This document shows positions 1 through 64,000 of a DNA stretch of 64,000 nucleotides, piece by piece. A program made the translations under genes and the position numbers. The notes beneath the pieces were generated by a model that saw nothing but the letters and a program-made list of their open reading frames with translations, did not search any database and was not told the DNA's origin. The stretch is from Bacteroidetes bacterium HGW-Bacteroidetes-2 (lineage in GTDB: Bacteria; Bacteroidota; Bacteroidia; Flavobacteriales; Flavobacteriaceae), in contig PHDJ01000001.1 of assembly GCA_002842575.1 (NCBI GenBank), positions 124,001 to 188,000 of the forward strand, in the 5' to 3' direction. How positions within the stretch are numbered: the first letter of the stretch is position 1; every line of letters starts with the position of its first letter.

Positions 1-1
1 G

Positions 2-391
2 GAACGATGGGATGCACCACTAAAAACCATTGCCTTTCTTTGGTGGCCATTTAGCATCTATTCTGGTTGGATTACTGTTGCATCCATTGCAAATATAGCT
101 GCATATCTCACTAAAATAGGCTGGGATGGTTTTGGTTTATCTGAAGTGTTTTGGACTATTACAATGATTCTTATTGCTGGCATGCTCCATCTTTTTATCA
201 CTTGGAACCGAAATATGCGCGAGTTTGCATTAGTTGGAGTTTGGGCGTTAATTGCCATTGCTGTTGCTAATTGGGAAGCGCAACCAACTATTGTTTACAC
301 CGCTATTATCACTGCAATTATTTTATTTTTAAGCAGTAGTTTTCACGCTTATAACAATCGAAGTACAAATCCATTTGTCAAATTATTATAA
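2..391 (+). CDS. TspO/MBR-like tryptophan-rich membrane protein (3' part)
   Basis: This is the C-terminal 129 residues of a gene that begins before the window; the frame is open from base 2 to the TAA at 389-391. It is strongly hydrophobic, with about four membrane segments, and rich in tryptophan. The stretch WWPFSIYSGWITVASIAN followed by more helices matches the later helices of the tryptophan-rich sensory protein (TspO/MBR-related) family common in Bacteroidota. TspO relatives sit in membranes and bind tetrapyrroles or sterols, but the ligand here cannot be read from the sequence. The next gene starts 5 bp downstream, so they are probably cotranscribed. The family call comes from remembered family sequence and is fairly but not fully secure. 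Confidence 0.7.
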   Translation, partial: ERWDAPLKTIAFLWWPFSIYSGWITVASIANIAAYLTKIGWDGFGLSEVFWTITMILIAGMLHLFITWNRNMREFALVGVWALIAIAVANWEAQPTIVYTAIITAIILFLSSSFHAYNNRSTNPFVKLL

Positions 392-396
392 TAAAT

Positions 397-1542
397 ATGC
401 TAAAATCGCAAAAAGATCTTTTCTGTTTAGATGAAAATATTACCTACCTCAATGGTGCATATATGGCACCACAATTAAAAAGTGTACAACAAGTGGGAAT
501 AGAATACCTGCAAAAAAAAACAAAACCCTATGAAATTTCTGAGCAGGATTTCTTTTCAGAAAAGCTAGTCTTAAAAAAAAGATTCGCGCAACTTATTGAT
601 GCAGAAGACTATCAAAGTGCTGCAATAATCCCTTCCGTTTCCTATGGCATTGCCGTTGTGGCAAAAAATATTCCGTTTCAAAAAGGCGATGAAATTCTTG
701 TTCTAGAAGAACAATTTCCTAGTAATTATTACACTTGGAAAGCGCTCGAAAAAGAAAAAGGAGTAAAAGTAATCGTGATAAAAACCCCAACAACTACTCT
801 AGGAAGAGGAAAACGATGGAATGAAGCCATACTTGAGGCTATTTCTTCGAAAACAAAAGTAGTTGCAATGCCTCAAGTGCACTGGGCTGATGGCACTTGG
901 TTTGATTTACAAACCATTAGAAAACGAACTAATGAGGTACACGCATATTTAATAATTGACGGAACACAGAGTATAGGCGCAATGCCATTTTCAGTTTCTC
1001 AAATTAATCCTGACGCATTAATTTGTGGTGGGTACAAATGGTTAATGGGCCCCTATGGTTTAGGCATGGCTTATTTTGGAAAACGTTTTGACACAGGAAC
1101 ACCCATAGAAAACAATTGGATGAACCATGAAGGTGTTGACAATTTTTCTAATCTCGTTAACTATAATGAAAATTTTAAACCAAAAGCCACCCGCTATGAC
1201 GTAGGAGAATCGAGTAACTTTATTTTAACACCGATGCTTTCTGAAGCCATCCGGCAATTAATAGAATGGACTCCAGAAGCTGTCCAGCACTATTGCCAAA
1301 AAATTACCGAAGAACCTTTGAAGACAATTCAAAACCTAGGCTATTTTATAGAAGAACCGGAATTTCGTGGGGCACATTTGTTCGGAATATATCTTTCAAA
1401 AGAGCTATCCATACAAAAAATTAAGAATCGCCTATCCGAAAAAAATATATTTGTTTCCTATCGGGGCGGCGCTATAAGAGTTTCCCCAAATGTGTATAAC
1501 ACAACTGAAGATGTAGAAAAATTAGTTTCTTGTTTTATTTAA
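397..1542 (+). CDS. Class V aminotransferase (PLP-dependent, NifS/kynureninase-like fold)
   Basis: A 381-residue protein of the length expected for a fold-type I PLP enzyme. It opens with YLNGAYMAPQ, the N-terminal substrate-loop region of class V aminotransferases. It has IIDGTQSIGAMPF, whose Asp contacts the pyridine nitrogen, followed by CGGYKWLMGPYG, where Lys is the expected Schiff-base lysine. A C-terminal small domain ends in RVSPNVYNTTEDVEKL. The cysteine-desulfurase active-site loop with its Cys is not evident, so an aminotransferase, lyase or kynureninase-like role is more likely than sulfur transfer. The true substrate is unknown. It starts 5 bp after the TspO-like gene. kynA, 11 kb away, does not by itself make this kynureninase. 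Confidence 0.85.
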   Translation: MLKSQKDLFCLDENITYLNGAYMAPQLKSVQQVGIEYLQKKTKPYEISEQDFFSEKLVLKKRFAQLIDAEDYQSAAIIPSVSYGIAVVAKNIPFQKGDEILVLEEQFPSNYYTWKALEKEKGVKVIVIKTPTTTLGRGKRWNEAILEAISSKTKVVAMPQVHWADGTWFDLQTIRKRTNEVHAYLIIDGTQSIGAMPFSVSQINPDALICGGYKWLMGPYGLGMAYFGKRFDTGTPIENNWMNHEGVDNFSNLVNYNENFKPKATRYDVGESSNFILTPMLSEAIRQLIEWTPEAVQHYCQKITEEPLKTIQNLGYFIEEPEFRGAHLFGIYLSKELSIQKIKNRLSEKNIFVSYRGGAIRVSPNVYNTTEDVEKLVSCFI

Positions 1543-1555
1543 AATATCCCTGCAC

Positions 1556-1563
1556 TATCTTTG
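1556..1563 (+). promoter_or_regulatory. Bacteroidota -7 promoter box TATCTTTG before mfd
   Basis: The octamer matches the Bacteroidota housekeeping consensus TAnnTTTG exactly. A TTG lies at 1530-1532, 23 bp upstream, slightly farther than the usual 19-21. The box ends only 6 bp before the ATG at 1570, so the predicted transcript has almost no leader. Confidence 0.6.
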
Positions 1564-1569
1564 CCATCC

Positions 1570-4500
1570 ATGAGTAATTCCTTCGTTGATGCACTTTTTA
1601 CCAAGTCTTCGCAAGTGCGAAAACTATGGGACACTATTACCCAATCACAAAAAAAAATCCATGTTTCAGGGCTGGTTGGGTCTGCTACTTCATTAGTTAT
1701 AGCTCAGGTTTTCAAAAAATTAGAACTTCCGTTATTGCTTATTTTTAATGATAAAGAAGACGCAGCCTATCACTTAAACGATTTAGAAAATATTATTGGC
1801 GATAAGGATGTGCTTTTTTATCCAGGAAGTTACCGAAGACCTTATCAAATTGAAGAAACTGACAATGCCAATGTATTGCTTCGGTCTGAGGTTTTAAACC
1901 GGATTAATTCTCGTAAAAAACCCGCAATTATTGTTACCTATCCCGAAGCTCTTTTTGAAAAAGTCGCTACCCGAAAAGAACTGGAAAAAAACACTCTTAA
2001 AGTTAGTGTGGGAGATTTACTTTCTATTGATTTTATCAATGAAGTACTTTTTGAGTACCAGTTTCATCGCACCGATTTTGTAACGGAACCCGGCGAATTT
2101 TCAGTGCGTGGAGGGATTTTAGATGTATTTTCATTTTCAAACGACAAGCCCTATCGAATTGAGTTTTTTGGCAACGAAGTAGAAAGCATACGAACTTTTG
2201 ATATAGAAACACAACTTTCACTTGAGCAGGTTAAAAAAGTTTCGGTAATTCCAAATGTAGATGCCTCAACCTCACTTAGTATCCGAATTAGCTTTTTAAA
2301 ATATATTCAGGCAAACACGGTGGTTTTTATTAAAAATCCCGATTTGTTGTTTAGTGGCATCGAAACCCTTTTCGCAAAAGCTATTGAAACCTTTTCTTCG
2401 ATGAGCGAAGGCATCAAACAACTGAAACCTGAAACCCTATTTACGACTTCCGCTTTGCTCAAAAAGGAACTTGAAGATTTCACTTCAGTGGTGCTACAAA
2501 AAGGAGGTGCGGAAGAAACAATTCATTTTCAAACCAAACCACAACCCTCCTTTAATAAACAATTTGATTTGCTTATTCAAAACCTGAATGAAAATTCAGA
2601 TAAAGGATATACAAATTATATCTTTTGCTCTAGCAAGCAACAAGCCAAACGTTTTAAAGATATTTTTGAAGATGCACAACAAAGTGTGAAACAATTTGAA
2701 ACTGTTGTTTTTCCATTACACCAAGGGTTTATAGATGATAGTCAAAAAAATGTTTGTTATACAGACCATCAAATTTTTGAACGTTACCATAAATTCCAAC
2801 TAAAAAATGGTTATGCTAAGAAACAAGCCATATCTTTAAAGGAATTAACCCATCTAGAAATTGGCGATTATGTAACCCATATAGATCACGGTATAGGAAA
2901 ATTTGGGGGATTGCAAAAAATTGATATAGAAGGCAAAAAACAAGAAGCTATTAAATTGATTTATGGGGAAAGAGACATTTTGTATCTCAGCATCCATTCA
3001 CTACACAAAATAAGCAAATACAACGGTAAGGATGGCAAACCACCAAAAATTTACAAACTGGGTTCCAACGCATGGAAAATTTTAAAACAAAAAACAAAAA
3101 CAAGAGTCAAGGAAATAGCCTTTAACTTGATTGAACTATATGCCAAGCGTAAATTGCAAAAAGGATTTGCATTTAATCCTGATTCGTACCTACAACTAGA
3201 GCTTGAATCCTCCTTTATTTATGAAGATACCCCAGACCAAACCACTGCTACAGAAGACGTAAAACAAGATATGGAAAAAGATCAACCCATGGATCGCTTA
3301 GTGTGTGGCGATGTGGGTTTTGGAAAAACAGAAGTTGCTGTTAGAGCAGCTTTTAAAGCAGTTGATAATGGAAAACAGGTTGCTGTATTAGTGCCAACGA
3401 CGATTCTTGCCTTTCAACATTTTAAAACCTTTACAGAGCGCCTTGCCGAAATGCCTGTAAGTGTAGATTATCTTAACCGTTTTCGCACTGCAAAAGAACG
3501 TAAAAACGCTTTGGAAAACCTAGAAAATGGGAAGTTAGACATTCTTATAGGTACACACCAACTAGTGAACAAAAACGTAAAATTTAAAGATTTAGGGCTT
3601 TTAATTATTGATGAAGAACAAAAATTTGGCGTTGCTGTAAAAGACAAATTAAAACTTATAAAAGAAAATGTTGACACCCTTACCTTAACTGCAACGCCAA
3701 TTCCTAGAACATTGCAGTTTAGTTTGATGGCAGCACGTGACCTTTCTGTCATCACCACGCCACCACCTAACCGTTATCCCATTGAAACCAACGTCATTCG
3801 TTTTGGCGAAGAAATCATCCGGGATAGTATACGTTATGAAATATCCCGCGGTGGTCAAGTGTTTTTTGTGCACAACCGAATCGAAAATATTGCCGAAGTT
3901 GCTGGTCTCATTCAACGTCTTGTTCCTGATGCTAAAATTGGAATTGGTCACGGGCAAATGGATGGTAAAAAACTTGAAGGACTCATGCTGTCGTTTATGA
4001 ATGGCACTTTTGATGTGCTTGTTTCAACCACTATTATAGAAAGTGGTTTAGATGTGCCTAATGCAAATACCATTTTCATTAACAACGCTAATAATTTTGG
4101 TTTAAGTGATTTACACCAAATGCGTGGTCGTGTAGGTAGAAGTAATAAAAAAGCATTCTGTTACTTCATAACCCCCGAATTTTCAGCAATGACCGATGAT
4201 GCCCGAAAACGTATCACTGCTCTGGAGCAATTTTCAGAACTGGGAAGCGGCCTTAGTATTGCGATGAAGGATTTAGAAATACGCGGAGCCGGAGATTTGC
4301 TAGGAGGCGAACAAAGTGGTTTTATTAACGAAATAGGCTTTGATACCTACCAAAAAATTCTGGCAGAAGCCATTGAAGAACTCAAAGAAAAAGAATTTAA
4401 AGGCCTTTATGAAGATACTACCCCTAAAAAAGATTATCTCAAAGAAACCGTCATCGATACCGACTTTGAAATTCTTTTTCCAGATGATTATGTAAACAAT

Positions 4501-4905
4501 ATTACAGAACGGTTAAACCTGTACAACAAACTCAACGACTTAAAAACAGAAGAAGAACTACTAAAGTTTGAAAAAGAATTAGAAGACCGTTTTGGCGAAC
4601 TACCTATTCAGGTAATAGATTTACTCAATAGTGTACGCATAAAATGGATTGCTATTAAAATGGGATTAGAACGCGTTGTAATGAAACAAGGCAAAATAGT
4701 GGGCTATTTTATTGCAGACCAGCAGTCCAGTTTTTACCAAAGTGATGCGTTTAGCAAAGTACTTCAATTTGTTCAGACTCATGCTTCTGCTGTAAAAATG
4801 AAGGAAAAACCAACTAAAAACGGGTTGCGTTTGTTACTTACTTTTGAGCGAATTACTTCAGTGAAAAGAGCTTTGATGGTTTTAGAAAAATTTGAATCCT
4901 CTTAA
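1570..4905 (+). CDS. mfd: Transcription-repair coupling factor Mfd
   Basis: A protein of about 1111 residues, the normal Mfd length. Mfd is an ATP-driven DNA translocase that removes RNA polymerase stalled at DNA damage and recruits UvrA. Visible in order: a UvrB-like N-terminal module (GSYRRPYQIEE, GGILDVFSF); the CarD-like RNA-polymerase interaction domain near residues 430-500 (GDYVTHIDHGIGKFGG); Walker A GDVGFGKTEVA; the DEEQ box in IIDEEQKFGV; helicase motif QMRGRVGRS; and a C-terminal TRCF domain. The frame also opens at TTG 1561, but that codon lies inside the -7 box, so ATG 1570 is preferred. It ends 3 bp from the converging yraN. uvrC follows in the same orientation, giving two excision-repair genes close together. 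Confidence 0.97.
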   Translation: MSNSFVDALFTKSSQVRKLWDTITQSQKKIHVSGLVGSATSLVIAQVFKKLELPLLLIFNDKEDAAYHLNDLENIIGDKDVLFYPGSYRRPYQIEETDNANVLLRSEVLNRINSRKKPAIIVTYPEALFEKVATRKELEKNTLKVSVGDLLSIDFINEVLFEYQFHRTDFVTEPGEFSVRGGILDVFSFSNDKPYRIEFFGNEVESIRTFDIETQLSLEQVKKVSVIPNVDASTSLSIRISFLKYIQANTVVFIKNPDLLFSGIETLFAKAIETFSSMSEGIKQLKPETLFTTSALLKKELEDFTSVVLQKGGAEETIHFQTKPQPSFNKQFDLLIQNLNENSDKGYTNYIFCSSKQQAKRFKDIFEDAQQSVKQFETVVFPLHQGFIDDSQKNVCYTDHQIFERYHKFQLKNGYAKKQAISLKELTHLEIGDYVTHIDHGIGKFGGLQKIDIEGKKQEAIKLIYGERDILYLSIHSLHKISKYNGKDGKPPKIYKLGSNAWKILKQKTKTRVKEIAFNLIELYAKRKLQKGFAFNPDSYLQLELESSFIYEDTPDQTTATEDVKQDMEKDQPMDRLVCGDVGFGKTEVAVRAAFKAVDNGKQVAVLVPTTILAFQHFKTFTERLAEMPVSVDYLNRFRTAKERKNALENLENGKLDILIGTHQLVNKNVKFKDLGLLIIDEEQKFGVAVKDKLKLIKENVDTLTLTATPIPRTLQFSLMAARDLSVITTPPPNRYPIETNVIRFGEEIIRDSIRYEISRGGQVFFVHNRIENIAEVAGLIQRLVPDAKIGIGHGQMDGKKLEGLMLSFMNGTFDVLVSTTIIESGLDVPNANTIFINNANNFGLSDLHQMRGRVGRSNKKAFCYFITPEFSAMTDDARKRITALEQFSELGSGLSIAMKDLEIRGAGDLLGGEQSGFINEIGFDTYQKILAEAIEELKEKEFKGLYEDTTPKKDYLKETVIDTDFEILFPDDYVNNITERLNLYNKLNDLKTEEELLKFEKELEDRFGELPIQVIDLLNSVRIKWIAIKMGLERVVMKQGKIVGYFIADQQSSFYQSDAFSKVLQFVQTHASAVKMKEKPTKNGLRLLLTFERITSVKRALMVLEKFESS

Positions 4906-4908
4906 GCC

Positions 4909-5268
4909 TCAAAAAAAATAAAAAGCATCTTCATAATGCATCACCTGCTCAGTAGTATTGTTTTTTAATACTGCAATGATGTCAAAACGTGTTTCTAATT
5001 GGATGTCGTTTTCTATAAGGTAAAAGTTCATTGCTTTTACCATTTGCTTTATTTTTCCAGGAGTTACAAAACTTTGAGGGTCACCAAAAAAATCAGAATT
5101 ACGGGTTTTTACTTCCACACAAACCATTAAGGCATCTTTTTTAGCAATGATATCTATTTCAGCTTTATCGTAGAAATAGTTTCGAGCAACTATTTTATAC
5201 CCTTTAGACCTCAAAAGTTCAGCGGCAAGCTTTTCCCCTATTTTTCCTAATTCATTATGGTCTGCCAT
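4909..5268 (-). CDS. yraN: YraN/UPF0102 family endonuclease-like protein
   Basis: About 119 residues from the preferred start MADHNELGKIGEKLAAE; the frame extends 8 codons further upstream to 5292, but family members begin with this segment. It has the UPF0102 signature: GEKLAAELLRSKGYKIVARNY, then KAEIDIIAKK and VCVEVKTR. These correspond to the E...D...ExK core of a restriction-endonuclease-like fold. The exact cellular job of YraN is not established; a role in DNA processing is an inference from the fold. It is encoded opposite to mfd and uvrC, tail to tail with mfd. Confidence 0.9.
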   Translation of the reverse strand: MADHNELGKIGEKLAAELLRSKGYKIVARNYFYDKAEIDIIAKKDALMVCVEVKTRNSDFFGDPQSFVTPGKIKQMVKAMNFYLIENDIQLETRFDIIAVLKNNTTEQVMHYEDAFYFF

Positions 5269-5407
5269 TGTATTAAATTTATTAAAACCCAAGTAGCAAT
5301 TTCTAAAAAATGTAGCAGTTTTCCAAACCTTATCCTTTTAAAAAATTCCATTTACTGCAGTTAAAAAAAGTCTTGTTTCTAGGGTATAAAATCTAACATC
5401 AAATTTC

Positions 5408-5415
5408 TACCTTTA
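5408..5415 (+). promoter_or_regulatory. Probable -7 box TACCTTTA before uvrC
   Basis: Seven of eight positions match TAnnTTTG. It ends 5 bp before the uvrC ATG, the same close spacing as for mfd. No convincing -33 element was seen. Confidence 0.4.
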
Positions 5416-5420
5416 CTGAA

Positions 5421-7217
5421 ATGGAAAAAACAACATTAGATATACAAATTTCAACCCTTCCCGATAGCCCAGGAGTATATCAATATTATGATAAAGAGGA
5501 TAAATTATTGTACGTAGGCAAAGCTAAAAATTTAAAAAAACGAGTTGCGTCTTACTTTAATAAAACCCAAGAAAATGGAAGAACTCGACTTTTAGTAAAA
5601 AAAATAAAAACCATACAACATATTGTTGTTTTTTCTGAAACCGATGCGTTGCTTTTAGAAAACAACCTCATCAAAAAATACCAACCTCGCTATAATGTAA
5701 TGCTGAAAGATGACAAATCCTATCCTTGGATTTGTATTAAAAACGAACGTTTACCAAGAGTATTCAGCACTAGGAGAATGATTAAAGACGGCTCTGAATA
5801 CTTTGGCCCTTATACCAATATGAAAACGGTACATACATTATTAGATTTAATAAAAGGTTTGTATCCGTTGCGCACCTGTAATTATGATTTATCTAATGAA
5901 AAAATAAACAGCGGAAAGTTTAAAGCATGTTTAGAATTTCATTTAGGAAATTGCCTAGCACCTTGTGAAAACAAACAAACAGAGGCAGACTACAATGAAA
6001 ATATCGATGCCATTAGGCAACTGGTAAAAGGAAATTTTAAGGATTCTTTACAGCGTTTTAGAAACCAAATGAAAGCATATGCCACAAATTTAAAATTTGA
6101 AGACGCACAACGACTGAAAGAAAAAATAGAAATTCTGGAAAACTACCAGTCTAAATCAACAGTAGTAAATCCGAAAATTAATGATGTGGATGTGTTTTCT
6201 ATTGTTTCTGATGAAAGTTATGCCTACGTGAATTTTTTACAACTTTCTTATGGCTCTATTATTCGATCACATACCTTAGAAATCAAGAAAAAACTTAACG
6301 AAAGCGATAAAGAGCTTTTAGAACTAGCCATTATTGAAATACGGCAACGATTTCAGTCGCAATGCAAAGAAGTTTATGTGCCCTTTGCGGTAAATTTAGG
6401 AGAAGAAATAAAAACACACATCCCACAACTCGGCGATAAAAAACATATATTAGAACTTTCCATTAGAAATGCAAAATACCATCGTATGGAGCGTTTTAAG
6501 CAACTTAAAATAATTGACCCCCATAGGCATGAAAACCGCATTATGGCACAAATGCAAAAAGATTTGCGTCTTTCACAAGAGCCTAGACATATTGAATGTT
6601 TTGACAACTCTAATATTCAAGGCAGCAACCCGGTGGCCGCTTGTGTGGTTTTTAAAAACGGAAAACCTAGTAAAAATGACTATCGAAAATACAACATAAA
6701 AACCGTGGAAGGTCCTGATGATTTTGCATCTATGGAAGAAGTCGTGTACCGCCGATACAAAAGATTGTTAGAGGAGAAGCAACCTTTACCACAGTTAATC
6801 ATCGTAGATGGAGGAAAAGGACAACTTTCTTCAGCATTAAAAAGTTTAGATATTTTAGAATTGCGCGGAAAAATTGCTATTGTAGGTGTTGCAAAAAGAT
6901 TAGAAGAATTATTTTTTCCAAACGACTCAATTCCCTTATATTTAGATAAAAAATCGGAGAGTTTAAAAATCATTCAACAACTGCGAAATGAAGCACATCG
7001 TTTTGGTATAACCTTTCATCGGGATAAGCGAAGTAAACAAGCCTTAAACACTGAATTAGAAACCATTCCGGGAATAGGAGAAAACACCGTTGTTACATTA
7101 TTAAAACAATTTAAAAGCGCAGCAAGAATTAAAAAAGCAACTCTAGAAGAAATAGAAGTTGTTATAGGAGCCAATAAAGCAAAAAAAATAATAGAATATT
7201 TTCAAAATCTAAAATGA
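5421..7217 (+). CDS. uvrC: Excinuclease ABC subunit C (UvrC)
   Basis: A 598-residue protein of standard UvrC length. It makes both incisions around a DNA lesion after UvrA/UvrB loading. The N-terminal GIY-YIG nuclease is seen as SPGVYQYYDKEDKLLYVGKA (residues about 13-35). A UVR motif follows at about 205-235 (EDAQRLKEKIEILENYQS). The RNase H-like 5' nuclease has ECFDNSNIQGSNPVA and LIIVDGGKGQLSSA. A C-terminal helix-hairpin-helix region is IPGIGENTVVTLLKQF. The stop overlaps the start of the patatin gene by 4 bp (ATGA), which indicates translational coupling. All key motifs are present, so the protein should be active. Confidence 0.97.
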   Translation: MEKTTLDIQISTLPDSPGVYQYYDKEDKLLYVGKAKNLKKRVASYFNKTQENGRTRLLVKKIKTIQHIVVFSETDALLLENNLIKKYQPRYNVMLKDDKSYPWICIKNERLPRVFSTRRMIKDGSEYFGPYTNMKTVHTLLDLIKGLYPLRTCNYDLSNEKINSGKFKACLEFHLGNCLAPCENKQTEADYNENIDAIRQLVKGNFKDSLQRFRNQMKAYATNLKFEDAQRLKEKIEILENYQSKSTVVNPKINDVDVFSIVSDESYAYVNFLQLSYGSIIRSHTLEIKKKLNESDKELLELAIIEIRQRFQSQCKEVYVPFAVNLGEEIKTHIPQLGDKKHILELSIRNAKYHRMERFKQLKIIDPHRHENRIMAQMQKDLRLSQEPRHIECFDNSNIQGSNPVAACVVFKNGKPSKNDYRKYNIKTVEGPDDFASMEEVVYRRYKRLLEEKQPLPQLIIVDGGKGQLSSALKSLDILELRGKIAIVGVAKRLEELFFPNDSIPLYLDKKSESLKIIQQLRNEAHRFGITFHRDKRSKQALNTELETIPGIGENTVVTLLKQFKSAARIKKATLEEIEVVIGANKAKKIIEYFQNLK

Positions 7218-9451
7218 AAAATTTAATTTGTATAGCCTTTAGTTTATTCATTTCCATTGGGGCTTTTTCTCAAGAACAAAACACCAACAAGGACGACGTA
7301 AAAGTAGGATTAGTTCTAAGCGGAGGAGGTGCTAAAGGATTAGCACACATAGGCGTATTAAAAGTTATAGAAGAAGCTGGCGTTAGGATAGATTATATAG
7401 GAGGAACAAGTATGGGAGCTATCATAGGGGCGCTATATGCCTCAGGATATTCTGCAAGAGACCTCGATTCTATTTTTAAAGTTGTTGACTTTTCACAATT
7501 AATCCAGGACAATTTGCCACGTACAGCAAAAACTTTTTATGAAAAAGAAGACGCTGAAAAATATGCACTTACGTTGCCCTTTGACGGCTTTAAAGTTTCT
7601 TTTCCTACGTCCTTATCTAAAGGACAAAATGTGTACAATTTAATGTACAAACTAACAGAACATGTAAGCCAAATTAGAGATTTTTCAAAATTACCCATAC
7701 CATTTTTCTGCATTGCTACTGATGTAGAAACTGGAAAAGCAGTACAACTTAACAAGGGTTTTCTGCCGCAAGCTATTTCAGCAAGTGGAGCGTTGCCATC
7801 GCTTTTTGGTCCTGTAGAAATTAATGGGCAATTACTTATAGATGGGGGAGTAACAAATAATTATCCTATTGATGAGGTTAGACAAATGGGTGCAGACATC
7901 ATTATAGGAATTGACGTACAGGACAGTTTGATTTCCAGAGAAAATTTACGGTCTGCCATAGATGTTTTAGTTCAAATCAACAATTACCGAACCATCAATG
8001 AAATGCTTGTTAAAAGAGAAAAAACAGACATCTATATTCATCCTAACATCAAAGATTATTCGGTCATATCTTTTAACAAAGGAGATGAAATCATAGAAGC
8101 TGGAAGACAGCAAGCTCTTTTCTTCAAAGAAAATTTAGAATTACTTGCAAGTAAACAAATTCATTCTGAAAAAATTCCAGTAAAAAAAATTATTTCGGAT
8201 AGTTTACACATCGAAGAAATACTTATTTTAGGAAATAAAGAATACACTAGGTCCTATATCCTAGGAAAATTAAAATTAAAAACCCCAACCACTATTTCTT
8301 ATAAAAAATTTAATGAAGGCATTAATAACCTTGCAGCTACCGCAAATTTTAATCAAATTAATTACAACTTTTCAGAAAATGAATTTACTCAAAAGGTATT
8401 AAATATAGAGCTGCAAGAAAGTAAAACACGAAATCTTTTACGTTTTGGATTACATTTTGATGACCTTTATAAAAGTGCTGCATTAATAAATTTAACCCGA
8501 AAACGATTGTTTCAAAAAAATGATGTTGCTTCTTTCGATTTTATTTTAGGAGATAATTTACGATATAACTTTGAATATTATATAGACAAAGGATATTACT
8601 GGAGTTTTGGTGCAAAGTCAAGATATAATATTTTCAAAAAAAATGTGCAATTTTCACTATTCCCCCCAGAAATTGTTCAAGGAATTTCTTCGGTAGCAAA
8701 TATTGAAGTTAAAAATGAAGACATCACCAATCAAATTTATATACAAACCCTTTTTAAGCAAATCTATTTACTAGGCATTGGGGTTGAGCATAAACACCTA
8801 AAATTACAATCCATAACCCTTGGCGATAGCATTCAAAATAAGGCAACTGTTTTTGAAGACACAAATTATTTTAGCGCCTTTGGCAATCTAAAGTTAGACA
8901 ATTTAGATAATAAGTATTTTCCAAAAAAAGGCGTCTTTTTTGAAGGAAATTTTAACCTTTATGTTTTAGCTTCCGGCTTAAACAAATCCTTTGACAGATT
9001 TTCAATAGCTCGAGCATTCATAGGATACGCTTTCACTCCCATAAATAACATATCCATTTATGCAAGTACCGAAGGAGGATTTAAAATAGGAGGAGAAAAC
9101 ACAAGTACTTTAGATTTTTTTGTAGGCGGATATGGCTATAAACCTTTCAATAATTTTATTCATTTCTTTGGGTATGACGCCTTTGAATTGGGAGGAGACA
9201 CTTATTTAAAGTCAACAATGCGAATAAACTACCAGATTCTCAAAAAAAGTTATCTTAGTGGTGTGGTCAATATAGCAAACGTAGGAGATAAACTTTTCAA
9301 CTCATCTAAATGGATTGACGGCATTGATTATAGTGGTTACGCTTTAGGATGTGCAACAGAAACCCTAATTGGCCCACTAGAAGTATTTTACTCCTACTCC
9401 CCCGAAAGAAAACAAAATGAATGGTATGTAAGTTTGGGCTTTTGGTTTTAA
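7214..9451 (+). CDS. Patatin-like phospholipase with POTRA and outer-membrane barrel (PlpD/type Vd-like)
   Basis: A 745-residue exported protein with signal peptide ending near FSQ. The patatin domain has the oxyanion loop SGGGAKG, the nucleophile elbow GTSMG and the catalytic-Asp motif LIDGGVTNNYP (about residues 30-240). After a linker, residues of about 330-400 look like a single POTRA module (IEEILILGNKEYTRSYIL). The remaining 340 residues are aromatic-rich alternating strands ending in WYVSLGFWF, as in an Omp85-type barrel. The layout matches PlpD-type proteins, which carry a lipase on their own barrel. It overlaps uvrC by 4 bp although the functions are unrelated. Lipid hydrolysis is inferred from the intact Ser-Asp dyad. 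Confidence 0.9.
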   Translation: MKNLICIAFSLFISIGAFSQEQNTNKDDVKVGLVLSGGGAKGLAHIGVLKVIEEAGVRIDYIGGTSMGAIIGALYASGYSARDLDSIFKVVDFSQLIQDNLPRTAKTFYEKEDAEKYALTLPFDGFKVSFPTSLSKGQNVYNLMYKLTEHVSQIRDFSKLPIPFFCIATDVETGKAVQLNKGFLPQAISASGALPSLFGPVEINGQLLIDGGVTNNYPIDEVRQMGADIIIGIDVQDSLISRENLRSAIDVLVQINNYRTINEMLVKREKTDIYIHPNIKDYSVISFNKGDEIIEAGRQQALFFKENLELLASKQIHSEKIPVKKIISDSLHIEEILILGNKEYTRSYILGKLKLKTPTTISYKKFNEGINNLAATANFNQINYNFSENEFTQKVLNIELQESKTRNLLRFGLHFDDLYKSAALINLTRKRLFQKNDVASFDFILGDNLRYNFEYYIDKGYYWSFGAKSRYNIFKKNVQFSLFPPEIVQGISSVANIEVKNEDITNQIYIQTLFKQIYLLGIGVEHKHLKLQSITLGDSIQNKATVFEDTNYFSAFGNLKLDNLDNKYFPKKGVFFEGNFNLYVLASGLNKSFDRFSIARAFIGYAFTPINNISIYASTEGGFKIGGENTSTLDFFVGGYGYKPFNNFIHFFGYDAFELGGDTYLKSTMRINYQILKKSYLSGVVNIANVGDKLFNSSKWIDGIDYSGYALGCATETLIGPLEVFYSYSPERKQNEWYVSLGFWF

Positions 9452-9468
9452 TAATTTCTAAAGCCCAA
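9434..9468 (+). terminator. Stem-loop across the patatin stop codon
   Basis: A perfect 9-bp inverted repeat (TTGGGCTTT / AAAGCCCAA) with a 17-nt loop containing the stop codon. It is followed by an AT-rich stretch but no solid T run, so it may be only a weak terminator or a 3'-end stabiliser. Confidence 0.35.
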
Positions 9469-9512
9469 GATTTCTAAATTTTTACGATATTTGTACATCA
9501 AATATTATTTTT

Positions 9513-10667
9513 ATGCCATTTTATCACACTTTAGGAAAAATTCCGCCTAAGCGACACACACAATTTCGTAAACCCAATGGCGAGTTATATTATGAACAAC
9601 TTTTTGGAACCATCGGTTTTGATGGGATGTATTGTAATATTTATCACACCTGCCGCCCAACTCAGGTAAAGGAAATAAGAAAACAATATAGTGTTGCTCC
9701 CAAAATTGTCAATCCCAATAATTTAAAATCATATAAACTGAAAGGTTTTGAGGTAACTCCAGAAAAAGATTACCTGGAAAGTAGAAAAATTGTAATGACC
9801 AATGCCGATTGCCATATTGTTTTAGCAGCACCCCAAAATAAAACACAAGATTATTTTTATAAAAATACCGATTCTGATGAATTGCTTTTTGTACATAAAG
9901 GCTCTGGAAAATTACGTACATTTTTAGGAAACATCGATTTTAAATATGGTGACTATCTACTTATTCCTAAAGGAATTATCTACAAAATAGATTTTAACAC
10001 AGAAGACAACCGATTGTTTATCGTAGAATCCAGAAGACCAATTTATACCCCAAAAAGATACCGAAACTGGTTTGGGCAACTTTTAGAACATTCACCCTTT
10101 TGTGAGCGCGACATTCGTAAACCCTATGAACTAGAAACCAACGATGAAAAAGGTGAATTTATCATTAAAGTTAAAAAACGAGATGAAATATTTGAAATAG
10201 TATATGCCACCCATCCATTTGATGTGGTTGGATATGATGGCTATAATTTTCCGTATGCCTTTTCTATACACGATTTTGAGCCTATTACTGGCAGAATTCA
10301 TCAACCACCTCCAGTGCATCAAACTTTTGAAACCGATGCTTTTGTGGTCTGCTCTTTTGTTCCAAGATTGTATGATTACCACCCACTTTCAATACCCGCA
10401 CCATACAACCACAGCAATATAGATAGCGATGAAGTGTTATACTATGTAGATGGTGATTTTATGAGCAGAAACGATGTGTCTCCAGGTAATATTTCATTAC
10501 ATCCTGCTGGAATTCCTCACGGACCACATCCAGGAGCGTATGAAAGAAGCATAGGCAAAACAAAAACGGAAGAACTCGCTGTGATGGTAGACACCTTCAA
10601 ACCACTAATGCTAACAGATGAAGCAATGAAAATTGCAGATGAAACCTATTTCCAATCTTGGTTATAG
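9513..10667 (+). CDS. hmgA: Homogentisate 1,2-dioxygenase
   Basis: A 384-residue cupin enzyme that opens the ring of homogentisate to maleylacetoacetate in tyrosine breakdown. The C-terminal half holds the iron site: PPPVHQTFETDAFVVC, SFVPRLYDYHP, NHSNIDSDEVLYY (His/Glu region) and HPAGIPHGPHPGAYE (metal His). A first cupin-like half is seen around residues 100-170 (DELLFVHKGSGKLRTFLG). It is followed 57 bp later by the HPPD gene, which makes its substrate, and the pair is closed by a terminator at 11915-11940. The enzyme is cytoplasmic. A near-consensus box GATATTTG at 9486-9493 may be its promoter. Confidence 0.96.
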   Translation: MPFYHTLGKIPPKRHTQFRKPNGELYYEQLFGTIGFDGMYCNIYHTCRPTQVKEIRKQYSVAPKIVNPNNLKSYKLKGFEVTPEKDYLESRKIVMTNADCHIVLAAPQNKTQDYFYKNTDSDELLFVHKGSGKLRTFLGNIDFKYGDYLLIPKGIIYKIDFNTEDNRLFIVESRRPIYTPKRYRNWFGQLLEHSPFCERDIRKPYELETNDEKGEFIIKVKKRDEIFEIVYATHPFDVVGYDGYNFPYAFSIHDFEPITGRIHQPPPVHQTFETDAFVVCSFVPRLYDYHPLSIPAPYNHSNIDSDEVLYYVDGDFMSRNDVSPGNISLHPAGIPHGPHPGAYERSIGKTKTEELAVMVDTFKPLMLTDEAMKIADETYFQSWL

Positions 10668-10724
10668 TACTAAAATAATTAAAAGATTATTCCCCATAGA
10701 AAATCATCAATAAAAAAAGACAAA

Positions 10725-11885
10725 ATGAGTGAAGAAATAAAATCAGTAAACTACGGTCTTGAGAAAATTTTTGAAGGAGCGCAAGATTTTCTACCCCTTT
10801 TAGGAACCGATTATGTAGAATTTTATGTTGGCAATGCTAAGCAGTCTGCTCATTTCTATAAAACTGCATTCGGTTTTCAGTCTTTTGCCTACTCAGGTTT
10901 AGAAACAGGCGTAAGAGACAGAGCTAGTTATGTTTTAAAACAAGATAAAATTCGCTTAGTTTTAACAACTCCTTTAAACAGCAATTCGCCAATAAACCAA
11001 CATTTAGCAAAGCATGGTGATGGGGTTAAAGTTATTGCTTTATGGGTAGAAGACGCCACAAGTGCCTTTAATGAAACCACAAAAAGAGGCGCAAAACCCT
11101 TTATGCAACCCACCATTGAAAAAGACGAACACGGCGAAGTGGTTCGCTCTGGAATCCATACCTATGGCGAAACCGTTCATATTTTTGTAGAACGAAAAAA
11201 CTACAACGGCACCTTTTTACCAGGTTATAAACCTTGGAAATCAGATTACAATCCAGAGCCTGTTGGCCTAAAATATATTGACCACATGGTAGGAAATGTA
11301 GGTTGGGGCGAAATGAACCAATGGGTAAAATGGTATGAGGATGTCATGGGTTTTGTAAACTTTCTTTCTTTTGACGACAAACAAATACATACCGAATATT
11401 CTGCCTTAATGAGCAAAGTAATGAGCAATGGAAATGGAAGAATCAAATTCCCAATAAATGAGCCAGCCAAAGCCGCTAAAAAATCACAAATAGAAGAATA
11501 TTTAGATTTTTATGAAAGCCCGGGGGTGCAACATATAGCAGTAGCTACCGACGATGTCATCAAAACGGTTTCCCAACTAAAAGCACGCGGCATCGAGTTT
11601 TTACCTCCACCTCCACAAGCATATTATGATGACATCCCAAGAAGATTGGGTTCACATATGAAAATGATGAAAGAAGACCTAAAGGAATTACAAAAACTAT
11701 CCATACTAGTAGATGCCGATGAAGAAGGTTATTTGTTACAAATATTTACAAAACCTTTAGAAGATAGACCAACTCTTTTCTTTGAAATCATACAACGAAT
11801 GGGAGCCAGAGGATTTGGCGCAGGTAATTTTAAAGCCTTGTTTGAATCTATTGAAAGAGAACAAGCATTAAGAGGAACACTTTAA
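10725..11885 (+). CDS. hpd: 4-hydroxyphenylpyruvate dioxygenase
   Basis: A 386-residue non-heme iron dioxygenase that converts 4-hydroxyphenylpyruvate to homogentisate. It has two vicinal-oxygen-chelate halves. Iron ligands are seen in KYIDHMVGNV (His), SPGVQHIAVATDDV (His) and the C-terminal FFEIIQRMGARGFGAGNFK (Glu, with the Gly-rich gate helix). The catalytic set is complete. It lies downstream of hmgA in the same direction, so consecutive steps of tyrosine degradation are encoded together. Paralogs of this fold include hydroxymandelate synthase, but the intact C-terminal motif and the hmgA neighbour favour HPPD. Confidence 0.97.
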   Translation: MSEEIKSVNYGLEKIFEGAQDFLPLLGTDYVEFYVGNAKQSAHFYKTAFGFQSFAYSGLETGVRDRASYVLKQDKIRLVLTTPLNSNSPINQHLAKHGDGVKVIALWVEDATSAFNETTKRGAKPFMQPTIEKDEHGEVVRSGIHTYGETVHIFVERKNYNGTFLPGYKPWKSDYNPEPVGLKYIDHMVGNVGWGEMNQWVKWYEDVMGFVNFLSFDDKQIHTEYSALMSKVMSNGNGRIKFPINEPAKAAKKSQIEEYLDFYESPGVQHIAVATDDVIKTVSQLKARGIEFLPPPPQAYYDDIPRRLGSHMKMMKEDLKELQKLSILVDADEEGYLLQIFTKPLEDRPTLFFEIIQRMGARGFGAGNFKALFESIEREQALRGTL

Positions 11886-11914
11886 TTTAAAAAAAAATAT
11901 ACCCATCACAATAT

Positions 11915-11940
11915 GCCATCCATTAAACGATGGCTTTTTT
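11915..11940 (+). terminator. Rho-independent terminator after hmgA-hpd
   Basis: GCCATC and GATGGC form a 6-bp stem with an 8-nt loop, followed directly by six T residues. It ends the tyrosine degradation pair. The frame of the next gene could be extended upstream to 11930, but that would start inside this hairpin. Confidence 0.8.
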
Positions 11941-11995
11941 AAAATCTTTTTGGAATGACAATTGCAATAGACCCTACAAAACAATAAAAAAACGA

Positions 11996-12766
11996 ATGAA
12001 AAATCTACTTTTACTAGTTTCTATTCTCTTTTACATCACCGTAAGTGGGCAAAAAAAGTCATACCAAGATGGTGAATGGTTTAAATTTAAAGTTTCCTAT
12101 GGTTTTATAAATGCCGGATTTGCAACCCTACAAGTAAACAATGCCATTTTGAATGGCAAAGAAGTATATCACGTTAAAGGCTATGGAAAAAATACTGGAA
12201 TTTCCAGAATATTTTTTAAAGTGGAGGACATTTATGAAACGTACATGGACAAACAAAAAGACATTCCATATCGATTTATTAGAAACATAGATGAAGGAGG
12301 TCACACAAAAAACCTTCAAGTGGATTTTGATCATAAAAAAAATGAAGCATTAGTTTTTAATAAAAAACACAATACCAAAGAAACCATCTCTTTTCCTGAA
12401 GGGGTACAAGATATGATTTCTACCTTTTATTACCTGCGTAACCAAATTGACAGATTTAAACTTAAAGAAGGGGATTTTACAGATGTAAACATGTTTTACG
12501 GTGATGAAAATTTTAAATTTCGCTTAAAGTTTTTGCGTAAGGAGGTAATAAAAACTAAATTTGGCAGTATATCTACTTTGGTCTTTAGGCCCTATGTAGA
12601 ATCTGGTCGAGTTTTTAAAGAAAAAGAAAGTTTAACCGTTTGGATTTCTGATGATGACAACAAAATACCATTAAAAATCAAAGCCGATTTAGCTGTAGGT
12701 TCCATAAACGCCGATTTAGACGAGTACAAAGGATTAAAACACTGGTTTAAAATAATAGCAAATTAA
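11996..12766 (+). CDS. DUF3108 domain-containing exported protein
   Basis: About 256 residues from ATG 11996, whose first residues MKNLLLLVSILFYITVSGQ form a clean signal peptide. The same frame is open from 11930, but that start lies in the upstream terminator. The mature part starts with YQDGEWFKFKVSYGFINAG, typical of DUF3108 proteins, which are predicted periplasmic beta proteins of unknown function. It later has SGRVFKEKESLTVWISDDDNKIPLKIKADLAVG, the conserved C-terminal portion. The stop is 3 bp from kynA, so the two are probably cotranscribed; nothing in the sequence ties it to tryptophan metabolism. Confidence 0.85.
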   Translation: MKNLLLLVSILFYITVSGQKKSYQDGEWFKFKVSYGFINAGFATLQVNNAILNGKEVYHVKGYGKNTGISRIFFKVEDIYETYMDKQKDIPYRFIRNIDEGGHTKNLQVDFDHKKNEALVFNKKHNTKETISFPEGVQDMISTFYYLRNQIDRFKLKEGDFTDVNMFYGDENFKFRLKFLRKEVIKTKFGSISTLVFRPYVESGRVFKEKESLTVWISDDDNKIPLKIKADLAVGSINADLDEYKGLKHWFKIIAN

Positions 12767-12769
12767 CAG

Positions 12770-13708
12770 ATGCAAATACCCTCTAAAACCATCGAGCTCA
12801 TAGAGCAATTAAACAAAAAATTTACTGATTTAGGGCAGGATGTCAATGTGCATCTAGAAGGATTATTACATAGTAAACCCATTACATATTGGGATTATAT
12901 TCAAACAGACGCCTTACTAAACTTACAAATTCAACGCACCAAACTTCCAGATGAAATGGTATTTATCATGTACCATCAAGTAAATGAATTATTATTTAAA
13001 ATGATTCTTTGGGAAATTGAACAAGTAGCACACCAAGAAAATGTTACTGCTGAATTTTTCACTTCCAAATTAATGCGCATAAGCAGATATTTTGATATGC
13101 TCACCTCCTCCTTCAACATTATGCGTGAAGGTATGGATGCAGAACAGTATATGAAATTTAGAACTACTTTAACTCCTGCAAGTGGCTTTCAAAGTGCTCA
13201 ATACCGAAAAATAGAATTTGCATCTACCGAGTTAATAAATCTTATTGACAATCGTTTCCGAAAAACAATAGACAGAAATACCCCTTATGAACACGCTTTA
13301 GAACATTTGTATTGGCAAGCTGCAGGTAAAGACTATACTACCGGAAAAAAATCTTTTTTATTAAATGCCTTTGAAGAAAAATATCGAGTAGAATTTGTTG
13401 CCTTTACACAAGAATACAATACTATAAATTTATATTCTAAGTTTAAAACCTTACCCGAAGATGTAAGAAAAGAAAAAAACCTAATACAAGCCATGAGGCA
13501 TTATGATTACACAGTAAATATTACATGGGTAATGGCGCATTATCACGCAGCAAACTATTATCTATCTGGTGGTGATTCAAATAAAATTGTAAAAGCAACT
13601 GGCGGTAGTGAATGGGCAAAATATATGCACCCAAAATACCAGAAAAGAATTTTTTTCCCAAGTTTATGGACTTCTGATGAATTAGAAAACTGGGGTGATG
13701 CCCAATAA
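12770..13708 (+). CDS. kynA: Tryptophan 2,3-dioxygenase
   Basis: A 312-residue heme dioxygenase that oxidises L-tryptophan to N-formylkynurenine, the first step of the kynurenine pathway. Family marks are ITYWDYIQTDALLNLQ near the N terminus, the substrate-binding helix FIMYHQVNELLFKMILWEI, RTTLTPASGFQSAQYRKIE, and the C-terminal WVMAHYHAANYYLSGG with the expected heme His. It follows the DUF3108 gene after 3 bp, and the M23 gene starts 22 bp later. The later kynurenine pathway genes are not in the window. Confidence 0.95.
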   Translation: MQIPSKTIELIEQLNKKFTDLGQDVNVHLEGLLHSKPITYWDYIQTDALLNLQIQRTKLPDEMVFIMYHQVNELLFKMILWEIEQVAHQENVTAEFFTSKLMRISRYFDMLTSSFNIMREGMDAEQYMKFRTTLTPASGFQSAQYRKIEFASTELINLIDNRFRKTIDRNTPYEHALEHLYWQAAGKDYTTGKKSFLLNAFEEKYRVEFVAFTQEYNTINLYSKFKTLPEDVRKEKNLIQAMRHYDYTVNITWVMAHYHAANYYLSGGDSNKIVKATGGSEWAKYMHPKYQKRIFFPSLWTSDELENWGDAQ

Positions 13709-13730
13709 ATAAGATTAAAATTAAAGTTTC

Positions 13731-14957
13731 TTGAAAAAAATAATTCCCCTTATCCTGATTACACTATTGTTTTTAAATTGCAAAAACAAAATAGAAGAAA
13801 GCGAAATACACCCTGAAAAACAACCCAAAATTATTGAAGAATTTGGCTTTAAGTTAAACGATTTTGAAGTAGTTAGAGACACCATAAAATCTGGAGACAC
13901 CTTTGGGGTTTTAATGGATCGGCAGGGCGTTTCCCCCGCAAATGTTTTTAATATAGTTCAGAAAGTAAAACCAAATTTTGATGTTTCAAAAATTCGTGCT
14001 GGAAGACCTTATACAATTTTAAAATCTAAAGACTCTTTAAATCAAACACAAGTTTTCATTTACCAACCATCACGCATCGATTATGTAGTTATCGATATGC
14101 GCGACAGTATAAAAACCTATAACGACAAACTTCCCATTTCTATAAAACGAAAAATGGCAGCCGGAATCATCCTTTCATCTCTTTCAAAATCTATGGAAGA
14201 CGAAGGATTGAGTCAGACTTTAGTTCACGAACTTTCAAGTGTTTATCAATGGACTGTAGATTTTTTTAAACTTCAAAAAGGCGATAACTTTAAAATAATT
14301 TACAATGAAATTTACATAAACGACACCATTTATGCAGGTGTTGAAAGTGTTGAAGCCACCCTTTTAAACCACTATGGCAAACCCTACTATGGCTTTAAGT
14401 ATGTAACAGATAGCGTTCAAGGCACCGCAGATTATTATGATGAAAAAGCCAATACCCTTCGAAATTTCTTTTTAAAAGCACCCCTAAACTATAGTAGAAT
14501 ATCCTCTCGTTTTACACAAAACAGATTTCATCCCGTTCAAAAACGTTGGAAAGCACATCTTGGTACGGATTATGCAGCACCTAATGGAACCCCCATTATG
14601 AGTACCGCAAATGGAACGGTTGAAGCATCAGGCTATACTTCTGGAAATGGTAATTACGTAAAAGTAAAGCATAACAACACCTATTCCACTCAATACCTAC
14701 ACATGTCCAAACGAGCTGTAAATGCAGGTCAAAGGGTAAAACAGGGTGATGTAATAGGCTATGTTGGAAGTACAGGTTTAGCAACAGGCCCACACGTATG
14801 CTATCGTTTTTGGTACAATGGAAAACAAGTAGATCCTTATGCCATAAAACTTCCAGCCGCAGAACCTATTAAAGAAAATTTAAAAGAAAGCTATTTTAAC
14901 TTCATAAAAAAATTAAAAGTGGAAATAGACAACATTCCAGAAAAAGATATACAATAA
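13731..14957 (+). CDS. M23-family peptidoglycan peptidase lipoprotein with TTG start
   Basis: A 408-residue protein. It starts at a TTG codon: the residues after it (KKIIPLILITLLFLNC) form a lipoprotein signal with the lipobox Cys at residue 17, and the next in-frame ATG is over 50 codons inside. The N-terminal half resembles the LysM/OapA-like region of M23 proteins (IKSGDTFGVLMDRQGVS). The peptidase domain has AHLGTDYAAPNGTPI with the His and Asp zinc ligands. The usual HxH motif is GPHVCYRF, so the second His is replaced by Cys. A cell-wall hydrolase or amidase-activating role is inferred. It is probably anchored in a membrane facing the periplasm. Confidence 0.88.
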   Translation: MKKIIPLILITLLFLNCKNKIEESEIHPEKQPKIIEEFGFKLNDFEVVRDTIKSGDTFGVLMDRQGVSPANVFNIVQKVKPNFDVSKIRAGRPYTILKSKDSLNQTQVFIYQPSRIDYVVIDMRDSIKTYNDKLPISIKRKMAAGIILSSLSKSMEDEGLSQTLVHELSSVYQWTVDFFKLQKGDNFKIIYNEIYINDTIYAGVESVEATLLNHYGKPYYGFKYVTDSVQGTADYYDEKANTLRNFFLKAPLNYSRISSRFTQNRFHPVQKRWKAHLGTDYAAPNGTPIMSTANGTVEASGYTSGNGNYVKVKHNNTYSTQYLHMSKRAVNAGQRVKQGDVIGYVGSTGLATGPHVCYRFWYNGKQVDPYAIKLPAAEPIKENLKESYFNFIKKLKVEIDNIPEKDIQ

Positions 14958-15066
14958 CAATATGTTTAAACGTAACTTTTACATTAATCCTTCCTACATT
15001 CTTAATTGTTAATAAAAAGGTTAAAAAGTTTAAAGAACTAACACTAAGCTAACTATTAATTAATTT

Positions 15067-15074
15067 TACCTTTG
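15067..15074 (+). promoter_or_regulatory. -7 promoter box TACCTTTG for TonB receptor
   Basis: Exact match to TAnnTTTG, about 100 bp before the receptor ATG, predicting an unusually long leader. An exact 11-bp inverted repeat flanks it (15002-15012 and 15105-15115). Confidence 0.5.
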
Positions 15075-15176
15075 TATTATTTATATTAAAAACATCAACT
15101 ATTCTTAACAATTAATTAAGCTTGAAATGTTGGATTATGCCTTCATTTGTAAAAAATTTAACTAACACACATTATT

Positions 15177-17759
15177 ATGAAAAAACAACTACTATTCATT
15201 TTTCTTTTTATTTGCTCGCTTGGGTTTTCTCAAGGAGTAGTGACAGGGAAAATTTTGGGTTCCAACTCAAATGATCCCCTATCAGGTGCAAATATTTTGC
15301 AAACCGGAACTTCAAATGGAGCAATTGCCGATTTTGATGGAAATTTCACCTTGAATGTAAATGCAAATTCAGGCTCTATTGAAATTTCTTACCTAGGGTT
15401 TGTAAAAACAAAAGCAACATTTACTTTAGCAAATGGAGCTGCAAACCTTGGAACGATTTCTTTAGCTGCTGATGAAGATGCACTAGATGAAGTTGTAATC
15501 ATTGGAAAAGGAATTATTGATCTTGCCTCAGACAGACAAACACCGGTAGCGGTTTCTACAATTTCAGCAGCACAAATCCAAGCAAAAGCAACTGGAAATG
15601 TTGAATTTACTGAAGCCATGAAAAACACTCCCTCTGTTTATGTTTCTAACCAAGCAGGTGGTTTTGGTGACTCAAGAATTTTCTTAAGAGGGTTTGATGA
15701 CACAAACACAGCTTTCCTATTAAATGGACAACCCATCAATAGTGTAGAAGACGGAAGAATGTTCTGGTCAAACTGGGCCGGTATGTCTGATGTTGCAAAC
15801 GCCATACAAGTACAAAGAGGTCTTGGATCTTCAAAACTTGCTATTTCATCTGTAGGAGGTACTGTTAATATTGTATCAAAAACTACTGATCAAAATGAAG
15901 GTGGTTTTGTTCGGTTTTTAGGAGGTAACGATAGTTATTTCAAAGGAACTGCAAGTTATAACTCCGGTCTTAGTGATAAAGGATGGGCATTTTCCGTTTT
16001 ACTAGATCATTGGCAAGGTTATAGAAAATGGTCAGAAGGCACTGAAGGTCAAGGTCAAAACTATTTATTTTCTGTAGGATATAAACCAAGTGATAAACAC
16101 GCTTTCAATTTTTTAATTACAGGAGCCCCACAAAGACACGATCAAAACTTTTCTAACACACTAGAAACTTATGCTTTAAGAGGCGAAAAATACAATAGTA
16201 ATTCTGGATTCTTAAACGGTGAACGTCAAACAGAACGCAGAAATTATTACCACAAGCCAGTGGCAAATTTAAACTGGGATTATAAAATAAACGACAAACT
16301 GGATTTATCTTCTGTACTTTATACCTCTTGGGGACGTGGTGGTGGCACCGGACCACTTGGTAGAGGAGCCGCAGTGAGAGATGAAAACGGTAGAATTGAT
16401 TTTGATCAAATCGTTCAAAATAACATAGACAACTCAGATAACGGAATTGGAAGCAACAATACTTCTAGAATAATTAGATCTTCTGTTAATAACCACGACT
16501 GGTATGGGTTACTCTCTAATTTGAATATAGAAACTGAAACAAACTGGTCCTTTAATGTTGGTTTTGATGCAAGAACCTATACTGGTTCTCACTGGAGACA
16601 AATTAGCGACCTTTTAGGTCTTGATGGTTTCTTAGATAATGGCAGAGTTTTAACAACAACTTATAAACCTGACCCATGGAGTGCTATTTCTGATTTTGCA
16701 GATAGTAAAGATAGGATAGCCTATGACTATACCGAAACCATAAACTATGTAGGTGGTTTTGGTCAAATTGAATATGCTACAACTAAATTTTCTGCATTCC
16801 TTCAAGGAGCCGTTTCTACACAATCTTTTGAAAGAGAAGAAAACTTTGTAGTTAGAGCACCCGAATTATTAGGAAAATCAGACAAAGTTAACAAAGAAGG
16901 ATATAATATTAAAGGAGGTACTTCATACGCCTTTACAGAAAACCATACCATATTTGCTAATGCCGGATTTTACTCTCGTCAACCTTACTTAGACAACATC
17001 TTTGTTGACATAAGAAACTCAAACGAACTTGTGAAACCAGATGTAGATAATGAAGAAATCTTAGGTATTGAAGGTGGATATAGATTTAAAAATAAAAATT
17101 TAAAAATTAATATTGATGTATATTATACCGAATGGGGAAATAGATTTTTATCTCGTGGTGGACAAGACAATACAGACCCTGATAATCCTATAATTTTTAC
17201 TGACAGGTTTACTGACATCACTCAAAAACACCAAGGTTTTGAGTACGAAATTGAGTACCGTCCAGATTTTGGAAATTGGAAAATTAGAAGTTATGGTTCT
17301 ATTGGAAATTGGGAATTTGATGGTTCAACTCCATTTACACGCCAAAACGATGAAACTTCAGTGTTTACAATTACTGACGGAAACATAGATTTAACTGGCA
17401 CTAAAATTGGTAATGCCCCACAAACTTCATTTGGATTTGGTGGTAGTGTTGAAATTTTTAAGGGATTTACTTTTGATGCTGACTATAATATTTATGCAAA
17501 CCTATATGGCCAAGTAGATCCTATTGACGTAATCAATGCCTCTGAAAGTGGAATCGTTTTTCAACCCGAAAGTCTTCCATCTTACACTTTAGCAGATATA
17601 GGTGTAACTTATAAATTTAACTTTGGCGACAATCGATTTGTATTTAGAAGTAACCTTTACAATGCTTTTAACGAATCATATATCAATCAAGCAGATGCTT
17701 TTGGTGTTTTCTTAGGCGTTGGCAGAACGTATAATGCTAGTCTTAGATACAACTTCTAA
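15177..17759 (+). CDS. TonB-dependent outer-membrane receptor (FecA/siderophore-type layout)
   Basis: 860 residues with signal peptide ending near LGFSQG. An N-terminal carboxypeptidase-regulatory-like domain (about 22-100) is seen as SNDPLSGANILQTGTSNGAIADFDG, followed by a TonB-box-like DEVVIIGK. The plug domain is at about 115-230 (IFLRGFDD, RGLGSSKLAISSVGGTVNI). A long 22-strand-type barrel ends in YNASLRYNF with the terminal aromatic residue. There is no SusD partner next to it, so it is likelier to import iron complexes or a similar small ligand than polysaccharide, but the substrate is unknown. It stands alone, with its own promoter and a strong downstream terminator. Confidence 0.9.
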   Translation: MKKQLLFIFLFICSLGFSQGVVTGKILGSNSNDPLSGANILQTGTSNGAIADFDGNFTLNVNANSGSIEISYLGFVKTKATFTLANGAANLGTISLAADEDALDEVVIIGKGIIDLASDRQTPVAVSTISAAQIQAKATGNVEFTEAMKNTPSVYVSNQAGGFGDSRIFLRGFDDTNTAFLLNGQPINSVEDGRMFWSNWAGMSDVANAIQVQRGLGSSKLAISSVGGTVNIVSKTTDQNEGGFVRFLGGNDSYFKGTASYNSGLSDKGWAFSVLLDHWQGYRKWSEGTEGQGQNYLFSVGYKPSDKHAFNFLITGAPQRHDQNFSNTLETYALRGEKYNSNSGFLNGERQTERRNYYHKPVANLNWDYKINDKLDLSSVLYTSWGRGGGTGPLGRGAAVRDENGRIDFDQIVQNNIDNSDNGIGSNNTSRIIRSSVNNHDWYGLLSNLNIETETNWSFNVGFDARTYTGSHWRQISDLLGLDGFLDNGRVLTTTYKPDPWSAISDFADSKDRIAYDYTETINYVGGFGQIEYATTKFSAFLQGAVSTQSFEREENFVVRAPELLGKSDKVNKEGYNIKGGTSYAFTENHTIFANAGFYSRQPYLDNIFVDIRNSNELVKPDVDNEEILGIEGGYRFKNKNLKINIDVYYTEWGNRFLSRGGQDNTDPDNPIIFTDRFTDITQKHQGFEYEIEYRPDFGNWKIRSYGSIGNWEFDGSTPFTRQNDETSVFTITDGNIDLTGTKIGNAPQTSFGFGGSVEIFKGFTFDADYNIYANLYGQVDPIDVINASESGIVFQPESLPSYTLADIGVTYKFNFGDNRFVFRSNLYNAFNESYINQADAFGVFLGVGRTYNASLRYNF

Positions 17760-17784
17760 AATATTTAAAATACAGTGTTAATTC

Positions 17785-17819
17785 AAAAACCACTTCTTGG
17801 CGACAAGCGGTGGTTTTTT
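17785..17819 (+). terminator. Rho-independent terminator after TonB receptor
   Basis: AAAAACCAC pairs with GTGGTTTTTT around an inner CTTG/CAAG stem with a GCGA tetraloop. The T run follows directly. Confidence 0.8.
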
Positions 17820-17833
17820 ATTGAAATAAACAC

Positions 17834-17841
17834 TATTTTTG
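17834..17841 (+). promoter_or_regulatory. -7 box TATTTTTG
   Basis: Exact TAnnTTTG match 22 bp before the ATG of the small membrane protein. No clear -33 element at the usual distance. Confidence 0.4.
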
Positions 17842-17863
17842 CTTTTAATCAAAATAAAAACTT

Positions 17864-18325
17864 ATGGCATTAGATAGAATTTTAGACGTAGTTCACGGTT
17901 ATTGGGCATACTTAGTGCTCTTAGTACTTTTGTTGGGATCGCTTAATGCACTTACCAAATATTTCTCAAACCAGCCTTTTGGAGCGAAGGACTTTAGAAT
18001 ATCTCTTTTTGGCTTGATTGTTACTCACATTCAGGTATTAATTGGGTTTATCCTTTATTTTGCACATCCCGCATTAGGCTTCGTCTCTTTCACAAGAAAC
18101 GACTTGACCATGGCTGACATAATGGGCAATAGCACTTTGCGCCTTTTTGCCATCGAGCATCCACTTGTTATGGTTATAGCGGTTGTTTTAATAACCATAG
18201 GCTATTCTAAACACAAAAAACAACTTACTTCTAAAGGCAAGTTTAAAATGTTAGCCATTTTTTACAGCATTGCTTTATTGCTCGTTTTAAGCAGAATACC
18301 TTGGAGCCACTGGTTTACTTCTTAA
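17864..18325 (+). CDS. Four-helix membrane protein, possible cytochrome b-like
   Basis: A 153-residue protein with four predicted membrane helices and short loops. Histidines sit at helix ends (VVHGYWAYLV, VTHIQVLIGF, AIEHPLVMV), spaced so that they could ligate heme as in small cytochrome b-type proteins. Similar flavobacterial proteins are often labelled cytochrome B, but no heme motif proves it. It lies between two terminators, so it is a single-gene unit. Confidence 0.6.
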   Translation: MALDRILDVVHGYWAYLVLLVLLLGSLNALTKYFSNQPFGAKDFRISLFGLIVTHIQVLIGFILYFAHPALGFVSFTRNDLTMADIMGNSTLRLFAIEHPLVMVIAVVLITIGYSKHKKQLTSKGKFKMLAIFYSIALLLVLSRIPWSHWFTS

Positions 18326-18347
18326 ATTAAGAAAACGTACTAAAAAT

Positions 18348-18380
18348 AAAAAACTCCTGAAATAATATCAGGAGTTTTTT
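18348..18380. terminator. Bidirectional terminator between converging genes
   Basis: AAAAACTCCTGA and TCAGGAGTTTTTT form an 11-12 bp stem with a 7-nt loop. A rich flanks on one side and T rich flanks on the other serve both the membrane-protein gene and the converging endonuclease-family gene. Confidence 0.85.
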
Positions 18381-18400
18381 ATTTAAGCTCTTGTGTTTCT

Positions 18401-19459
18401 CTAATTCGAAATTTCTTTTATTAACAAGGCAAAAACCGGAAAGTGATCACTATACCCTCCTGTAAAACCTCCATCCGCATAAGCTCTGTAAGGATACCCT
18501 TTGTACCTACCTCTTGGATTAGCAAGATAAGGAGGGTTGTATATTCCTGATTTATAAAATTGGTAGGCAGAATAGTCTTTAGATAGAAAACCAGCAGAGA
18601 TTATTGTTTGGTCAAATAAATTCCATCCATCTCTATAGGCCAAAGTTCCAAGCCCTTTTTTGTACATTTCTTCCATTGGGTTGTATAACTCTTTTATAAG
18701 TACATCTTCTCTTTTAGCTTTTGTTTTTAAAACTTTTTTAAGGCTATGGCTTGTAGGATCATCATTTAAATCGCCCATACTTATAATTTTTGCATAAGGA
18801 TCTAAAGATTGAAGCGAATCAATAATTTTTTTATTCAATTCAGCTGCTTTTATTCTATTAGGCCTGCTTCTTTCCTCACCTCCACTTCTAGAAGGCCAGT
18901 GATTTACAATGAAATGCACTTTATCACCATCTAGTAACCCGCTTACCACTAATTGATCTCTGGTATAAACCCTTTGAGTAACATCGTTGTTATTATAAAG
19001 CACTAATTCTCTGCTTTGGGTATTGGTAGGAACAAAAAGCTTCTTTTGATATATTAATGCCACATCAATTCCACGTCTGTCTGGTGAATTATAATGAATA
19101 ATACCATAATCACTGGCAAGAAGTGCTTCTTGATTTACTAAATCTTCCACCACTTTTCTGTTTTCCACCTCGCAAAAACCTACAATTGCGGGAGAATTTC
19201 CTGTAACATCCTTTCCAATTTGTGAAACAACCTTAGCAAGATTTTTAAGTTTTGCCTCATAAACCTCTTGGGTATAGTAAGCATCAGCTCTAACTGTTCT
19301 GTCGTGATAAATGGTAAATTCATCATCTTCTAATGAAAAAAGATTTTCTACATTATAAAAGGCAACAGCATTTACTTTGTATTCTTTTTTTTCTTGTGCT
19401 TGAAAAGCATAAACACTAAATAGGCAAACTGCTATAAAACAGTAATTTAATAATTTCAT
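18401..19459 (-). CDS. Secreted endonuclease/exonuclease/phosphatase family protein
   Basis: 352 residues with a signal peptide (ending near YAFQAQ). Motifs of the DNase I/phosphoesterase fold are in order: FYNVENLF (Asn), GFCEVENRKVVEDL (metal Glu), IVNHWPSRSGGEERSRPNR (His), SMGDLNDDPTSHSL (Asp/Asn) and GGYSDHFPVFALL (catalytic Asp-His). The active-site set is complete. Being exported, it could cleave extracellular nucleic acid or phosphodiesters. It is divergent from a TonB receptor/DUF5689 pair, with promoter boxes about 20 bp apart, which suggests shared control and a joint phosphorus or nucleotide uptake role (inference). Confidence 0.9.
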   Translation of the reverse strand: MKLLNYCFIAVCLFSVYAFQAQEKKEYKVNAVAFYNVENLFSLEDDEFTIYHDRTVRADAYYTQEVYEAKLKNLAKVVSQIGKDVTGNSPAIVGFCEVENRKVVEDLVNQEALLASDYGIIHYNSPDRRGIDVALIYQKKLFVPTNTQSRELVLYNNNDVTQRVYTRDQLVVSGLLDGDKVHFIVNHWPSRSGGEERSRPNRIKAAELNKKIIDSLQSLDPYAKIISMGDLNDDPTSHSLKKVLKTKAKREDVLIKELYNPMEEMYKKGLGTLAYRDGWNLFDQTIISAGFLSKDYSAYQFYKSGIYNPPYLANPRGRYKGYPYRAYADGGFTGGYSDHFPVFALLIKEISN

Positions 19460-19506
19460 AAAGCGATGTTGTTATGTTTTTGTAAAGTTATTGGCAAAAG
19501 CCGCTC

Positions 19507-19514
19507 CAAAGGTA
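19507..19514 (-). promoter_or_regulatory. -7 box TACCTTTG for the endonuclease-family gene
   Basis: Reading the minus strand gives an exact TAnnTTTG match, 47 bp upstream of the start codon. Confidence 0.5.
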
Positions 19515-19534
19515 GATAATTACTATAAATAATG

Positions 19535-19542
19535 TAAATTTG
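19535..19542 (+). promoter_or_regulatory. -7 box TAAATTTG for the second TonB receptor
   Basis: Exact TAnnTTTG match about 45 bp before the ATG. The divergent box at 19507-19514 is only 20 bp away, so the two polymerase footprints overlap. Confidence 0.5.
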
Positions 19543-19587
19543 CAGCTCATTAATAATAATTAGTTAATCTAAAGAACCAAATATCGA

Positions 19588-22431
19588 ATGAAAAAACGAA
19601 TTGTAACTTTACTATTCTTCTTCTTTTGTCTGGCAAACGTATTTGCTCAAGAAGCTGAAGTAAAGGGTAAAGTGGTAGATTTAAATTCTGGGGAACCACT
19701 CCCTAACACCCAAATTAGTATTCAAGAAAGTATTTTTACTACTACTACAAATGCTAATGGCGAATTTTCTTTAAAAGGTATAAACCTTCCTCAAGGCGAA
19801 CAAATTTTACTTGTTGAAAAAATTGGATATACAATACTTCGTATGCCCATCACCATTCAATCTGGTAGCCCTGTAAATTTAACTCCAATACTTTTAGAGG
19901 TTGATTTCACACAAATACAACAACAAATTGGAACTATTTCTCTAGCAGATGAAGAACTAGACCAAGATGATGGAAGTTCCACTAATGTCTCTGGTTTATT
20001 ACAAGCATCAAACGATGTGTTTTTAAATGCAGCATCCTTTGATTTTAGCGCAACATTTTTCAGTCCAAGAGGTCTTGATAATTCTACCGGAAAAGTGCTC
20101 ATCAATGGCCTTGAAATGAACAAACAATTTGATGGGAGACCACAATGGTCTAATTGGGGCGCCTTAAACGATGCTCAAAGAAATAGAGATTTTTCAATGG
20201 GCCTAACCCCTAACGATTACGCTTTTGGTGATATAGCAGGGACAACCAACATTATTATGCGTGCTTCTCAATACCGCTCAGGTGGTCAAGTTTCTTATGC
20301 TGCATCAGACAGAACCTATGAAGGTCGAGTTATGGTTTCTTATAATTCTGGCGTAAATGAAAATGGATGGGCATATTCAGTTTTAGCTTCTAGAAGATAT
20401 GGCAATGAAGGCTTTATTGAAGGAACTCTTTATGATGCAAATTCCTTTTTTGCTTCTGTTGAAAAAATAATTAACCCCAAACATAGCTTAAACTTTACAG
20501 CCTTTTATACCCCTAACCGAAGAGGTCGGTCAACTGCACTTACACAAGAAGTGTTAGATTTAAAAGGAAGTGACTACAATCCTTTCTGGGGAAGACAAGA
20601 TGGCGATATTAGAAATTCCCGAATTAGAAATATTGAAGAGCCAGTTTTTATGTTAAATCATTACTGGAATATTTCCGACAAAACAAAGTTGAATACAAAT
20701 GTAGGATATCAATTTGGAAAAATTGGCAACACACGTATTGACAATAACGGAACAACCTTATTTACCTTAAATGGTCAGGAAACCTTTGTAGGTGGAGCAA
20801 GAAACGCAGATCCTAACTATTATCAAAGAATGCCTAGTTATTTCTTAAGAAACCCGAATCCAACGGCTTTTGACTTTCAAAACGCTTTTCTAGCACAAGA
20901 AGAATTTTTAAATAATGGACAATTTGATTGGAAAGCTCTTTATAGAGCAAACCAAATTGCTGCTAGCGAAGGTAAAAACGCGGTATATGCCATTCAAGAA
21001 GATCGTATTGACGATAAACAAATAAGCGCAAACACGATTTTAAGCTCTCAAATTACAGAAAATATAGTCCTAAATGGTGGATTAAATTATAGAGGATTGA
21101 ATAGTGAAAACTTTGCTAACCTTAAAGATCTTTTAGGCGCAACAGGATATCTAGACATCGATTCTTTTGCCGAAGATGGCGCAGATGTTTTTGCTGAAGA
21201 TTTAGCACAAAGCGATTTAAGAAACAGAAATAGAATTGTAGGCGAAGGCGATCGTTATAAATACAATTATGAAATTGATGCAACCGTTTACGGAGGTTTT
21301 GTTCAAGCACAATTCAAGTACAACAAAATTGATTTCTACTTAGCCGCAGAAGTGTCACAAACAAACTATCAAAGAGATGGTTTGTATGAAAACGGAAACT
21401 ACCCAGGAAGTCGCTCTTTTGGAAAAAGTGAAGAATTAAACTTTACTGATTATGGTGTAAAAGGAGGTTTAACGTATAAACTTTCAGGACGTCACCTTTT
21501 TGATTTAAATGCCGGCTACATCACAAAAGCCCCTGGAATAAGAAATTCCTTTTCTAATGCAAGACAAAATAACGACGTGGTCATTGGTATAGATAGCGAA
21601 AAATATCAATCGCTAGATGCTAGTTACATTTATCGTTCTCCAATAGTTAGGGCAAAATTAACTGGGTTTTATGTAAATGTTCAAGATGCTACTGAAATAG
21701 GTTTTTTCTTTACACAATCCCTACAAGGCCAAGGGGTTGATAACAACAATGCTTTTGTACAAGAAGTAACAACCGGTATTGAAAAACTACATTTCGGTGG
21801 CGAACTTGGAATTGAAGCTCAAGTTACAACTACCATCAAATTAAAAGCAGCCGCCTCAGTAGGTCAATATACCTACAATAACAATCCGAATGTATATTAC
21901 ACCAGCGATGCTTTTGACGGACAAGTAACTTATGGCGATGGAACCGCTAAATTAAAAGATTTTCATCTTTCTAGTGGTCCTGAACAAGCATATCAGTTTG
22001 GTTTTGAATACCGAGATCCAGATTTCTGGTGGGTAGGTGCATCCGCAAATTACTTCTCAGATGCCTATATAAACATTAGCAAATTAAGAAGAACCGATGC
22101 ATTTACTACAGACACCGATGGGCTTCCGTTTAATGATTACGATGAAAATGTTGCCAGAAAATTATTACAACAAGAAAACTTTGGCGATTATTATTTATTC
22201 AATCTTGTAGGTGGAAAATCTTGGAAAATAGGCGATTATTTCGTAGGTTTCTTTGCCACTATTAATAATGTATTTAACCAAGAATTCAAAACAGGAGGTT
22301 TTGAAGATTCAAGAAATGCAGATTTCAGAAAAGTAGCTGAAGATGCAGCTAGAGACACCCCTGTTTTTGGATCTAGATATTTCTCAGGATTTGGAAGAAC
22401 TTATTATGTAAACGCATATTTTAGATTTTAA
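19588..22431 (+). CDS. TonB-dependent receptor paired with DUF5689 lipoprotein
   Basis: 947 residues with a signal peptide (ending VFAQ) and an N-terminal carboxypeptidase-like beta domain (EPLPNTQISIQESIFTTTTN). A divergent plug follows (SPRGLDNSTGKVLINGLEMN, GDIAGTTNIIMRASQ), then a large barrel ending in FGRTYYVNAYFRF. It is 26 bp upstream of a DUF5689 lipoprotein, which takes the place that SusD has in polysaccharide systems. The plug is related to that of the receptor at 15177 (both have a WSNW stretch). Substrate unknown; the divergent phosphoesterase points to phosphate, nucleotide or nucleic acid breakdown products as an inference. Confidence 0.9.
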   Translation: MKKRIVTLLFFFFCLANVFAQEAEVKGKVVDLNSGEPLPNTQISIQESIFTTTTNANGEFSLKGINLPQGEQILLVEKIGYTILRMPITIQSGSPVNLTPILLEVDFTQIQQQIGTISLADEELDQDDGSSTNVSGLLQASNDVFLNAASFDFSATFFSPRGLDNSTGKVLINGLEMNKQFDGRPQWSNWGALNDAQRNRDFSMGLTPNDYAFGDIAGTTNIIMRASQYRSGGQVSYAASDRTYEGRVMVSYNSGVNENGWAYSVLASRRYGNEGFIEGTLYDANSFFASVEKIINPKHSLNFTAFYTPNRRGRSTALTQEVLDLKGSDYNPFWGRQDGDIRNSRIRNIEEPVFMLNHYWNISDKTKLNTNVGYQFGKIGNTRIDNNGTTLFTLNGQETFVGGARNADPNYYQRMPSYFLRNPNPTAFDFQNAFLAQEEFLNNGQFDWKALYRANQIAASEGKNAVYAIQEDRIDDKQISANTILSSQITENIVLNGGLNYRGLNSENFANLKDLLGATGYLDIDSFAEDGADVFAEDLAQSDLRNRNRIVGEGDRYKYNYEIDATVYGGFVQAQFKYNKIDFYLAAEVSQTNYQRDGLYENGNYPGSRSFGKSEELNFTDYGVKGGLTYKLSGRHLFDLNAGYITKAPGIRNSFSNARQNNDVVIGIDSEKYQSLDASYIYRSPIVRAKLTGFYVNVQDATEIGFFFTQSLQGQGVDNNNAFVQEVTTGIEKLHFGGELGIEAQVTTTIKLKAAASVGQYTYNNNPNVYYTSDAFDGQVTYGDGTAKLKDFHLSSGPEQAYQFGFEYRDPDFWWVGASANYFSDAYINISKLRRTDAFTTDTDGLPFNDYDENVARKLLQQENFGDYYLFNLVGGKSWKIGDYFVGFFATINNVFNQEFKTGGFEDSRNADFRKVAEDAARDTPVFGSRYFSGFGRTYYVNAYFRF

Positions 22432-22457
22432 TTAAAGAACACTATAAATCAATAACA

Positions 22458-23879
22458 ATGAAAAAATTCAGATTAAATAAAATATTTACACTACTATTAG
22501 CTCTTGTAGTAGTGACTTCTTGTGTAAAAGACGACGATTTTGACACACCAAACCTAAATTTTGACGAGCCAAACATTAGTACTAATGATATCATTGAAAT
22601 ATCTGCAGTAGCTGGTATTTTAGCACAATCTTCAGACCCAGTAGTTACCTTCAGTGAAACTGGTAAATTTATTCAGGGATATGTTATCTCTAGTGATGAA
22701 GGAGGAAACTTTTTTAAACAAATAATAATTCAAGACTTACCAGAAAATCCAACTAGAGGAATAAAAGTTCTTGTAGATGTAAGTCCTTTATTTGTTTCGT
22801 ACGAAGTAGGTAGAAAAGTGTTTATAAAACTAGATGGACTAACTGTTGGAACTTCTAACGGAGTTCTTGGTTTAGGAATTAGAAACGGAAACAATGTTGC
22901 TCGTATACCATTTCCAGACCGTGAAAACTTTATCCTTCGATCTAATACCATCGCAGAAATTGTTCCTCTTCCTCTTGGTATTGAAAATTTTACTACAGAT
23001 AAAACCAACCTATTCATACGTTTAACCGATGTACAATTTAATCGAAATGACGTTTTAGTGGGCACACCAAAAACTTTCGCAGCGGAACCAGCAGATCAAT
23101 TTGATGGAGAGCGTATTGTTGAAAGTTGTGCGTCAGGTTCTTCTGCTATTTTAAGCACTAGTACTTTTGCAAGCTTTAAAGGACTTCGTTTGCCAAAAGA
23201 AAGAGGTTCACTAGATGTTATTTTAACTAGAGATTTCTTTGATGATTTTTTCACCTTTTACTTGAACACTCCTGCAGGAATTAATTTTGATAATGCAGAA
23301 CGTTGCGACCCCACAGAAGTAAATTGCGGATTAGCAACCACCACAGGCACTCAAGTGTTATTTTCTGATAATTTTGAAACTCAAAGTGTAAATTCCCCTA
23401 TTTCAGGAAATGGATGGACAAACTTTATTCAAGCAGGAACAAAACCTTGGGAAGCTTATGTAGATAACGGTGCTAACGCATCTTTGGGTATTTCCGCTAG
23501 ATGTGGTTCTTTTAACTCTGGTGACGCATCTACCGTTTCTTGGTTAATCACCCCTCAAATTGCATTAAGTACTGCTACAGCAGCTACGATTCAATTTAAA
23601 ACTTCTAACAGTTTTTCTGATGGCAGCGAAATGCAAGTCTTATTCTCAAGCGATTGGGATGGAACTCCTGCAAACATTGTTAATGCCACTTGGGATCAAT
23701 TAAGCGATGCAACTCTTGTGCAAGACAGCACTCCTTTTCCAGACTGGATTTTCTCTGGTATTGTAGATTTATCTTGCATCCAAGCAAACGGCTACTTTGC
23801 CTTTAAATATACTGGAAGTGGACAAGCTGCTTTTGATGGAACTTTTGAATTAGACGAAATTGTTATTAATGCCCAATAA
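22458..23879 (+). CDS. DUF5689 outer-membrane lipoprotein
   Basis: 473 residues. The signal ends with the lipobox TSC at residue 22, followed by Asp-rich residues typical of surface-exposed Bacteroidota lipoproteins. The DUF5689 domain covers about residues 40-290 (GKFIQGYVISSDEGGNFFKQ, VFIKLDGLTVGTSNGVLGLG), an OB-like region. The C-terminal 170 residues (about 300-473) look like a choice-of-anchor J/jelly-roll binding domain (FSDNFETQ ... STVSWLITPQIALS ... LDEIVINAQ). It probably helps the receptor just upstream capture substrate at the cell surface. A strong terminator follows. Confidence 0.85.
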   Translation: MKKFRLNKIFTLLLALVVVTSCVKDDDFDTPNLNFDEPNISTNDIIEISAVAGILAQSSDPVVTFSETGKFIQGYVISSDEGGNFFKQIIIQDLPENPTRGIKVLVDVSPLFVSYEVGRKVFIKLDGLTVGTSNGVLGLGIRNGNNVARIPFPDRENFILRSNTIAEIVPLPLGIENFTTDKTNLFIRLTDVQFNRNDVLVGTPKTFAAEPADQFDGERIVESCASGSSAILSTSTFASFKGLRLPKERGSLDVILTRDFFDDFFTFYLNTPAGINFDNAERCDPTEVNCGLATTTGTQVLFSDNFETQSVNSPISGNGWTNFIQAGTKPWEAYVDNGANASLGISARCGSFNSGDASTVSWLITPQIALSTATAATIQFKTSNSFSDGSEMQVLFSSDWDGTPANIVNATWDQLSDATLVQDSTPFPDWIFSGIVDLSCIQANGYFAFKYTGSGQAAFDGTFELDEIVINAQ

Positions 23880-23907
23880 ATAAATTTTTTCAACGTTAAT
23901 TTTTTTT

Positions 23908-23946
23908 AAAAAGTCTTCAAAAACATGTGTTTTTGAAGACTTTTTT
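23908..23946 (+). terminator. Strong terminator after the receptor/DUF5689 operon
   Basis: AAGTCTTCAAAAAC and GTTTTTGAAGACTT form a 14-bp perfect stem with a 4-nt loop, then a T run. Confidence 0.9.
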
Positions 23947-23999
23947 ATTTCTTGATGTTTATTTCTTTTGTATCTTTTTACTGATTTTTTATCCTTTTT

Positions 24000-24560
24000 A
24001 TGAAATCACCTTTACTCTATACAAAAGCATCCTCTAAAGAAGATTTAATTGGAATTTTAGAACTCCAAAGAAAATATTTGCTTTCAAACCTAGGTGTTTC
24101 AACCATTTCAACTCAAGGGTTTCTTACCGTAAAACATAGTTTGAAGGACTTAACAAATTTGAACGCCATAGAACAACATGTAATTTGTAAAAAAAACAAT
24201 ACCGTTATTGCCTACATTTTAGCTATGACTTCCTTATCTAAAAACAGCATTCCAATATTGCGGCCAATGTTTGCTGTTTTTAACAAAATTATTTATCAGG
24301 ATAAGCCTATCTCAGCGTATACCTATTTAGTAGTGGGGCAAGTATGCGTAGCAGAACAACACCGCGGTAAAGGTGTCTTTGAAAGCTGCTACGCCTTTTA
24401 CAAAAGAATTTACAAAGGCTTTTATGATTTTGTAATTACAGAAATAGCATCCAATAATTTAAGGTCTTTACGTGCACACAATAAAATAGGCTTTGAAGAG
24501 ATTTACACCTACGTATCATCTTATGAACAAGAATGGATTGTGGTTCTTTGGCAATGGTGA
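24000..24560 (+). CDS. GNAT-family N-acetyltransferase
   Basis: 186 residues. The acetyl-CoA binding core is VGQVCVAEQHRGKGVFESCY, the V-x-x-x-x-R/Q-G-x-G/A loop of GNAT enzymes at about residues 115-135. It is followed by TEIASNNLRSLRAHNKIGFEEI, the conserved motif B. The N-terminal third is family-specific and its substrate is unknown. A possible -7 box TATCTTTT is at 23971-23978. It converges with the OmpA-family gene, with a shared terminator between them. Confidence 0.85.
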   Translation: MKSPLLYTKASSKEDLIGILELQRKYLLSNLGVSTISTQGFLTVKHSLKDLTNLNAIEQHVICKKNNTVIAYILAMTSLSKNSIPILRPMFAVFNKIIYQDKPISAYTYLVVGQVCVAEQHRGKGVFESCYAFYKRIYKGFYDFVITEIASNNLRSLRAHNKIGFEEIYTYVSSYEQEWIVVLWQW

Positions 24561-24635
24561 AAGAAATTTCTGGCTCTAATCCAGATTAAATTTGGGAATC
24601 TTTGAACAAAAACAAAAATGCTCCTTCTATTAAAA

Positions 24636-24668
24636 AAAAGCCCCTGTCTAAAATAGACAAGGACTTTT
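24636..24668. terminator. Bidirectional terminator between GNAT and T9SS cluster
   Basis: The core stem is TGTCTA/TAGACA with a short loop, extended by mismatched CC/GG pairs. A-rich flanks lie on one side and T-rich on the other, so it can end the minus-strand T9SS operon and the GNAT gene. Confidence 0.7.
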
Positions 24669-24696
24669 TAAGGTTGGTTAAAGTAAATAATGGTTT

Positions 24697-26583
24697 TTAT
24701 CGATTTATAATAATAAACTCAGACCTTCTATTTTGTTGGTGTTGTACTTCTGTGCAGTTATCTCCACAATTTACAGCCGGATTACTTTCGCCAAAGCCCT
24801 CACCACTTATTCTGTTGCCATCAATTCCTTTTGAAATTACATATTGAACGGTAGCTTGTGCTCTTCTGTTTGAAAGTTGTTTGTTATATGTATCTGTACC
24901 TTGAGTATCTGTATGGCTTTGTACTTTAATAACCATAGTGGGACTTTTTTTCATCAATTGTACTAATTTATCTAATTCTAAAGCCGCTATTGGTTTGATA
25001 TTATGTTTGTCATAATCAAACAAAATAGGATTTAAAACCACTTTATCTTCCACAATAAGTTCCTCAATAGGGCGAAGCATTAGTTGTGCGGTTACATTTT
25101 TGTCAGCAGTTGAAACTTTAGTTGCATTAGATTCATAGCCATCTATTGCAGCTTGAACGGTAATGTTTTTATCGCATTCTACTTCAAAGGTTGCTTTTCC
25201 GTCAGCACCTGCAGTTTTAGAGGTTAATTTATTTTGATTTGCATCATACAATGTAACGGTTGCTCCACCTAAAGGATTATTGTTATTTGCATCCTTTACG
25301 ATGCTATGTATGGTAGAAACACATAATTCCTTAATACGATATACGTTATCACTGCTCACTTCTTTACTACCTCCTCTGCTTGAGGACACAAAACCTTCTT
25401 GGGTAGAATCATCTATGCTAAAAGAAAAATCATCAGAGGAGCTATTAATAGGTAAGCCAATATTTTTTACTTCACCATAACCATCACCAGCTTTTTCTGC
25501 ATAAAATACGTCTAATCCGCCTAGTCCTAAATGGCCGTCACTTGAAAAATATAGCGTTCCGTTATCTCCTATAAAAGGGAAAACCTCTTTGCCCTCGGTA
25601 TTGATACCTTTTCCTAAATTTACTGGAGTACCGAATTCGCCTGTTGGGCTAATGCTTACTTTATAAATATCTGAATCGCCAATACTTCCTGGCATATCAG
25701 AAACAAAATAAAGGGTATTGCCATTAGGGCTTAAAGCAGGATGCCCAACCGAGTATTCGGTATTATTAAAAGGTACTGGCTTTATATCTTTCCATTGCCC
25801 ATCTACTAATTCTGCAAAATAGATGTTTAGTTGGTTAATTCCTTCTTCGTCTTTTTTATATTTTCCGTTGTAAAAATCGTTTCTATCAAAATACAATCTC
25901 TTTCCGTCTGGTGATATTGCTACAGTGCCTTCATGGTATTTTGTATTGACTTCGCCTTTTAGTGTTTGAATGTTTGTTACTTTTCCATTGGTATAGGATG
26001 CTTCATAAATATCTAAAAATGGCTCTTGATTTCTTCCGTAATTTTTTCTGGTTGTATTTCTAGCCGAAGAAAAATAGATGGTATTTCCGGCTTTTCGCAC
26101 TCCAAAATCAGAAAATTTACTGTTTAAATCGCTCATTAATGTTGCAGAAAATTTAGGTTTTCCTTCTAGTATTTGAGGTATGTAACTTGGATTGTTTTTA
26201 AAATCAATAGCTCTAGTATCTTTTGGACTCATTTGTGCAAATTTTTGCATCATTGCATTCGATTCCTCAAACTTGCCATTTGCTTTCAGGGTTTGTGCAT
26301 AGTTGTAAATAGTTTCAGAAGCTACTTTAGGTCGTGTAGAAACTCGTTTATAAAAAGTTTCTGCTTTTTTGGTATCATTTATTAAATAATAAGAATCGGC
26401 CAATCGAGTATAAACATATTCGTCTGCTTTTCCTCTTTTTATTAAATTTTGATAGGCTTCAGCTGCTTTTACATATTCAAAGCGATCAAAATGGGTGTCT
26501 GCGGTTTTTGTGTCTTTATTTTGAGCAAACATTAAAGAAGTGCTTGCTACTAAAAGAAATACTATAGTGTATAATTTTTTCAT
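24697..26583 (-). CDS. OmpA-family protein with TPR and PD40 repeats (T9SS/gliding associated)
   Basis: 628 residues with signal peptide (ending SLMFAQ). TPR-like helices lie at about 20-115 (AAEAYQNLIKRGKADEYVYT). PD40/WD40-like propeller repeats are at about 150-400 (AISPDGKRLYFDRNDF, PALSPNGNTLYFVSDMPG, GDNGTLYFSSDGH). A carboxypeptidase-regulatory-like domain is at about 420-505. The C-terminal OmpA peptidoglycan-binding domain is SHTDTQGTDTYNKQLSNRRA and GFGESNPAVNC. The architecture is that of PorE-like proteins, which tie the type IX secretion apparatus to the cell wall. It is the last gene of a four-gene operon, 19 bp after the PorP/SprF gene, and an accessory part for the two adhesins is inferred. 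Confidence 0.88.
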   Translation of the reverse strand: MKKLYTIVFLLVASTSLMFAQNKDTKTADTHFDRFEYVKAAEAYQNLIKRGKADEYVYTRLADSYYLINDTKKAETFYKRVSTRPKVASETIYNYAQTLKANGKFEESNAMMQKFAQMSPKDTRAIDFKNNPSYIPQILEGKPKFSATLMSDLNSKFSDFGVRKAGNTIYFSSARNTTRKNYGRNQEPFLDIYEASYTNGKVTNIQTLKGEVNTKYHEGTVAISPDGKRLYFDRNDFYNGKYKKDEEGINQLNIYFAELVDGQWKDIKPVPFNNTEYSVGHPALSPNGNTLYFVSDMPGSIGDSDIYKVSISPTGEFGTPVNLGKGINTEGKEVFPFIGDNGTLYFSSDGHLGLGGLDVFYAEKAGDGYGEVKNIGLPINSSSDDFSFSIDDSTQEGFVSSSRGGSKEVSSDNVYRIKELCVSTIHSIVKDANNNNPLGGATVTLYDANQNKLTSKTAGADGKATFEVECDKNITVQAAIDGYESNATKVSTADKNVTAQLMLRPIEELIVEDKVVLNPILFDYDKHNIKPIAALELDKLVQLMKKSPTMVIKVQSHTDTQGTDTYNKQLSNRRAQATVQYVISKGIDGNRISGEGFGESNPAVNCGDNCTEVQHQQNRRSEFIIINR

Positions 26584-26602
26584 GTCGTTTTACTTAGTTG
26601 GA

Positions 26603-27517
26603 TTAAAAATATCTTGGTGAACGTAATACTCGCTTTTTAAAGAACAAGTCAAAAGTAAGAATCACTTCGTGCGAGGCATCTGCTACAACGTCAAGGTCAG
26701 ATATGATATAGTCATAGGCATATCCAATTCGTACATTTTCATTAATCTGAAATCCTATCAAGCCACTAAATGAATCATCTAATCGATAGGATGCGCCTAT
26801 TTCAAATTTATCATAAAAAAGGGCATTCAAATTTCCATCAAAAGATACTGGGGCTTCAAAAGCTGATTTCACCATTACAGATGGTTTTAGTTTGAAATTA
26901 TCATTCACTTGAAAAACGTATCCGGTAGTTGCAAAATAATGATTGACCTCTGAACCAAATTTTAGTCCATTTTCATCTAGGTGAACTGAGGTTAAAAAAT
27001 TGGGCACAGATAATCCTACATAAAAATTATCGGTGTAAAAAAATGCCCCTGCACCTACGTTAGGATAGGTATTATTTATGTCCTGTGAAAAGAAGGGGTC
27101 GTTTGGGTCTTGCAAAGCTAAGCTTGTTAGCCCAACATCGTGAAAGGAAGCTCCGGCTTTAATACCTAAAGCAAGTTTTGAGTTTTCACCAACTTGCAAA
27201 GTATAGGAAAAATCTACATACACATTTGTTTCTGAAATAGGGCCCAATTCATCTTTTATGGCAGATAAACCTAACCCTACCTTTTCACCAATTGGCGAAT
27301 GTGCAGAAAAAGTATAGGTTTCAGGTGCTCCGTCAAGACCTGACCATTGCTTTCTATATAATGCGGTTAAAGAAAGACTTTCTTTAGACCCTGCATAGGC
27401 AGGATTCACCACATTCATATTGTACATATATTGGGTGTACTGCGGGTCTTGTTGTGCACTCATATCCTGAAAGCCTAGGACTAAAATAAAGATGAGTAAA
27501 AGAGAGAGTTTTTTCAT
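26603..27517 (-). CDS. PorP/SprF family type IX secretion membrane protein
   Basis: 304 residues with a signal peptide. The opening of the mature protein, QQDPQYTQYMYNMNVVNPAYAGS, is the hallmark of the PorP/SprF family, followed by LTALYRKQWSGLDGAPETYTF. The rest is a membrane beta-barrel ending in strands. SprF-like proteins help secrete or anchor specific partner proteins with type B sorting domains, usually encoded just upstream. That is the layout here: two type B proteins precede it with gaps of 29 and 27 bp. Confidence 0.93.
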   Translation of the reverse strand: MKKLSLLLIFILVLGFQDMSAQQDPQYTQYMYNMNVVNPAYAGSKESLSLTALYRKQWSGLDGAPETYTFSAHSPIGEKVGLGLSAIKDELGPISETNVYVDFSYTLQVGENSKLALGIKAGASFHDVGLTSLALQDPNDPFFSQDINNTYPNVGAGAFFYTDNFYVGLSVPNFLTSVHLDENGLKFGSEVNHYFATTGYVFQVNDNFKLKPSVMVKSAFEAPVSFDGNLNALFYDKFEIGASYRLDDSFSGLIGFQINENVRIGYAYDYIISDLDVVADASHEVILTFDLFFKKRVLRSPRYF

Positions 27518-27546
27518 TATTTATGATTTGATTGTTATGTTATTGA

Positions 27547-30072
27547 TTACTTGTTTAAATATATATATCCGGTTTTTGGTTTTTCTTCTTGAAAAGTAAT
27601 TACATAGTAATAGTTGCCAATTGGCAGCAATTCGCCATTATCACTTTGTCCACACCATTGGTCAACATAATTAGCTTGTTCAAAGACAATGCTTCCATAC
27701 CGATTAAAAATTGAAAGTTTTGTAATACTTGATTTATCGTTTAAGAATTGTAGGTCGAAGCAGTCATTTAAGCCATCTCTATTTGGTGAAATTCCCTGGG
27801 AAATTATACAATTTTCATTGGCATAAAAATTAACTTCAACGTCCTCTGAAGTAATACAACCGTTATCATTTACTTCAACGGCATAAATGCCTGCTTCGGT
27901 AACATCAAGTGTGCTAGCGTTTTCATTTAAAATTACCCCACCGTTAAAAAACCAAATAAAGGTTAGTTGGCCCGAAGATTCATTTTGTGGTTGTGCATTT
28001 AAAGTTAAAATATCTTGAGCACATTTTAATAAACTTGTGCCAAGATTTACTAGGGGAAGTTCTCTAAAGTTTACCTCTATAGTATCCGTTTGTGTGCAAC
28101 CAAAATAGGAAACATCTACACTATAGGTTCCGGATGTAGTAACTGTAATACTGAAAGTAGTTTGCCCTGTATTCCATAAATAAGTTGCATCTGAAGGGTT
28201 AATGCCTTCCACTAAGGGAACTATTTCAAAAGAAGTTGCATCACAAGGAAAAACATCTGCTCCTAAGTTTACAGAAAATTGTACAAATGTTACAGAAACT
28301 GTTTCCGTAATTGTACATCCTAAATCAGTAGTTACTTCAACAGTATATATGCCATTTTCAGTGATTTCAAGAGTGGCTTGTGTAGCGCCTGTAATGAGTG
28401 TTCCATTAAAATACCATTGGTAAAATAATTCATTAAAGATATTATTGTTTTCAGGTGTGGCATCTAAAATTTTAAATAACGCATCACATTCTAAAAGTTC
28501 ATCACCCAAGTCTAAAATTGGTGAGGGAATAAAATCAACTTGGATATCATCGGTTTTAGTGCATTCTAAGTATGAAACTACAACACTATAATTTCCTGAA
28601 GTGATTACAAAAATGCTGGGAGTGGTTTCTCCTGTGCTCCATAAATAAGTAACTTCAGAAGGGTCAATTCCTTCAATTAAGGGCACTATTTCATAAGGAA
28701 TAGAATCGCAAGGAGTTACATCTTCACCTAGACTTACTGAAAAATCTGGGATTAGAACAGAAATACTATCTGTCACGACACACCCTAAATCGGTTGTTAC
28801 TTCAACTGAATATACTCCTATTTCAGATACTAGTAGTGTTGCTTCTGTAGCTTCTACAAGTATTTCGTCATTTAAAAACCACTGGTAAAATATGGCGTCA
28901 AAATCATTACTATTTAAGGGAGTGGCATCTAATAAAGCTGTTACTTCGTTACAAACTAAAATATCTTCTCCTAGTTCAACGATAGGCGAGGTTTTAAACT
29001 CGACAATAATTTCATCTGTTATAATACAGTCAGGAGCATCTGGATTCACGATTTCTACCCCATAAGTACCAGCAACTGTTACCAATAAGGTGCTTCCTGT
29101 TTCCCCTTCTAGGATAACTCCATTGAAATACCAAGTAATAATAGAGCTCTCACTCGTTTCAACAGTTAATAAAATTTCATCCCCGTCACAAGGTGCGTTT
29201 CCATTTTGAATTGTAAGATCTTCCCCTAGGTCTGCATTACCAATAAAGAAACTTCCACCTTCTAAAAAAACTGCGGAGTTAAAAGCTGTATCATTTCTAT
29301 CGGCTATCACCAATTTCATCCTATACTGTGTATTAGGTGTTACAAAAGACCAAGCTTGCATCAAAACAGTATGCCCATTAAAGTTGATTGGTGATTGTAC
29401 ATCAGGCAATCCATTTGGCGTTCCGTAAAACACATCAAAAAACTCTGGATTCACAGAACCACAGCTACTATTATACAATTGATCACGAATGGTAATGACT
29501 GAAATAGGGTCGTTAGTATCCGGCACAATGGCAAGGTTTGTTACTTCACCTGTGCCAACCTCTGTTAGAAAAAAAGCAAATGCATCGGAAAAGTCACATT
29601 GAAATATGCCGTACTCATTAGATGCAAATACAAAATTAAAACTGATCGAGTCTGTTAATGGTCTAAAGTCAAATTCTAGGATAGAGGCGTCGTTATAGGA
29701 AGTTAGTCCTGGGTCAATTCCTAATCCTTGAATATAATTAAACAACTGTTGGTCACCAGGCCACCCACCACCACCTTGAGTACCACCATTTGGCCCTGGT
29801 GCTTCATTTACTGCGCCAGTCATTAAAATAACGCCGTTATCAATTGGAAAATTTGAATTCGTATTTTCAAAATAACCAATGCCATTTAAGTTTCCAAAAT
29901 TCGTTCCTGTAACTCCTACAATATTTTCAACAATGGCACAAGGTGAATTGATTAATACTTGTGTTACTAACTCCTCGTGGGTAAATTGGGTTGTTGATGT
30001 TGTAATATATGGTTGCGCATTTCCAAAAAGGAAAATAAAAAATGCGCAAACCAACAAGTTGAAATTTTTCAT
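27547..30072 (-). CDS. Large surface protein: choice-of-anchor L, Ig-like repeats, T9SS type B C-terminal domain
   Basis: 841 residues with signal peptide ending FGNAQ. Residues about 25-275 look like a choice-of-anchor L domain (GVILMTGAVNEAPGPNGG, FVFASNEYGIFQCDFSDAFA). Residues 285-750 are Ig/PKD-like repeats, two of which form a pair (363-516) duplicated at 517-670. Residues 755-841 form a gliding-motility-type C-terminal domain (ISPNRDGLNDCFDL, LSIFNRYGSIVFEQ, GNYYYVITFQ). This domain directs type IX secretion and PorP/SprF-dependent surface attachment. It is second in a four-gene operon. A role in adhesion or gliding is inferred. Confidence 0.9.
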   Translation of the reverse strand: MKNFNLLVCAFFIFLFGNAQPYITTSTTQFTHEELVTQVLINSPCAIVENIVGVTGTNFGNLNGIGYFENTNSNFPIDNGVILMTGAVNEAPGPNGGTQGGGGWPGDQQLFNYIQGLGIDPGLTSYNDASILEFDFRPLTDSISFNFVFASNEYGIFQCDFSDAFAFFLTEVGTGEVTNLAIVPDTNDPISVITIRDQLYNSSCGSVNPEFFDVFYGTPNGLPDVQSPINFNGHTVLMQAWSFVTPNTQYRMKLVIADRNDTAFNSAVFLEGGSFFIGNADLGEDLTIQNGNAPCDGDEILLTVETSESSIITWYFNGVILEGETGSTLLVTVAGTYGVEIVNPDAPDCIITDEIIVEFKTSPIVELGEDILVCNEVTALLDATPLNSNDFDAIFYQWFLNDEILVEATEATLLVSEIGVYSVEVTTDLGCVVTDSISVLIPDFSVSLGEDVTPCDSIPYEIVPLIEGIDPSEVTYLWSTGETTPSIFVITSGNYSVVVSYLECTKTDDIQVDFIPSPILDLGDELLECDALFKILDATPENNNIFNELFYQWYFNGTLITGATQATLEITENGIYTVEVTTDLGCTITETVSVTFVQFSVNLGADVFPCDATSFEIVPLVEGINPSDATYLWNTGQTTFSITVTTSGTYSVDVSYFGCTQTDTIEVNFRELPLVNLGTSLLKCAQDILTLNAQPQNESSGQLTFIWFFNGGVILNENASTLDVTEAGIYAVEVNDNGCITSEDVEVNFYANENCIISQGISPNRDGLNDCFDLQFLNDKSSITKLSIFNRYGSIVFEQANYVDQWCGQSDNGELLPIGNYYYVITFQEEKPKTGYIYLNK
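28063..28986 (-). repeat. Tandem 462-bp duplication inside the surface-protein gene
   Basis: Residues 363-516 and 517-670 are two copies of a two-domain Ig-like pair. Corresponding blocks are EIVPLIEGIDPSEVTYLWST and EIVPLVEGINPSDATYLWNT, and YQWFLNDEILVEATEATL and YQWYFNGTLITGATQATL. The identity is visible at DNA level too. The boundaries are approximate. Confidence 0.75.
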
Positions 30073-30099
30073 TAGTTGTGAGGTTAGTTATTTCATACA

Positions 30100-32391
30100 C
30101 TAATTGGCATCTCTATTTATATATATCCATCCTGTTTTTTGTTTTCCATAAACAGAATCTAATCCTGAAAAATTAATTACATAAAAATAGGTTCCTGTTG
30201 GTAGTTTATCTCCATTATCGCTTTGCCCTACCCATTGGTTTGTGTAGTTAGATTGTTCATAAACAATTCCCCCTAATCGATTAAAGACTTGCAATTTATC
30301 TATACCGGTTCTGTTGGCAAGAAATGTAAGGTCTAGGTTATCATTAAATCCTGGAGATCCATCAGGAGAAAGTCCTTCTGAAATAACACAATTAAGCGTA
30401 AGTGCCTCTATTTCATCGGTTCCACGGCACTCTCCTTTTATAATTTCAACCCTGTAGGTGTCTGACAAGCTTGATGCTACGTCAGCTAGAGTTATGGTTA
30501 TAGTATTTGTGTTTTCGCCTGCTATTAGATTTCCATTTTTAAACCAAATATAGGTTACACCATCTTCAAAAGTAACTGCTGTTAGGGTTCTTGTTTCTGC
30601 CGTACAACCGCTGATGTTTTCTCCTAAAGTAACTACTAAATCTGATCTTGGTGAAATAACAATACTATCGGTTGCAGAGCATTGACCTATGGTTACTATA
30701 ACACTATAGGCTCCATTTTCTACGACTTCTAACGTTGCTAGAGTATTTGCTAATACCACACCATCTAAAAACCATTCAAAAGTTGCTAGTTGAGGATTGT
30801 AATTTGTTGGGGTAGCATCAAGAATAACTTGATTTTCAAAACAAGTTGCAAAGTCTTCCCCTAAATTAATTTCAATGGATGCACCTGGAGTAATACTAAT
30901 ATCCTGTTGTGCAGAACAAATCCCCACAGTAACTATTGCAGTATAAGATCCATAAGCAGTAACATTAAATGTTGCATCTGTAATTCCTGTATCCACTCCA
31001 TTAAACAGCCATTGGTAGGTGGCATCTAAGGGGTTATAATTTGATGGTGACGCATCAAGCGTTATGGGAGCTTCAAAGCAGGTTGCAAGATCTTCTCCCA
31101 AGTCAAAAATTGGATTTTCATTTAATTCGACAGAAACAGAGTCTGCTACCGTACAGCCTTCAAAAGATACTTCCACAGAATAAATTCCCGTTTGTGTAAC
31201 CGTAATAGTAGGTGTAGTTTCGCCTGTACTCCATAAATAAGTAACTGCTCCTGGGTCAGCACCAGTTATTGTAGGAACAATTTCATAGGTAGCAACTCCA
31301 CAAAAGGATTGGTCTGTCCCTAAATCAACCGTTACACCACTTTGAACAAAAACAGTTACGGTGTCTTCTAAAACCACAACTTCTCCATTACAGCCATTTG
31401 TATAGGTAACTCTTGCAGTATAGGTTTCTGACACCACTGGACTTACATTTATTGTAGGATTATTAGAAATAACATTTCCACCTGCATCTACCCATTCAAA
31501 AACATAGGTTGGTGCCCCTTGTGGTGCAAATTGCCATGCTTCATTGGTTGCTGTCCAAGGCGAATCAGAAGTGTTTCTTCCAGGCGGTACATAAGCAACC
31601 GTTCCTGCATTGTTTTGAATACCTAAAGCTGCATTACCACTATTCCAAGAAGGACAAACTGGTTTGTCCTGCATATAAATTTCTATAACATTAGAAAATT
31701 CATAAAACACTGCCATATGGGTAGCAAGCAAACTATTACAAGTAGAAGAAAACATAGGTACTTGATAGTAAGAAACCACTAAAACTCTATTTGGAAAAGT
31801 CCCCAACACTTCATAGCCTATTTCTTCGGTTGTAGAAACAGAAGGGTCAATATCGTGTACTGGAGTAAAAATATTTGCTTCGCCTAAAGTTGGGTTTGAA
31901 TTATTTGGCAGGTTTTCTGTAAAACTCCAACCATTTGATGTGTCTCCAGGATCCACATCAAATCGTAAAACTCCATTAGAACCAACTTGAAATTGGGTTT
32001 CTAAGTTTCCGAAAAAACAAAAATCAAAAGGTAAATTATCCACAGGTGACCATGCATCATCAATATTTGGGTTTAATGGATTTGCCAATCCATTAAAAGC
32101 AAAAGGAGGATTATATGGTATGGAGGTAACGGTGTATTGCTCACTAATTGTCTCAAATATTTCTAGAAAATTTGCCGTAAGATCTGCTGAATCTCCTGAT
32201 GCACAACCAATGGTTTGATCGAGCCCGGCATCTACAAACAAACTTCCTGGCCCCTGAGCATTAACTAAAGTTAGGTTGGCTAGAAAAAGAAAAGTGAAAA
32301 GGGATTTTAATACAAATGGAAGTGATTTTGTGTCGTTTTTTGGTTTGAAGAATTCAGCAAACCCAGAGAGGTTGCGTAGTTGTTTTTTCAT
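30100..32391 (-). CDS. Surface repeat protein with T9SS type B C-terminal domain
   Basis: 763 residues. The signal peptide has a long charged N-region and cleaves near LTLVNAQ (about residue 46). Residues about 55-345 form a unique N-terminal region (FDFCFFGNLETQFQVGSNGV, ALGIQNNAGTVAYVPPGRN). Ig-like modules fill about 350-665, with two closely similar copies (ATCFEAPITLDASPSNYNP and ATCFENQVILDATPTNYNP). The C-terminal domain (about 668-763) has SEGLSPDGSPGFNDNLDL and LQVFNRLGGIVYEQ and should target the protein to the type IX secretion system. It is first in the operon and shares modules with the next gene (EIVPTITGADPGAVTYLWST). Confidence 0.88.
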   Translation of the reverse strand: MKKQLRNLSGFAEFFKPKNDTKSLPFVLKSLFTFLFLANLTLVNAQGPGSLFVDAGLDQTIGCASGDSADLTANFLEIFETISEQYTVTSIPYNPPFAFNGLANPLNPNIDDAWSPVDNLPFDFCFFGNLETQFQVGSNGVLRFDVDPGDTSNGWSFTENLPNNSNPTLGEANIFTPVHDIDPSVSTTEEIGYEVLGTFPNRVLVVSYYQVPMFSSTCNSLLATHMAVFYEFSNVIEIYMQDKPVCPSWNSGNAALGIQNNAGTVAYVPPGRNTSDSPWTATNEAWQFAPQGAPTYVFEWVDAGGNVISNNPTINVSPVVSETYTARVTYTNGCNGEVVVLEDTVTVFVQSGVTVDLGTDQSFCGVATYEIVPTITGADPGAVTYLWSTGETTPTITVTQTGIYSVEVSFEGCTVADSVSVELNENPIFDLGEDLATCFEAPITLDASPSNYNPLDATYQWLFNGVDTGITDATFNVTAYGSYTAIVTVGICSAQQDISITPGASIEINLGEDFATCFENQVILDATPTNYNPQLATFEWFLDGVVLANTLATLEVVENGAYSVIVTIGQCSATDSIVISPRSDLVVTLGENISGCTAETRTLTAVTFEDGVTYIWFKNGNLIAGENTNTITITLADVASSLSDTYRVEIIKGECRGTDEIEALTLNCVISEGLSPDGSPGFNDNLDLTFLANRTGIDKLQVFNRLGGIVYEQSNYTNQWVGQSDNGDKLPTGTYFYVINFSGLDSVYGKQKTGWIYINRDAN

Positions 32392-32420
32392 AATATTATA
32401 TGGTTTAAATAACGAGTTGC

Positions 32421-32449
32421 CAAAGTAATAAAAAAAAATAGATTAACAA
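32421..32449 (-). promoter_or_regulatory. Probable promoter of the T9SS surface-protein operon
   Basis: On the minus strand TTG is followed by an 18-bp gap and TTACTTTG (7 of 8 matches to TAnnTTTG), 30 bp before the start codon. Confidence 0.45.
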
Positions 32450-32578
32450 TTAGTTAACAGTTTAAAAATACAAAAAAAGGCAACTTTTAAAAAAATAAAA
32501 TCAAAATTTACATTTTGTTTTATAAATAAATTAACAGATTAAACACTGTACAGCTATTTCCACATCATAACAAATGCC

Positions 32579-32586
32579 TAACTTTG
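32579..32586 (+). promoter_or_regulatory. -7 box TAACTTTG for hflX
   Basis: Exact TAnnTTTG match 16 bp before the hflX ATG. No clear -33 element was seen. Confidence 0.5.
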
Positions 32587-32602
32587 CTTTTCAAAACATT
32601 TT

Positions 32603-33814
32603 ATGATAGAAAAACTGGAAATAGAATATGAAAGAGCAATTCTTATTGGCTTAATCACACAAAACCAAGACGAAGTAAAAGCACTAGAATATCTTGACGA
32701 GCTTGAATTTTTGACCTACACAGCAGGTGGTGAAGTGATAAAACGCTTTATCCAAAAAATGCAAAAACCCAATCCAAAAACTTTTATAGGTGCTGGAAAA
32801 CTGGAGGAAGTGCGCATTTATGTGGAAGCAAACGATATTGGTACAGTAATTTTTGATGACGAACTCTCTCCTGCGCAACAAAAAAATATTGAAAAAATAC
32901 TAAATACCAAAATTATTGACAGAACCAATCTAATTCTGGATATTTTTGCACAACGCGCTCAAACTAGTTATGCAAGTACCCAAGTAGAATTAGCTCAATA
33001 TGAATACTTATTGCCTCGTCTTGCCGGAATGTGGACTCACTTAGAGCGCCAACGTGGGGGTATAGGAATGCGTGGTCCAGGGGAAACAGAAATCGAAACA
33101 GATAGACGTATCGTTCGTGATCGTATTGCATTATTGAAGGAAAAACTAAAAACCATAGACAAACAAATGGCGGTGCAACGAGGCAATCGTGGCGCGTTGG
33201 TACGTGTAGCTTTAGTGGGCTATACTAATGTGGGAAAATCAACCTTAATGAATGTTATCAGTAAATCAGAAGTATTTGCTGAAAACAAACTTTTTGCTAC
33301 TTTAGACACGACCGTTAGAAAAGTAGTTATTGGCAACCTTCCATTTCTGCTTACCGACACTGTTGGTTTTATTAGGAAGTTACCTACTCAATTAGTAGAA
33401 TCTTTTAAAAGCACGCTCGATGAGGTTCGTGAAGCAGACCTACTATTGCATGTGGTGGATATATCGCATCCCAATTTTGAAGACCACATTGCCTCTGTGC
33501 ATCAAACGTTAGACGAAATTGGCGGTAAAGACAAACCCATGTTAATGGTTTTTAACAAAATTGACGCCTACAAACAAGAAACTATTGCCGATGATGATTT
33601 GGTAACCGAAAAAACAACTGCACATAATACCTTAGAGGACTGGAAAAACACCTGGATGAACAAAGTAAATGGTGAAGCAGTATTTATTTCTGCTACTGAA
33701 AAAGAAAATCTAAATGAATTCAGAGAAAAAGTGTATGAATGGGTACGAGAAATTCACGTAAAACGATTTCCTTATAATAGTTTTTTATACCCTGATTTTT
33801 CTGAAGAAATGTAG
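32603..33814 (+). CDS. hflX: GTPase HflX
   Basis: 403 residues. HflX is a ribosome-binding GTPase that splits stalled or stress-damaged ribosomes. The N-terminal domain ends with the family motif RQRGGIGMRGPGETEIETDR. The G domain has P-loop GYTNVGKSTL (G1), DTVGFI (G3) and NKID (G4). The length and motif order match the family. It converges with the LD-carboxypeptidase gene, with 13 bp between them and no obvious terminator. It appears to be a single-gene unit with its own promoter. Confidence 0.96.
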   Translation: MIEKLEIEYERAILIGLITQNQDEVKALEYLDELEFLTYTAGGEVIKRFIQKMQKPNPKTFIGAGKLEEVRIYVEANDIGTVIFDDELSPAQQKNIEKILNTKIIDRTNLILDIFAQRAQTSYASTQVELAQYEYLLPRLAGMWTHLERQRGGIGMRGPGETEIETDRRIVRDRIALLKEKLKTIDKQMAVQRGNRGALVRVALVGYTNVGKSTLMNVISKSEVFAENKLFATLDTTVRKVVIGNLPFLLTDTVGFIRKLPTQLVESFKSTLDEVREADLLLHVVDISHPNFEDHIASVHQTLDEIGGKDKPMLMVFNKIDAYKQETIADDDLVTEKTTAHNTLEDWKNTWMNKVNGEAVFISATEKENLNEFREKVYEWVREIHVKRFPYNSFLYPDFSEEM

Positions 33815-33827
33815 TTTCATTCCATTT

Positions 33828-34730
33828 TTATTTTTCATAGGAAAATGTAATTTTTGTTTCCTGAACATTTAGTATCACTTCGCTTCCCATAATTAAGGAT
33901 CTATTATCCTCAATATGTCCCGCCGGAAAACCAAAACACACCGGAAATTCATGTCCAAAAATCGTTTCTAAAATGATCTCTTCTGCTGTTTTTCCATAAG
34001 GAATAACATTATCATTCATCTTAGTCATCCCTCCAACAATTAGTCCTGCAAGATTTTTAAAATAACCATTGCGTTTTAAATTTTGCATCATGCGATCTAA
34101 GTGATAAAAATATTCATCTATATCTTCTATAAATAAAATTTTTCCATCGGTTTGTATGGCAGTCAGACTTCCGCAAAGGGAATATAAAATAGACAAATTA
34201 CCCCCAACTAATTGTCCTCTCGCTATTCCCACTTTTGTTTGAGAATGCTTGGAATCATATTCAATACCGTATTTCTCTCCAAAAAGGGCCTTCCGAAGCG
34301 TTTCTCTGGAAACATCCGTTTTTTTATCAATCTCCAAAGGCATCTGCCCGTGAATGGTTTCAAAACCTAAATTGTGTAAATGACTGTGCAAAACAGTAAC
34401 ATCGCTATACCCAATAATCCATTTTGGTTTTTCTTTAAACGTTGTAAAATCTAACGCATCTATAATACGCACCGTACCATAGCCTCCTCTTGCACACCAA
34501 ATTGCTTTGATTTCTGGATTGTCAAGCATTTGCTGAAAGTCATTCGCTCTAAGCGCATCATTTCCAGAAAATTGATGTTCTTCAGTGCCTATCGTTTTCC
34601 CAATAACCGCTTCTAACCCCCAATTTTTTAAAAGCTCTAATGCCGGTTGTAATTCTTCTAAAAAAACTTTTCGCGCTGTGGAAACAATAGCTACTTTATC
34701 GCCATTTTTAAGATTCGGTGGTTTATTCAT
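33828..34730 (-). CDS. LD-carboxypeptidase (peptidase family S66)
   Basis: 300 residues. It removes the terminal D-alanine from murein tetrapeptides during cell-wall recycling. S66 marks are VAIVSTARKV at the N terminus, WCARGGYGTVRIIDALD, the nucleophile segment IIGYSDVTVLHSHLH (Ser), LFIEDIDEYFYHLDRMM (Glu) and CFGFPAGHIEDN (His). The catalytic Ser-Glu-His set is complete. No signal peptide is present, so it is cytoplasmic. Its start overlaps the end of the upstream lipoprotein gene by 8 bp, so the two are translated together. Confidence 0.94.
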   Translation of the reverse strand: MNKPPNLKNGDKVAIVSTARKVFLEELQPALELLKNWGLEAVIGKTIGTEEHQFSGNDALRANDFQQMLDNPEIKAIWCARGGYGTVRIIDALDFTTFKEKPKWIIGYSDVTVLHSHLHNLGFETIHGQMPLEIDKKTDVSRETLRKALFGEKYGIEYDSKHSQTKVGIARGQLVGGNLSILYSLCGSLTAIQTDGKILFIEDIDEYFYHLDRMMQNLKRNGYFKNLAGLIVGGMTKMNDNVIPYGKTAEEIILETIFGHEFPVCFGFPAGHIEDNRSLIMGSEVILNVQETKITFSYEK

Positions 34731-35343
34731 TGCCTAAATGATAAATAATTTTGCCAACAGTTAAATCCAAGGCATTCCATTCGTCAGGAGTTGGATAAAT
34801 AATGCCATCCCCATAAAATTTAGGATTTGGTTCTGCTGCTGGCTTCAAAAAAACACGCAACTTGCTGTTTTCTAAAGCACCACCATTCCAGTCCACCGCA
34901 CCACTGTAATCCCAACCAAAACCATAGACGTTTATCGCCTTCCCATTTCTTCGCACTAAATCCTCATAGGTTGAGCCAATTTTTATTCCCGAAGCGGTTG
35001 TCCAATCACCTTTTTGTGAAAAAACGATTTGATATAAATTTTCTCGTTCTGGAGACTCCCAAATTAAATGAATTTCATTTTTTGTTCTAGGATACAAAAC
35101 TGTAAAGGCTCGTTCTATTGAGCCTTCTTCAAAAAGACCCATTTCTTCTTTTTTAGCAGCATCAGGATACATTCTTTCTAATGCTTCTGCGGAAGTGTTT
35201 CGTGCAATTTTTTCCACAGTAAAGTTTTTAAAAAAAGCAATAGTACTAGTTTTGGCAGCAGTTTCAGAGGCTAAAGTTGTTTTTTTATTTCCTTTACAAG
35301 CAAAAAAAAGGCAAAGTATTCCTAATACAATACATTTTTTCAT
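34723..35343 (-). CDS. Small lipoprotein of unknown function upstream of LD-carboxypeptidase
   Basis: About 206 residues from MKKCIVLGILCLFFACKGNKK, a clear lipoprotein signal with the lipidated Cys at residue 16; the frame extends 13 codons upstream, but that would bury the signal. The mature part has no domain I recognise. It contains WESPERENLYQIVFSQKG and KIGSTYEDLVRRNGKAINVYG, reminiscent of flavobacterial proteins labelled only as hypothetical. It overlaps the LD-carboxypeptidase by 8 bp, so a cell-envelope role is a reasonable guess. Confidence 0.75.
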   Translation of the reverse strand: MKKCIVLGILCLFFACKGNKKTTLASETAAKTSTIAFFKNFTVEKIARNTSAEALERMYPDAAKKEEMGLFEEGSIERAFTVLYPRTKNEIHLIWESPERENLYQIVFSQKGDWTTASGIKIGSTYEDLVRRNGKAINVYGFGWDYSGAVDWNGGALENSKLRVFLKPAAEPNPKFYGDGIIYPTPDEWNALDLTVGKIIYHLGNE

Positions 35344-35432
35344 AGGTTGGTTGTTTGCTATAAAATTAGAAATAAATAACACAAATGACTTCCCTTTTGC
35401 AAGAAATTAACGTGAAATACGGTTGTGTTGCT

Positions 35433-35440
35433 TACATTTG
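35433..35440 (+). promoter_or_regulatory. -7 box TACATTTG for metG
   Basis: Exact TAnnTTTG match 25 bp before ATG 35466. Its position supports that start over the upstream ATG at 35385, which would lie before the promoter. Confidence 0.55.
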
Positions 35441-35465
35441 TACCTCTAAATTTAGTTTTTATTCC

Positions 35466-37547
35466 ATGACCACACCAAAACGTTATACCATTACCGCTGC
35501 TTTACCATACACTAACGGCCCAATTCATATAGGCCATTTGGCAGGGGTTTATGTTCCTTCAGATATTTATGCGCGGTACTTACGATTACAAGGAAAAGAT
35601 GTTGCTTATATCTGCGGAAGTGATGAGCACGGCGTTGCCATACCGATGAAAGCAAAAAAAGAAGGCGTTACCCCACAGGAAATCATCGACAAATACCACA
35701 GTATAATCAAAAAATCCTTTGTGGACTTCGGTATTACCTTTGACAATTACTCTCGTACCTCATCAAAAATACACCACGATACGGCATCCGAGTTTTTTAA
35801 AAAACTTTATGAAGACGGAAAATTTATAGAAGAAATTACCGAACAACTATACGATTCCGAAGCAGATCAATTTCTTGCCGATCGTTTTGTTACAGGTACT
35901 TGTCCAAAATGTGGGCACCTAGAAGCCTTCGGAGATCAATGTGAAAAATGTGGAACCTCCTTAAACGCAACAGACCTAATCAACCCAAAATCAACAATTT
36001 CAGGAAGTATTCCGGTATATAAAGCAACCAAACACTGGTTTTTACCTCTTCAAGATTATGAAGCGTTTTTGAAAGAATGGATTCTCGTAGGGCATAAAAA
36101 AGATTGGAAACCCAATGTTTACGGACAAGTAAAATCCTGGATTGACGATGGTTTGCGCCCTCGTGCTGTAACTCGCGATTTGGATTGGGGAATTCCTGTT
36201 CCATTAAAAGGTGCTGAAGGAAAAGTATTGTACGTTTGGTTTGATGCTCCTATTGGTTACATTTCTTCTACCATAGAATGGGCAGCACGCGAAGGTAAAG
36301 ACTGGAAGCCATACTGGAAAAATAACGACACAAAACTCGTGCACTTTATAGGAAAAGACAACATCGTTTTTCATTGTATCATTTTTCCTGCGATGCTTAA
36401 AGCAGAAGGAAGTTATATTTTACCCGAAAACGTGCCCGCTAATGAATTTTTAAACTTAGAAGGAAACAAACTCTCCACTTCAAAAAATTGGGCGGTTTGG
36501 CTGCATGAATATTTAGAAGATTTTCCCGGTCAGCAGGATGTTTTGCGATATGCTTTAACCGCAACAGCTCCTGAAACAAAAGATAACGACTTTACATGGA
36601 AAGATTTTCAGGCGAGAAATAATAATGAATTAGTCGCCATCTTCGGAAATTTCATTAACCGCGTGGCAGTACTTACCCATAAATATTATGATGGTCTAGT
36701 GCCAAAACCAGATGAATTTATTGATATAGACACCCAAACGTTAAATGAGCTACATGCCTATCCAGATGTTATTGCAAGTTCTATTGAACGCTACCGTTTC
36801 CGAGAAGCGCAAGCGGAATTCATGAATTTAGCCCGTTTAGGAAATAAATATTTAGCGGATGAAGAACCCTGGAAAACCATCAAAACCGATCAAGCTCGCA
36901 CACAAACAGTTATGTATGTGGCTTTGCAAATCGCTACAGCACTTGCTATTTTAGGCGAACCTTTTTTGCCATTTACCTCAAAAAAGCTCAAAACAATACT
37001 AAATTTAAATACCGAATCTGCTTCAACTAGATGGAAGGACGTTAAATGCAATAATGAATTACTACCTTTAGGTCATAAAATAGGTGAAGCCCAATTGCTT
37101 TTCTCAAAAATTGAAGACGAGCAAATACAACACCAAATAGACAAACTAGAAGCAACAAAAACTACCAATAGAATTGAAAAAAACATTTCTGAAAAACCAA
37201 AACTTATGCCACAAAAAGAAACCATAAATTTTGACGATTTCAACAAACTAGACATGCGTGTAGGAACCATCAAGGAAGCTGAAAAAATGCCAAAAGCAAA
37301 CAAACTACTTGTACTAAAAGTAGATACCGGACTGGATATAAGAACCATTGTTTCAGGTATTGCAGAGAGTTTTTCTCCTGAAGATGTTATTGGAAAACAA
37401 GTCACCGTTCTGATAAATCTTGCCCCAAGAGTACTTCGCGGGGTAGAGAGCCAAGGGATGATTCTAATGACCGAAAATGCAGAAGGCAAATTAGTTTTTC
37501 TTAACCCGGATACCGATGGCGTTGGAAATGGAATGACTATTAATTAA
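35466..37547 (+). CDS. metG: Methionyl-tRNA synthetase with C-terminal tRNA-binding domain
   Basis: 693 residues from ATG 35466 ([15 protein letters not shown]). The frame is open from 35385, but the promoter box lies after that point. It charges tRNA-Met. The Rossmann domain has PIHIGHLAG (HIGH motif) and a zinc knuckle CPKC...CEKC near residues 145-165. The KMSKS-type loop is KLSTSKNW. The anticodon-binding helices follow. The C-terminal 105 residues are an EMAPII/Arc1p-like OB domain ([34 protein letters not shown]) that aids tRNA binding and dimer formation. The gene stands alone. Confidence 0.97.
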
Positions 37548-37693
37548 GCGTTGCCGGTTGCCTGTTTCTGGATGCCTGTTCGGTATTTTCAGTATTATTA
37601 AGCATCCATTTTTCTACCTCAGATACCCCTAAGAGTTAATTACCTTATACTATTGTGCCACTTAGTGTTTAAATAAATCTCTAAATTAAAAAC

Positions 37694-39820
37694 ATGGAGC
37701 AACTCCTCCACTTTATTACCCAAAGCACCCAACTGGAGGCAAACAGTATTAAAAATACCGTTCAGTTATTAAATGAAGACTGTACCATACCTTTTATAGC
37801 GCGCTACCGTAAAGAGCACACGGGCAATCTGGATGAAGTTCAGATTGGAGATATAGTAACTTTAAAAGCTCATTTTGAAGCACTTGAAAAAAGAAAAAAA
37901 GCCATTGTAAAAGTGTTGGAAGAACAAGATGTTTTAACTCCTGAACTACTGTTAAGTATTCATAACACTTCAAACCTCATCTCGCTTGAAGACCTCTACT
38001 TACCTTTCAAAAAAAGCAGAAAAACCAAAGCTGAAACCGCAAGACAAAATGGATTAGAACCCTTGGCAAAAATCATTATGGCACAAAACGCAACCGATAT
38101 AAAATCGATTGCACAAAAATATATTCTAGGTAAAATTACTACCGAAAATGAAGCATTAGAAGGTGCACAGCACATCATTGCCGAATGGATTAACGAGCGC
38201 GTCGATATCCGAAATGCCATAAGAAATTGGTTAGAAAAAGATGCTATCCTCACCACAAAAGCCATAAAAAACAAAACCGAAGGTGAAAAAGCTCAAAAAT
38301 ACCGCGATTATTTTAAGTGGAAAGAAACTTTAAAACACTGCCCTTCACATCGTTTTCTTGCTATTTTAAGAGCAGAAACCGAAGGATTTATACAAGTAAA
38401 AATAGAAATTGATGAGGAAAAAGCACTTTTAAATATAGAAAGACGCCTTATAAAATCGCAGAATAATTGCAGCACTCATATAAAACTCGCCCTAAAAGAC
38501 GCTTACAAACGCCTTCTTTTTCCTGCATTGTCAACAGAGCGCTTGAATGCCGCAAAAGAATCTGCAAACGAAGCCGCTATCACTGTTTTTGCTAATAATC
38601 TTAAACAGCTTTTACTAGGAGCTCCCTTAGGCGAAAAACGAATTATGGCTATAGACCCCGGTTTTAGAACTGGTTGCAAAGTGGTGTGCCTTGATGCTCA
38701 GGGAAACCTTAAACACAATGAAACCATCTATCCGCATGCACCTCAAAACGATGAAAAAGGGGCTATGAAGAAAATAAATTCGCTGGCAGATGCCTATAAA
38801 ATAGAAGCCATTGCTATAGGTAACGGTACCGCTTCTCGCGAAACAGAACGCCTTATTAAAAAAATCCAGTTTAAAAACAACATGCAAGTGTTTGTAGTGA
38901 GCGAAGCTGGTGCTTCTATTTATTCGGCATCAAAAATTGCTCGCAAAGAATTTTCTAATTATGATATTACGGTAAGAGGAGCAGTTTCTATTGGCAGACG
39001 CCTAGCAGACCCACTCTCAGAACTTGTTAAAATTGAACCTAAATCTATTGGCGTTGGGCAATACCAACACGATGTAGATCCAGCTAAACTTCAAATTTCA
39101 TTAGATCGCGTAGTTGAAAATTGCGTGAACTCAGTAGGTGTAAATATCAATACCGCTAGCAGCTCGTTACTTTCTTACGTATCTGGAATAGGATCCAAAC
39201 TTGCTGAAAATATTCTTACATATCGTAAAGAAAACGGTGCTTTCACCACGCGGGAAGATATTAAAAAAGTGGCCAGATTGGGCGGAAAAGCTTTTGAACA
39301 AAGTGCAGGTTTTTTACGCATCAAAAACGGTCAAAACCCATTGGATAATTCAGCCGTGCATCCCGAAAGTTATGCTTTGGTTAACCAAATGGCAAAAGAC
39401 AAAAACATGGATGTATCTGTATTAATAGGCAATACCGAGGTTTTAAAAAGCATTGCTTTGGAAAAATATATTACCCAACAGGTGGGTCTTCTTACATTAA
39501 AAGACATTATCAAAGAGCTTGAAAAACCAGGTCTTGACACACGACAACAAGCGAAAGTTTTTAGTTTTAACCAAAATATTAAAAAAATTACCGACTTGCA
39601 AACAGGCCAACTACTTCCTGGAATTGTCAATAACATCACTAACTTTGGCTGTTTTGTGGATATTGGCATTAAAGAAAGTGGGTTGATACATATATCCCAT
39701 TTATCTGATGGTTTTGTGAATGATGTGAGTATGATTGTGAGTATGCACCAACAAATTATAGTTAAAGTACTTGAAGTGGATATAGAACGGAAAAGGATTC
39801 AGTTAAAATTATACACTTAA
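37694..39820 (+). CDS. tex: Tex-family RNA-binding transcriptional accessory protein
   Basis: 708 residues, the normal Tex length. Tex binds nucleic acid and affects transcription and stress tolerance; its precise function is not settled. The N-terminal Tex domain includes CTIPFIARYRKEHTG. A YqgF/RNase H-like domain has MAIDPGFRTGCKVV. Helix-hairpin-helix repeats follow (NINTASSSLLSYVSGIGSKL, GAFTTREDIKKVARLG). A C-terminal S1 RNA-binding domain is PGIVNNITNFGCFVDIGIKE and GLIHISHLSDGFV. The histone-deacetylase-like gene starts 2 bp later. The 146 bp before it have no clear promoter, but 37559-37607 has short repeats. Confidence 0.96.
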   Translation: MEQLLHFITQSTQLEANSIKNTVQLLNEDCTIPFIARYRKEHTGNLDEVQIGDIVTLKAHFEALEKRKKAIVKVLEEQDVLTPELLLSIHNTSNLISLEDLYLPFKKSRKTKAETARQNGLEPLAKIIMAQNATDIKSIAQKYILGKITTENEALEGAQHIIAEWINERVDIRNAIRNWLEKDAILTTKAIKNKTEGEKAQKYRDYFKWKETLKHCPSHRFLAILRAETEGFIQVKIEIDEEKALLNIERRLIKSQNNCSTHIKLALKDAYKRLLFPALSTERLNAAKESANEAAITVFANNLKQLLLGAPLGEKRIMAIDPGFRTGCKVVCLDAQGNLKHNETIYPHAPQNDEKGAMKKINSLADAYKIEAIAIGNGTASRETERLIKKIQFKNNMQVFVVSEAGASIYSASKIARKEFSNYDITVRGAVSIGRRLADPLSELVKIEPKSIGVGQYQHDVDPAKLQISLDRVVENCVNSVGVNINTASSSLLSYVSGIGSKLAENILTYRKENGAFTTREDIKKVARLGGKAFEQSAGFLRIKNGQNPLDNSAVHPESYALVNQMAKDKNMDVSVLIGNTEVLKSIALEKYITQQVGLLTLKDIIKELEKPGLDTRQQAKVFSFNQNIKKITDLQTGQLLPGIVNNITNFGCFVDIGIKESGLIHISHLSDGFVNDVSMIVSMHQQIIVKVLEVDIERKRIQLKLYT

Positions 39821-39822
39821 AA

Positions 39823-40728
39823 ATGTTGAAAATAGCTTACCATCCTATATACATACTCCCACTTCCTGATGGGCATCGATTTCCAATGCTAAAATATGAG
39901 TTGCTGCCGCAGCAATTATTAAATGAAGGGAGCTGCATTGCCGAAAATTTTTTTGAACCCAGAATACCTCAAGAAAAAGATATCCTTGCCGTACACACCC
40001 AAGCTTATATCGATGACCTCAACAAGCTCACATTGGATAAACGCGAAGCACGAAAAATTGGGTTTCCCTTATCGGAAACTTTAGTAAAACGGGAAGGCAT
40101 ACTTGTGCAAGGCACTATTATGGCAAGTGAATTTGCACTAAAACACGGTATAGCAATGAATATTGCTGGTGGTACTCACCATGCCTTTTCAAATCACGGT
40201 GAGGCATTTTGTTTGTTCAACGACCAAGCAATAGGAGCTAGGTATTTGCAAAATAACCATTTAGCAAAGAAAATACTTATTGTAGATCTGGACGTTCACC
40301 AAGGAAACGGGACCGCAGAAATTTTTAAAAACGACTCAACTGTATTTACTTTTTCTATGCACGGCGAAAGCAACTACCCTTTTCAAAAAGGTAAATCAGA
40401 TTTGGACATTGCCATGCCTAACGAAACAAAAGACGAAAAATACTTAAGCATTTTAAAAGAAACTCTTCCACAACTTGTTGCAGAACAAAAACCTGATTTC
40501 ATCTATTATCTAAGTGGCGTGGATATATTAGAAAGTGATAAACTGGGCAAACTGAGTTGCACCGTTTCTGGCTGCAAAGAACGCGACCGCTTTGTTTTAC
40601 AGACGTGCAAGGACAACCATATTCCTGTAATGTGCAGTATGGGAGGAGGATATTCATTAGACATAAAAGTTATAATTGAGGCGCATACCAACACTTTTAG
40701 ATTGGCACAAGAAATTTATTTTTGGTAA
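39823..40728 (+). CDS. Histone deacetylase-family hydrolase (acetoin utilisation/APAH type)
   Basis: 301 residues of the arginase/deacetylase fold. Zinc-site motifs are NIAGGTHHAFSNHGEAF (His-His), IVDLDVHQGNGTAEIF (Asp and His ligands) and YYLSGVDILESDKLGKL (Asp), followed by MCSMGGGYS. These are complete, so an active zinc deacetylase is expected. Bacterial members remove acetyl groups from polyamines, acetoin-related proteins or lysines; the substrate is unknown. It is 2 bp after tex, so the two are coexpressed. Confidence 0.9.
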   Translation: MLKIAYHPIYILPLPDGHRFPMLKYELLPQQLLNEGSCIAENFFEPRIPQEKDILAVHTQAYIDDLNKLTLDKREARKIGFPLSETLVKREGILVQGTIMASEFALKHGIAMNIAGGTHHAFSNHGEAFCLFNDQAIGARYLQNNHLAKKILIVDLDVHQGNGTAEIFKNDSTVFTFSMHGESNYPFQKGKSDLDIAMPNETKDEKYLSILKETLPQLVAEQKPDFIYYLSGVDILESDKLGKLSCTVSGCKERDRFVLQTCKDNHIPVMCSMGGGYSLDIKVIIEAHTNTFRLAQEIYFW

Positions 40729-40901
40729 AATGCCATATAACTTCGGGCAAAAAAGCTTTAAAATAATTTTAAAAAAAACTACTCGTCCCTAACAAAATGG
40801 CTATTGGAGTATGAATTTTCAATAACCCTTTAAAAACTTGTACTTTATATCTGTTAGGAATTGTTTGATGTTACCACTAATAGGCAATAAGTAAATTTTA
40901 A

Positions 40902-40970
40902 AACCTTTAATATTTTTTAAAACAATTCATCTGAAATCGTTGCTATTCAATACATTTATATTAAAAGGTT
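40902..40970. repeat. Imperfect inverted repeat upstream of the peroxiredoxin-like operon
   Basis: AACCTTTAATAT at 40902-40913 is repeated in reverse orientation as ATATTAAAAGGTT at 40958-40970, with one extra A and a 44-nt loop. The rest of the 289-bp region 40729-41017 is AT-rich non-coding DNA without recognisable genes. It could hold an operator, but chance is possible at this AT content. Confidence 0.35.
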
Positions 40971-41017
40971 AAAAATGTAATTTACTACAAATAAATATTC
41001 TCCTTAAATAGAGCACA

Positions 41018-41605
41018 ATGAAAAAAAACACAATTAGATCCATAAAAGAAGCTAAAGGGCTAAAGGTTGGAGATTATGTTAAAAATTTTAATGCAAAAGA
41101 CATTTACGAGGATAAATATAATTTAAGCAATGCTCTTAAAAATGGTCCTTTGGTTATCATCTTTATACGAGGTCAATGGTGTCCTTTTTGCAATAAACAC
41201 CTAAAACAAATACAAGAAAGTTTGTATTTACTTTATGCATATGGAGCAAGTGTGGTTATTGTTTCTCCAGAAAAATCAGAGTTTATAAAGAAAACCATTC
41301 AAAAAACAGGAGCAGAATTTACAATCCTTTATGACGAAGATTATAAAATAGCAGACACCTTTGATGTTACTTTTCGACCAGATAAAATGTCTTTATTTAT
41401 GTACAATAAATTTCTAGGAGCAAAATTAAAGGAGTCGCATTCTGACGATAGCGAAAGACTGCCTATTCCAGCAACATTTATACTAGATATTGATGGTAAA
41501 ATTGTATGGCGCCAATTGGACTCAAACCATAAAAATCGTTCTAAAATAGAGGATATATTAAATAATATTCCTAAACAATCTAATTTTTCATTACATACTG
41601 TTTGA
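41018..41605 (+). CDS. Peroxiredoxin-like (AhpC/TSA, thioredoxin-fold) protein
   Basis: 195 residues. The thioredoxin fold with FIRGQWCPFCNKHLKQI gives a CxxC pair at the place of a peroxiredoxin active site (residues about 57-60). It is followed by GASVVIVSPEKSEFIKKT, FTILYDEDYKIADTFDV and a strand LPIPATFILDIDGKIVWR typical of AhpC/TSA proteins. There is no signal peptide, so it is cytoplasmic. It is first of a tight four-gene set with two membrane proteins and an FMN-binding oxidoreductase. Peroxide reduction or disulfide exchange is likely, but the partner is unknown. Confidence 0.85.
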   Translation: MKKNTIRSIKEAKGLKVGDYVKNFNAKDIYEDKYNLSNALKNGPLVIIFIRGQWCPFCNKHLKQIQESLYLLYAYGASVVIVSPEKSEFIKKTIQKTGAEFTILYDEDYKIADTFDVTFRPDKMSLFMYNKFLGAKLKESHSDDSERLPIPATFILDIDGKIVWRQLDSNHKNRSKIEDILNNIPKQSNFSLHTV

Positions 41606-41620
41606 TAATTAATAAACAAA

Positions 41621-42154
41621 ATGAAAAACGTATCAAGAGTTACTAAGAATTTTTATATTCCTATATTTATAATAAGGTTAAATGATATGAAGTCGTTTTT
41701 TACAAAAATATACAACAAAATAGTTGCTGTTTTTAAACAAGGATTAGAGCCTATCCAGGTTTTTAAAAGTATTTTAATTGCATTATTATTTACCATAATT
41801 CCTTTACCGGGCACCACCACAATTATATTGACAACGGTAGCCTTAAAAGCAAAGTTGAATTTACCTATAATGATTACATTTAGTTATTTAATCACCCCAT
41901 TACAATATGCGCTATTAATGCCCTTTATTAAGGTAGGTGAAACCGTTTTTTCAACCCAACACACACTGTATTCTGTGCAAGCTATTATGGCTTCTTTTGA
42001 AATGGGATTTTTTAATACCCTTCAAAAACTAACCTTTGAGATAATTTGCGGTATTGCTGGATGGGCAGTAATTACTATTCTTGCTGCTTTTTTATTCTAT
42101 TATATAGGATATTTTCTTTTTTTTAAAAAACAAAAGTTTACCCAAACTAAATGA
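41621..42154 (+). CDS. DUF2062-type membrane protein
   Basis: 177 residues with three predicted membrane helices. The segment GLEPIQVFKSILIALLFTII followed by PLPGTTTIILTTVALKAKLN resembles the conserved DUF2062 core, a small membrane family of unknown function. The ATG at 41621 is used here; an internal ATG at residue 23 (MKSFFTKIY) is an equally possible start and would give a more usual length. It follows the peroxiredoxin-like gene by 15 bp and overlaps the next start by 4 bp (ATGA). Confidence 0.7.
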   Translation: MKNVSRVTKNFYIPIFIIRLNDMKSFFTKIYNKIVAVFKQGLEPIQVFKSILIALLFTIIPLPGTTTIILTTVALKAKLNLPIMITFSYLITPLQYALLMPFIKVGETVFSTQHTLYSVQAIMASFEMGFFNTLQKLTFEIICGIAGWAVITILAAFLFYYIGYFLFFKKQKFTQTK

Positions 42155-42825
42155 AATTAAATACAATAAATATATTAGGCATATTAGGACTAATAGCCTC
42201 AATAATTGTAGGTGTTGGAGAATATTTTTTACATTATTCGCCTCAAATTTTAGAACACAGTGAGCACTTTGCATTTTTTAATTTTGTGCCTCTAGAACAC
42301 TTAAAAACAGGACATTTCTTGTCTGTTATTGGTCTTCCATTCTATTTTGCGGGGTACCTTCATATTTACAAAATGTTACAATCTGGCAATGAAAATTTAG
42401 CAAGAATTACTTTGGGTATTGGTTTTATGGCCTTTGCTGTTGGAGGAATTTGGATTGGCTCTAGAGCATTTATTGGCACAATCGTTCATCTTCAATCTGA
42501 AATATCTCCAAACACATATCAAATAATTCTGAACAATTACAACGAGCTATTAGAAGTATTAGTTAAAGCATTACGCATAATTATCGCTCTATTATCCATA
42601 ACCTTTATTTTAGCTATCTTAAAAGGAGGAACAAAGTATAAAAGATGGATGGCTTTTTTTAATCCTATAACCATTCTTATTGTTTGGGTAATTATTGGAA
42701 GATTATTTCCATCATTTGGAAAACATACTTTACCCATTTTAATGAATGTTACCCATTTTATCTTGTTCAGCATTTCCTTATATCAATATCAAATTTTTTT
42801 AAAAACCAACCCAAAATCTTTATAA
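42151..42825 (+). CDS. Six-helix membrane protein of unknown function
   Basis: 224 residues with about six membrane helices. The first loop after helix 1 has VGVGEYFLHYSPQILEHSEH, an acidic and His-rich stretch. Later come FFNFVPLEHLKTGHFLSVIG and GGIWIGSRAFIG. I do not recognise the family securely; it may belong to DUF6796. Its start overlaps the preceding stop by 4 bp, and the FMN-binding gene begins 4 bp after it, so it is part of a translationally linked unit. Confidence 0.75.
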   Translation: MKLNTINILGILGLIASIIVGVGEYFLHYSPQILEHSEHFAFFNFVPLEHLKTGHFLSVIGLPFYFAGYLHIYKMLQSGNENLARITLGIGFMAFAVGGIWIGSRAFIGTIVHLQSEISPNTYQIILNNYNELLEVLVKALRIIIALLSITFILAILKGGTKYKRWMAFFNPITILIVWVIIGRLFPSFGKHTLPILMNVTHFILFSISLYQYQIFLKTNPKSL

Positions 42826-42829
42826 ATTT

Positions 42830-44344
42830 ATGAAAGTAAGAGAATTTTTTATTATAATTTCAATAGTAATTACTACAAGCATTCTTGGAATATCTTTTTT
42901 TTGGAAACCCATTCTTTGGAGCTTTCTACTTTTTATGCCTATAATTTTAGTTGGTATTTCAGATATTCTACAAAACAAACATACCATTCAAAAAAACTTT
43001 CCGGTTATTGGACACTTCAGATATTGGTTAGAAGCTTTCCGACCAGAAATTCAACAATATTTTGTTGAAACAGACATGGAAGGAACACCTATAAACAGAA
43101 TATTTCGTTCACTGATTTATTCAAGAGCAAAAAACCAGAATGACACGACCCCTTTTGGCACTAAATCAGACGTATATCGTGTTGGTTATGAATGCATGTC
43201 ACACTCCATGTATCCAAAACACCATGAAGAGGTAGAACAACACCCAAGAGTTTTATTTGGCGGAATAGAATGTAAACAGCCTTATAATGCAAGTATTTTA
43301 AACATATCTGCTATGAGTTTTGGTGCTTTGAGTAAAAATGCAGTCATCGCTTTAAGTAAAGGAGCAAAATTAGGTGGATTTGCACACAACACAGGAGAAG
43401 GCGGATTGAGTCCTTATCATATAGAAGGTGGCGGCGATTTAATTTGGCAAGTGGGAACAGGTTATTTTGGATGTAGAACCGTGGAAGGAAGTTTTTGTCC
43501 AGATACTTTTCAAAAAAATGCTTTGCATGAAAATGTAAAAATGATTGAAATTAAACTTTCACAAGGGGCTAAGCCAGGCCATGGAGGCATCTTGCCAGCT
43601 GCTAAAAACACAGAGGAAATTGCAAAAATAAGAGGCGTAAAACCTTTTACTGATGTACTTTCTCCTCCATACCACACCGCGTTTAACAATGCAGAAGGTT
43701 TGATGCATTTTGTAGAACAACTTCGGGACCTTTCTGGAGGAAAACCAGTGGGTTTCAAACTTTGTGTAGGTAGTAGAGAAGAATTTACAGACGTATGTGA
43801 GGCCATGAAAAGCACTAAAATACTACCCGATTTTATAACCGTGGATGGTGGCGAAGGAGGTACAGGAGCTGCTCCAGTAGAGTTTTCAAACTCTATGGGT
43901 TTACCGCTTCGAGAAGGTTTGGCCTTTGTTGTGGATAGCCTGAAAAAATATCATTTTAAAGACGAAATAAAAGTAATTGCTTCTGGTAAAGTTTTTACAG
44001 CCTTTCATATCCTAAGGCTTATGGCACTAGGTGCTGATACTGTAAACAGTGCTCGTGCCATGATGATGGCAATTGGTTGCATTCAGGCATTGCAGTGCAA
44101 TACAAACACTTGTCCGGTAGGTGTTGCAACCCAAGACAAAAGTCTTATGAAAGGTTTAAATATTAATGACAAATATGTGAGAGTTGCTAATTTTCACAGA
44201 AAAACAATTGAAAGTTTTACCGAAATGCTTGCTGCTGCAGGACTAAAAAACCCCTCAGAAATACAAAGAAAACACATCATTCACCGGCTTGGACCTAATA
44301 ACCTTGTAACCTATCAAGACCTTTATTCCAAAACCATAAACTAA
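42830..44344 (+). CDS. FMN-binding glutamate synthase-family oxidoreductase, membrane-anchored
   Basis: 504 residues. One or two N-terminal membrane helices (residues about 5-45) precede a GltB-like FMN/TIM-barrel domain. Seen are ISAMSFGALSKNAVIALSKG, AHNTGEGGLSPYH, IEIKLSQGAKPGHGG, TVDGGEGGTGAAPVEFSN, ARAMMMAIGCIQALQCNTNT and CPVGVATQ. These are the FMN-binding and Fe-S-adjacent segments of the glutamate synthase central domain. The glutaminase domain of true GltB is absent, so ammonia channelling is not expected. Family members are poorly characterised. It is last of the four-gene redox/membrane set. Confidence 0.9.
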   Translation: MKVREFFIIISIVITTSILGISFFWKPILWSFLLFMPIILVGISDILQNKHTIQKNFPVIGHFRYWLEAFRPEIQQYFVETDMEGTPINRIFRSLIYSRAKNQNDTTPFGTKSDVYRVGYECMSHSMYPKHHEEVEQHPRVLFGGIECKQPYNASILNISAMSFGALSKNAVIALSKGAKLGGFAHNTGEGGLSPYHIEGGGDLIWQVGTGYFGCRTVEGSFCPDTFQKNALHENVKMIEIKLSQGAKPGHGGILPAAKNTEEIAKIRGVKPFTDVLSPPYHTAFNNAEGLMHFVEQLRDLSGGKPVGFKLCVGSREEFTDVCEAMKSTKILPDFITVDGGEGGTGAAPVEFSNSMGLPLREGLAFVVDSLKKYHFKDEIKVIASGKVFTAFHILRLMALGADTVNSARAMMMAIGCIQALQCNTNTCPVGVATQDKSLMKGLNINDKYVRVANFHRKTIESFTEMLAAAGLKNPSEIQRKHIIHRLGPNNLVTYQDLYSKTIN

Positions 44345-44428
44345 AGGAAAACAATTTTAAGTATAAAATCATTCCATGTTTTTACCATATTTTTATTTTA
44401 TTTACTCATAAGGTCTTAAATAATTTTC

Positions 44429-44436
44429 TAAATTTG
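44429..44436 (+). promoter_or_regulatory. -7 box TAAATTTG before the FG-GAP protein
   Basis: Exact TAnnTTTG match about 35 bp before the ATG, in the 127-bp gap after the FMN-binding gene. Confidence 0.45.
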
Positions 44437-44471
44437 AATAGTCCTTATTCGGCAACTAAAAATATACTCAA

Positions 44472-46112
44472 ATGATAAAAAAATTACTTAAAATTATAGG
44501 AATTCTTATTGTTCTTATATTCATTGGAATTCTATACTTTTTTTGGAGTGATGCAAACCTCAGTAAATATGACATTTCTATAGAGGATAATCAAATTCCT
44601 GTTTTTACACAAGTTGATTTTGCTTTTACACATCAATACAACTCAAAAAAATCATTACCCATTGCTCCTTCTGCTGTTATTGACATTAATAATGACGGTA
44701 TAGAAGAAGTATTTATGGGAGGTGGTCTAGATCAAGACGACAAAATTTTAGCTTTTCGTGATGGCAAATTTGTAGATATTACTGCAGAAACAAAATACCC
44801 CACAAAAGGCAATTTTACTTCTTCAGGTGTCGCAGTTGCTGATTTTGATAACAACACATTTTTAGATTTGATTGTTGGGCGTGAAGATGGATTGCATATA
44901 TATTTCAATAATAATGGAACTTTTACGCACAAAGCTATCGAAACTCCTATAAACGAAAAATCTACTCCCGCTGGTATTACCCTTGGTGACATTAATAAAG
45001 ATGGGCATTTAGACATCTTCCTATCCACCTATATTAAAAAGGAATTGATGAAGGGTCAAACAAAATTTGAAGACTATTCTTATGGCTCTACTAGTGCTTT
45101 ACTAATCAATGACGGAAATAATAATTTTTCAAACCAAACCCTTTCGGCAGGTTTAGATTACATACACAATACCTTTATGGCAATATTAGTTGACATAGAT
45201 GAGGATAGCAACCTTGACCTCATTGTAGCTCACGATACTGGCGAAGTAAGAACCTACAAAAACAACGGAAACGAAACCTTTTCCATGATTGAAAATCCTT
45301 TGACTAAAAAGTTTGCATACCCTATGGGAATTGCCGCTGGCGACTATAACAATGATGGGTTAATAGATTTTATGTTTTCAAATACTGGAAGTACCTTGCC
45401 TCGTTTTATTTCAAAAGGAGACATTAAGGATGCTTCAAAGTTTAATGAAAAATGGATTTTGTTTAGAAACGATGGCAATTTCAAGTTTACAGATGTTGCT
45501 GAAGAAGCAAAAATTGCTGATTACGAATTTTCTTGGGGAGCCGTTTTTGCAGACATGAATAACGATGGTTTGCAAGACTTATTAGTAGCCGAAAATTACG
45601 TCGATCTTGCACCAAACAAACTTTTTAGATTACCCAGCAGAATGTTGATACAAAAAGAAGATCATACTTTTGTACCTACCGAAAAGAAAAGTGGTGTAGT
45701 AAATCCCAATTACGCCATCACCCCATTGGTAAGTGATTTTAACAACGATGGTTATTTAGATTTTATTTGGACAAACATCAACACCCCTTCTTTAGCTTAT
45801 ATAAACCAAGGAGGAGATAATAATTTTTTAAACATACTACTTCCTAAAAACGCCAAAACCATAGGTGCTAAAATAGAAATTATAACCCCAAACAAAAAAC
45901 TATATGAATGGCTTTTAACAGGCGAAGGCTTAGCAAGTGACCAAACGAATAGTATCCATTTTGGATTGGGCACAGAAACCGAAGTCACCAAAATAACCAT
46001 TACGTTTATTGACGGCAGTAAAAAAACGGTGGATAACCCAGAAATAAACTCCGTGATAAAAATAGACCTTACTGAGGAAAACATCTCTGAATTTTCAGAA
46101 GAAATAAAATGA
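44472..46112 (+). CDS. FG-GAP/VCBS repeat protein with UnbV/ASPIC C-terminal domain (CRTAC1-like)
   Basis: 546 residues with one N-terminal membrane anchor (residues about 5-27). Repeated Asp-rich calcium-loop motifs of FG-GAP propellers are seen: VIDINNDGIEEVFMGGG, VADFDNNTFLDLIVG, LGDINKDGHLDIFLS, VDIDEDSNLDLIVAH, AGDYNNDGLIDFMFS, FADMNNDGLQDLLVA and VSDFNNDGYLDFIW. The last 80 residues are an ASPIC/UnbV domain (GAKIEIITPNKKLYEWLLTG, SIHFGLGTETEVTKITI). The product is probably an exported calcium-binding propeller attached to the membrane. Its partner is unknown. Confidence 0.9.
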   Translation: MIKKLLKIIGILIVLIFIGILYFFWSDANLSKYDISIEDNQIPVFTQVDFAFTHQYNSKKSLPIAPSAVIDINNDGIEEVFMGGGLDQDDKILAFRDGKFVDITAETKYPTKGNFTSSGVAVADFDNNTFLDLIVGREDGLHIYFNNNGTFTHKAIETPINEKSTPAGITLGDINKDGHLDIFLSTYIKKELMKGQTKFEDYSYGSTSALLINDGNNNFSNQTLSAGLDYIHNTFMAILVDIDEDSNLDLIVAHDTGEVRTYKNNGNETFSMIENPLTKKFAYPMGIAAGDYNNDGLIDFMFSNTGSTLPRFISKGDIKDASKFNEKWILFRNDGNFKFTDVAEEAKIADYEFSWGAVFADMNNDGLQDLLVAENYVDLAPNKLFRLPSRMLIQKEDHTFVPTEKKSGVVNPNYAITPLVSDFNNDGYLDFIWTNINTPSLAYINQGGDNNFLNILLPKNAKTIGAKIEIITPNKKLYEWLLTGEGLASDQTNSIHFGLGTETEVTKITITFIDGSKKTVDNPEINSVIKIDLTEENISEFSEEIK

Positions 46113-46158
46113 TTTTTTTAACCTTTTATAAACTGCTAAAATGCATTAAACATTTAAT

Positions 46159-48258
46159 CTATTTTTTAACCAATATGTTTTCTCCTAAATACAATCCCAA
46201 TCTTATTTTCCAATAGGGAAGTTGTTCCTCTAGATACTCAAAAATTGGCTTTAAACTTACCTGTTCTTGATTCAATATTTCCTTCGCTTTGCGTACTTTT
46301 TCTATTTCCTCCTTTGAGATAAACGCAGACAAATCTATAGGTGCTCTCTCTTGATGCATATATTGTAAATGTCCAAAAATGGTGTCTTCTTTTAGCCCAC
46401 GCAGTGTGGCTATTTCAGATACAGACATCCCTTTATTAAACAATTGATAGCTTTGTAATTGTGTGGACACTTTTGGTTTTTCATTTTCAATATGTTCTTG
46501 GATTACTTCTAAAAATCGTTGCCCATATTTCTCGCTTTTTGCTTGTCCCACACCGCTTACTTGTAAAAATTCAAATGTGTTTGAAGGAAGAAGTGTTTCC
46601 ATATCTTTCAATGCTGCATCGCTAAAAACAATATACGCCGCAACATTTTCTTCCAAAGCTATTTTGCGTCTTAATTGTCGTAATTTTTCAAACAATCCCA
46701 TTGCTTCTGCTTTAGTAACACTATCTTTATTAGTGATTTTTTCCTTCGGTTGTAGAGATGCTAATTGCACTTTCTTGTTCTCAAAAAGTATTTTATTTGC
46801 CAAAGGAGTTAAAAGTAAACGCCCATTTTCATGAAAACGAATTTCTAAAATACCCTGATTAATCATTTGAATAATATATTGTTGAAGATCCAACCAAGAA
46901 ACATTATTAGCTGTACCATACGTTTTTAAATGTTGGTATCCTTTGTCCAAAACGTTGGCATTTTTTGCGCCGCGAAGGACATCAACTAACATTCCTAATG
47001 CCTCCTTTTCTTCTAATCGATAGATTGCTGAGCATACTTTTTGTGCTAAAACCGTACCATCAAAGAATTTTGGTGGTGTTTTACAATTATCACAATTGCC
47101 GCAGTTTTCAAAAATATGTTCACCAAAATAGTTCATTAATGCGATTCTTCGGCAGCTTAGTGCCTCTGCAAATTGTTGCATACGCTCTAGTTTTGCTAAT
47201 TGGAATTCCTTTGTAGTGGAATCTTCAATAAACTGCCGGAGTTTTACAACATCTGCAAAACTATAAAATAATAAAGTTTGTGCAGGAAGCCCATCACGTC
47301 CACTACGTCCTATTTCCTGATAATATCCCTCAATATTTTTAGGCATATTGTAGTGTATTACCCAGCGCACATTGCTTTTGTCTATACCCATTCCAAAGGC
47401 TATGGTGGCAACAATAATAGGCGTTATATCTTGTACAAAATTATCTTGAATGCGTGTACGCTCTTCGGTTTCTAATCCAGCATGATATGCCTGAGCTTTA
47501 AAGCCTTTTGCTTTTAGTTTTTCAGCAAGCATTTCTGTATTATTTCTGCTCAAGCAGTAAATTATGCCACTTTCTTCAGGACGTGAATTTAAAAACCTTA
47601 AAATCTGGTTCAAGCGGTCTGTGCCGGGTCGTACTTCTAAAAAGAGATTTTTTCGGTCAAAAGAGGCCAAGTGTTTTTTTGCTTTCGGAATGTGTAGTTG
47701 TTTTACAATATCTACTTGAGTGGCAACATCGGCAGTGGCGGTAAATGCTAAAACAGGAATTTTCGGGTAACTATCTTTTAGTTGCCCAAGTTGGGTATAT
47801 GCCGGACGAAAGTCATGACCCCAAGCAGAAATACAATGGGCTTCATCTATGGCAAATAAACTTACTTTAGCCTGAGAAAGATGTGGCAATAATAAAGGCA
47901 AACTTTCAGGGGCTACATAGAGTAGTTTTATTTTTTGGTTGTGTAGGTCATCAAGTACTTTATTTTGATGTGTACTGCTTTGGCTGCTATTATAAAATGC
48001 CGCAGAAATTCCATTTGCATGTAATGCATCTACTTGGTCTTTCATCAAGGCAATTAATGGCGAAACTACGATTGCTGTTCCAGGAAGTAAAAGTGCGGGC
48101 AACTGAAAGCAGAGCGATTTTCCACCACCAGTTGGCATAATGGCTAAAATATCGTTACCTGAAAGTATGTCCTTTATAATCGCCTCTTGATTGGGACGAA
48201 AACTATCATATCCAAAGTACTTTTTTAACAGGGTAGTTGTGTTGTCTGTTGTAATCAT
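46159..48258 (-). CDS. recQ: ATP-dependent DNA helicase RecQ
   Basis: 699 residues from MITTDNTTTLLKKYFGYDSF; the frame extends 12 codons upstream, but that start is less likely. The 3'-5' helicase acts in recombination repair. Motifs: FRPNQEAII (motif 0), MPTGGGKSLCFQLP (Walker A), DEAHCISAWGHDFRPAY (DEAH and RecQ loop), VIHYNMPKNIEGYYQEIGRS, and the zinc cluster C...NCGNCDNC. A winged-helix RQC domain follows, then an HRDC domain (AYIVFSDAALKDMETLLPSN). A C-terminal helix-turn-helix extension includes LFNKGMSVSEIATLRGL. It converges with the FG-GAP gene. The layout is that of full-length bacterial RecQ. Confidence 0.96.
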   Translation of the reverse strand: MITTDNTTTLLKKYFGYDSFRPNQEAIIKDILSGNDILAIMPTGGGKSLCFQLPALLLPGTAIVVSPLIALMKDQVDALHANGISAAFYNSSQSSTHQNKVLDDLHNQKIKLLYVAPESLPLLLPHLSQAKVSLFAIDEAHCISAWGHDFRPAYTQLGQLKDSYPKIPVLAFTATADVATQVDIVKQLHIPKAKKHLASFDRKNLFLEVRPGTDRLNQILRFLNSRPEESGIIYCLSRNNTEMLAEKLKAKGFKAQAYHAGLETEERTRIQDNFVQDITPIIVATIAFGMGIDKSNVRWVIHYNMPKNIEGYYQEIGRSGRDGLPAQTLLFYSFADVVKLRQFIEDSTTKEFQLAKLERMQQFAEALSCRRIALMNYFGEHIFENCGNCDNCKTPPKFFDGTVLAQKVCSAIYRLEEKEALGMLVDVLRGAKNANVLDKGYQHLKTYGTANNVSWLDLQQYIIQMINQGILEIRFHENGRLLLTPLANKILFENKKVQLASLQPKEKITNKDSVTKAEAMGLFEKLRQLRRKIALEENVAAYIVFSDAALKDMETLLPSNTFEFLQVSGVGQAKSEKYGQRFLEVIQEHIENEKPKVSTQLQSYQLFNKGMSVSEIATLRGLKEDTIFGHLQYMHQERAPIDLSAFISKEEIEKVRKAKEILNQEQVSLKPIFEYLEEQLPYWKIRLGLYLGENILVKK

Positions 48259-48365
48259 AATGTAAAAATAAGTTTTATTCTTTATGAATTTCATTTCTTG
48301 TAAAAAGAGGAAAGGTAATGCTTAACAATTATTACGCCTTGGATCCTTTGCGAGATTATAAAATT

Positions 48366-48743
48366 TTAAAGATTATTTACAATTCGTGTTATCCCAGTTT
48401 TAATCAAGGGTTCATTAAAGTTTATCAACATCCCTAATTTTAATCCAATTATTTTAAGATAGGTTAGTAATTGTTTAGGCTGAAGTGGAGCAAGTTTCTC
48501 AACGGATTTTATTTCAACAATTACTTTATCTTCAATTATAAAATCTGCTCTAAAACCAAGTTCCATCTTGATTTCATTCCAAAAAACTGGAATGGATTTT
48601 TGCCTTTCTACTTTTAAACCTAGTTTTGTGAGGTCATATTACAATATGGTTTAGTAAACAGATTCTAAAAGTCCCGTCCCAAGTTGCACATGAAGATTGT
48701 AGCTAACTTCACCGAGTGTTTTAACTATTTGATTTTCTGACAT
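48366..48743 (-). pseudogene. GxxExxY protein gene with two internal stop codons
   Basis: The minus-strand frame from ATG 48743 reads MSENQIVKTLGEVSYNLHVQ, LGTGLLESVY, stop at codon 31 (48651-48653), three codons, stop at codon 35 (48639-48641), then YDLTKLGLKVERQ on to GFRADFIIEDKVIVEIKSVE and INFNEPLIKTGITRIVNNL. The whole stays in one frame for 125 codons, the normal GxxExxY length. GLLESVYE is the family signature, so the first stop replaces its Glu. The downstream part alone (48366-48566) is open and may still be translated. GxxExxY proteins resemble endonuclease folds and are of unknown function. Confidence 0.85.
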
Positions 48744-48845
48744 GGTTTGTTTTTATAAGTTTCTTGCAAAGGTGCAATGTTCTAGTTAGAGCCCTGTTGT
48801 AATGTGCATTTATTACATCTTTGGATATTCTTTGGTTGACAAGGT

Positions 48846-48915
48846 AAAATTTCAAGCACCAAATTCCAAACTAAGATACTACGGCTTGGAATTTGGGTTT
48901 CAGCTTGAAAATTTT
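48846..48915. repeat. Long interrupted inverted repeat downstream of ssb
   Basis: Arms of about 24-30 nt (48846-48869 and 48886-48915) pair as AAAATTTCAAGC...CAAATTCCAA with TTGGAATTTG...GCTTGAAAATTTT, with a small bulge and a 16-nt loop. It begins 17 bp after the ssb stop and may be its 3'-end hairpin or a REP-like repeat. Apart from this, 48744-48931 has no gene I can see. Confidence 0.6.
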
Positions 48916-48931
48916 CTAGATAAAGTTTATA

Positions 48932-49264
48932 TTATTTACCCAAAAGTAACAATTCATTACACAACACTTCGGTAATGTAGCGTTTGTTACCTTCTTTGTC
49001 GTCCCAAGATCGGGTGGTTAGTTTTCCATCAATGGCTACTTCTTTGCCTTTGGTTACATAGTCTTCCACTATTTTTACCAAACCACCTTTTACAACGATG
49101 TTGTGCCATTCTGTGCGTTCTACTTTTTTGCCGTCTTTGTCTTTGTAGCTGTCATCTGTGGCTAAAGAAAATTTAGCCATTTTGTTGCCGTCGGCGAAGT
49201 TAATAATTTCAGGCTCTTGACCTAATCTTCCAATCAACTGTACTTTGTTTCTAATTGCGTTCAT
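48932..49264 (-). CDS. ssb: Short single-stranded DNA-binding protein (SSB) without acidic tail
   Basis: 110 residues: just the OB fold. It has NKVQLIGRLGQEPEI, KMAKFSLATDD, ERTEWHNIVVKGGLVKIVED, YVTKGKEVAIDGKLTTRSWD and KRYITEVLCNELLLLGK, in the usual order of bacterial SSB. It lacks the C-terminal linker and the acidic DDIPF-type tip that recruits partner proteins in replicative SSB, so it is probably a second or specialised SSB. Upstream is a divergent region with phased CGTTT boxes, and downstream a long hairpin. A promoter box is at 49368-49375, giving a leader of about 100 nt. Confidence 0.92.
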   Translation of the reverse strand: MNAIRNKVQLIGRLGQEPEIINFADGNKMAKFSLATDDSYKDKDGKKVERTEWHNIVVKGGLVKIVEDYVTKGKEVAIDGKLTTRSWDDKEGNKRYITEVLCNELLLLGK

Positions 49265-49367
49265 AATATTAAATTTTAATGGTTAAACAGTTAATACATT
49301 TTTGTTGATTCACCCAATTGCTTTTGGTTTTATATTTTTAAAAAGCGGTTGGTTTCATTCAACGGTA

Positions 49368-49375
49368 CAAACATA
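49368..49375 (-). promoter_or_regulatory. -7 box TATGTTTG for ssb
   Basis: Exact TAnnTTTG match on the minus strand, 103 bp before the ssb ATG. No clear -33 element, which fits activation from the nearby repeat array. Confidence 0.45.
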
Positions 49376-49417
49376 AAACGGCTTCCAACAAGTATTCGGT
49401 TTTTACACATTTACTGT

Positions 49418-49462
49418 CGTTTACTTTCGTTTGTAAACGTTTGTAGTCGTTTGTAAACGTTT
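49418..49462. repeat. Five CGTTT boxes at exact 10-bp spacing between ssb and the zinc-ribbon gene
   Basis: CGTTT occurs at 49418, 49428, 49438, 49448 and 49458. Two 16-bp units TCGTTTGTAAACGTTT (49427-49442 and 49447-49462) repeat with a 20-bp period, and each contains the palindrome AAACGTTT. The 389-bp region 49265-49653 otherwise holds only the two divergent promoters and AT-rich DNA. One-turn spacing places all boxes on one face of the helix, so a multimeric binding site is likely. Confidence 0.75.
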
Positions 49463-49572
49463 TTATAATTGATTATCAATAATTTATAAACTATAATTTC
49501 ATTTGAATTTTTTATGGGAATTTTCATTATAAATGATTAATTTTTATAACGCCTAAAAAAATAGCTTTTCCT

Positions 49573-49604
49573 TTTGAAAAATTTATTTTGTTTTTCTATC
49601 TTTC
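49573..49604 (+). promoter_or_regulatory. Promoter TTTG-N20-TATCTTTC of the zinc-ribbon gene
   Basis: The -33 TTTG is at 49573-49576 and the -7 box at 49597-49604 matches TAnnTTTG in 7 of 8 positions. The spacing is 20 bp, within the Bacteroidota norm. The ATG is 50 bp downstream. Confidence 0.55.
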
Positions 49605-49653
49605 GCTAGAATAAAGCCGCATTTTTTCCCTAAAAAATCTAAACAAAAACTTC

Positions 49654-50001
49654 ATGGAAAAATCTTGCATAGAATGTGGTAAAAAATTATTAGGCAGAGC
49701 CGATAAAAAATTCTGTGGTGATTATTGCAGAAACAGCTACAACAATAAATTTAAAAAAGACAATAAGAAATTAGTGCGCAACATCAATAATGCTTTGCGC
49801 AAAAACTATCATATCTTAGAATCCTTAAATCCGGAAGAGAAATCAAAGACTACAAGAGTTAAACTTCTCGCCAAAGGTTTTGACTTTACTCTTTTTACAA
49901 GCATTTACACCACAAAAATTGGGACCGTATATTATTTTGTGTATGACCAGGGCTATTTGCCTTTAGAAGGTGACTTTTTTGCATTGGTAAAAAGACAATA
50001 A
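49654..50001 (+). CDS. Small zinc-ribbon protein of unknown function
   Basis: 115 residues. The N-terminal 25 residues form a zinc ribbon: SCIECGKKL and KKFCGDYCRN give a Cx2C-x12-Cx3C pattern (Cys 5, 8, 21, 25). A basic helix (NKFKKDNKKLVRNINNALRK) follows, then an uncharacterised C-terminal domain (KGFDFTLFTSIYTTKIGTVY). The basic ribbon could bind nucleic acid. Divergent from ssb and 46 bp upstream of a small membrane protein. I know similar flavobacterial proteins only as hypothetical. Confidence 0.8.
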   Translation: MEKSCIECGKKLLGRADKKFCGDYCRNSYNNKFKKDNKKLVRNINNALRKNYHILESLNPEEKSKTTRVKLLAKGFDFTLFTSIYTTKIGTVYYFVYDQGYLPLEGDFFALVKRQ

Positions 50002-50046
50002 GAAATAGGATATAGGCAGCTATCATTAAAATTTGAGCTAAAACAA

Positions 50047-50310
50047 ATGAAAAAAGAAGAATTAGGAACTCTTAGTACCGAAGTATTAAAAAATAGGTTA
50101 AAGTCTGCAAAAGCTTTACTATTTGTTTCATTTGTGTTAGTAGCGTTATACGCAACGTATCTTCTCTATACTATTTTTACCGGCACTTGGGAACCACAAC
50201 CACCACATATTATTATTCCTGTTCTGTTTTTAGCGGTGATGCTTCCTAATTATTCTATAAGAAAAAAAATAAAAGAAGCGTTAGAAAAAAGAGGTCAAAA
50301 TAAAATATAA
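50047..50310 (+). CDS. Small two-helix membrane protein
   Basis: 87 residues. A soluble N terminus (KKEELGTLSTEVLKNRLKSA) is followed by two membrane helices (about residues 27-47 and 58-73) and a basic C-terminal tail. No Cys and no recognised domain. Begins 45 bp after the zinc-ribbon gene, so they may be cotranscribed. Confidence 0.65.
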   Translation: MKKEELGTLSTEVLKNRLKSAKALLFVSFVLVALYATYLLYTIFTGTWEPQPPHIIIPVLFLAVMLPNYSIRKKIKEALEKRGQNKI

Positions 50311-50350
50311 AATACGGAACACTAAATACTTCAACTAATTATTAAAAACG

Positions 50351-50824
50351 TTACTTATTTCTATCCCAAGTTTGAGCGTTTATTTTAAGGGAAGCTTTTA
50401 AAATGTCTTTTTGGCTAATCATACCTACTAACTTTTTGTTTTCCACTATAGGAAAACGTCTTCTTTTGGCATCTAAAAAAAGTTTAGCGGCATCAAAAAT
50501 AGAGGTGTTACCATCAATGGTTTCTACCTCTTTTATCATACAATCACCCACTTTTATATTTTCAATAGGCATGTTGTAATATTGACTATCTGAAAGTTGC
50601 TTGATGCAATCTCCTTCAGAAATCATTCCTACCAACTCATGTTTTTCATTCACAACTGGACCACCTGAAATTCGATTGTTAATTAATATCTCAATTACCT
50701 CTGGTATGGTTTGCTCTGGCCGAAAAGAGGTTAAACCAATAGACATAAAATCACGCACTTTTATGTTTTCAAATGGGGGTTTGTCTTTCCCGACAAACTT
50801 CCCCTGAAAATTTTTAATACCCAT
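50351..50824 (-). CDS. Two-CBS-domain protein
   Basis: 157 residues. Two CBS motifs fill most of the protein. CBS 1 is at about residues 22-80 (VRDFMSIGLTSFRPEQTIPE, ISGGPVVNEKHELVGMISEG). CBS 2 is at about 92-150 (VGDCMIKEVETIDGNTSIFD, RRRFPIVENKKLVGMISQKD). Such stand-alone pairs bind adenine nucleotides and regulate partner proteins. The partner is not evident. It converges with the small membrane protein gene. A near-consensus -7 box lies upstream on the minus strand, but it is weak. Confidence 0.9.
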   Translation of the reverse strand: MGIKNFQGKFVGKDKPPFENIKVRDFMSIGLTSFRPEQTIPEVIEILINNRISGGPVVNEKHELVGMISEGDCIKQLSDSQYYNMPIENIKVGDCMIKEVETIDGNTSIFDAAKLFLDAKRRRFPIVENKKLVGMISQKDILKASLKINAQTWDRNK

Positions 50825-51036
50825 AATGAAATGCTTTTACGGTGTTAGTGAGAAAGATACGTATTTTTTTTGTTTTATTTCTTAAAAGTCTCTAGTCGTA
50901 GAAATTCTGTATCTTTATTCTTACTAAAAACCAATTAATAAAGTATATTTTGACAGCAATTCAAGCCAACTTTGCATACAAAATTGTTTTAGTGCTTAAT
51001 TCTATTTCAAACATTTCATAGACATACCTTCTAAAA

Positions 51037-53367
51037 ATGAAACTAACCAATCTCTCCACCTTCGTCTCTTTTGTAGTCCTCATTGCACTTATATATTTTA
51101 GTTTTTACGTGCTTATGCCTACTAAGGTATCCACTTTAGATACCCCGGAAACAGAATTTTCTGCCGCACGCGCATTAATACATTTAGAAAAAATAACTAA
51201 AAAACCGCACTATATAGGTAGTGAAGCGCATAATGAAGTGCGCGAGTACCTCCTTACCCAACTTGAACTTATAGGATTAGAACCACAGGTGCAAGAAGGC
51301 TTTACCCTCAACAAAAAATGGGGTGTGCTTTCAAAACCTAAAAATATCTTAGCACGTATTCCGGGCAAAGAACAAGGAAAAGCACTAATGCTATTGTCAC
51401 ATTATGACAGTGCTCCACATAGTTTTTCGCATGGAGCTAGCGATGCCGGATCTGGTGTAGTTGCCATTTTAGAAGGCGTAAGAGCATATCTTGCTACCGG
51501 TGAAGTGCCAAAAAATGACATCATCATTCTCTTTAGCGATGCCGAAGAAATTGGTTTAATGGGTGCAAAACTTTTTGTGGAGGAACACCCTTGGGCGAAA
51601 GAAGTTGGCTTAGTAATCAATTTTGAAGCTCGTGGCAGTGGTGGCCCTGCAAACATGATTTTAGAAAGCAACGGCGGAAACTCAATACTTGTAAAAGAAT
51701 TTATAAAAGCAAATCCATCGAATCCAGTTGCCAGTTCGTTAATGTATAGTGTATATAAATTACTTCCTAACGACACCGACTCTACAGTTTTCAGAGAAGA
51801 AGGCGATATAGATTCTTTCTTTTTTGCTTTTATTGATGATTTTTATGATTACCACACGGTTAACGATACTTTTGAAAATTTAGACAGAAATACATTAGAA
51901 CATCAAGGCTCTTATGTGATGGCCATTTTAAACTATTTTACAAAAAGTGACTTAACCAATTTAAAAGCCGCCGAAGACTCCGTCTATTTTAACGTTCCAT
52001 TTTTAAAGATGGTTAGCTATCCTTTTAGCTGGATTGTGCCTATGCTTATCCTTGCTTGGTTACTGTTTTTTGGTGTTGTGTTTTTTGGTATTTCAAAAGT
52101 TGTTATTTCTAAAAAAGTTATATTTAGAGGGCTACTTCGTTTTGTGGGCGTACTCGTTTTGTGTGCATTACTTGCCTTTTTCGGCTGGAAGGCGATATTA
52201 AAAATTTATCCTGGCTACAAAGAAATACTTCACGGTTTTACATACAATGGGCATTTATACATAGCCGCATTTGTTTCACTTACACTTGCCATCTGTTTTT
52301 GGTTTTACCGAAATTATCACCACAAAGAAGATACAGCTAGTCTTGCTGTGGGATCACTTTTTATATGGATGCTAATAAATACTGCTATTGCTGTATATTT
52401 AAAAGGCGCTGCCTTTTTCATAATTCCTGTGTTTTTTGCCTTGCTAAGTTTATTAATTTGGATAGTACGAGAGAAAAAATCGCCTTTAGTTTTTCTCATA
52501 TTTGCTACACCGGCCGTGTTTATTTTTTCGCCATTAATACAATTTTTTTCTGTTGGTTTGGGTTTAAAAATGCTCTTCATTAGTGCGATTTTCACAGTGT
52601 TAGTATTTGGTTTATTAAGTTTACTCTTTATTTCTTTTCGAAACAAAAGAACCTTTGCGTTTGTGTTTTTATTGATTGCCATTGTATTTTTTATAGGTGC
52701 CCATTTTAAATCAGATTTTACGGAAAACCAACAGAAACCAAACAGCTTGGTGTATTTTTATGATGCCGATACCGATGAAAGTTTCTGGACAACCTATGAC
52801 CACACCTTAGATGAATGGACCAAAAATTATTTCGACAAAAACGCTAAAAAAGCCAGCGATGTCATTTCCAATGTAACTAGCAGTAAATATAGCACCGGAT
52901 ATACTTTTGCTGAAAAAGCAGAAAAACAAAAGGTTCCATTACCAGAAATATATATGCAAAGAGATACCGTAATAGGCTCTTTTAGAGAAGTACGTTTTAC
53001 GATTCATCCACAACGTAAGGTAAATCGTTTAACCCTTTTTGCCGATAAAGAAGTCGATTTTAGAGATTTTGAAGTCAACGGATTGGCACTACCAAAAAGC
53101 AACAGTAGCGAGAATGCTCTTGAAAACAGAAGTTCTACTAATTTATTGAGTTACTATGTTTCTGACAGCGACTCATTAGAAGTGTTTTATCGGGTTCAAA
53201 AAGATGTGGATGCTTCTATTATTCTTCAAGAAATTTCTTTTGATCTATTAGAAAACAAACTGTTTACCATACCCAATCGAAACAAAAACAGAATGCCCAA
53301 ACCTTTTATTACTACCGATGCAGTTATCGTTCAACTAAAAATTGGTTCAAAAAATAGGAACAATTAA
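51037..53367 (+). CDS. M28-family membrane-anchored metallopeptidase
   Basis: 776 residues. One N-terminal helix (about 9-29) precedes an M28 aminopeptidase domain: LLSHYDSAPHSFSHGASDAG (zinc His and Asp), LFSDAEEIGLMGAKLF (Glu-Glu catalytic/zinc pair), INFEARGSGGP and YHTVNDTFENLD (zinc His). The set is complete. The middle of the protein (about 325-560) carries around eight membrane helices, and the C-terminal 200 residues are a soluble beta domain. This layout resembles eukaryotic Fxna/ERMP1 proteases, with the catalytic domain outside the cytoplasm. Its stop lies in the first copy of a 42-bp tandem duplication. Confidence 0.9.
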   Translation: MKLTNLSTFVSFVVLIALIYFSFYVLMPTKVSTLDTPETEFSAARALIHLEKITKKPHYIGSEAHNEVREYLLTQLELIGLEPQVQEGFTLNKKWGVLSKPKNILARIPGKEQGKALMLLSHYDSAPHSFSHGASDAGSGVVAILEGVRAYLATGEVPKNDIIILFSDAEEIGLMGAKLFVEEHPWAKEVGLVINFEARGSGGPANMILESNGGNSILVKEFIKANPSNPVASSLMYSVYKLLPNDTDSTVFREEGDIDSFFFAFIDDFYDYHTVNDTFENLDRNTLEHQGSYVMAILNYFTKSDLTNLKAAEDSVYFNVPFLKMVSYPFSWIVPMLILAWLLFFGVVFFGISKVVISKKVIFRGLLRFVGVLVLCALLAFFGWKAILKIYPGYKEILHGFTYNGHLYIAAFVSLTLAICFWFYRNYHHKEDTASLAVGSLFIWMLINTAIAVYLKGAAFFIIPVFFALLSLLIWIVREKKSPLVFLIFATPAVFIFSPLIQFFSVGLGLKMLFISAIFTVLVFGLLSLLFISFRNKRTFAFVFLLIAIVFFIGAHFKSDFTENQQKPNSLVYFYDADTDESFWTTYDHTLDEWTKNYFDKNAKKASDVISNVTSSKYSTGYTFAEKAEKQKVPLPEIYMQRDTVIGSFREVRFTIHPQRKVNRLTLFADKEVDFRDFEVNGLALPKSNSSENALENRSSTNLLSYYVSDSDSLEVFYRVQKDVDASIILQEISFDLLENKLFTIPNRNKNRMPKPFITTDAVIVQLKIGSKNRNN

Positions 53368-53436
53368 TTTTTAAAACACACAAAACGATGCCTCAATAGG
53401 AACAATTAATTTTTAAAACACACAAAACGATGCCTC
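53353..53436 (+). repeat. Tandem 42-bp duplication covering a stop and a start codon
   Basis: Two identical 42-bp units lie head to tail (53353-53394 and 53395-53436); identity runs on for two more bases. Each unit holds the last M28 codons with the TAA, a spacer, and the ATG-CCT-C start of the next gene. The first copy creates a three-codon mini-ORF (ATG CCT CAA TAG, 53388-53399) 30 bp before the real start. No mismatch is visible, so the event looks recent. Confidence 0.95.
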
Positions 53437-54236
53437 AAAACGTTAGCATTTTAGGTTGTGGATGGTTAGGATTTCCGCTAGCTGTATCCTTGATTAAAAA
53501 AGGATACACGATTAAAGGTACTACCACTTCTTCCGGAAAACTTTCCACCCTTTCACAAGCTGGTATTTTGCCATTTTTAATTTCGGTTTCGGAAGTAAAA
53601 GTACAAGGAGATATGACCCTATTTTTAGAAGACTCAAGCATGCTCATCATCAATATACCTCCAAAAATGAGGGAAAATGCTGCTGAAAAATTCAGTAAAA
53701 AAATAAGTTTGCTTATTCCTTATATAGAGAAATCAAGCGTTACAAAAGTTATTTTTGTCAGCTCCACTTCAGTTTATGGAAATTCCATGGAAGTTATTAC
53801 AGAAGACACCCCACCAAATCCGGAAACGGAAACTGGGAAAGAATTAGTAATTTCAGAAAACATGCTTCGTAAAAACAGTTCTTTTAAAACCACCATTCTT
53901 CGTTTTGGCGGTTTAATAGGCGGAGACAGACATCCTGTTACCTATCTTGCCGGAAGAACAAATTTAAAAGATGCTCAAGCACCTGTAAATCTAATTCATC
54001 GTGAGGACTGTATTCTTATTTTAATTGAAATTTTGAAACAGGATGCCTTCGGCACTATTTTCAATGCCGTAAACCCAAACCATCCTAAGAAATCAGATTA
54101 TTACATACAAAAGGCAAAAGAGATGGGTCTGCAACCACCCACATTTGCTAAAGCCGATTCAAATGAAATTTATAAACAAGTGGATTCGGAGAATTTAAAA
54201 TCTGTTTTAAATTACTCTTTTAAAACCTCTATCTAA
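53430..54236 (+). CDS. YeeZ-like NAD(P)-dependent epimerase/dehydratase family protein
   Basis: 268 residues. The N-terminal Rossmann glycine motif is ILGCGWLGFPLAVSLIKKGY. LIINIPPKMRE and VIFVSSTSVYGNS with Tyr, then a C-terminal substrate region (ILRFGGLIGGDRHPVTYLAG, LIHREDCILILIEIL, FNAVNPNHPKKSDYY), match SDR-extended proteins of the YeeZ type. The substrate is unknown. It starts 62 bp after the M28 stop, inside the second copy of the 42-bp repeat; the start at 53430 is the only one that continues the reading frame. Confidence 0.88.
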   Translation: MPQNVSILGCGWLGFPLAVSLIKKGYTIKGTTTSSGKLSTLSQAGILPFLISVSEVKVQGDMTLFLEDSSMLIINIPPKMRENAAEKFSKKISLLIPYIEKSSVTKVIFVSSTSVYGNSMEVITEDTPPNPETETGKELVISENMLRKNSSFKTTILRFGGLIGGDRHPVTYLAGRTNLKDAQAPVNLIHREDCILILIEILKQDAFGTIFNAVNPNHPKKSDYYIQKAKEMGLQPPTFAKADSNEIYKQVDSENLKSVLNYSFKTSI

Positions 54237-54283
54237 GGAAGGGTGTTTTTATAGGTCTTTTTGTGGTATCAGAATTGCTAAAC

Positions 54284-55369
54284 CTATTCCACCACTAATT
54301 TTTGGGTTGTGGTAATATTTGCTGTTTTGAGTGTAACAAAATAAATTCCCGGGACATACCCGGAAATATTCAGGCTTATTACATTGGCATTTTCAAACTG
54401 TTTCTTTATTTCTAAAACTTGCCCTAAATTATTGGACACCATAACCACCAAACCCTCATAAGTTTGGTAGGGAATGGATAAGAAAACCTCCTTGGATGTT
54501 GGATTTGGATACATCTTAAATTTTTGAGCAGTTGTTTCTGAAAGCCCCAAAGCATTACATTCCTGCTGGTTGTTGACAAAGGTGGTATAGGGGTCTTTTA
54601 GCCAACCGTTTAGATAATTGGCACTGGAATCGTCCACGAGTATGCATGTTAAGTTACCTGTTGTTTCGGATGCGACAAATGTAGCAATATTTTCATTGTT
54701 ACCGTTGCGAACGTCCAGAGATTGTAACGGATTAAAACTCGTTCCAAAACTGATAAGATTTACATTTTGTGAGAGATCCAGAACAGAAATATTATTGTGA
54801 GAGGTAGTCAATGAAGTTATTAAAGAATTATTAGATGTATCAAAATAGCCATTAATAAAGTTGTAATCACACCATAACAAGTAAAGAACTGGATTTTGGG
54901 TAATATCCAAAGTCGTTAACATGTTCCAATCACAATATACCTCGATTAGGTTTGGGTTCTGTGTTATGTCCAGCTCCGTTAAAAAATTTTCATCACAATA
55001 GAGAATTTCAAGGTTTGGGCTCCCGGTTATGTTTAAACTTGTTAAAGAATTGGCAGTGCACCCCATCTCAATAAGTTGATGGTTGTTACTGAGATCTAAG
55101 GCTGTAAGGCTATTAAATGCGCAACCCAAACGTTCCAGGGCTATAAAATCTTCAATTCCTGTAAGATCGGAAATGTTCAGAGCATTTACCAACAATTCTG
55201 TTACTGTGTCTATATTTGACGTAAGCACCTGCCCATTCCCCGATACTCCATCTCCCATACCATTTTGTTCCAGATAATTTTCAAAGTTTGCATCGGGAAT
55301 AGCGGTGAACTGTGCGTAAATAGAGGCGCTCCCATACATAAACAAAATGATAAAAAGAAAATTTTTCAT
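54284..55369 (-). CDS. T9SS-secreted leucine-rich-repeat protein with type A sorting domain
   Basis: 361 residues. A signal peptide ends near ASIYAQ. The mature part begins FTAIPDANFENYLEQNGMGD, common in flavobacterial LRR proteins. About eight degenerate LRRs follow (LTALDLSNNHQLIEMGCTAN, LTSLNITGSPNLEILYCDEN, LTELDITQNPNLIEVYCDWN). The C-terminal 80 residues are a T9SS type A domain (KFKMYPNPTSKEVFLSIPYQ, GIYFVTLKTANITTTQKLVV). It is 11 bp after the frameshifted M43 protease, in the same direction. Both are exported candidates. The role may be ligand binding or adhesion at the surface. Confidence 0.9.
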   Translation of the reverse strand: MKNFLFIILFMYGSASIYAQFTAIPDANFENYLEQNGMGDGVSGNGQVLTSNIDTVTELLVNALNISDLTGIEDFIALERLGCAFNSLTALDLSNNHQLIEMGCTANSLTSLNITGSPNLEILYCDENFLTELDITQNPNLIEVYCDWNMLTTLDITQNPVLYLLWCDYNFINGYFDTSNNSLITSLTTSHNNISVLDLSQNVNLISFGTSFNPLQSLDVRNGNNENIATFVASETTGNLTCILVDDSSANYLNGWLKDPYTTFVNNQQECNALGLSETTAQKFKMYPNPTSKEVFLSIPYQTYEGLVVMVSNNLGQVLEIKKQFENANVISLNISGYVPGIYFVTLKTANITTTQKLVVE

Positions 55370-55380
55370 TATTATATAGT

Positions 55381-56518
55381 TTAATGTTCAATAACCAACT
55401 GTTTTATTATAAGCTCTCCATTTTCATAAAAATGAAGGAAGTAAAGCCCTTCGTCAAGGCTTGAGGTATCAATGGTCTTAAGAATATTTGGACTCTCTCC
55501 CGACAATACCAAAACACCATAATAATTATATAATTGATAGGTATATATATTGGCAGGTTTCTCTCTTAAATCAAGATTCAGTTCGTTGTCGGCTGCATTT
55601 GGATAATAAGTAAGACCAATGGTAGGACAAGGATAGCCAGAGACAGTATAATTCGAAATAAGTTGCAATCGTGGGATGTTTGCCATTGCATTTTTCATTC
55701 TAGTACTCTGTTTTGAGGTAAAATAATTCATGCATTTTGGTTGGGGTATATGACATAATATTATGCTCATCTGGATCATAAAAATCTCCATTGGCATCCA
55801 CTCCGCTGCCAAGCCATATACATGTGGCTAAATCTACATTATAGACCATATTTGGGTCTGCAGATGTGTCACTTATGTAATCTCCACAGATATTAGAATT
55901 CGAACCATTGACCAATTCTGGACACTCATTGGGATCATTTGTGTTTTCTCCAGTACCGTGGTGGGTGTGCCATAAAAAGAGAACGTGTCCAACCTCGTGG
56001 GAAAGCACATGTGATTTTGCCAAGGGAATAGCTACAGTATTATTATCTAAAAAATAGCCTGTAACAAAAACAGCCGTTAAATCTTCATTTGCTGAGCCTC
56101 CACCATTACCAATAAGCAATTCCGCATTATCGTCAAACAAATAGATATCAAGTCCATCACTATGGTTATTTATATTGAATACGGCTCCAGATGGATGTTC
56201 ATAATTGTAGGTATTATCAATATAATCAATTTGATTGTTCCATTTAAAATAAATTTTATATGGGTTGTAACTGGCCTCCAAATAGCTAAGTGCTTGATAA
56301 ATATTAGAAACCGTCTGTCCTCCCGTTCCATCACTCTTACGGATGACATGAACATATAATTTTACGCAAAATAAATAGGAAGAATAATCCAAATTTTTAT
56401 AAGGAGCATAAAGTGCTTCTTTATTGCTAACAAGAGTATCCTGAATACAAATTATTTGAGCTTGGGTTATGGTACAACCACAGAAAATTGCGAAAAGTAG
56501 TAGGAGTTTTTTCATCAC
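55381..56518 (-). pseudogene. M43 metalloprotease with T9SS type A domain, split by a frameshift
   Basis: The first frame (55700-56518, 272 residues) has a signal peptide, the metzincin site HEVGHVLFLWH and the Met-turn NIMSYT, then ends at KMHELFYLKTEY. The second frame continues the same protein as FTSKQSTRMKNAMANIP, the expected M43 end of domain. It runs on to a T9SS type A domain (LTYYPNAADNELNLD, GLYFLHFYENGELIIKQLV) ending at 55381. Removing one T from the TTTT at 55720-55723 (AAAA on the plus strand) joins the frames. As read, the catalytic part is complete but the secretion domain is lost. It may be a real mutation, +1 frameshifting or a sequencing error. Confidence 0.85.
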
Positions 56519-56590
56519 AATTCGAATTTAGAATTATTAGTCTTAAATATAAGTTAAGATATTTAGAATAACAAATCTTAAAAATAAGTA

Positions 56591-56618
56591 AAAAAGGAGT
56601 CTTAAAAGACTCCTTTTT
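56591..56618 (-). terminator. Terminator after the M13 peptidase gene
   Basis: AAAAAGGAGTCTT and AAGACTCCTTTTT form a 13-bp stem with a 2-nt loop, symmetrical and so able to work on both strands. On the minus strand it lies 25 bp after the M13 stop and before the M43 gene. Confidence 0.85.
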
Positions 56619-56642
56619 ATTTCAAAATAAATACTTTAAAAT

Positions 56643-58715
56643 CTACCAGATTTTCACCCTATTTTCGGGAGCCAGATACATTGCATCGCCTTCTTTTGTG
56701 GCAAAAGCTTCATGAAAGGCATCCAGATTTCTGATAGGCACCCAAGCTCTGTAATTTCCAGGGGAGTGAGGCCCTAGTTTCAATTGGCGCATCATGGCTT
56801 CATCGCGATATTTTATTCTCCAAATGGTTGCCCAAGATAGAAAGAAACGTTGTTCTTGTGTAAAACCATCTATAAGTCCTGGGTCTCCATTTTCAGCAAG
56901 GTACAAACGCAAACCATCTAATGCAGCATTCGTTCCGCCTAAATCGCCTATGTTTTCGCCTAAGGATAATTTACCGTTGATGTTTTGACCATCCATTACT
57001 TCAATAGCACTGTATTGATCGGCAAATTTTTCGCCAAGACTTTCAAAATCTTTTAGGTCTTCGTCTGTCCACCAATTATTTAAATTACCATCCGAGTCAA
57101 AACGAGATCCACTGTCATCAAAACCATGAGAAATTTCGTGACCAATAACGGCGCCTATTCCTCCAAAGTTTACTGCAGCATCTGCTTTGTAATCGTAAAA
57201 TGGTGGTTGAAGTATAGCCGCCGGGAAAACAATTTCATTAAATGAAGGACTGTAATAGGCATTAACCACCTGAGGAGCCATAAACCACTCATTTTTGTCT
57301 ACCGGTTTTCCTAGTTTTTCAATATCTCGGTTAAAATTCCATGCAGATGCAGCCATTAGATTACTAAAGTAGGTGCCTCCGTTGTCCAAACTTTTTACTT
57401 CTAAATCGCCATAATCTTTCCATTGATCAGGATATCCTATTTTGATATTGATTTTGTGTAATTTTTCTAAGGCTTTCTCTTTGGTGCCTTCGGTCATCCA
57501 AGGCAACCCTTTTATACGGGTGTCATAAGCTTCCACCACTTTAGCAATCATATCTTCGGCTGTTTTTTTTGCCTCGGGCGGGAATTTTTCATCTACATAA
57601 AGTTTTCCTAAAGCTTCTCCCAAAACACCATTTACAGTTGAAAGTGCACGTTCATCTAATGGACGTTGTTTTTCAGCTCCACTCATAGTTTTTGAATAAA
57701 AATCCCAATCGGCTTTTTCAATTTCCGTGGAAAGTGTACCCGCAGCGCTGTTGAAAGTAGACCATCGCAAAAAGGTTTTCCAGTCGGCTATTTTATTTTC
57801 GGCAAATATGTTTTTAAGAGATTCTGTATATTTTACTTCGCTCACAATAATAGTATCTAATTGTTTTGCTCCAATTCCTTCTAGATAGGTATTCCAATTA
57901 ATCTGCGGCACCATGACCTGTAATTCTTTTATCGTACGTGGGTTATATCTTTTTCTAGCATCTCTTCTATCCACACGATCCATTTTAGGAGTGGCAAGTT
58001 TGGTTTCAAATGCTAAAATTGTTTTGGCTTGCACGGCAGCTTCTTGTTCAGTATCCCCTAGAAATTGTAGCATTCGGGTGATATGAGCAACATATTTTTC
58101 GCGTTTTTCTTTAGAGTCTGCATCTTCTTTTAAATAATAATCTTTATCTGGAAGGCCAAGTCTGGAAGCACCAAGATAAGCAACGTTTCTATTACTATTT
58201 TTTGGGTCTGAACCTACACCAAAACCAAAAAAGTCAGAACTGCCTTGTATTTGCATTTCTGTTAAATACTTTTGTAGGTCTGCTATGGTATTAATTGCTT
58301 CTATTTTTTCTAATATAGGAAGCACCGGTTTTATGCCAGCTTCATTTCTTGCAACGGTATCCATAATGGATTGAAACATATAAACTGCCTTAGCCTGATC
58401 TGAATTTTTATCCAGTTTAGGATCATTCATCGCTTTTTTTAATATGTTTAGCACATCGGCATCGGTTTGTTTGCGAAGTACACCAAAACTACCCCAAGAG
58501 GTTTGATCTTCTGGAATTTCATTTTGATCTAACCACTTACCATTTACGTATCTAAAAAAATCGTCTTTTGGATTTACTGTGGTGTCTAAATAAGCAAGGT
58601 TAAGGCCATGAATGGTTTCATCCCCCGGTTTAGTGTCTTTATCTGTTTTACAGGCTATTGAAATTGCAGCAATAAGAGAAACTCCTAAAATTTGTTTCAA
58701 AGAAATGCTTGTCAT
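56643..58715 (-). CDS. M13-family metallopeptidase lipoprotein (neprilysin-like)
   Basis: 690 residues. The signal has Cys 22 in SIACKTDKD, as in a lipoprotein. Near the start of the mature part is TTVNPKDDFFRYVNGKWLDQ, the M13 N-terminal mark. The catalytic half has NEIVFPAAILQPPFYD, the zinc motif VIGHEISHGFDDSGSRFDSD and the third ligand Glu in ENIGDLGGTNAAL. The C terminus is FHEAFATKEGDAMYLAPENR with RVKIW at the end. All are conserved M13 features. It probably degrades small peptides in the periplasm or at the cell surface. It has its own terminator. Confidence 0.95.
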   Translation of the reverse strand: MTSISLKQILGVSLIAAISIACKTDKDTKPGDETIHGLNLAYLDTTVNPKDDFFRYVNGKWLDQNEIPEDQTSWGSFGVLRKQTDADVLNILKKAMNDPKLDKNSDQAKAVYMFQSIMDTVARNEAGIKPVLPILEKIEAINTIADLQKYLTEMQIQGSSDFFGFGVGSDPKNSNRNVAYLGASRLGLPDKDYYLKEDADSKEKREKYVAHITRMLQFLGDTEQEAAVQAKTILAFETKLATPKMDRVDRRDARKRYNPRTIKELQVMVPQINWNTYLEGIGAKQLDTIIVSEVKYTESLKNIFAENKIADWKTFLRWSTFNSAAGTLSTEIEKADWDFYSKTMSGAEKQRPLDERALSTVNGVLGEALGKLYVDEKFPPEAKKTAEDMIAKVVEAYDTRIKGLPWMTEGTKEKALEKLHKINIKIGYPDQWKDYGDLEVKSLDNGGTYFSNLMAASAWNFNRDIEKLGKPVDKNEWFMAPQVVNAYYSPSFNEIVFPAAILQPPFYDYKADAAVNFGGIGAVIGHEISHGFDDSGSRFDSDGNLNNWWTDEDLKDFESLGEKFADQYSAIEVMDGQNINGKLSLGENIGDLGGTNAALDGLRLYLAENGDPGLIDGFTQEQRFFLSWATIWRIKYRDEAMMRQLKLGPHSPGNYRAWVPIRNLDAFHEAFATKEGDAMYLAPENRVKIW

Positions 58716-58813
58716 TGGTGTTTATTTTTTTAAGGATTTGATTAGGGCAATATATTAATATTGTTGCACTTAAATTGTTAAAATTACATTAAAGGTTTTG
58801 TCTTATTTTATTT

Positions 58814-59356
58814 TTAAAGTACTGGTTCTTTTAAGGTTTGGATAAAAATACTATCCCATTCTTTTTTTAGTAAAATGACTTCCGTGGCTTTTTCATTAGG
58901 AATTGCTATGGAAAGCACATAATGTTTAATTTTCCAATGGTCGTCTTCAAGTTTCATAATACCACTGCCGCGACAAATTCCCATTCGGGTGTTTAACAGT
59001 TCGTCAAACCAGATGGTGTTTTGTTCCTTATCAACATAAGTATTTCTCTCTATAGGGGTAAAACTCCATGCTTTTCCTTTATCAAAATGAGGTTTTGAAT
59101 AGGTTTTAAATTCTTCATTCTGCCAGTTTTCAGTAGCATCAGTGCCAATAAAAACACCATCGGAAGTCATCAAACTAAAATAAGTGCCAAAGTCGGCATT
59201 TGAAGCGGCAAGATGCCATGTGTTTATGGTAGTCTCTGCTTTTTGAATAAGTACGTTTTCATTCACGAGCACTTTTTGCCGTTCCTTATTGTCTTGGTTA
59301 CAACTTGACAGTAAACCTATTAAAAGGAAAAATTTGGCATATTTATAGAGAGTCAT
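58814..59356 (-). CDS. NTF2-like (SnoaL/DUF4440-type) lipoprotein
   Basis: 180 residues. The signal peptide ends in LLSSCNQD with the lipidated Cys at residue 19. The mature domain has INTWHLAASNADFGTYFSLM, DGVFIGTDATENW and the final strand DDHWKIKHYVLSIAIPNE, which matches the nuclear transport factor 2-like fold used by many small binding proteins and enzymes. No catalytic residue can be assigned. Its start overlaps the end of the upstream lipoprotein gene by 14 bp, so they are translated together. Confidence 0.8.
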   Translation of the reverse strand: MTLYKYAKFFLLIGLLSSCNQDNKERQKVLVNENVLIQKAETTINTWHLAASNADFGTYFSLMTSDGVFIGTDATENWQNEEFKTYSKPHFDKGKAWSFTPIERNTYVDKEQNTIWFDELLNTRMGICRGSGIMKLEDDHWKIKHYVLSIAIPNEKATEVILLKKEWDSIFIQTLKEPVL

Positions 59357-59888
59357 ATTCTTGTTTTTTTTTATTAGTTTCTATATTTTCATCCGTTTTA
59401 GCCATGGCATCGATGCGTTGTTTTTCAAATTTTTCGTTGATTTGTAGAAGAAGATTTGCATAAGCCATATTAGTTTCTCTAAGGTTATTCCATACCCTTA
59501 AAGAGTCGGATCCATTTTGATGTAATGCTTCATGGAGTAATTTAACACGCGTATTTACCACACGCATTCTCGATGAAATGGCATTGGAATTCAGCACTTC
59601 GGGAATGGTAATTTGCAGTGAATCTGCTGCTGCTGCCATCCTCTCAGTTTCTCTACTAAACCGCCTTATACCTCCTTGATTAATACGTTTAAGGTCATTT
59701 TCAAACTCCTGAAACCGCTGCCAACTAGCAATGGCATTTCTTGCTTCAGGGCTTAAAACTGGTATTTGCAAACTAGTGCTTGGTAATTCCACGTTTTCTT
59801 GCTCATCTATTATTTTCTCTACTTGTTCTTTGTCTTTACAACTATAAAAAAAGAACAAAAAAACTGTTAATATCACTAATTTTTGCAT
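59343..59888 (-). CDS. Small helical lipoprotein of unknown function
   Basis: About 181 residues from MQKLVILTVFLFFFYSCKDK, with lipidated Cys at residue 17. The frame runs 28 codons farther upstream, but that start lies before the mapped promoter box. The mature part is largely helical (SWQRFQEFENDLKRINQGG, FSRETERMAAAADSLQ, LLLQINEKFEKQRIDAMAK), so it may form a coiled coil. No known family recognised. First of a two-gene unit with the NTF2-like lipoprotein. Confidence 0.75.
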   Translation of the reverse strand: MQKLVILTVFLFFFYSCKDKEQVEKIIDEQENVELPSTSLQIPVLSPEARNAIASWQRFQEFENDLKRINQGGIRRFSRETERMAAAADSLQITIPEVLNSNAISSRMRVVNTRVKLLHEALHQNGSDSLRVWNNLRETNMAYANLLLQINEKFEKQRIDAMAKTDENIETNKKKQEYDSL

Positions 59889-59909
59889 TTTGTGTATGAA
59901 TAATTTATA

Positions 59910-59942
59910 CAAATATAGTGGTTCTACGTTATATTTTTCAAA
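59910..59942 (-). promoter_or_regulatory. Promoter TTTG-N21-TATATTTG of the lipoprotein pair
   Basis: On the minus strand the -7 box TATATTTG (59910-59917) and -33 TTTG (59939-59942) are 21 bp apart. Both match the Bacteroidota consensus. The ATG is about 21 bp downstream. Confidence 0.7.
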
Positions 59943-59946
59943 AACC

Positions 59947-59980
59947 TTTGAACACAACCTCATCCTATTCACTATATTTA
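59947..59980 (+). promoter_or_regulatory. Probable promoter of threonine dehydrogenase gene
   Basis: TTTG at 59947-59950 and TATATTTA at 59973-59980, 22 bp apart. It is divergent from and nearly touching the lipoprotein promoter. Confidence 0.45.
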
Positions 59981-59998
59981 CAGACCTAAAATCATAAG

Positions 59999-60952
59999 AT
60001 GAAATCTAGAATACTTATCCTTGGAGCATGTGGACAAATAGGCACCGAACTTACCGCTGCATTACGTAAAAAATATGGAAAACACAAAGTAGTAGCCAGT
60101 GACATTAGAGAAGGAGATGCCGATATGATGGCCTCGGGCCCTTTCGAAATAATTGATGCCACTAACTATGAAGCTATTGAAAATATCGTTATTCAATATG
60201 AAATTAATGAAGTGTATTTAATGGCTGCAATGCTTTCGGCAACTGCAGAAAAATTTCCTGCTAAAGGCTGGCATTTAAATATGACTTCCCTATTTAATGT
60301 GCTTAATTTAGCAAAGGACAAGAAAATTGAAAAAGTATTTTGGCCTTCTAGTATTGCCGTATTTGGCACTTCCACTCCAAAGCAAAATACTCCCCAAAAA
60401 ACCATAATGGAGCCCTCAACGGTATATGGCATCAGCAAACAAACTGGTGAACGCTGGTGTGAATATTATTTTCATAAATATGGGGTAGATGCAAGAAGTA
60501 TTCGCTATCCGGGAATCATAAGCTGGCAAACTTTACCTGGAGGTGGCACCACTGATTATGCCATTGACATTTACCACAAAGCCCTAAAACACAACAAATA
60601 CGTTTGTTTTCTAAATGCGGAAACTACACTTCCTATGATTTATATGGAAGATGCTATACGAGCCACACTGGACATTATGGACGCCCCTGCTGAAAAAATA
60701 AAAATCCGTTCTTCTTATAATTTAGCGGCAATTAGCTTTAATCCAGAAGAAATATCTGCAAGCATTAAAAAACAACGTCCTGAGTTTACCATTGCTTATG
60801 AACCAGATTTTAGACAAGAAATTGCCGATTCTTGGCCACAAAGTATTTCAGACACAGAAGCTCGGGAAGATTGGGGATGGAAACATCAATTTGACCTCGA
60901 TGCAATAACAGAGGATATGCTGAAAAATTTAGCACCAAAATATAAAAAATAA
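59999..60952 (+). CDS. tdh: L-threonine 3-dehydrogenase, SDR type
   Basis: 317 residues. It oxidises L-threonine to 2-amino-3-ketobutyrate with NAD. The glycine-rich loop is LILGACGQIGTELTAAL, with Asp in VVASDIRE for NAD. The catalytic triad region is FWPSSIAVFG (Ser) and TVYGISKQTGERW (Tyr-x3-Lys). The substrate loop YPGIISWQTLPGGGTTDYAI matches the epimerase-like threonine dehydrogenases known from Flavobacterium rather than the zinc-dependent MDR type. The 2-amino-3-ketobutyrate ligase (kbl) is not next to it. The hydratase-like gene starts 7 bp later. Confidence 0.88.
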   Translation: MKSRILILGACGQIGTELTAALRKKYGKHKVVASDIREGDADMMASGPFEIIDATNYEAIENIVIQYEINEVYLMAAMLSATAEKFPAKGWHLNMTSLFNVLNLAKDKKIEKVFWPSSIAVFGTSTPKQNTPQKTIMEPSTVYGISKQTGERWCEYYFHKYGVDARSIRYPGIISWQTLPGGGTTDYAIDIYHKALKHNKYVCFLNAETTLPMIYMEDAIRATLDIMDAPAEKIKIRSSYNLAAISFNPEEISASIKKQRPEFTIAYEPDFRQEIADSWPQSISDTEAREDWGWKHQFDLDAITEDMLKNLAPKYKK

Positions 60953-60959
60953 ATCCCTT

Positions 60960-61745
60960 TTGAAAGATCACAAAATTTCCATTGCTGCAAAACAACTAAG
61001 AGTAGCCGATACAACAAAAACGGCTTGCCTGCCTATTCGGAATCAAATAGGAGCTATTTCTATAGAGGATGCCTATGCAGTACAATTTATAAATGCCGTA
61101 ATAAGAATTGAAAACGGTGCTACCATTGTGGGCAAAAAAATTGGGCTTACCTCTTTAAAAGTTCAAGAACAATTAGGCGTTAATCAACCCGATTTTGGCG
61201 TGTTGTTTAACGATATGGAAGTGAAAAACGGAGGGTGCCTATCCATTTCAGAAACTATGCAACCCAAAGTAGAAGCCGAAATAGCTTTTCTTTTAAAAGA
61301 GGATATTACCAGTAAAAATCCGAGTTTAGAAGAAGTTGAAGCCGCCATCGACTATGCTGTTGCTGCCATTGAAATTGTGGGCAGCCGTATTGCCAACTGG
61401 GACATTAAAATAACCGATACCATTGCAGATAATGCTTCAGCGAGTCATTTTGTTTTAGGAACCGAAAAGAAAAAACTTTCGGAAATTGACGTAGTACATT
61501 GCAAAATGGAAATGCATCTTAACGGCAAATTAGTATCTGAAGGAACAGGTTCTGATTGTTTAGGATCACCGCTAATTGCAACTCTATGGCTAGCAAAAAC
61601 AATGGTTGTATTAGGAAGTCCTTTAAAAGCTGGAGATATTATACTCTCAGGTGCATTAGGGCCAATGGCTACCGTTATTTCAGGGGATAGTGTTTCTGCT
61701 AAAATAGAAGGTCTTGGTGAAGTTTCATTTCAATTCATTAAATAA
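60960..61745 (+). CDS. 2-keto-4-pentenoate hydratase/oxalocrotonate decarboxylase-family protein, TTG start
   Basis: 261 residues. The MhpD/fumarylacetoacetase-like fold is seen in IRNQIGAISIEDAYAVQF, IVGKKIGLTSLKVQEQLGV, QPDFGVLFNDMEV, PKVEAEIAFLLKED (metal Glu) and SGALGPMATVISGDSVSA. These enzymes hydrate 2-hydroxypentadienoates from aromatic meta-cleavage. It begins at TTG, since no ATG lies in frame for about 80 codons, and the spacing to tdh is 7 bp. No other meta-cleavage genes are near, so the true substrate is unknown. Confidence 0.82.
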   Translation: MKDHKISIAAKQLRVADTTKTACLPIRNQIGAISIEDAYAVQFINAVIRIENGATIVGKKIGLTSLKVQEQLGVNQPDFGVLFNDMEVKNGGCLSISETMQPKVEAEIAFLLKEDITSKNPSLEEVEAAIDYAVAAIEIVGSRIANWDIKITDTIADNASASHFVLGTEKKKLSEIDVVHCKMEMHLNGKLVSEGTGSDCLGSPLIATLWLAKTMVVLGSPLKAGDIILSGALGPMATVISGDSVSAKIEGLGEVSFQFIK

Positions 61746-61797
61746 CACCCTTTTAAAAACTTGTTGTTTTATTCAAACAGTTCTTTTCAAAAAAAAG

Positions 61798-61869
61798 TAG
61801 TCTCGACAGGAATCGAACCTGTATCTAAAGTTTAGGAAACTTCTATTCTATCCGTTGAACTACGAGACT
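61798..61869 (-). tRNA. tRNA-Arg (CCT)
   Basis: The minus strand gives a cloverleaf of 72 nt. AGTCTCG pairs with CGAGACT in the acceptor stem. The anticodon arm GAAGT-TTCCTAA-ACTTT has CCT. The T arm is CAGG-TTCGATT-CCTG. CCA is not encoded. Confidence 0.93.
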
Positions 61870-61874
61870 ATAAC

Positions 61875-61908
61875 AAAAAAAGCCTGACTTAAATGTCAGG
61901 CTTTTTTT
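61875..61908 (-). terminator. Terminator between the two tRNA genes
   Basis: AAAGCCTGAC and GTCAGGCTTT pair with an 8-nt loop and a T run of about eight on either strand. It lies 3 bp after tRNA-Asn and 5 bp before tRNA-Arg on the minus strand. Confidence 0.85.
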
Positions 61909-61911
61909 TAG

Positions 61912-61985
61912 CTCCCCCTCAAAGACTCGAACTTTGGACCCTCTGATTAACAGTCAGATGCTCTAACCAACTGAGCTAAGGAGGA
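61912..61985 (-). tRNA. tRNA-Asn (GTT)
   Basis: The minus strand gives a 74-nt cloverleaf. Acceptor TCCTCCT pairs with AGGGGGA (one G-T pair), D arm GCTCAGTTGGTTAGAGC, anticodon arm TCTGA-CTGTTAA-TCAGA with GTT, T arm CAAAG-TTCGAGT-CTTTG. CCA is not encoded. Confidence 0.96.
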
Positions 61986-62031
61986 AGGTAGTGTTACCAT
62001 TTAAGCTCGCTACACTTTCGCTAAGCGGATG

Positions 62032-62062
62032 CAAATATAAATTAATTTTTTTGGGATGCAAA
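62032..62062 (-). promoter_or_regulatory. Consensus promoter TTTG-N19-TATATTTG for tRNA-Asn
   Basis: On the minus strand the -33 TTTG (62059-62062) and the -7 box TATATTTG (62032-62039) are exactly 19 bp apart, a full match to the Bacteroidota consensus. The tRNA begins 47 bp downstream. Confidence 0.8.
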
Positions 62063-62230
62063 TACAAACTTAAAAAAATATTCCTTTTTATTGTATTCGT
62101 TGGCTTTCTGAATTGTGACTTCTATACTAGGAAATCGCACATCAAGCCTATATAATCTAAAATATGATTTAAATCATATAAAAACTTTGTTAGAAGTATC
62201 ACCTTTAAAACTTTTAATTTATCCAAATTC

Positions 62231-64000
62231 ATGACTACTTTTTCACCCCACAACTTTCATATTCCTGTAATGGGAATTGCTTTTACCATTGACACCCCTC
62301 TAAAAGTTGCCGCTTTCGGAATTACCTCGGCGCTCTCCATTATTGAAGACAACCTAATAGAAACCATGCGAAAGTATTATTACCAAAACTTTGGCGAAAC
62401 CTACGTACCTATTACTACTAAAGAAGAAAGTTACCGCTCTAAACGCATTACCGATTATCTGAATATGATACACCGAAATGTGCAGGAGCAAATTGAAAAA
62501 ATAAAAAATTCTGCTTTTGAAACTGGCTCTGATGTGGTAAAATATTTTGAAATGCTTCCAGACAACAGCCTTTTAAAAGAAAAATACTTGCAATTTAAGC
62601 AAACCACAGACCTTTCAAAAAAATCCACTTTAGAAAACCACCTTCGCCATCAAGTGAAACCTGGAATAATTGAAGTGAATATCATGACCAAAGTAGATAA
62701 AAATAATGTCGATAAAAATGGCAATACCATTGAAAACGGCTCCGACGCTTTGGAAGCATTAAAGGCTTATGCCGAAAGCAGTCTGAATAATTCCGCCGTT
62801 ATTTTTTCAGCAGGAATGAATCCGAGATTATATAATTATTTGGAAAATTTTACTGAATTTGATGCAAAGGCTTGGGGTTGTTTTGAAAAACGAGTTGTCA
62901 TAAAAGTAAGCGATTACCGCTCCGCATTAATCCAAGGAAAATACCTAGCTAAAAAGGGCATTTGGGTAAGTGAATTTCGAATTGAATCTGGATTAAACTG
63001 TGGAGGTCACGCCTTTGCTACGCAAGGATTGCTTTTAGGTCCTATTTTGGAGGAGTTTAAAATTAGAAAAACAGAACTGTCTGAAGAACTTTTTGGTCTT
63101 TATAACCCCTACTTACTCGCAAAAGGAAAACTCACTTTTGAAAAACCACACCCCATAAAAATAACAGTTCAAGGCGGCATTGGCACTTTTGAGGAAGCAC
63201 AATTTCTTCAATCACATTACGGTATGAATAGTACCGGATGGGGAACCCCATTTTTACTTTGTCCCGAAGCAACTACTGTAGATGAAGAAACCTTGCAATT
63301 ACTATGTAATGCAAAAGAAAAAGATGTATTTTTAAGCAATAACTCCCCCTTGGGAGTACGATTTAACTATTTAAAAAACACTAGTGCTGAAAAAGAAAAA
63401 TTAGAACGTATTCAAAAAGACTCTCCAGGCAGTCCTTGTACCGAAAAATATCTGGTATCAAATTCCGAATTTACTAAAGAGCCTATTTGTACCGCTTCAA
63501 AAAAATATCAAAAATTAAAGCTAAAACAACTCAAAAATGCATGTTTGCAAGACGAAGAATACAAAAAACAAATTGAAGAAGTCCTTTCCAAAGAATGTCT
63601 GTGTATTGGGCTTAGCAATGCTGCATCTAAAGCTTATAGATTTCCCTTTGTAAAAAAACTTACCGCGGTAAACATTTGCCCTGGACCCAATATTGCCAAT
63701 TACTCTAAAATAGCTACTCTTCAAGAAATGACCGATCATATTTATGGCAGAGCAAACCTGGTTACTAATGACCACCGACCACACATGTTTATTAAGGAAT
63801 TAGAATTGTATATAGATTATTTTGAAGAAATGCTAAATGCCATGCCAACCCAAGAAAAAAAGCTAGTAAGAAATTGTAATGCTTTTGGTAATAGCCTATT
63901 AGAAGGGATTTACTATTATAATGCCCTTCAAAAAACAAACTCTTTTTCTAAAAATTTTGAAAAAGAACTCATTAAAGCAGAAATAAAAGTGACTGCAATA
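62231..64000 (+). CDS. Large cysteine-rich protein of unknown function, possibly TIM-barrel flavoenzyme (5' part)
   Basis: Open for 590 codons from ATG 62231 to the edge of the window, without a stop; the 3' end is missing. There is no signal peptide. The middle (about residues 240-360) has RIESGLNCGGHAFATQGLLL and KITVQGGIGTFEEAQFLQSH, then GWGTPFLLCPEATTVDEET, which resemble the phosphate/FMN-binding end of nitronate monooxygenase-like TIM barrels. The next 150 residues are Cys-rich (SPGSPCTEKYL, PICTASKKYQ, LSKECLCIGL, VNICPGP), which may bind an iron-sulfur or zinc centre. I cannot name a family. It stands alone, with 190 bp of AT-rich DNA upstream. Confidence 0.75.
   Translation, partial: MTTFSPHNFHIPVMGIAFTIDTPLKVAAFGITSALSIIEDNLIETMRKYYYQNFGETYVPITTKEESYRSKRITDYLNMIHRNVQEQIEKIKNSAFETGSDVVKYFEMLPDNSLLKEKYLQFKQTTDLSKKSTLENHLRHQVKPGIIEVNIMTKVDKNNVDKNGNTIENGSDALEALKAYAESSLNNSAVIFSAGMNPRLYNYLENFTEFDAKAWGCFEKRVVIKVSDYRSALIQGKYLAKKGIWVSEFRIESGLNCGGHAFATQGLLLGPILEEFKIRKTELSEELFGLYNPYLLAKGKLTFEKPHPIKITVQGGIGTFEEAQFLQSHYGMNSTGWGTPFLLCPEATTVDEETLQLLCNAKEKDVFLSNNSPLGVRFNYLKNTSAEKEKLERIQKDSPGSPCTEKYLVSNSEFTKEPICTASKKYQKLKLKQLKNACLQDEEYKKQIEEVLSKECLCIGLSNAASKAYRFPFVKKLTAVNICPGPNIANYSKIATLQEMTDHIYGRANLVTNDHRPHMFIKELELYIDYFEEMLNAMPTQEKKLVRNCNAFGNSLLEGIYYYNALQKTNSFSKNFEKELIKAEIKVTAI

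Follow-up and report, generated by a model that had tools for sequence, protein, structure and literature searches.

The window, by which we mean the whole 64-kb stretch of DNA that was analysed, contains a short ssb gene, a row of regularly spaced boxes upstream of it, a divergent zinc-ribbon gene and a CBS-domain gene. The features are listed below with the evidence behind each.

48932 to 49264, minus strand: short SSB gene of 110 aa, which stops where the OB domain ends (Pfam SSB 3.2e-30, residues 6-106); the gene that the array would serve
49368 to 49375, minus strand: predicted -7 promoter element TATGTTTG (TAnnTTTG), by a start column shared by 80 of 91 arrays
49396 to 49401, minus strand: last box, AACCGA, in the predicted -33 region of the ssb promoter (block of alignment A1 and consensus of the distinct arrays)
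49408 to 49412, minus strand: sixth box, the degenerate AAATG, in the same 10-bp phase (sequence; columns 40-44 of alignment A1)
49418 to 49462, minus strand: five AAACG boxes in 10-bp steps, the upstream part of the putative operator (sequence and matrix)
49654 to 50001, plus strand: divergent gene for a zinc-ribbon (treble-clef-like) protein of 115 aa with a pI of 9.6, which may be the regulator or a partner (co-occurrence and model)
50351 to 50824, minus strand: CBS-domain gene (Pfam CBS) that stays next to the zinc-ribbon gene in many relatives; a marker of synteny outside the proposed mechanism

The window sequence confirmed the five CGTTT copies one helical turn apart that the initial annotation had described, at 49418, 49428, 49438, 49448 and 49458 (AAACG boxes on the minus strand), as well as the palindromic elements, AAACGTTT, which start at 49435 and 49455. 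Nowhere else in the 64-kb window, on either strand, do two or more CGTTT follow each other at 10-bp phase, and 60 Markov-1 resamplings of the window gave no run longer than two. A matrix from which the window's genus was left out scores 48.3 bits at 49392-49451 (minus strand), and the next-best unrelated place in the window reaches -5.7 with the same matrix. The row of boxes was thus placed correctly from the outset, but its extent was underestimated: AAATG and, 11 bp after it, AACCGA continue the array and are followed by the -7-like TATGTTTG, so that the array extends into the predicted ssb promoter region and points toward ssb. With AAATG and AACCGA counted in, five of seven units had been recognized.

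The genome's second SSB has 142 aa and a C-terminal extension. A recQ gene (window 46159-48294) lies downstream of the short ssb gene, and similar genes, judged by N-terminal sequence, follow ssb in L304, L305, L307 and L316.

Conservation of the array and geometry of the ssb promoter

The comparison used 30 ssb loci of the window's genome and its relatives, each from a different genome (56 of 60 genomes gave an SSB match), and the matrix was built from 28 of these loci, relatives that are not independent of one another. The array is present at all 30: 29 loci score above zero with the matrix, and at the exception, L012 (-2.3), a contig end truncates the array. There, R1, a sequence-only covariance model of the ssb arrays that was trained on ssb promoters and gives rough E-values, matches at 5.6e-16. 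At L036 (G007), outside the training set, the array scores 43.4 but lies about 330 bp farther from ssb. Alignment A1, which covers 28 ssb promoters over 60 columns, has zero gaps and a mean column identity of 78%; in its AACCGA block C54 is invariant, and A52, C53 and G55 are conserved at 90% or more.

The phasing is strict as well. Among 76 distinct ssb upstream regions (87 with repeats retained), same-strand AA[ACT]CG boxes are spaced by 10 bp 74 times, by 20 bp 64 times, by 21 bp 36 times, by 30 bp 17 times, by 31 bp 22 times and by 41 bp 42 times; spacings of 5-9 or 12-17 bp do not occur in them. Close relatives keep the array and its phase, and the absence or loss of phasing that had been named as grounds for rejecting it was not found. 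To judge from these comparisons, the array is a conserved promoter element and is found in several Bacteroidota families.

Its distance to the predicted promoter is also constant. In 80 of the 91 distinct arrays that score at least 15 by matrix, NANNTTTG starts at column 76, and in one at column 75. The ten arrays without it at the ssb column include, as five of the ten, every integrase promoter in the set, so that fixed promoter spacing is established for ssb only. A constant promoter position, as expected of an activator operator, was accordingly found at the ssb arrays and not in the five integrase promoters. The flavobacterial sigma-A promoter, in the available parts of PMC9723704, has TAnnTTTG at -12 to -5; this would place the array at about -88 to -31 and the start of ssb transcription near 49363. 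Past the -7 element, the region where the transcript would start, TTTGCA.TGTCGAA, is likewise conserved in ssb promoters and is perhaps an additional control element.

The divergent zinc-ribbon gene

The zinc-ribbon gene was matched in 40 of 60 genomes, and the array stands before a short ssb gene in at least 37 of the 60, all 37 of which carry the zinc-ribbon gene. Among the 20 genomes without this gene, the array is absent from the 16 checked (13 without an R1 match at E <= 0.01 among the matches listed, three by matrix upstream of ssb), with G027, G055, G057 and G059 left out. In G046, G049 and G058 a weak zinc-ribbon match goes with no array that passes these thresholds; upstream of ssb in G049, inspection by eye shows a shortened one. 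The two genes also tend to be linked: 31 of 38 ssb/zinc-ribbon pairs are on the same contig and 23 are no more than 3 kb apart, often separated by 1-2 genes, while seven pairs are on separate contigs, which leaves their distance indeterminate. Maribellus likewise keeps this linkage, and the block of zinc-ribbon and CBS genes recurs in many relatives (the CBS-like neighbour judged by N-terminal sequence). HNH/NUMOD4-like genes occur beside the array opposite ssb at L096 (1069-1620), L301 (1595-2143) and L244 (2352-2909), where at L096 and L244 they have the array on one side and the zinc-ribbon gene on the other; the likeness refers to a Pfam run on L096 only, where it scores under the cut-offs.

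The AlphaFold model of the zinc-ribbon protein is confident (mean pLDDT 94, 33 sequences), and Foldseek returned no structural relative at E <= 0.001. The C-terminal part resembles RctB domains 2-3 (Z 4.6, 3.6 A over 69 residues) and Stn1 (Z 4.2). Examined for a winged-helix fold, this part gave no structural match at Z >= 5, and the RctB value of 4.6 is under the tool's noise level; we treat this likeness of the model as a lead only. Sequence searches with the protein or its family gave a best E of 0.34 in the PDB, nothing in PADLOC and weak matches only in PHROGs (best 8.3e-5). The zinc-ribbon gene may encode a regulator or an SSB partner, or may be merely a conserved neighbour. Its product is the best candidate for the array's regulator, a role that seems quite possible while falling short of probable; the lack of a clear DNA-binding fold match and the fact that the gene does not adjoin the array in every genome speak against it.

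Genes behind the array and the integrase loci

We scanned 247 evenly drawn Bacteroidota genomes with R1 at E <= 1e-5, which gave 39 matches in 36 genomes. The downstream gene is a short SSB gene in 37 cases and an integron-type integrase in two (L360, L365). The 37 include the window, G005 and G040, which were known beforehand, and six assigned by eye rather than by script (L346, L351, L357, L359, L362, L371), one of which, L351, sits at a contig end and is identified as SSB from its first codons only. R1 scores the best 22-150 candidates per genome, and weak targets may therefore be missed. Weak R1 matches within coding regions (for example L087, L092 and L317) were taken as chance. The array is not shared by competence genes: no comEC (24 loci) or dprA (26 loci) locus scores above zero with the matrix, as against 29 of 30 ssb loci, and a competence regulon was rejected on this ground.

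The tie to integron integrases goes beyond what the initial annotation saw. In three genomes of the window's genus, which presumably includes Planktosalinus lacus given that G002 and the named genome G060 agree in their match coordinates, R1 sites adjoin a tyrosine recombinase gene (E 2e-6, 9e-4 and 0.01, among the matches listed). In G002 and G003 the site is flanked by the recombinase gene and by a divergent zinc-ribbon gene from the same family as the one in the window, and in G004 a parDE pair separates the site from the zinc-ribbon gene. Eighteen genomes picked for carrying the integrase have the array before ssb in Flavobacteriaceae, Algoriphagus, Maribellus and Flavilitoribacter, and before the integrase in Flavobacteriaceae F08102 and two Algoriphagus genomes. 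A shuffle test covered 89 integrase upstream regions, a set that includes twice-reached genomes and genes that are broken or mis-started; 15 regions scored above every one of 200 shuffles, where about 0.4 would be expected. The best scores (L156 48 bits, L172 42, L174 34, L159 31, L169 30) all belong to arrays aimed at the integrase, and some of the 15 aim at the zinc-ribbon side instead. The other 74 regions do not pass, and that of the integrase in the window's own genome (L102) is one of these, with 87 of 200 shuffles equally good. On this comparison, the link between array and integrase is genuine in some lineages, whereas in others it is weak or has been lost. An integrase (E <= 1e-70) is present in 11 of 60 genomes, against at least 37 of 60 for the array, so that the integron link is not the array's general function.

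Some arrays stand beside other genes. In F08102, an array (L331, near 2003-2062) precedes an OLD-family AAA/TOPRIM nuclease gene (158-1867, minus strand; PADLOC Old 2.8e-20), and in Maribellus sediminis (L333) a partial array (R1 E 1.5e-5) precedes a gene for a 315-aa protein (2387-3334, plus strand) with no Pfam match. A 380-aa protein with a tyrosine-recombinase motif, identified by the motif only, lies on the far side of the ssb array in G271 (L339).

The recombinase carries a Phage_integrase domain. Its scores fall short of the curated cut-off with the integron-integrase model and with the XerA model alike; the L090 integrase, for instance, reaches 188 bits with TIGR02249 (integron; cut-off 265) and 207 with the XerA model (cut-off 220). 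Downstream of this XerA-like integrase lie attC-like hairpin repeats of about 125-140 nt, with arms resembling CTAACACCGTGTATA and TACACAATTACGTTAG; contigs often stop just past the gene. More than 1.5 kb of DNA past the gene was available at 35 loci; seven of these contain 19 such arm pairs downstream, 17 of them spanning 123-129 nt, and none of the 35 has a pair upstream or on the opposite strand, the arm pattern having been fitted to repeats found earlier. This count takes in L172 alone of the five strongest array loci, and L159 has 98 bases of downstream sequence. Array-bearing L156 has three to four repeat copies downstream with other arms (CTAACAG ... CGTTAGC); the repeat search found partial signs only at L169 and nothing at L174. 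As for the two integrases of the phylum scan, L365 (as L397) is followed by repeat families of three to four copies and L360 (as L398) by one arm in five copies, and the genes past both are mostly co-directional with the integrase.

Eight attC-like sites fold as hairpins (z -1.4 to -4.6). Several hairpin-capable attC-like sites in a single orientation are what is expected of an integron, and by this pattern we read the integrase loci that have them as integrons with cassettes 3' of the integrase. Reverse-oriented integrons of this kind in Bacteroidota were noted at L149, L166, L143, L172, L170, L151 and L187, at L156, and at L397 and L398. Integrons had already been recorded in Bacteroidota (in parts of PMC8618304 and PMC9668308), and cassettes on the 3' side of the integrase are an orientation reported from Spirochaetota (in the relevant part of PMC9668308). 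A Flavo-1 RNA element (L102, 601-673) adjoins the zinc-ribbon/integrase pair of the window's own genome (see also L396, G000:C63 56800-59454), which has 11 Flavo-1 matches, three of them of equal score. Flavo-1 was dropped as an integron recombination site: G002 and G003 have the integrase but no Flavo-1, and its copies do not track the integrase, as G001 holds ten copies and no integrase match at E <= 1e-70.

Regulatory readings and known systems

Comparison between genomes establishes the anatomy of the array, its phasing, its -7 spacing before ssb, its conservation and its two kinds of target gene. A regulator that has yet to be described probably lands on this phased row of boxes before ssb and, in some genomes, before integrases. 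The reading that we favour with fair confidence is that of a multi-box operator through which a cooperative activator would control the short ssb gene and, in some genomes, the integrase as well. An operator for a cooperative regulator had been among the initial suggestions, and it gains support from the conserved phasing, the fixed -7 spacing before ssb and the occurrence in several families. A protein would occupy adjacent AAACG-like boxes along a single helix face, roughly between -88 and -31, with the last box, AACCGA, within the -33 region of a sigma-A-type promoter; the bound protomers would most likely recruit RNA polymerase and thereby activate the short ssb gene. In some genomes with a reverse-oriented integron, the integrase would be under the same operator, and such sharing would lead to the joint production of SSB and integrase during single-stranded DNA handling. 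Boxes on one helix face, the constant -7 distance and the position of the last box in the -33 region fit a cooperative activator that contacts RNA polymerase; protein binding, cooperativity and activation over repression are inferred, as are the signal and the identity of the regulator. A more specific version, in which the basic 115-aa zinc-ribbon protein is a new regulator that sits head-to-tail on the 10-bp boxes and activates SSB and, where a genome has them, integron recombinases, is rather doubtful, though worth considering.

Activation and repression are mutually exclusive readings of these boxes. A cooperative repressor would keep the -33 region blocked up to the arrival of a signal, single-stranded DNA or some other, and the last box does overlap the predicted -33 region; most boxes, however, lie far upstream, and their constant 10-bp phase and fixed -7 distance seem typical of an activator, which makes repression unlikely. 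Phased boxes could also act without any dedicated protein, as intrinsically bent DNA with phased A-tracts that aids RNA polymerase. The AAA runs do come back at 10-bp intervals, with several of the A columns invariant, but the CG behind the A-run is conserved too (C33 at 90% or more, G34 invariant), and AACCG and AATCG boxes interrupt the A-run yet hold the phase. Runs of three A bend DNA little, and we consider this explanation highly improbable. Hardly conceivable is a replication or recombination site, with the boxes as iterons or as an att site of the integrase, although the window has a 20-bp repeat and a recombinase adjoins some arrays. A small site of this kind had been suggested at the outset and is disfavoured by the -7 spacing, which is kept fixed before ssb, by the presence of the array before ssb in many integrase-free genomes and by the attC-like hairpins of about 125-140 nt, which are separate, dissimilar and on the integrase's opposite side from the array; moreover, by inspection of the listed neighbours we noticed no initiator gene.

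The remaining possibility is an SOS operator of known type, bound by a non-canonical Bacteroidetes LexA, with ssb and the integrase as SOS genes. LexA sites of the beta/gamma-proteobacterial type occur in many integron integrase promoters (in the part of PMC3108266 available), and ssb is under the Bacteroidetes SOS motif in several species (in the part of PMC8565304 available). The array, in contrast, is a head-to-tail 10-bp lattice rather than a single palindrome, and none of the 39 strong matches has another SOS-type gene downstream. The published motifs GGA-N5-TCC, CTAA-N5-TTAG and TTAC-N5-GTAA occur in 3, 0 and 0 of the 76 distinct ssb upstream regions, and in 4, 0 and 0 of the 87 regions, against shuffle means of 1.8, 0.5 and 0.9. 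The LexA model TIGR00498 gave some match in 14 of 24 genomes, one of them above the cut-off, which is not decisive. Overall, we regard the SOS explanation as very unlikely. The unenriched SOS motifs, the array-free comEC and dprA loci and the OLD nuclease of F08102 together suggest single-stranded or foreign DNA as the common theme.

A description of the array was not found in the open-licence PMC literature, including the available parts of PMC8459023, PMC8565304, PMC9668308, PMC8618304, PMC9723704 and PMC3108266. Now that a specific element in the DNA, the geometry of its promoter, target genes of two kinds and a candidate gene for the regulator are available, the switching-on of integrons outside Proteobacteria becomes testable in one laboratory strain. 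The array furthermore provides a sequence handle on a putative regulon across several Bacteroidota families. If the zinc-ribbon proposal were true, a zinc-ribbon circuit for single-stranded-DNA handling and gene capture would replace LexA control of integrons in Bacteroidota.

LytTR-type (ComE, AgrA) and BldC-type operators also consist of direct repeats that face one side of the helix and lie upstream of the promoter, where they are bound cooperatively, and the LytTR consensus resembles AACGTTTGT. Unlike these operators, the array has more boxes and a strict 10-bp step. Bacillus subtilis has in SsbB a short second SSB that is separately regulated, whereas the array-free comEC and dprA loci support no competence link here. 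Proteobacteria have a uvrA-ssb SOS box. As proposed here, one regulator, LexA, links ssb and the integron integrase in Proteobacteria through a shared kind of operator (for intI, in part of PMC3108266), and integron recombination is coupled to the SOS response (parts of PMC3108266 and PMC8618304); the Bacteroidota array differs by its 10-bp head-to-tail lattice, its phylum and the lack of further SOS-type genes among the strong matches. The non-canonical LexA regulons of Bacteroidetes come from the same phylum and include ssb in several species, but their sites are the palindromic GGA-N5-TCC and CTAA-N5-TTAG, which are unenriched at the ssb arrays (regulons and sites as given in part of PMC8565304). 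The reverse-oriented integrons of Spirochaetota, as far as the available part of PMC9668308 describes them, share with our loci an integrase, in ours apparently of integron type, and the attC-like repeats in one orientation past its 3' end; those reported here, in contrast, belong to Bacteroidota, often have a divergent zinc-ribbon gene and in part carry the array in the integrase promoter.
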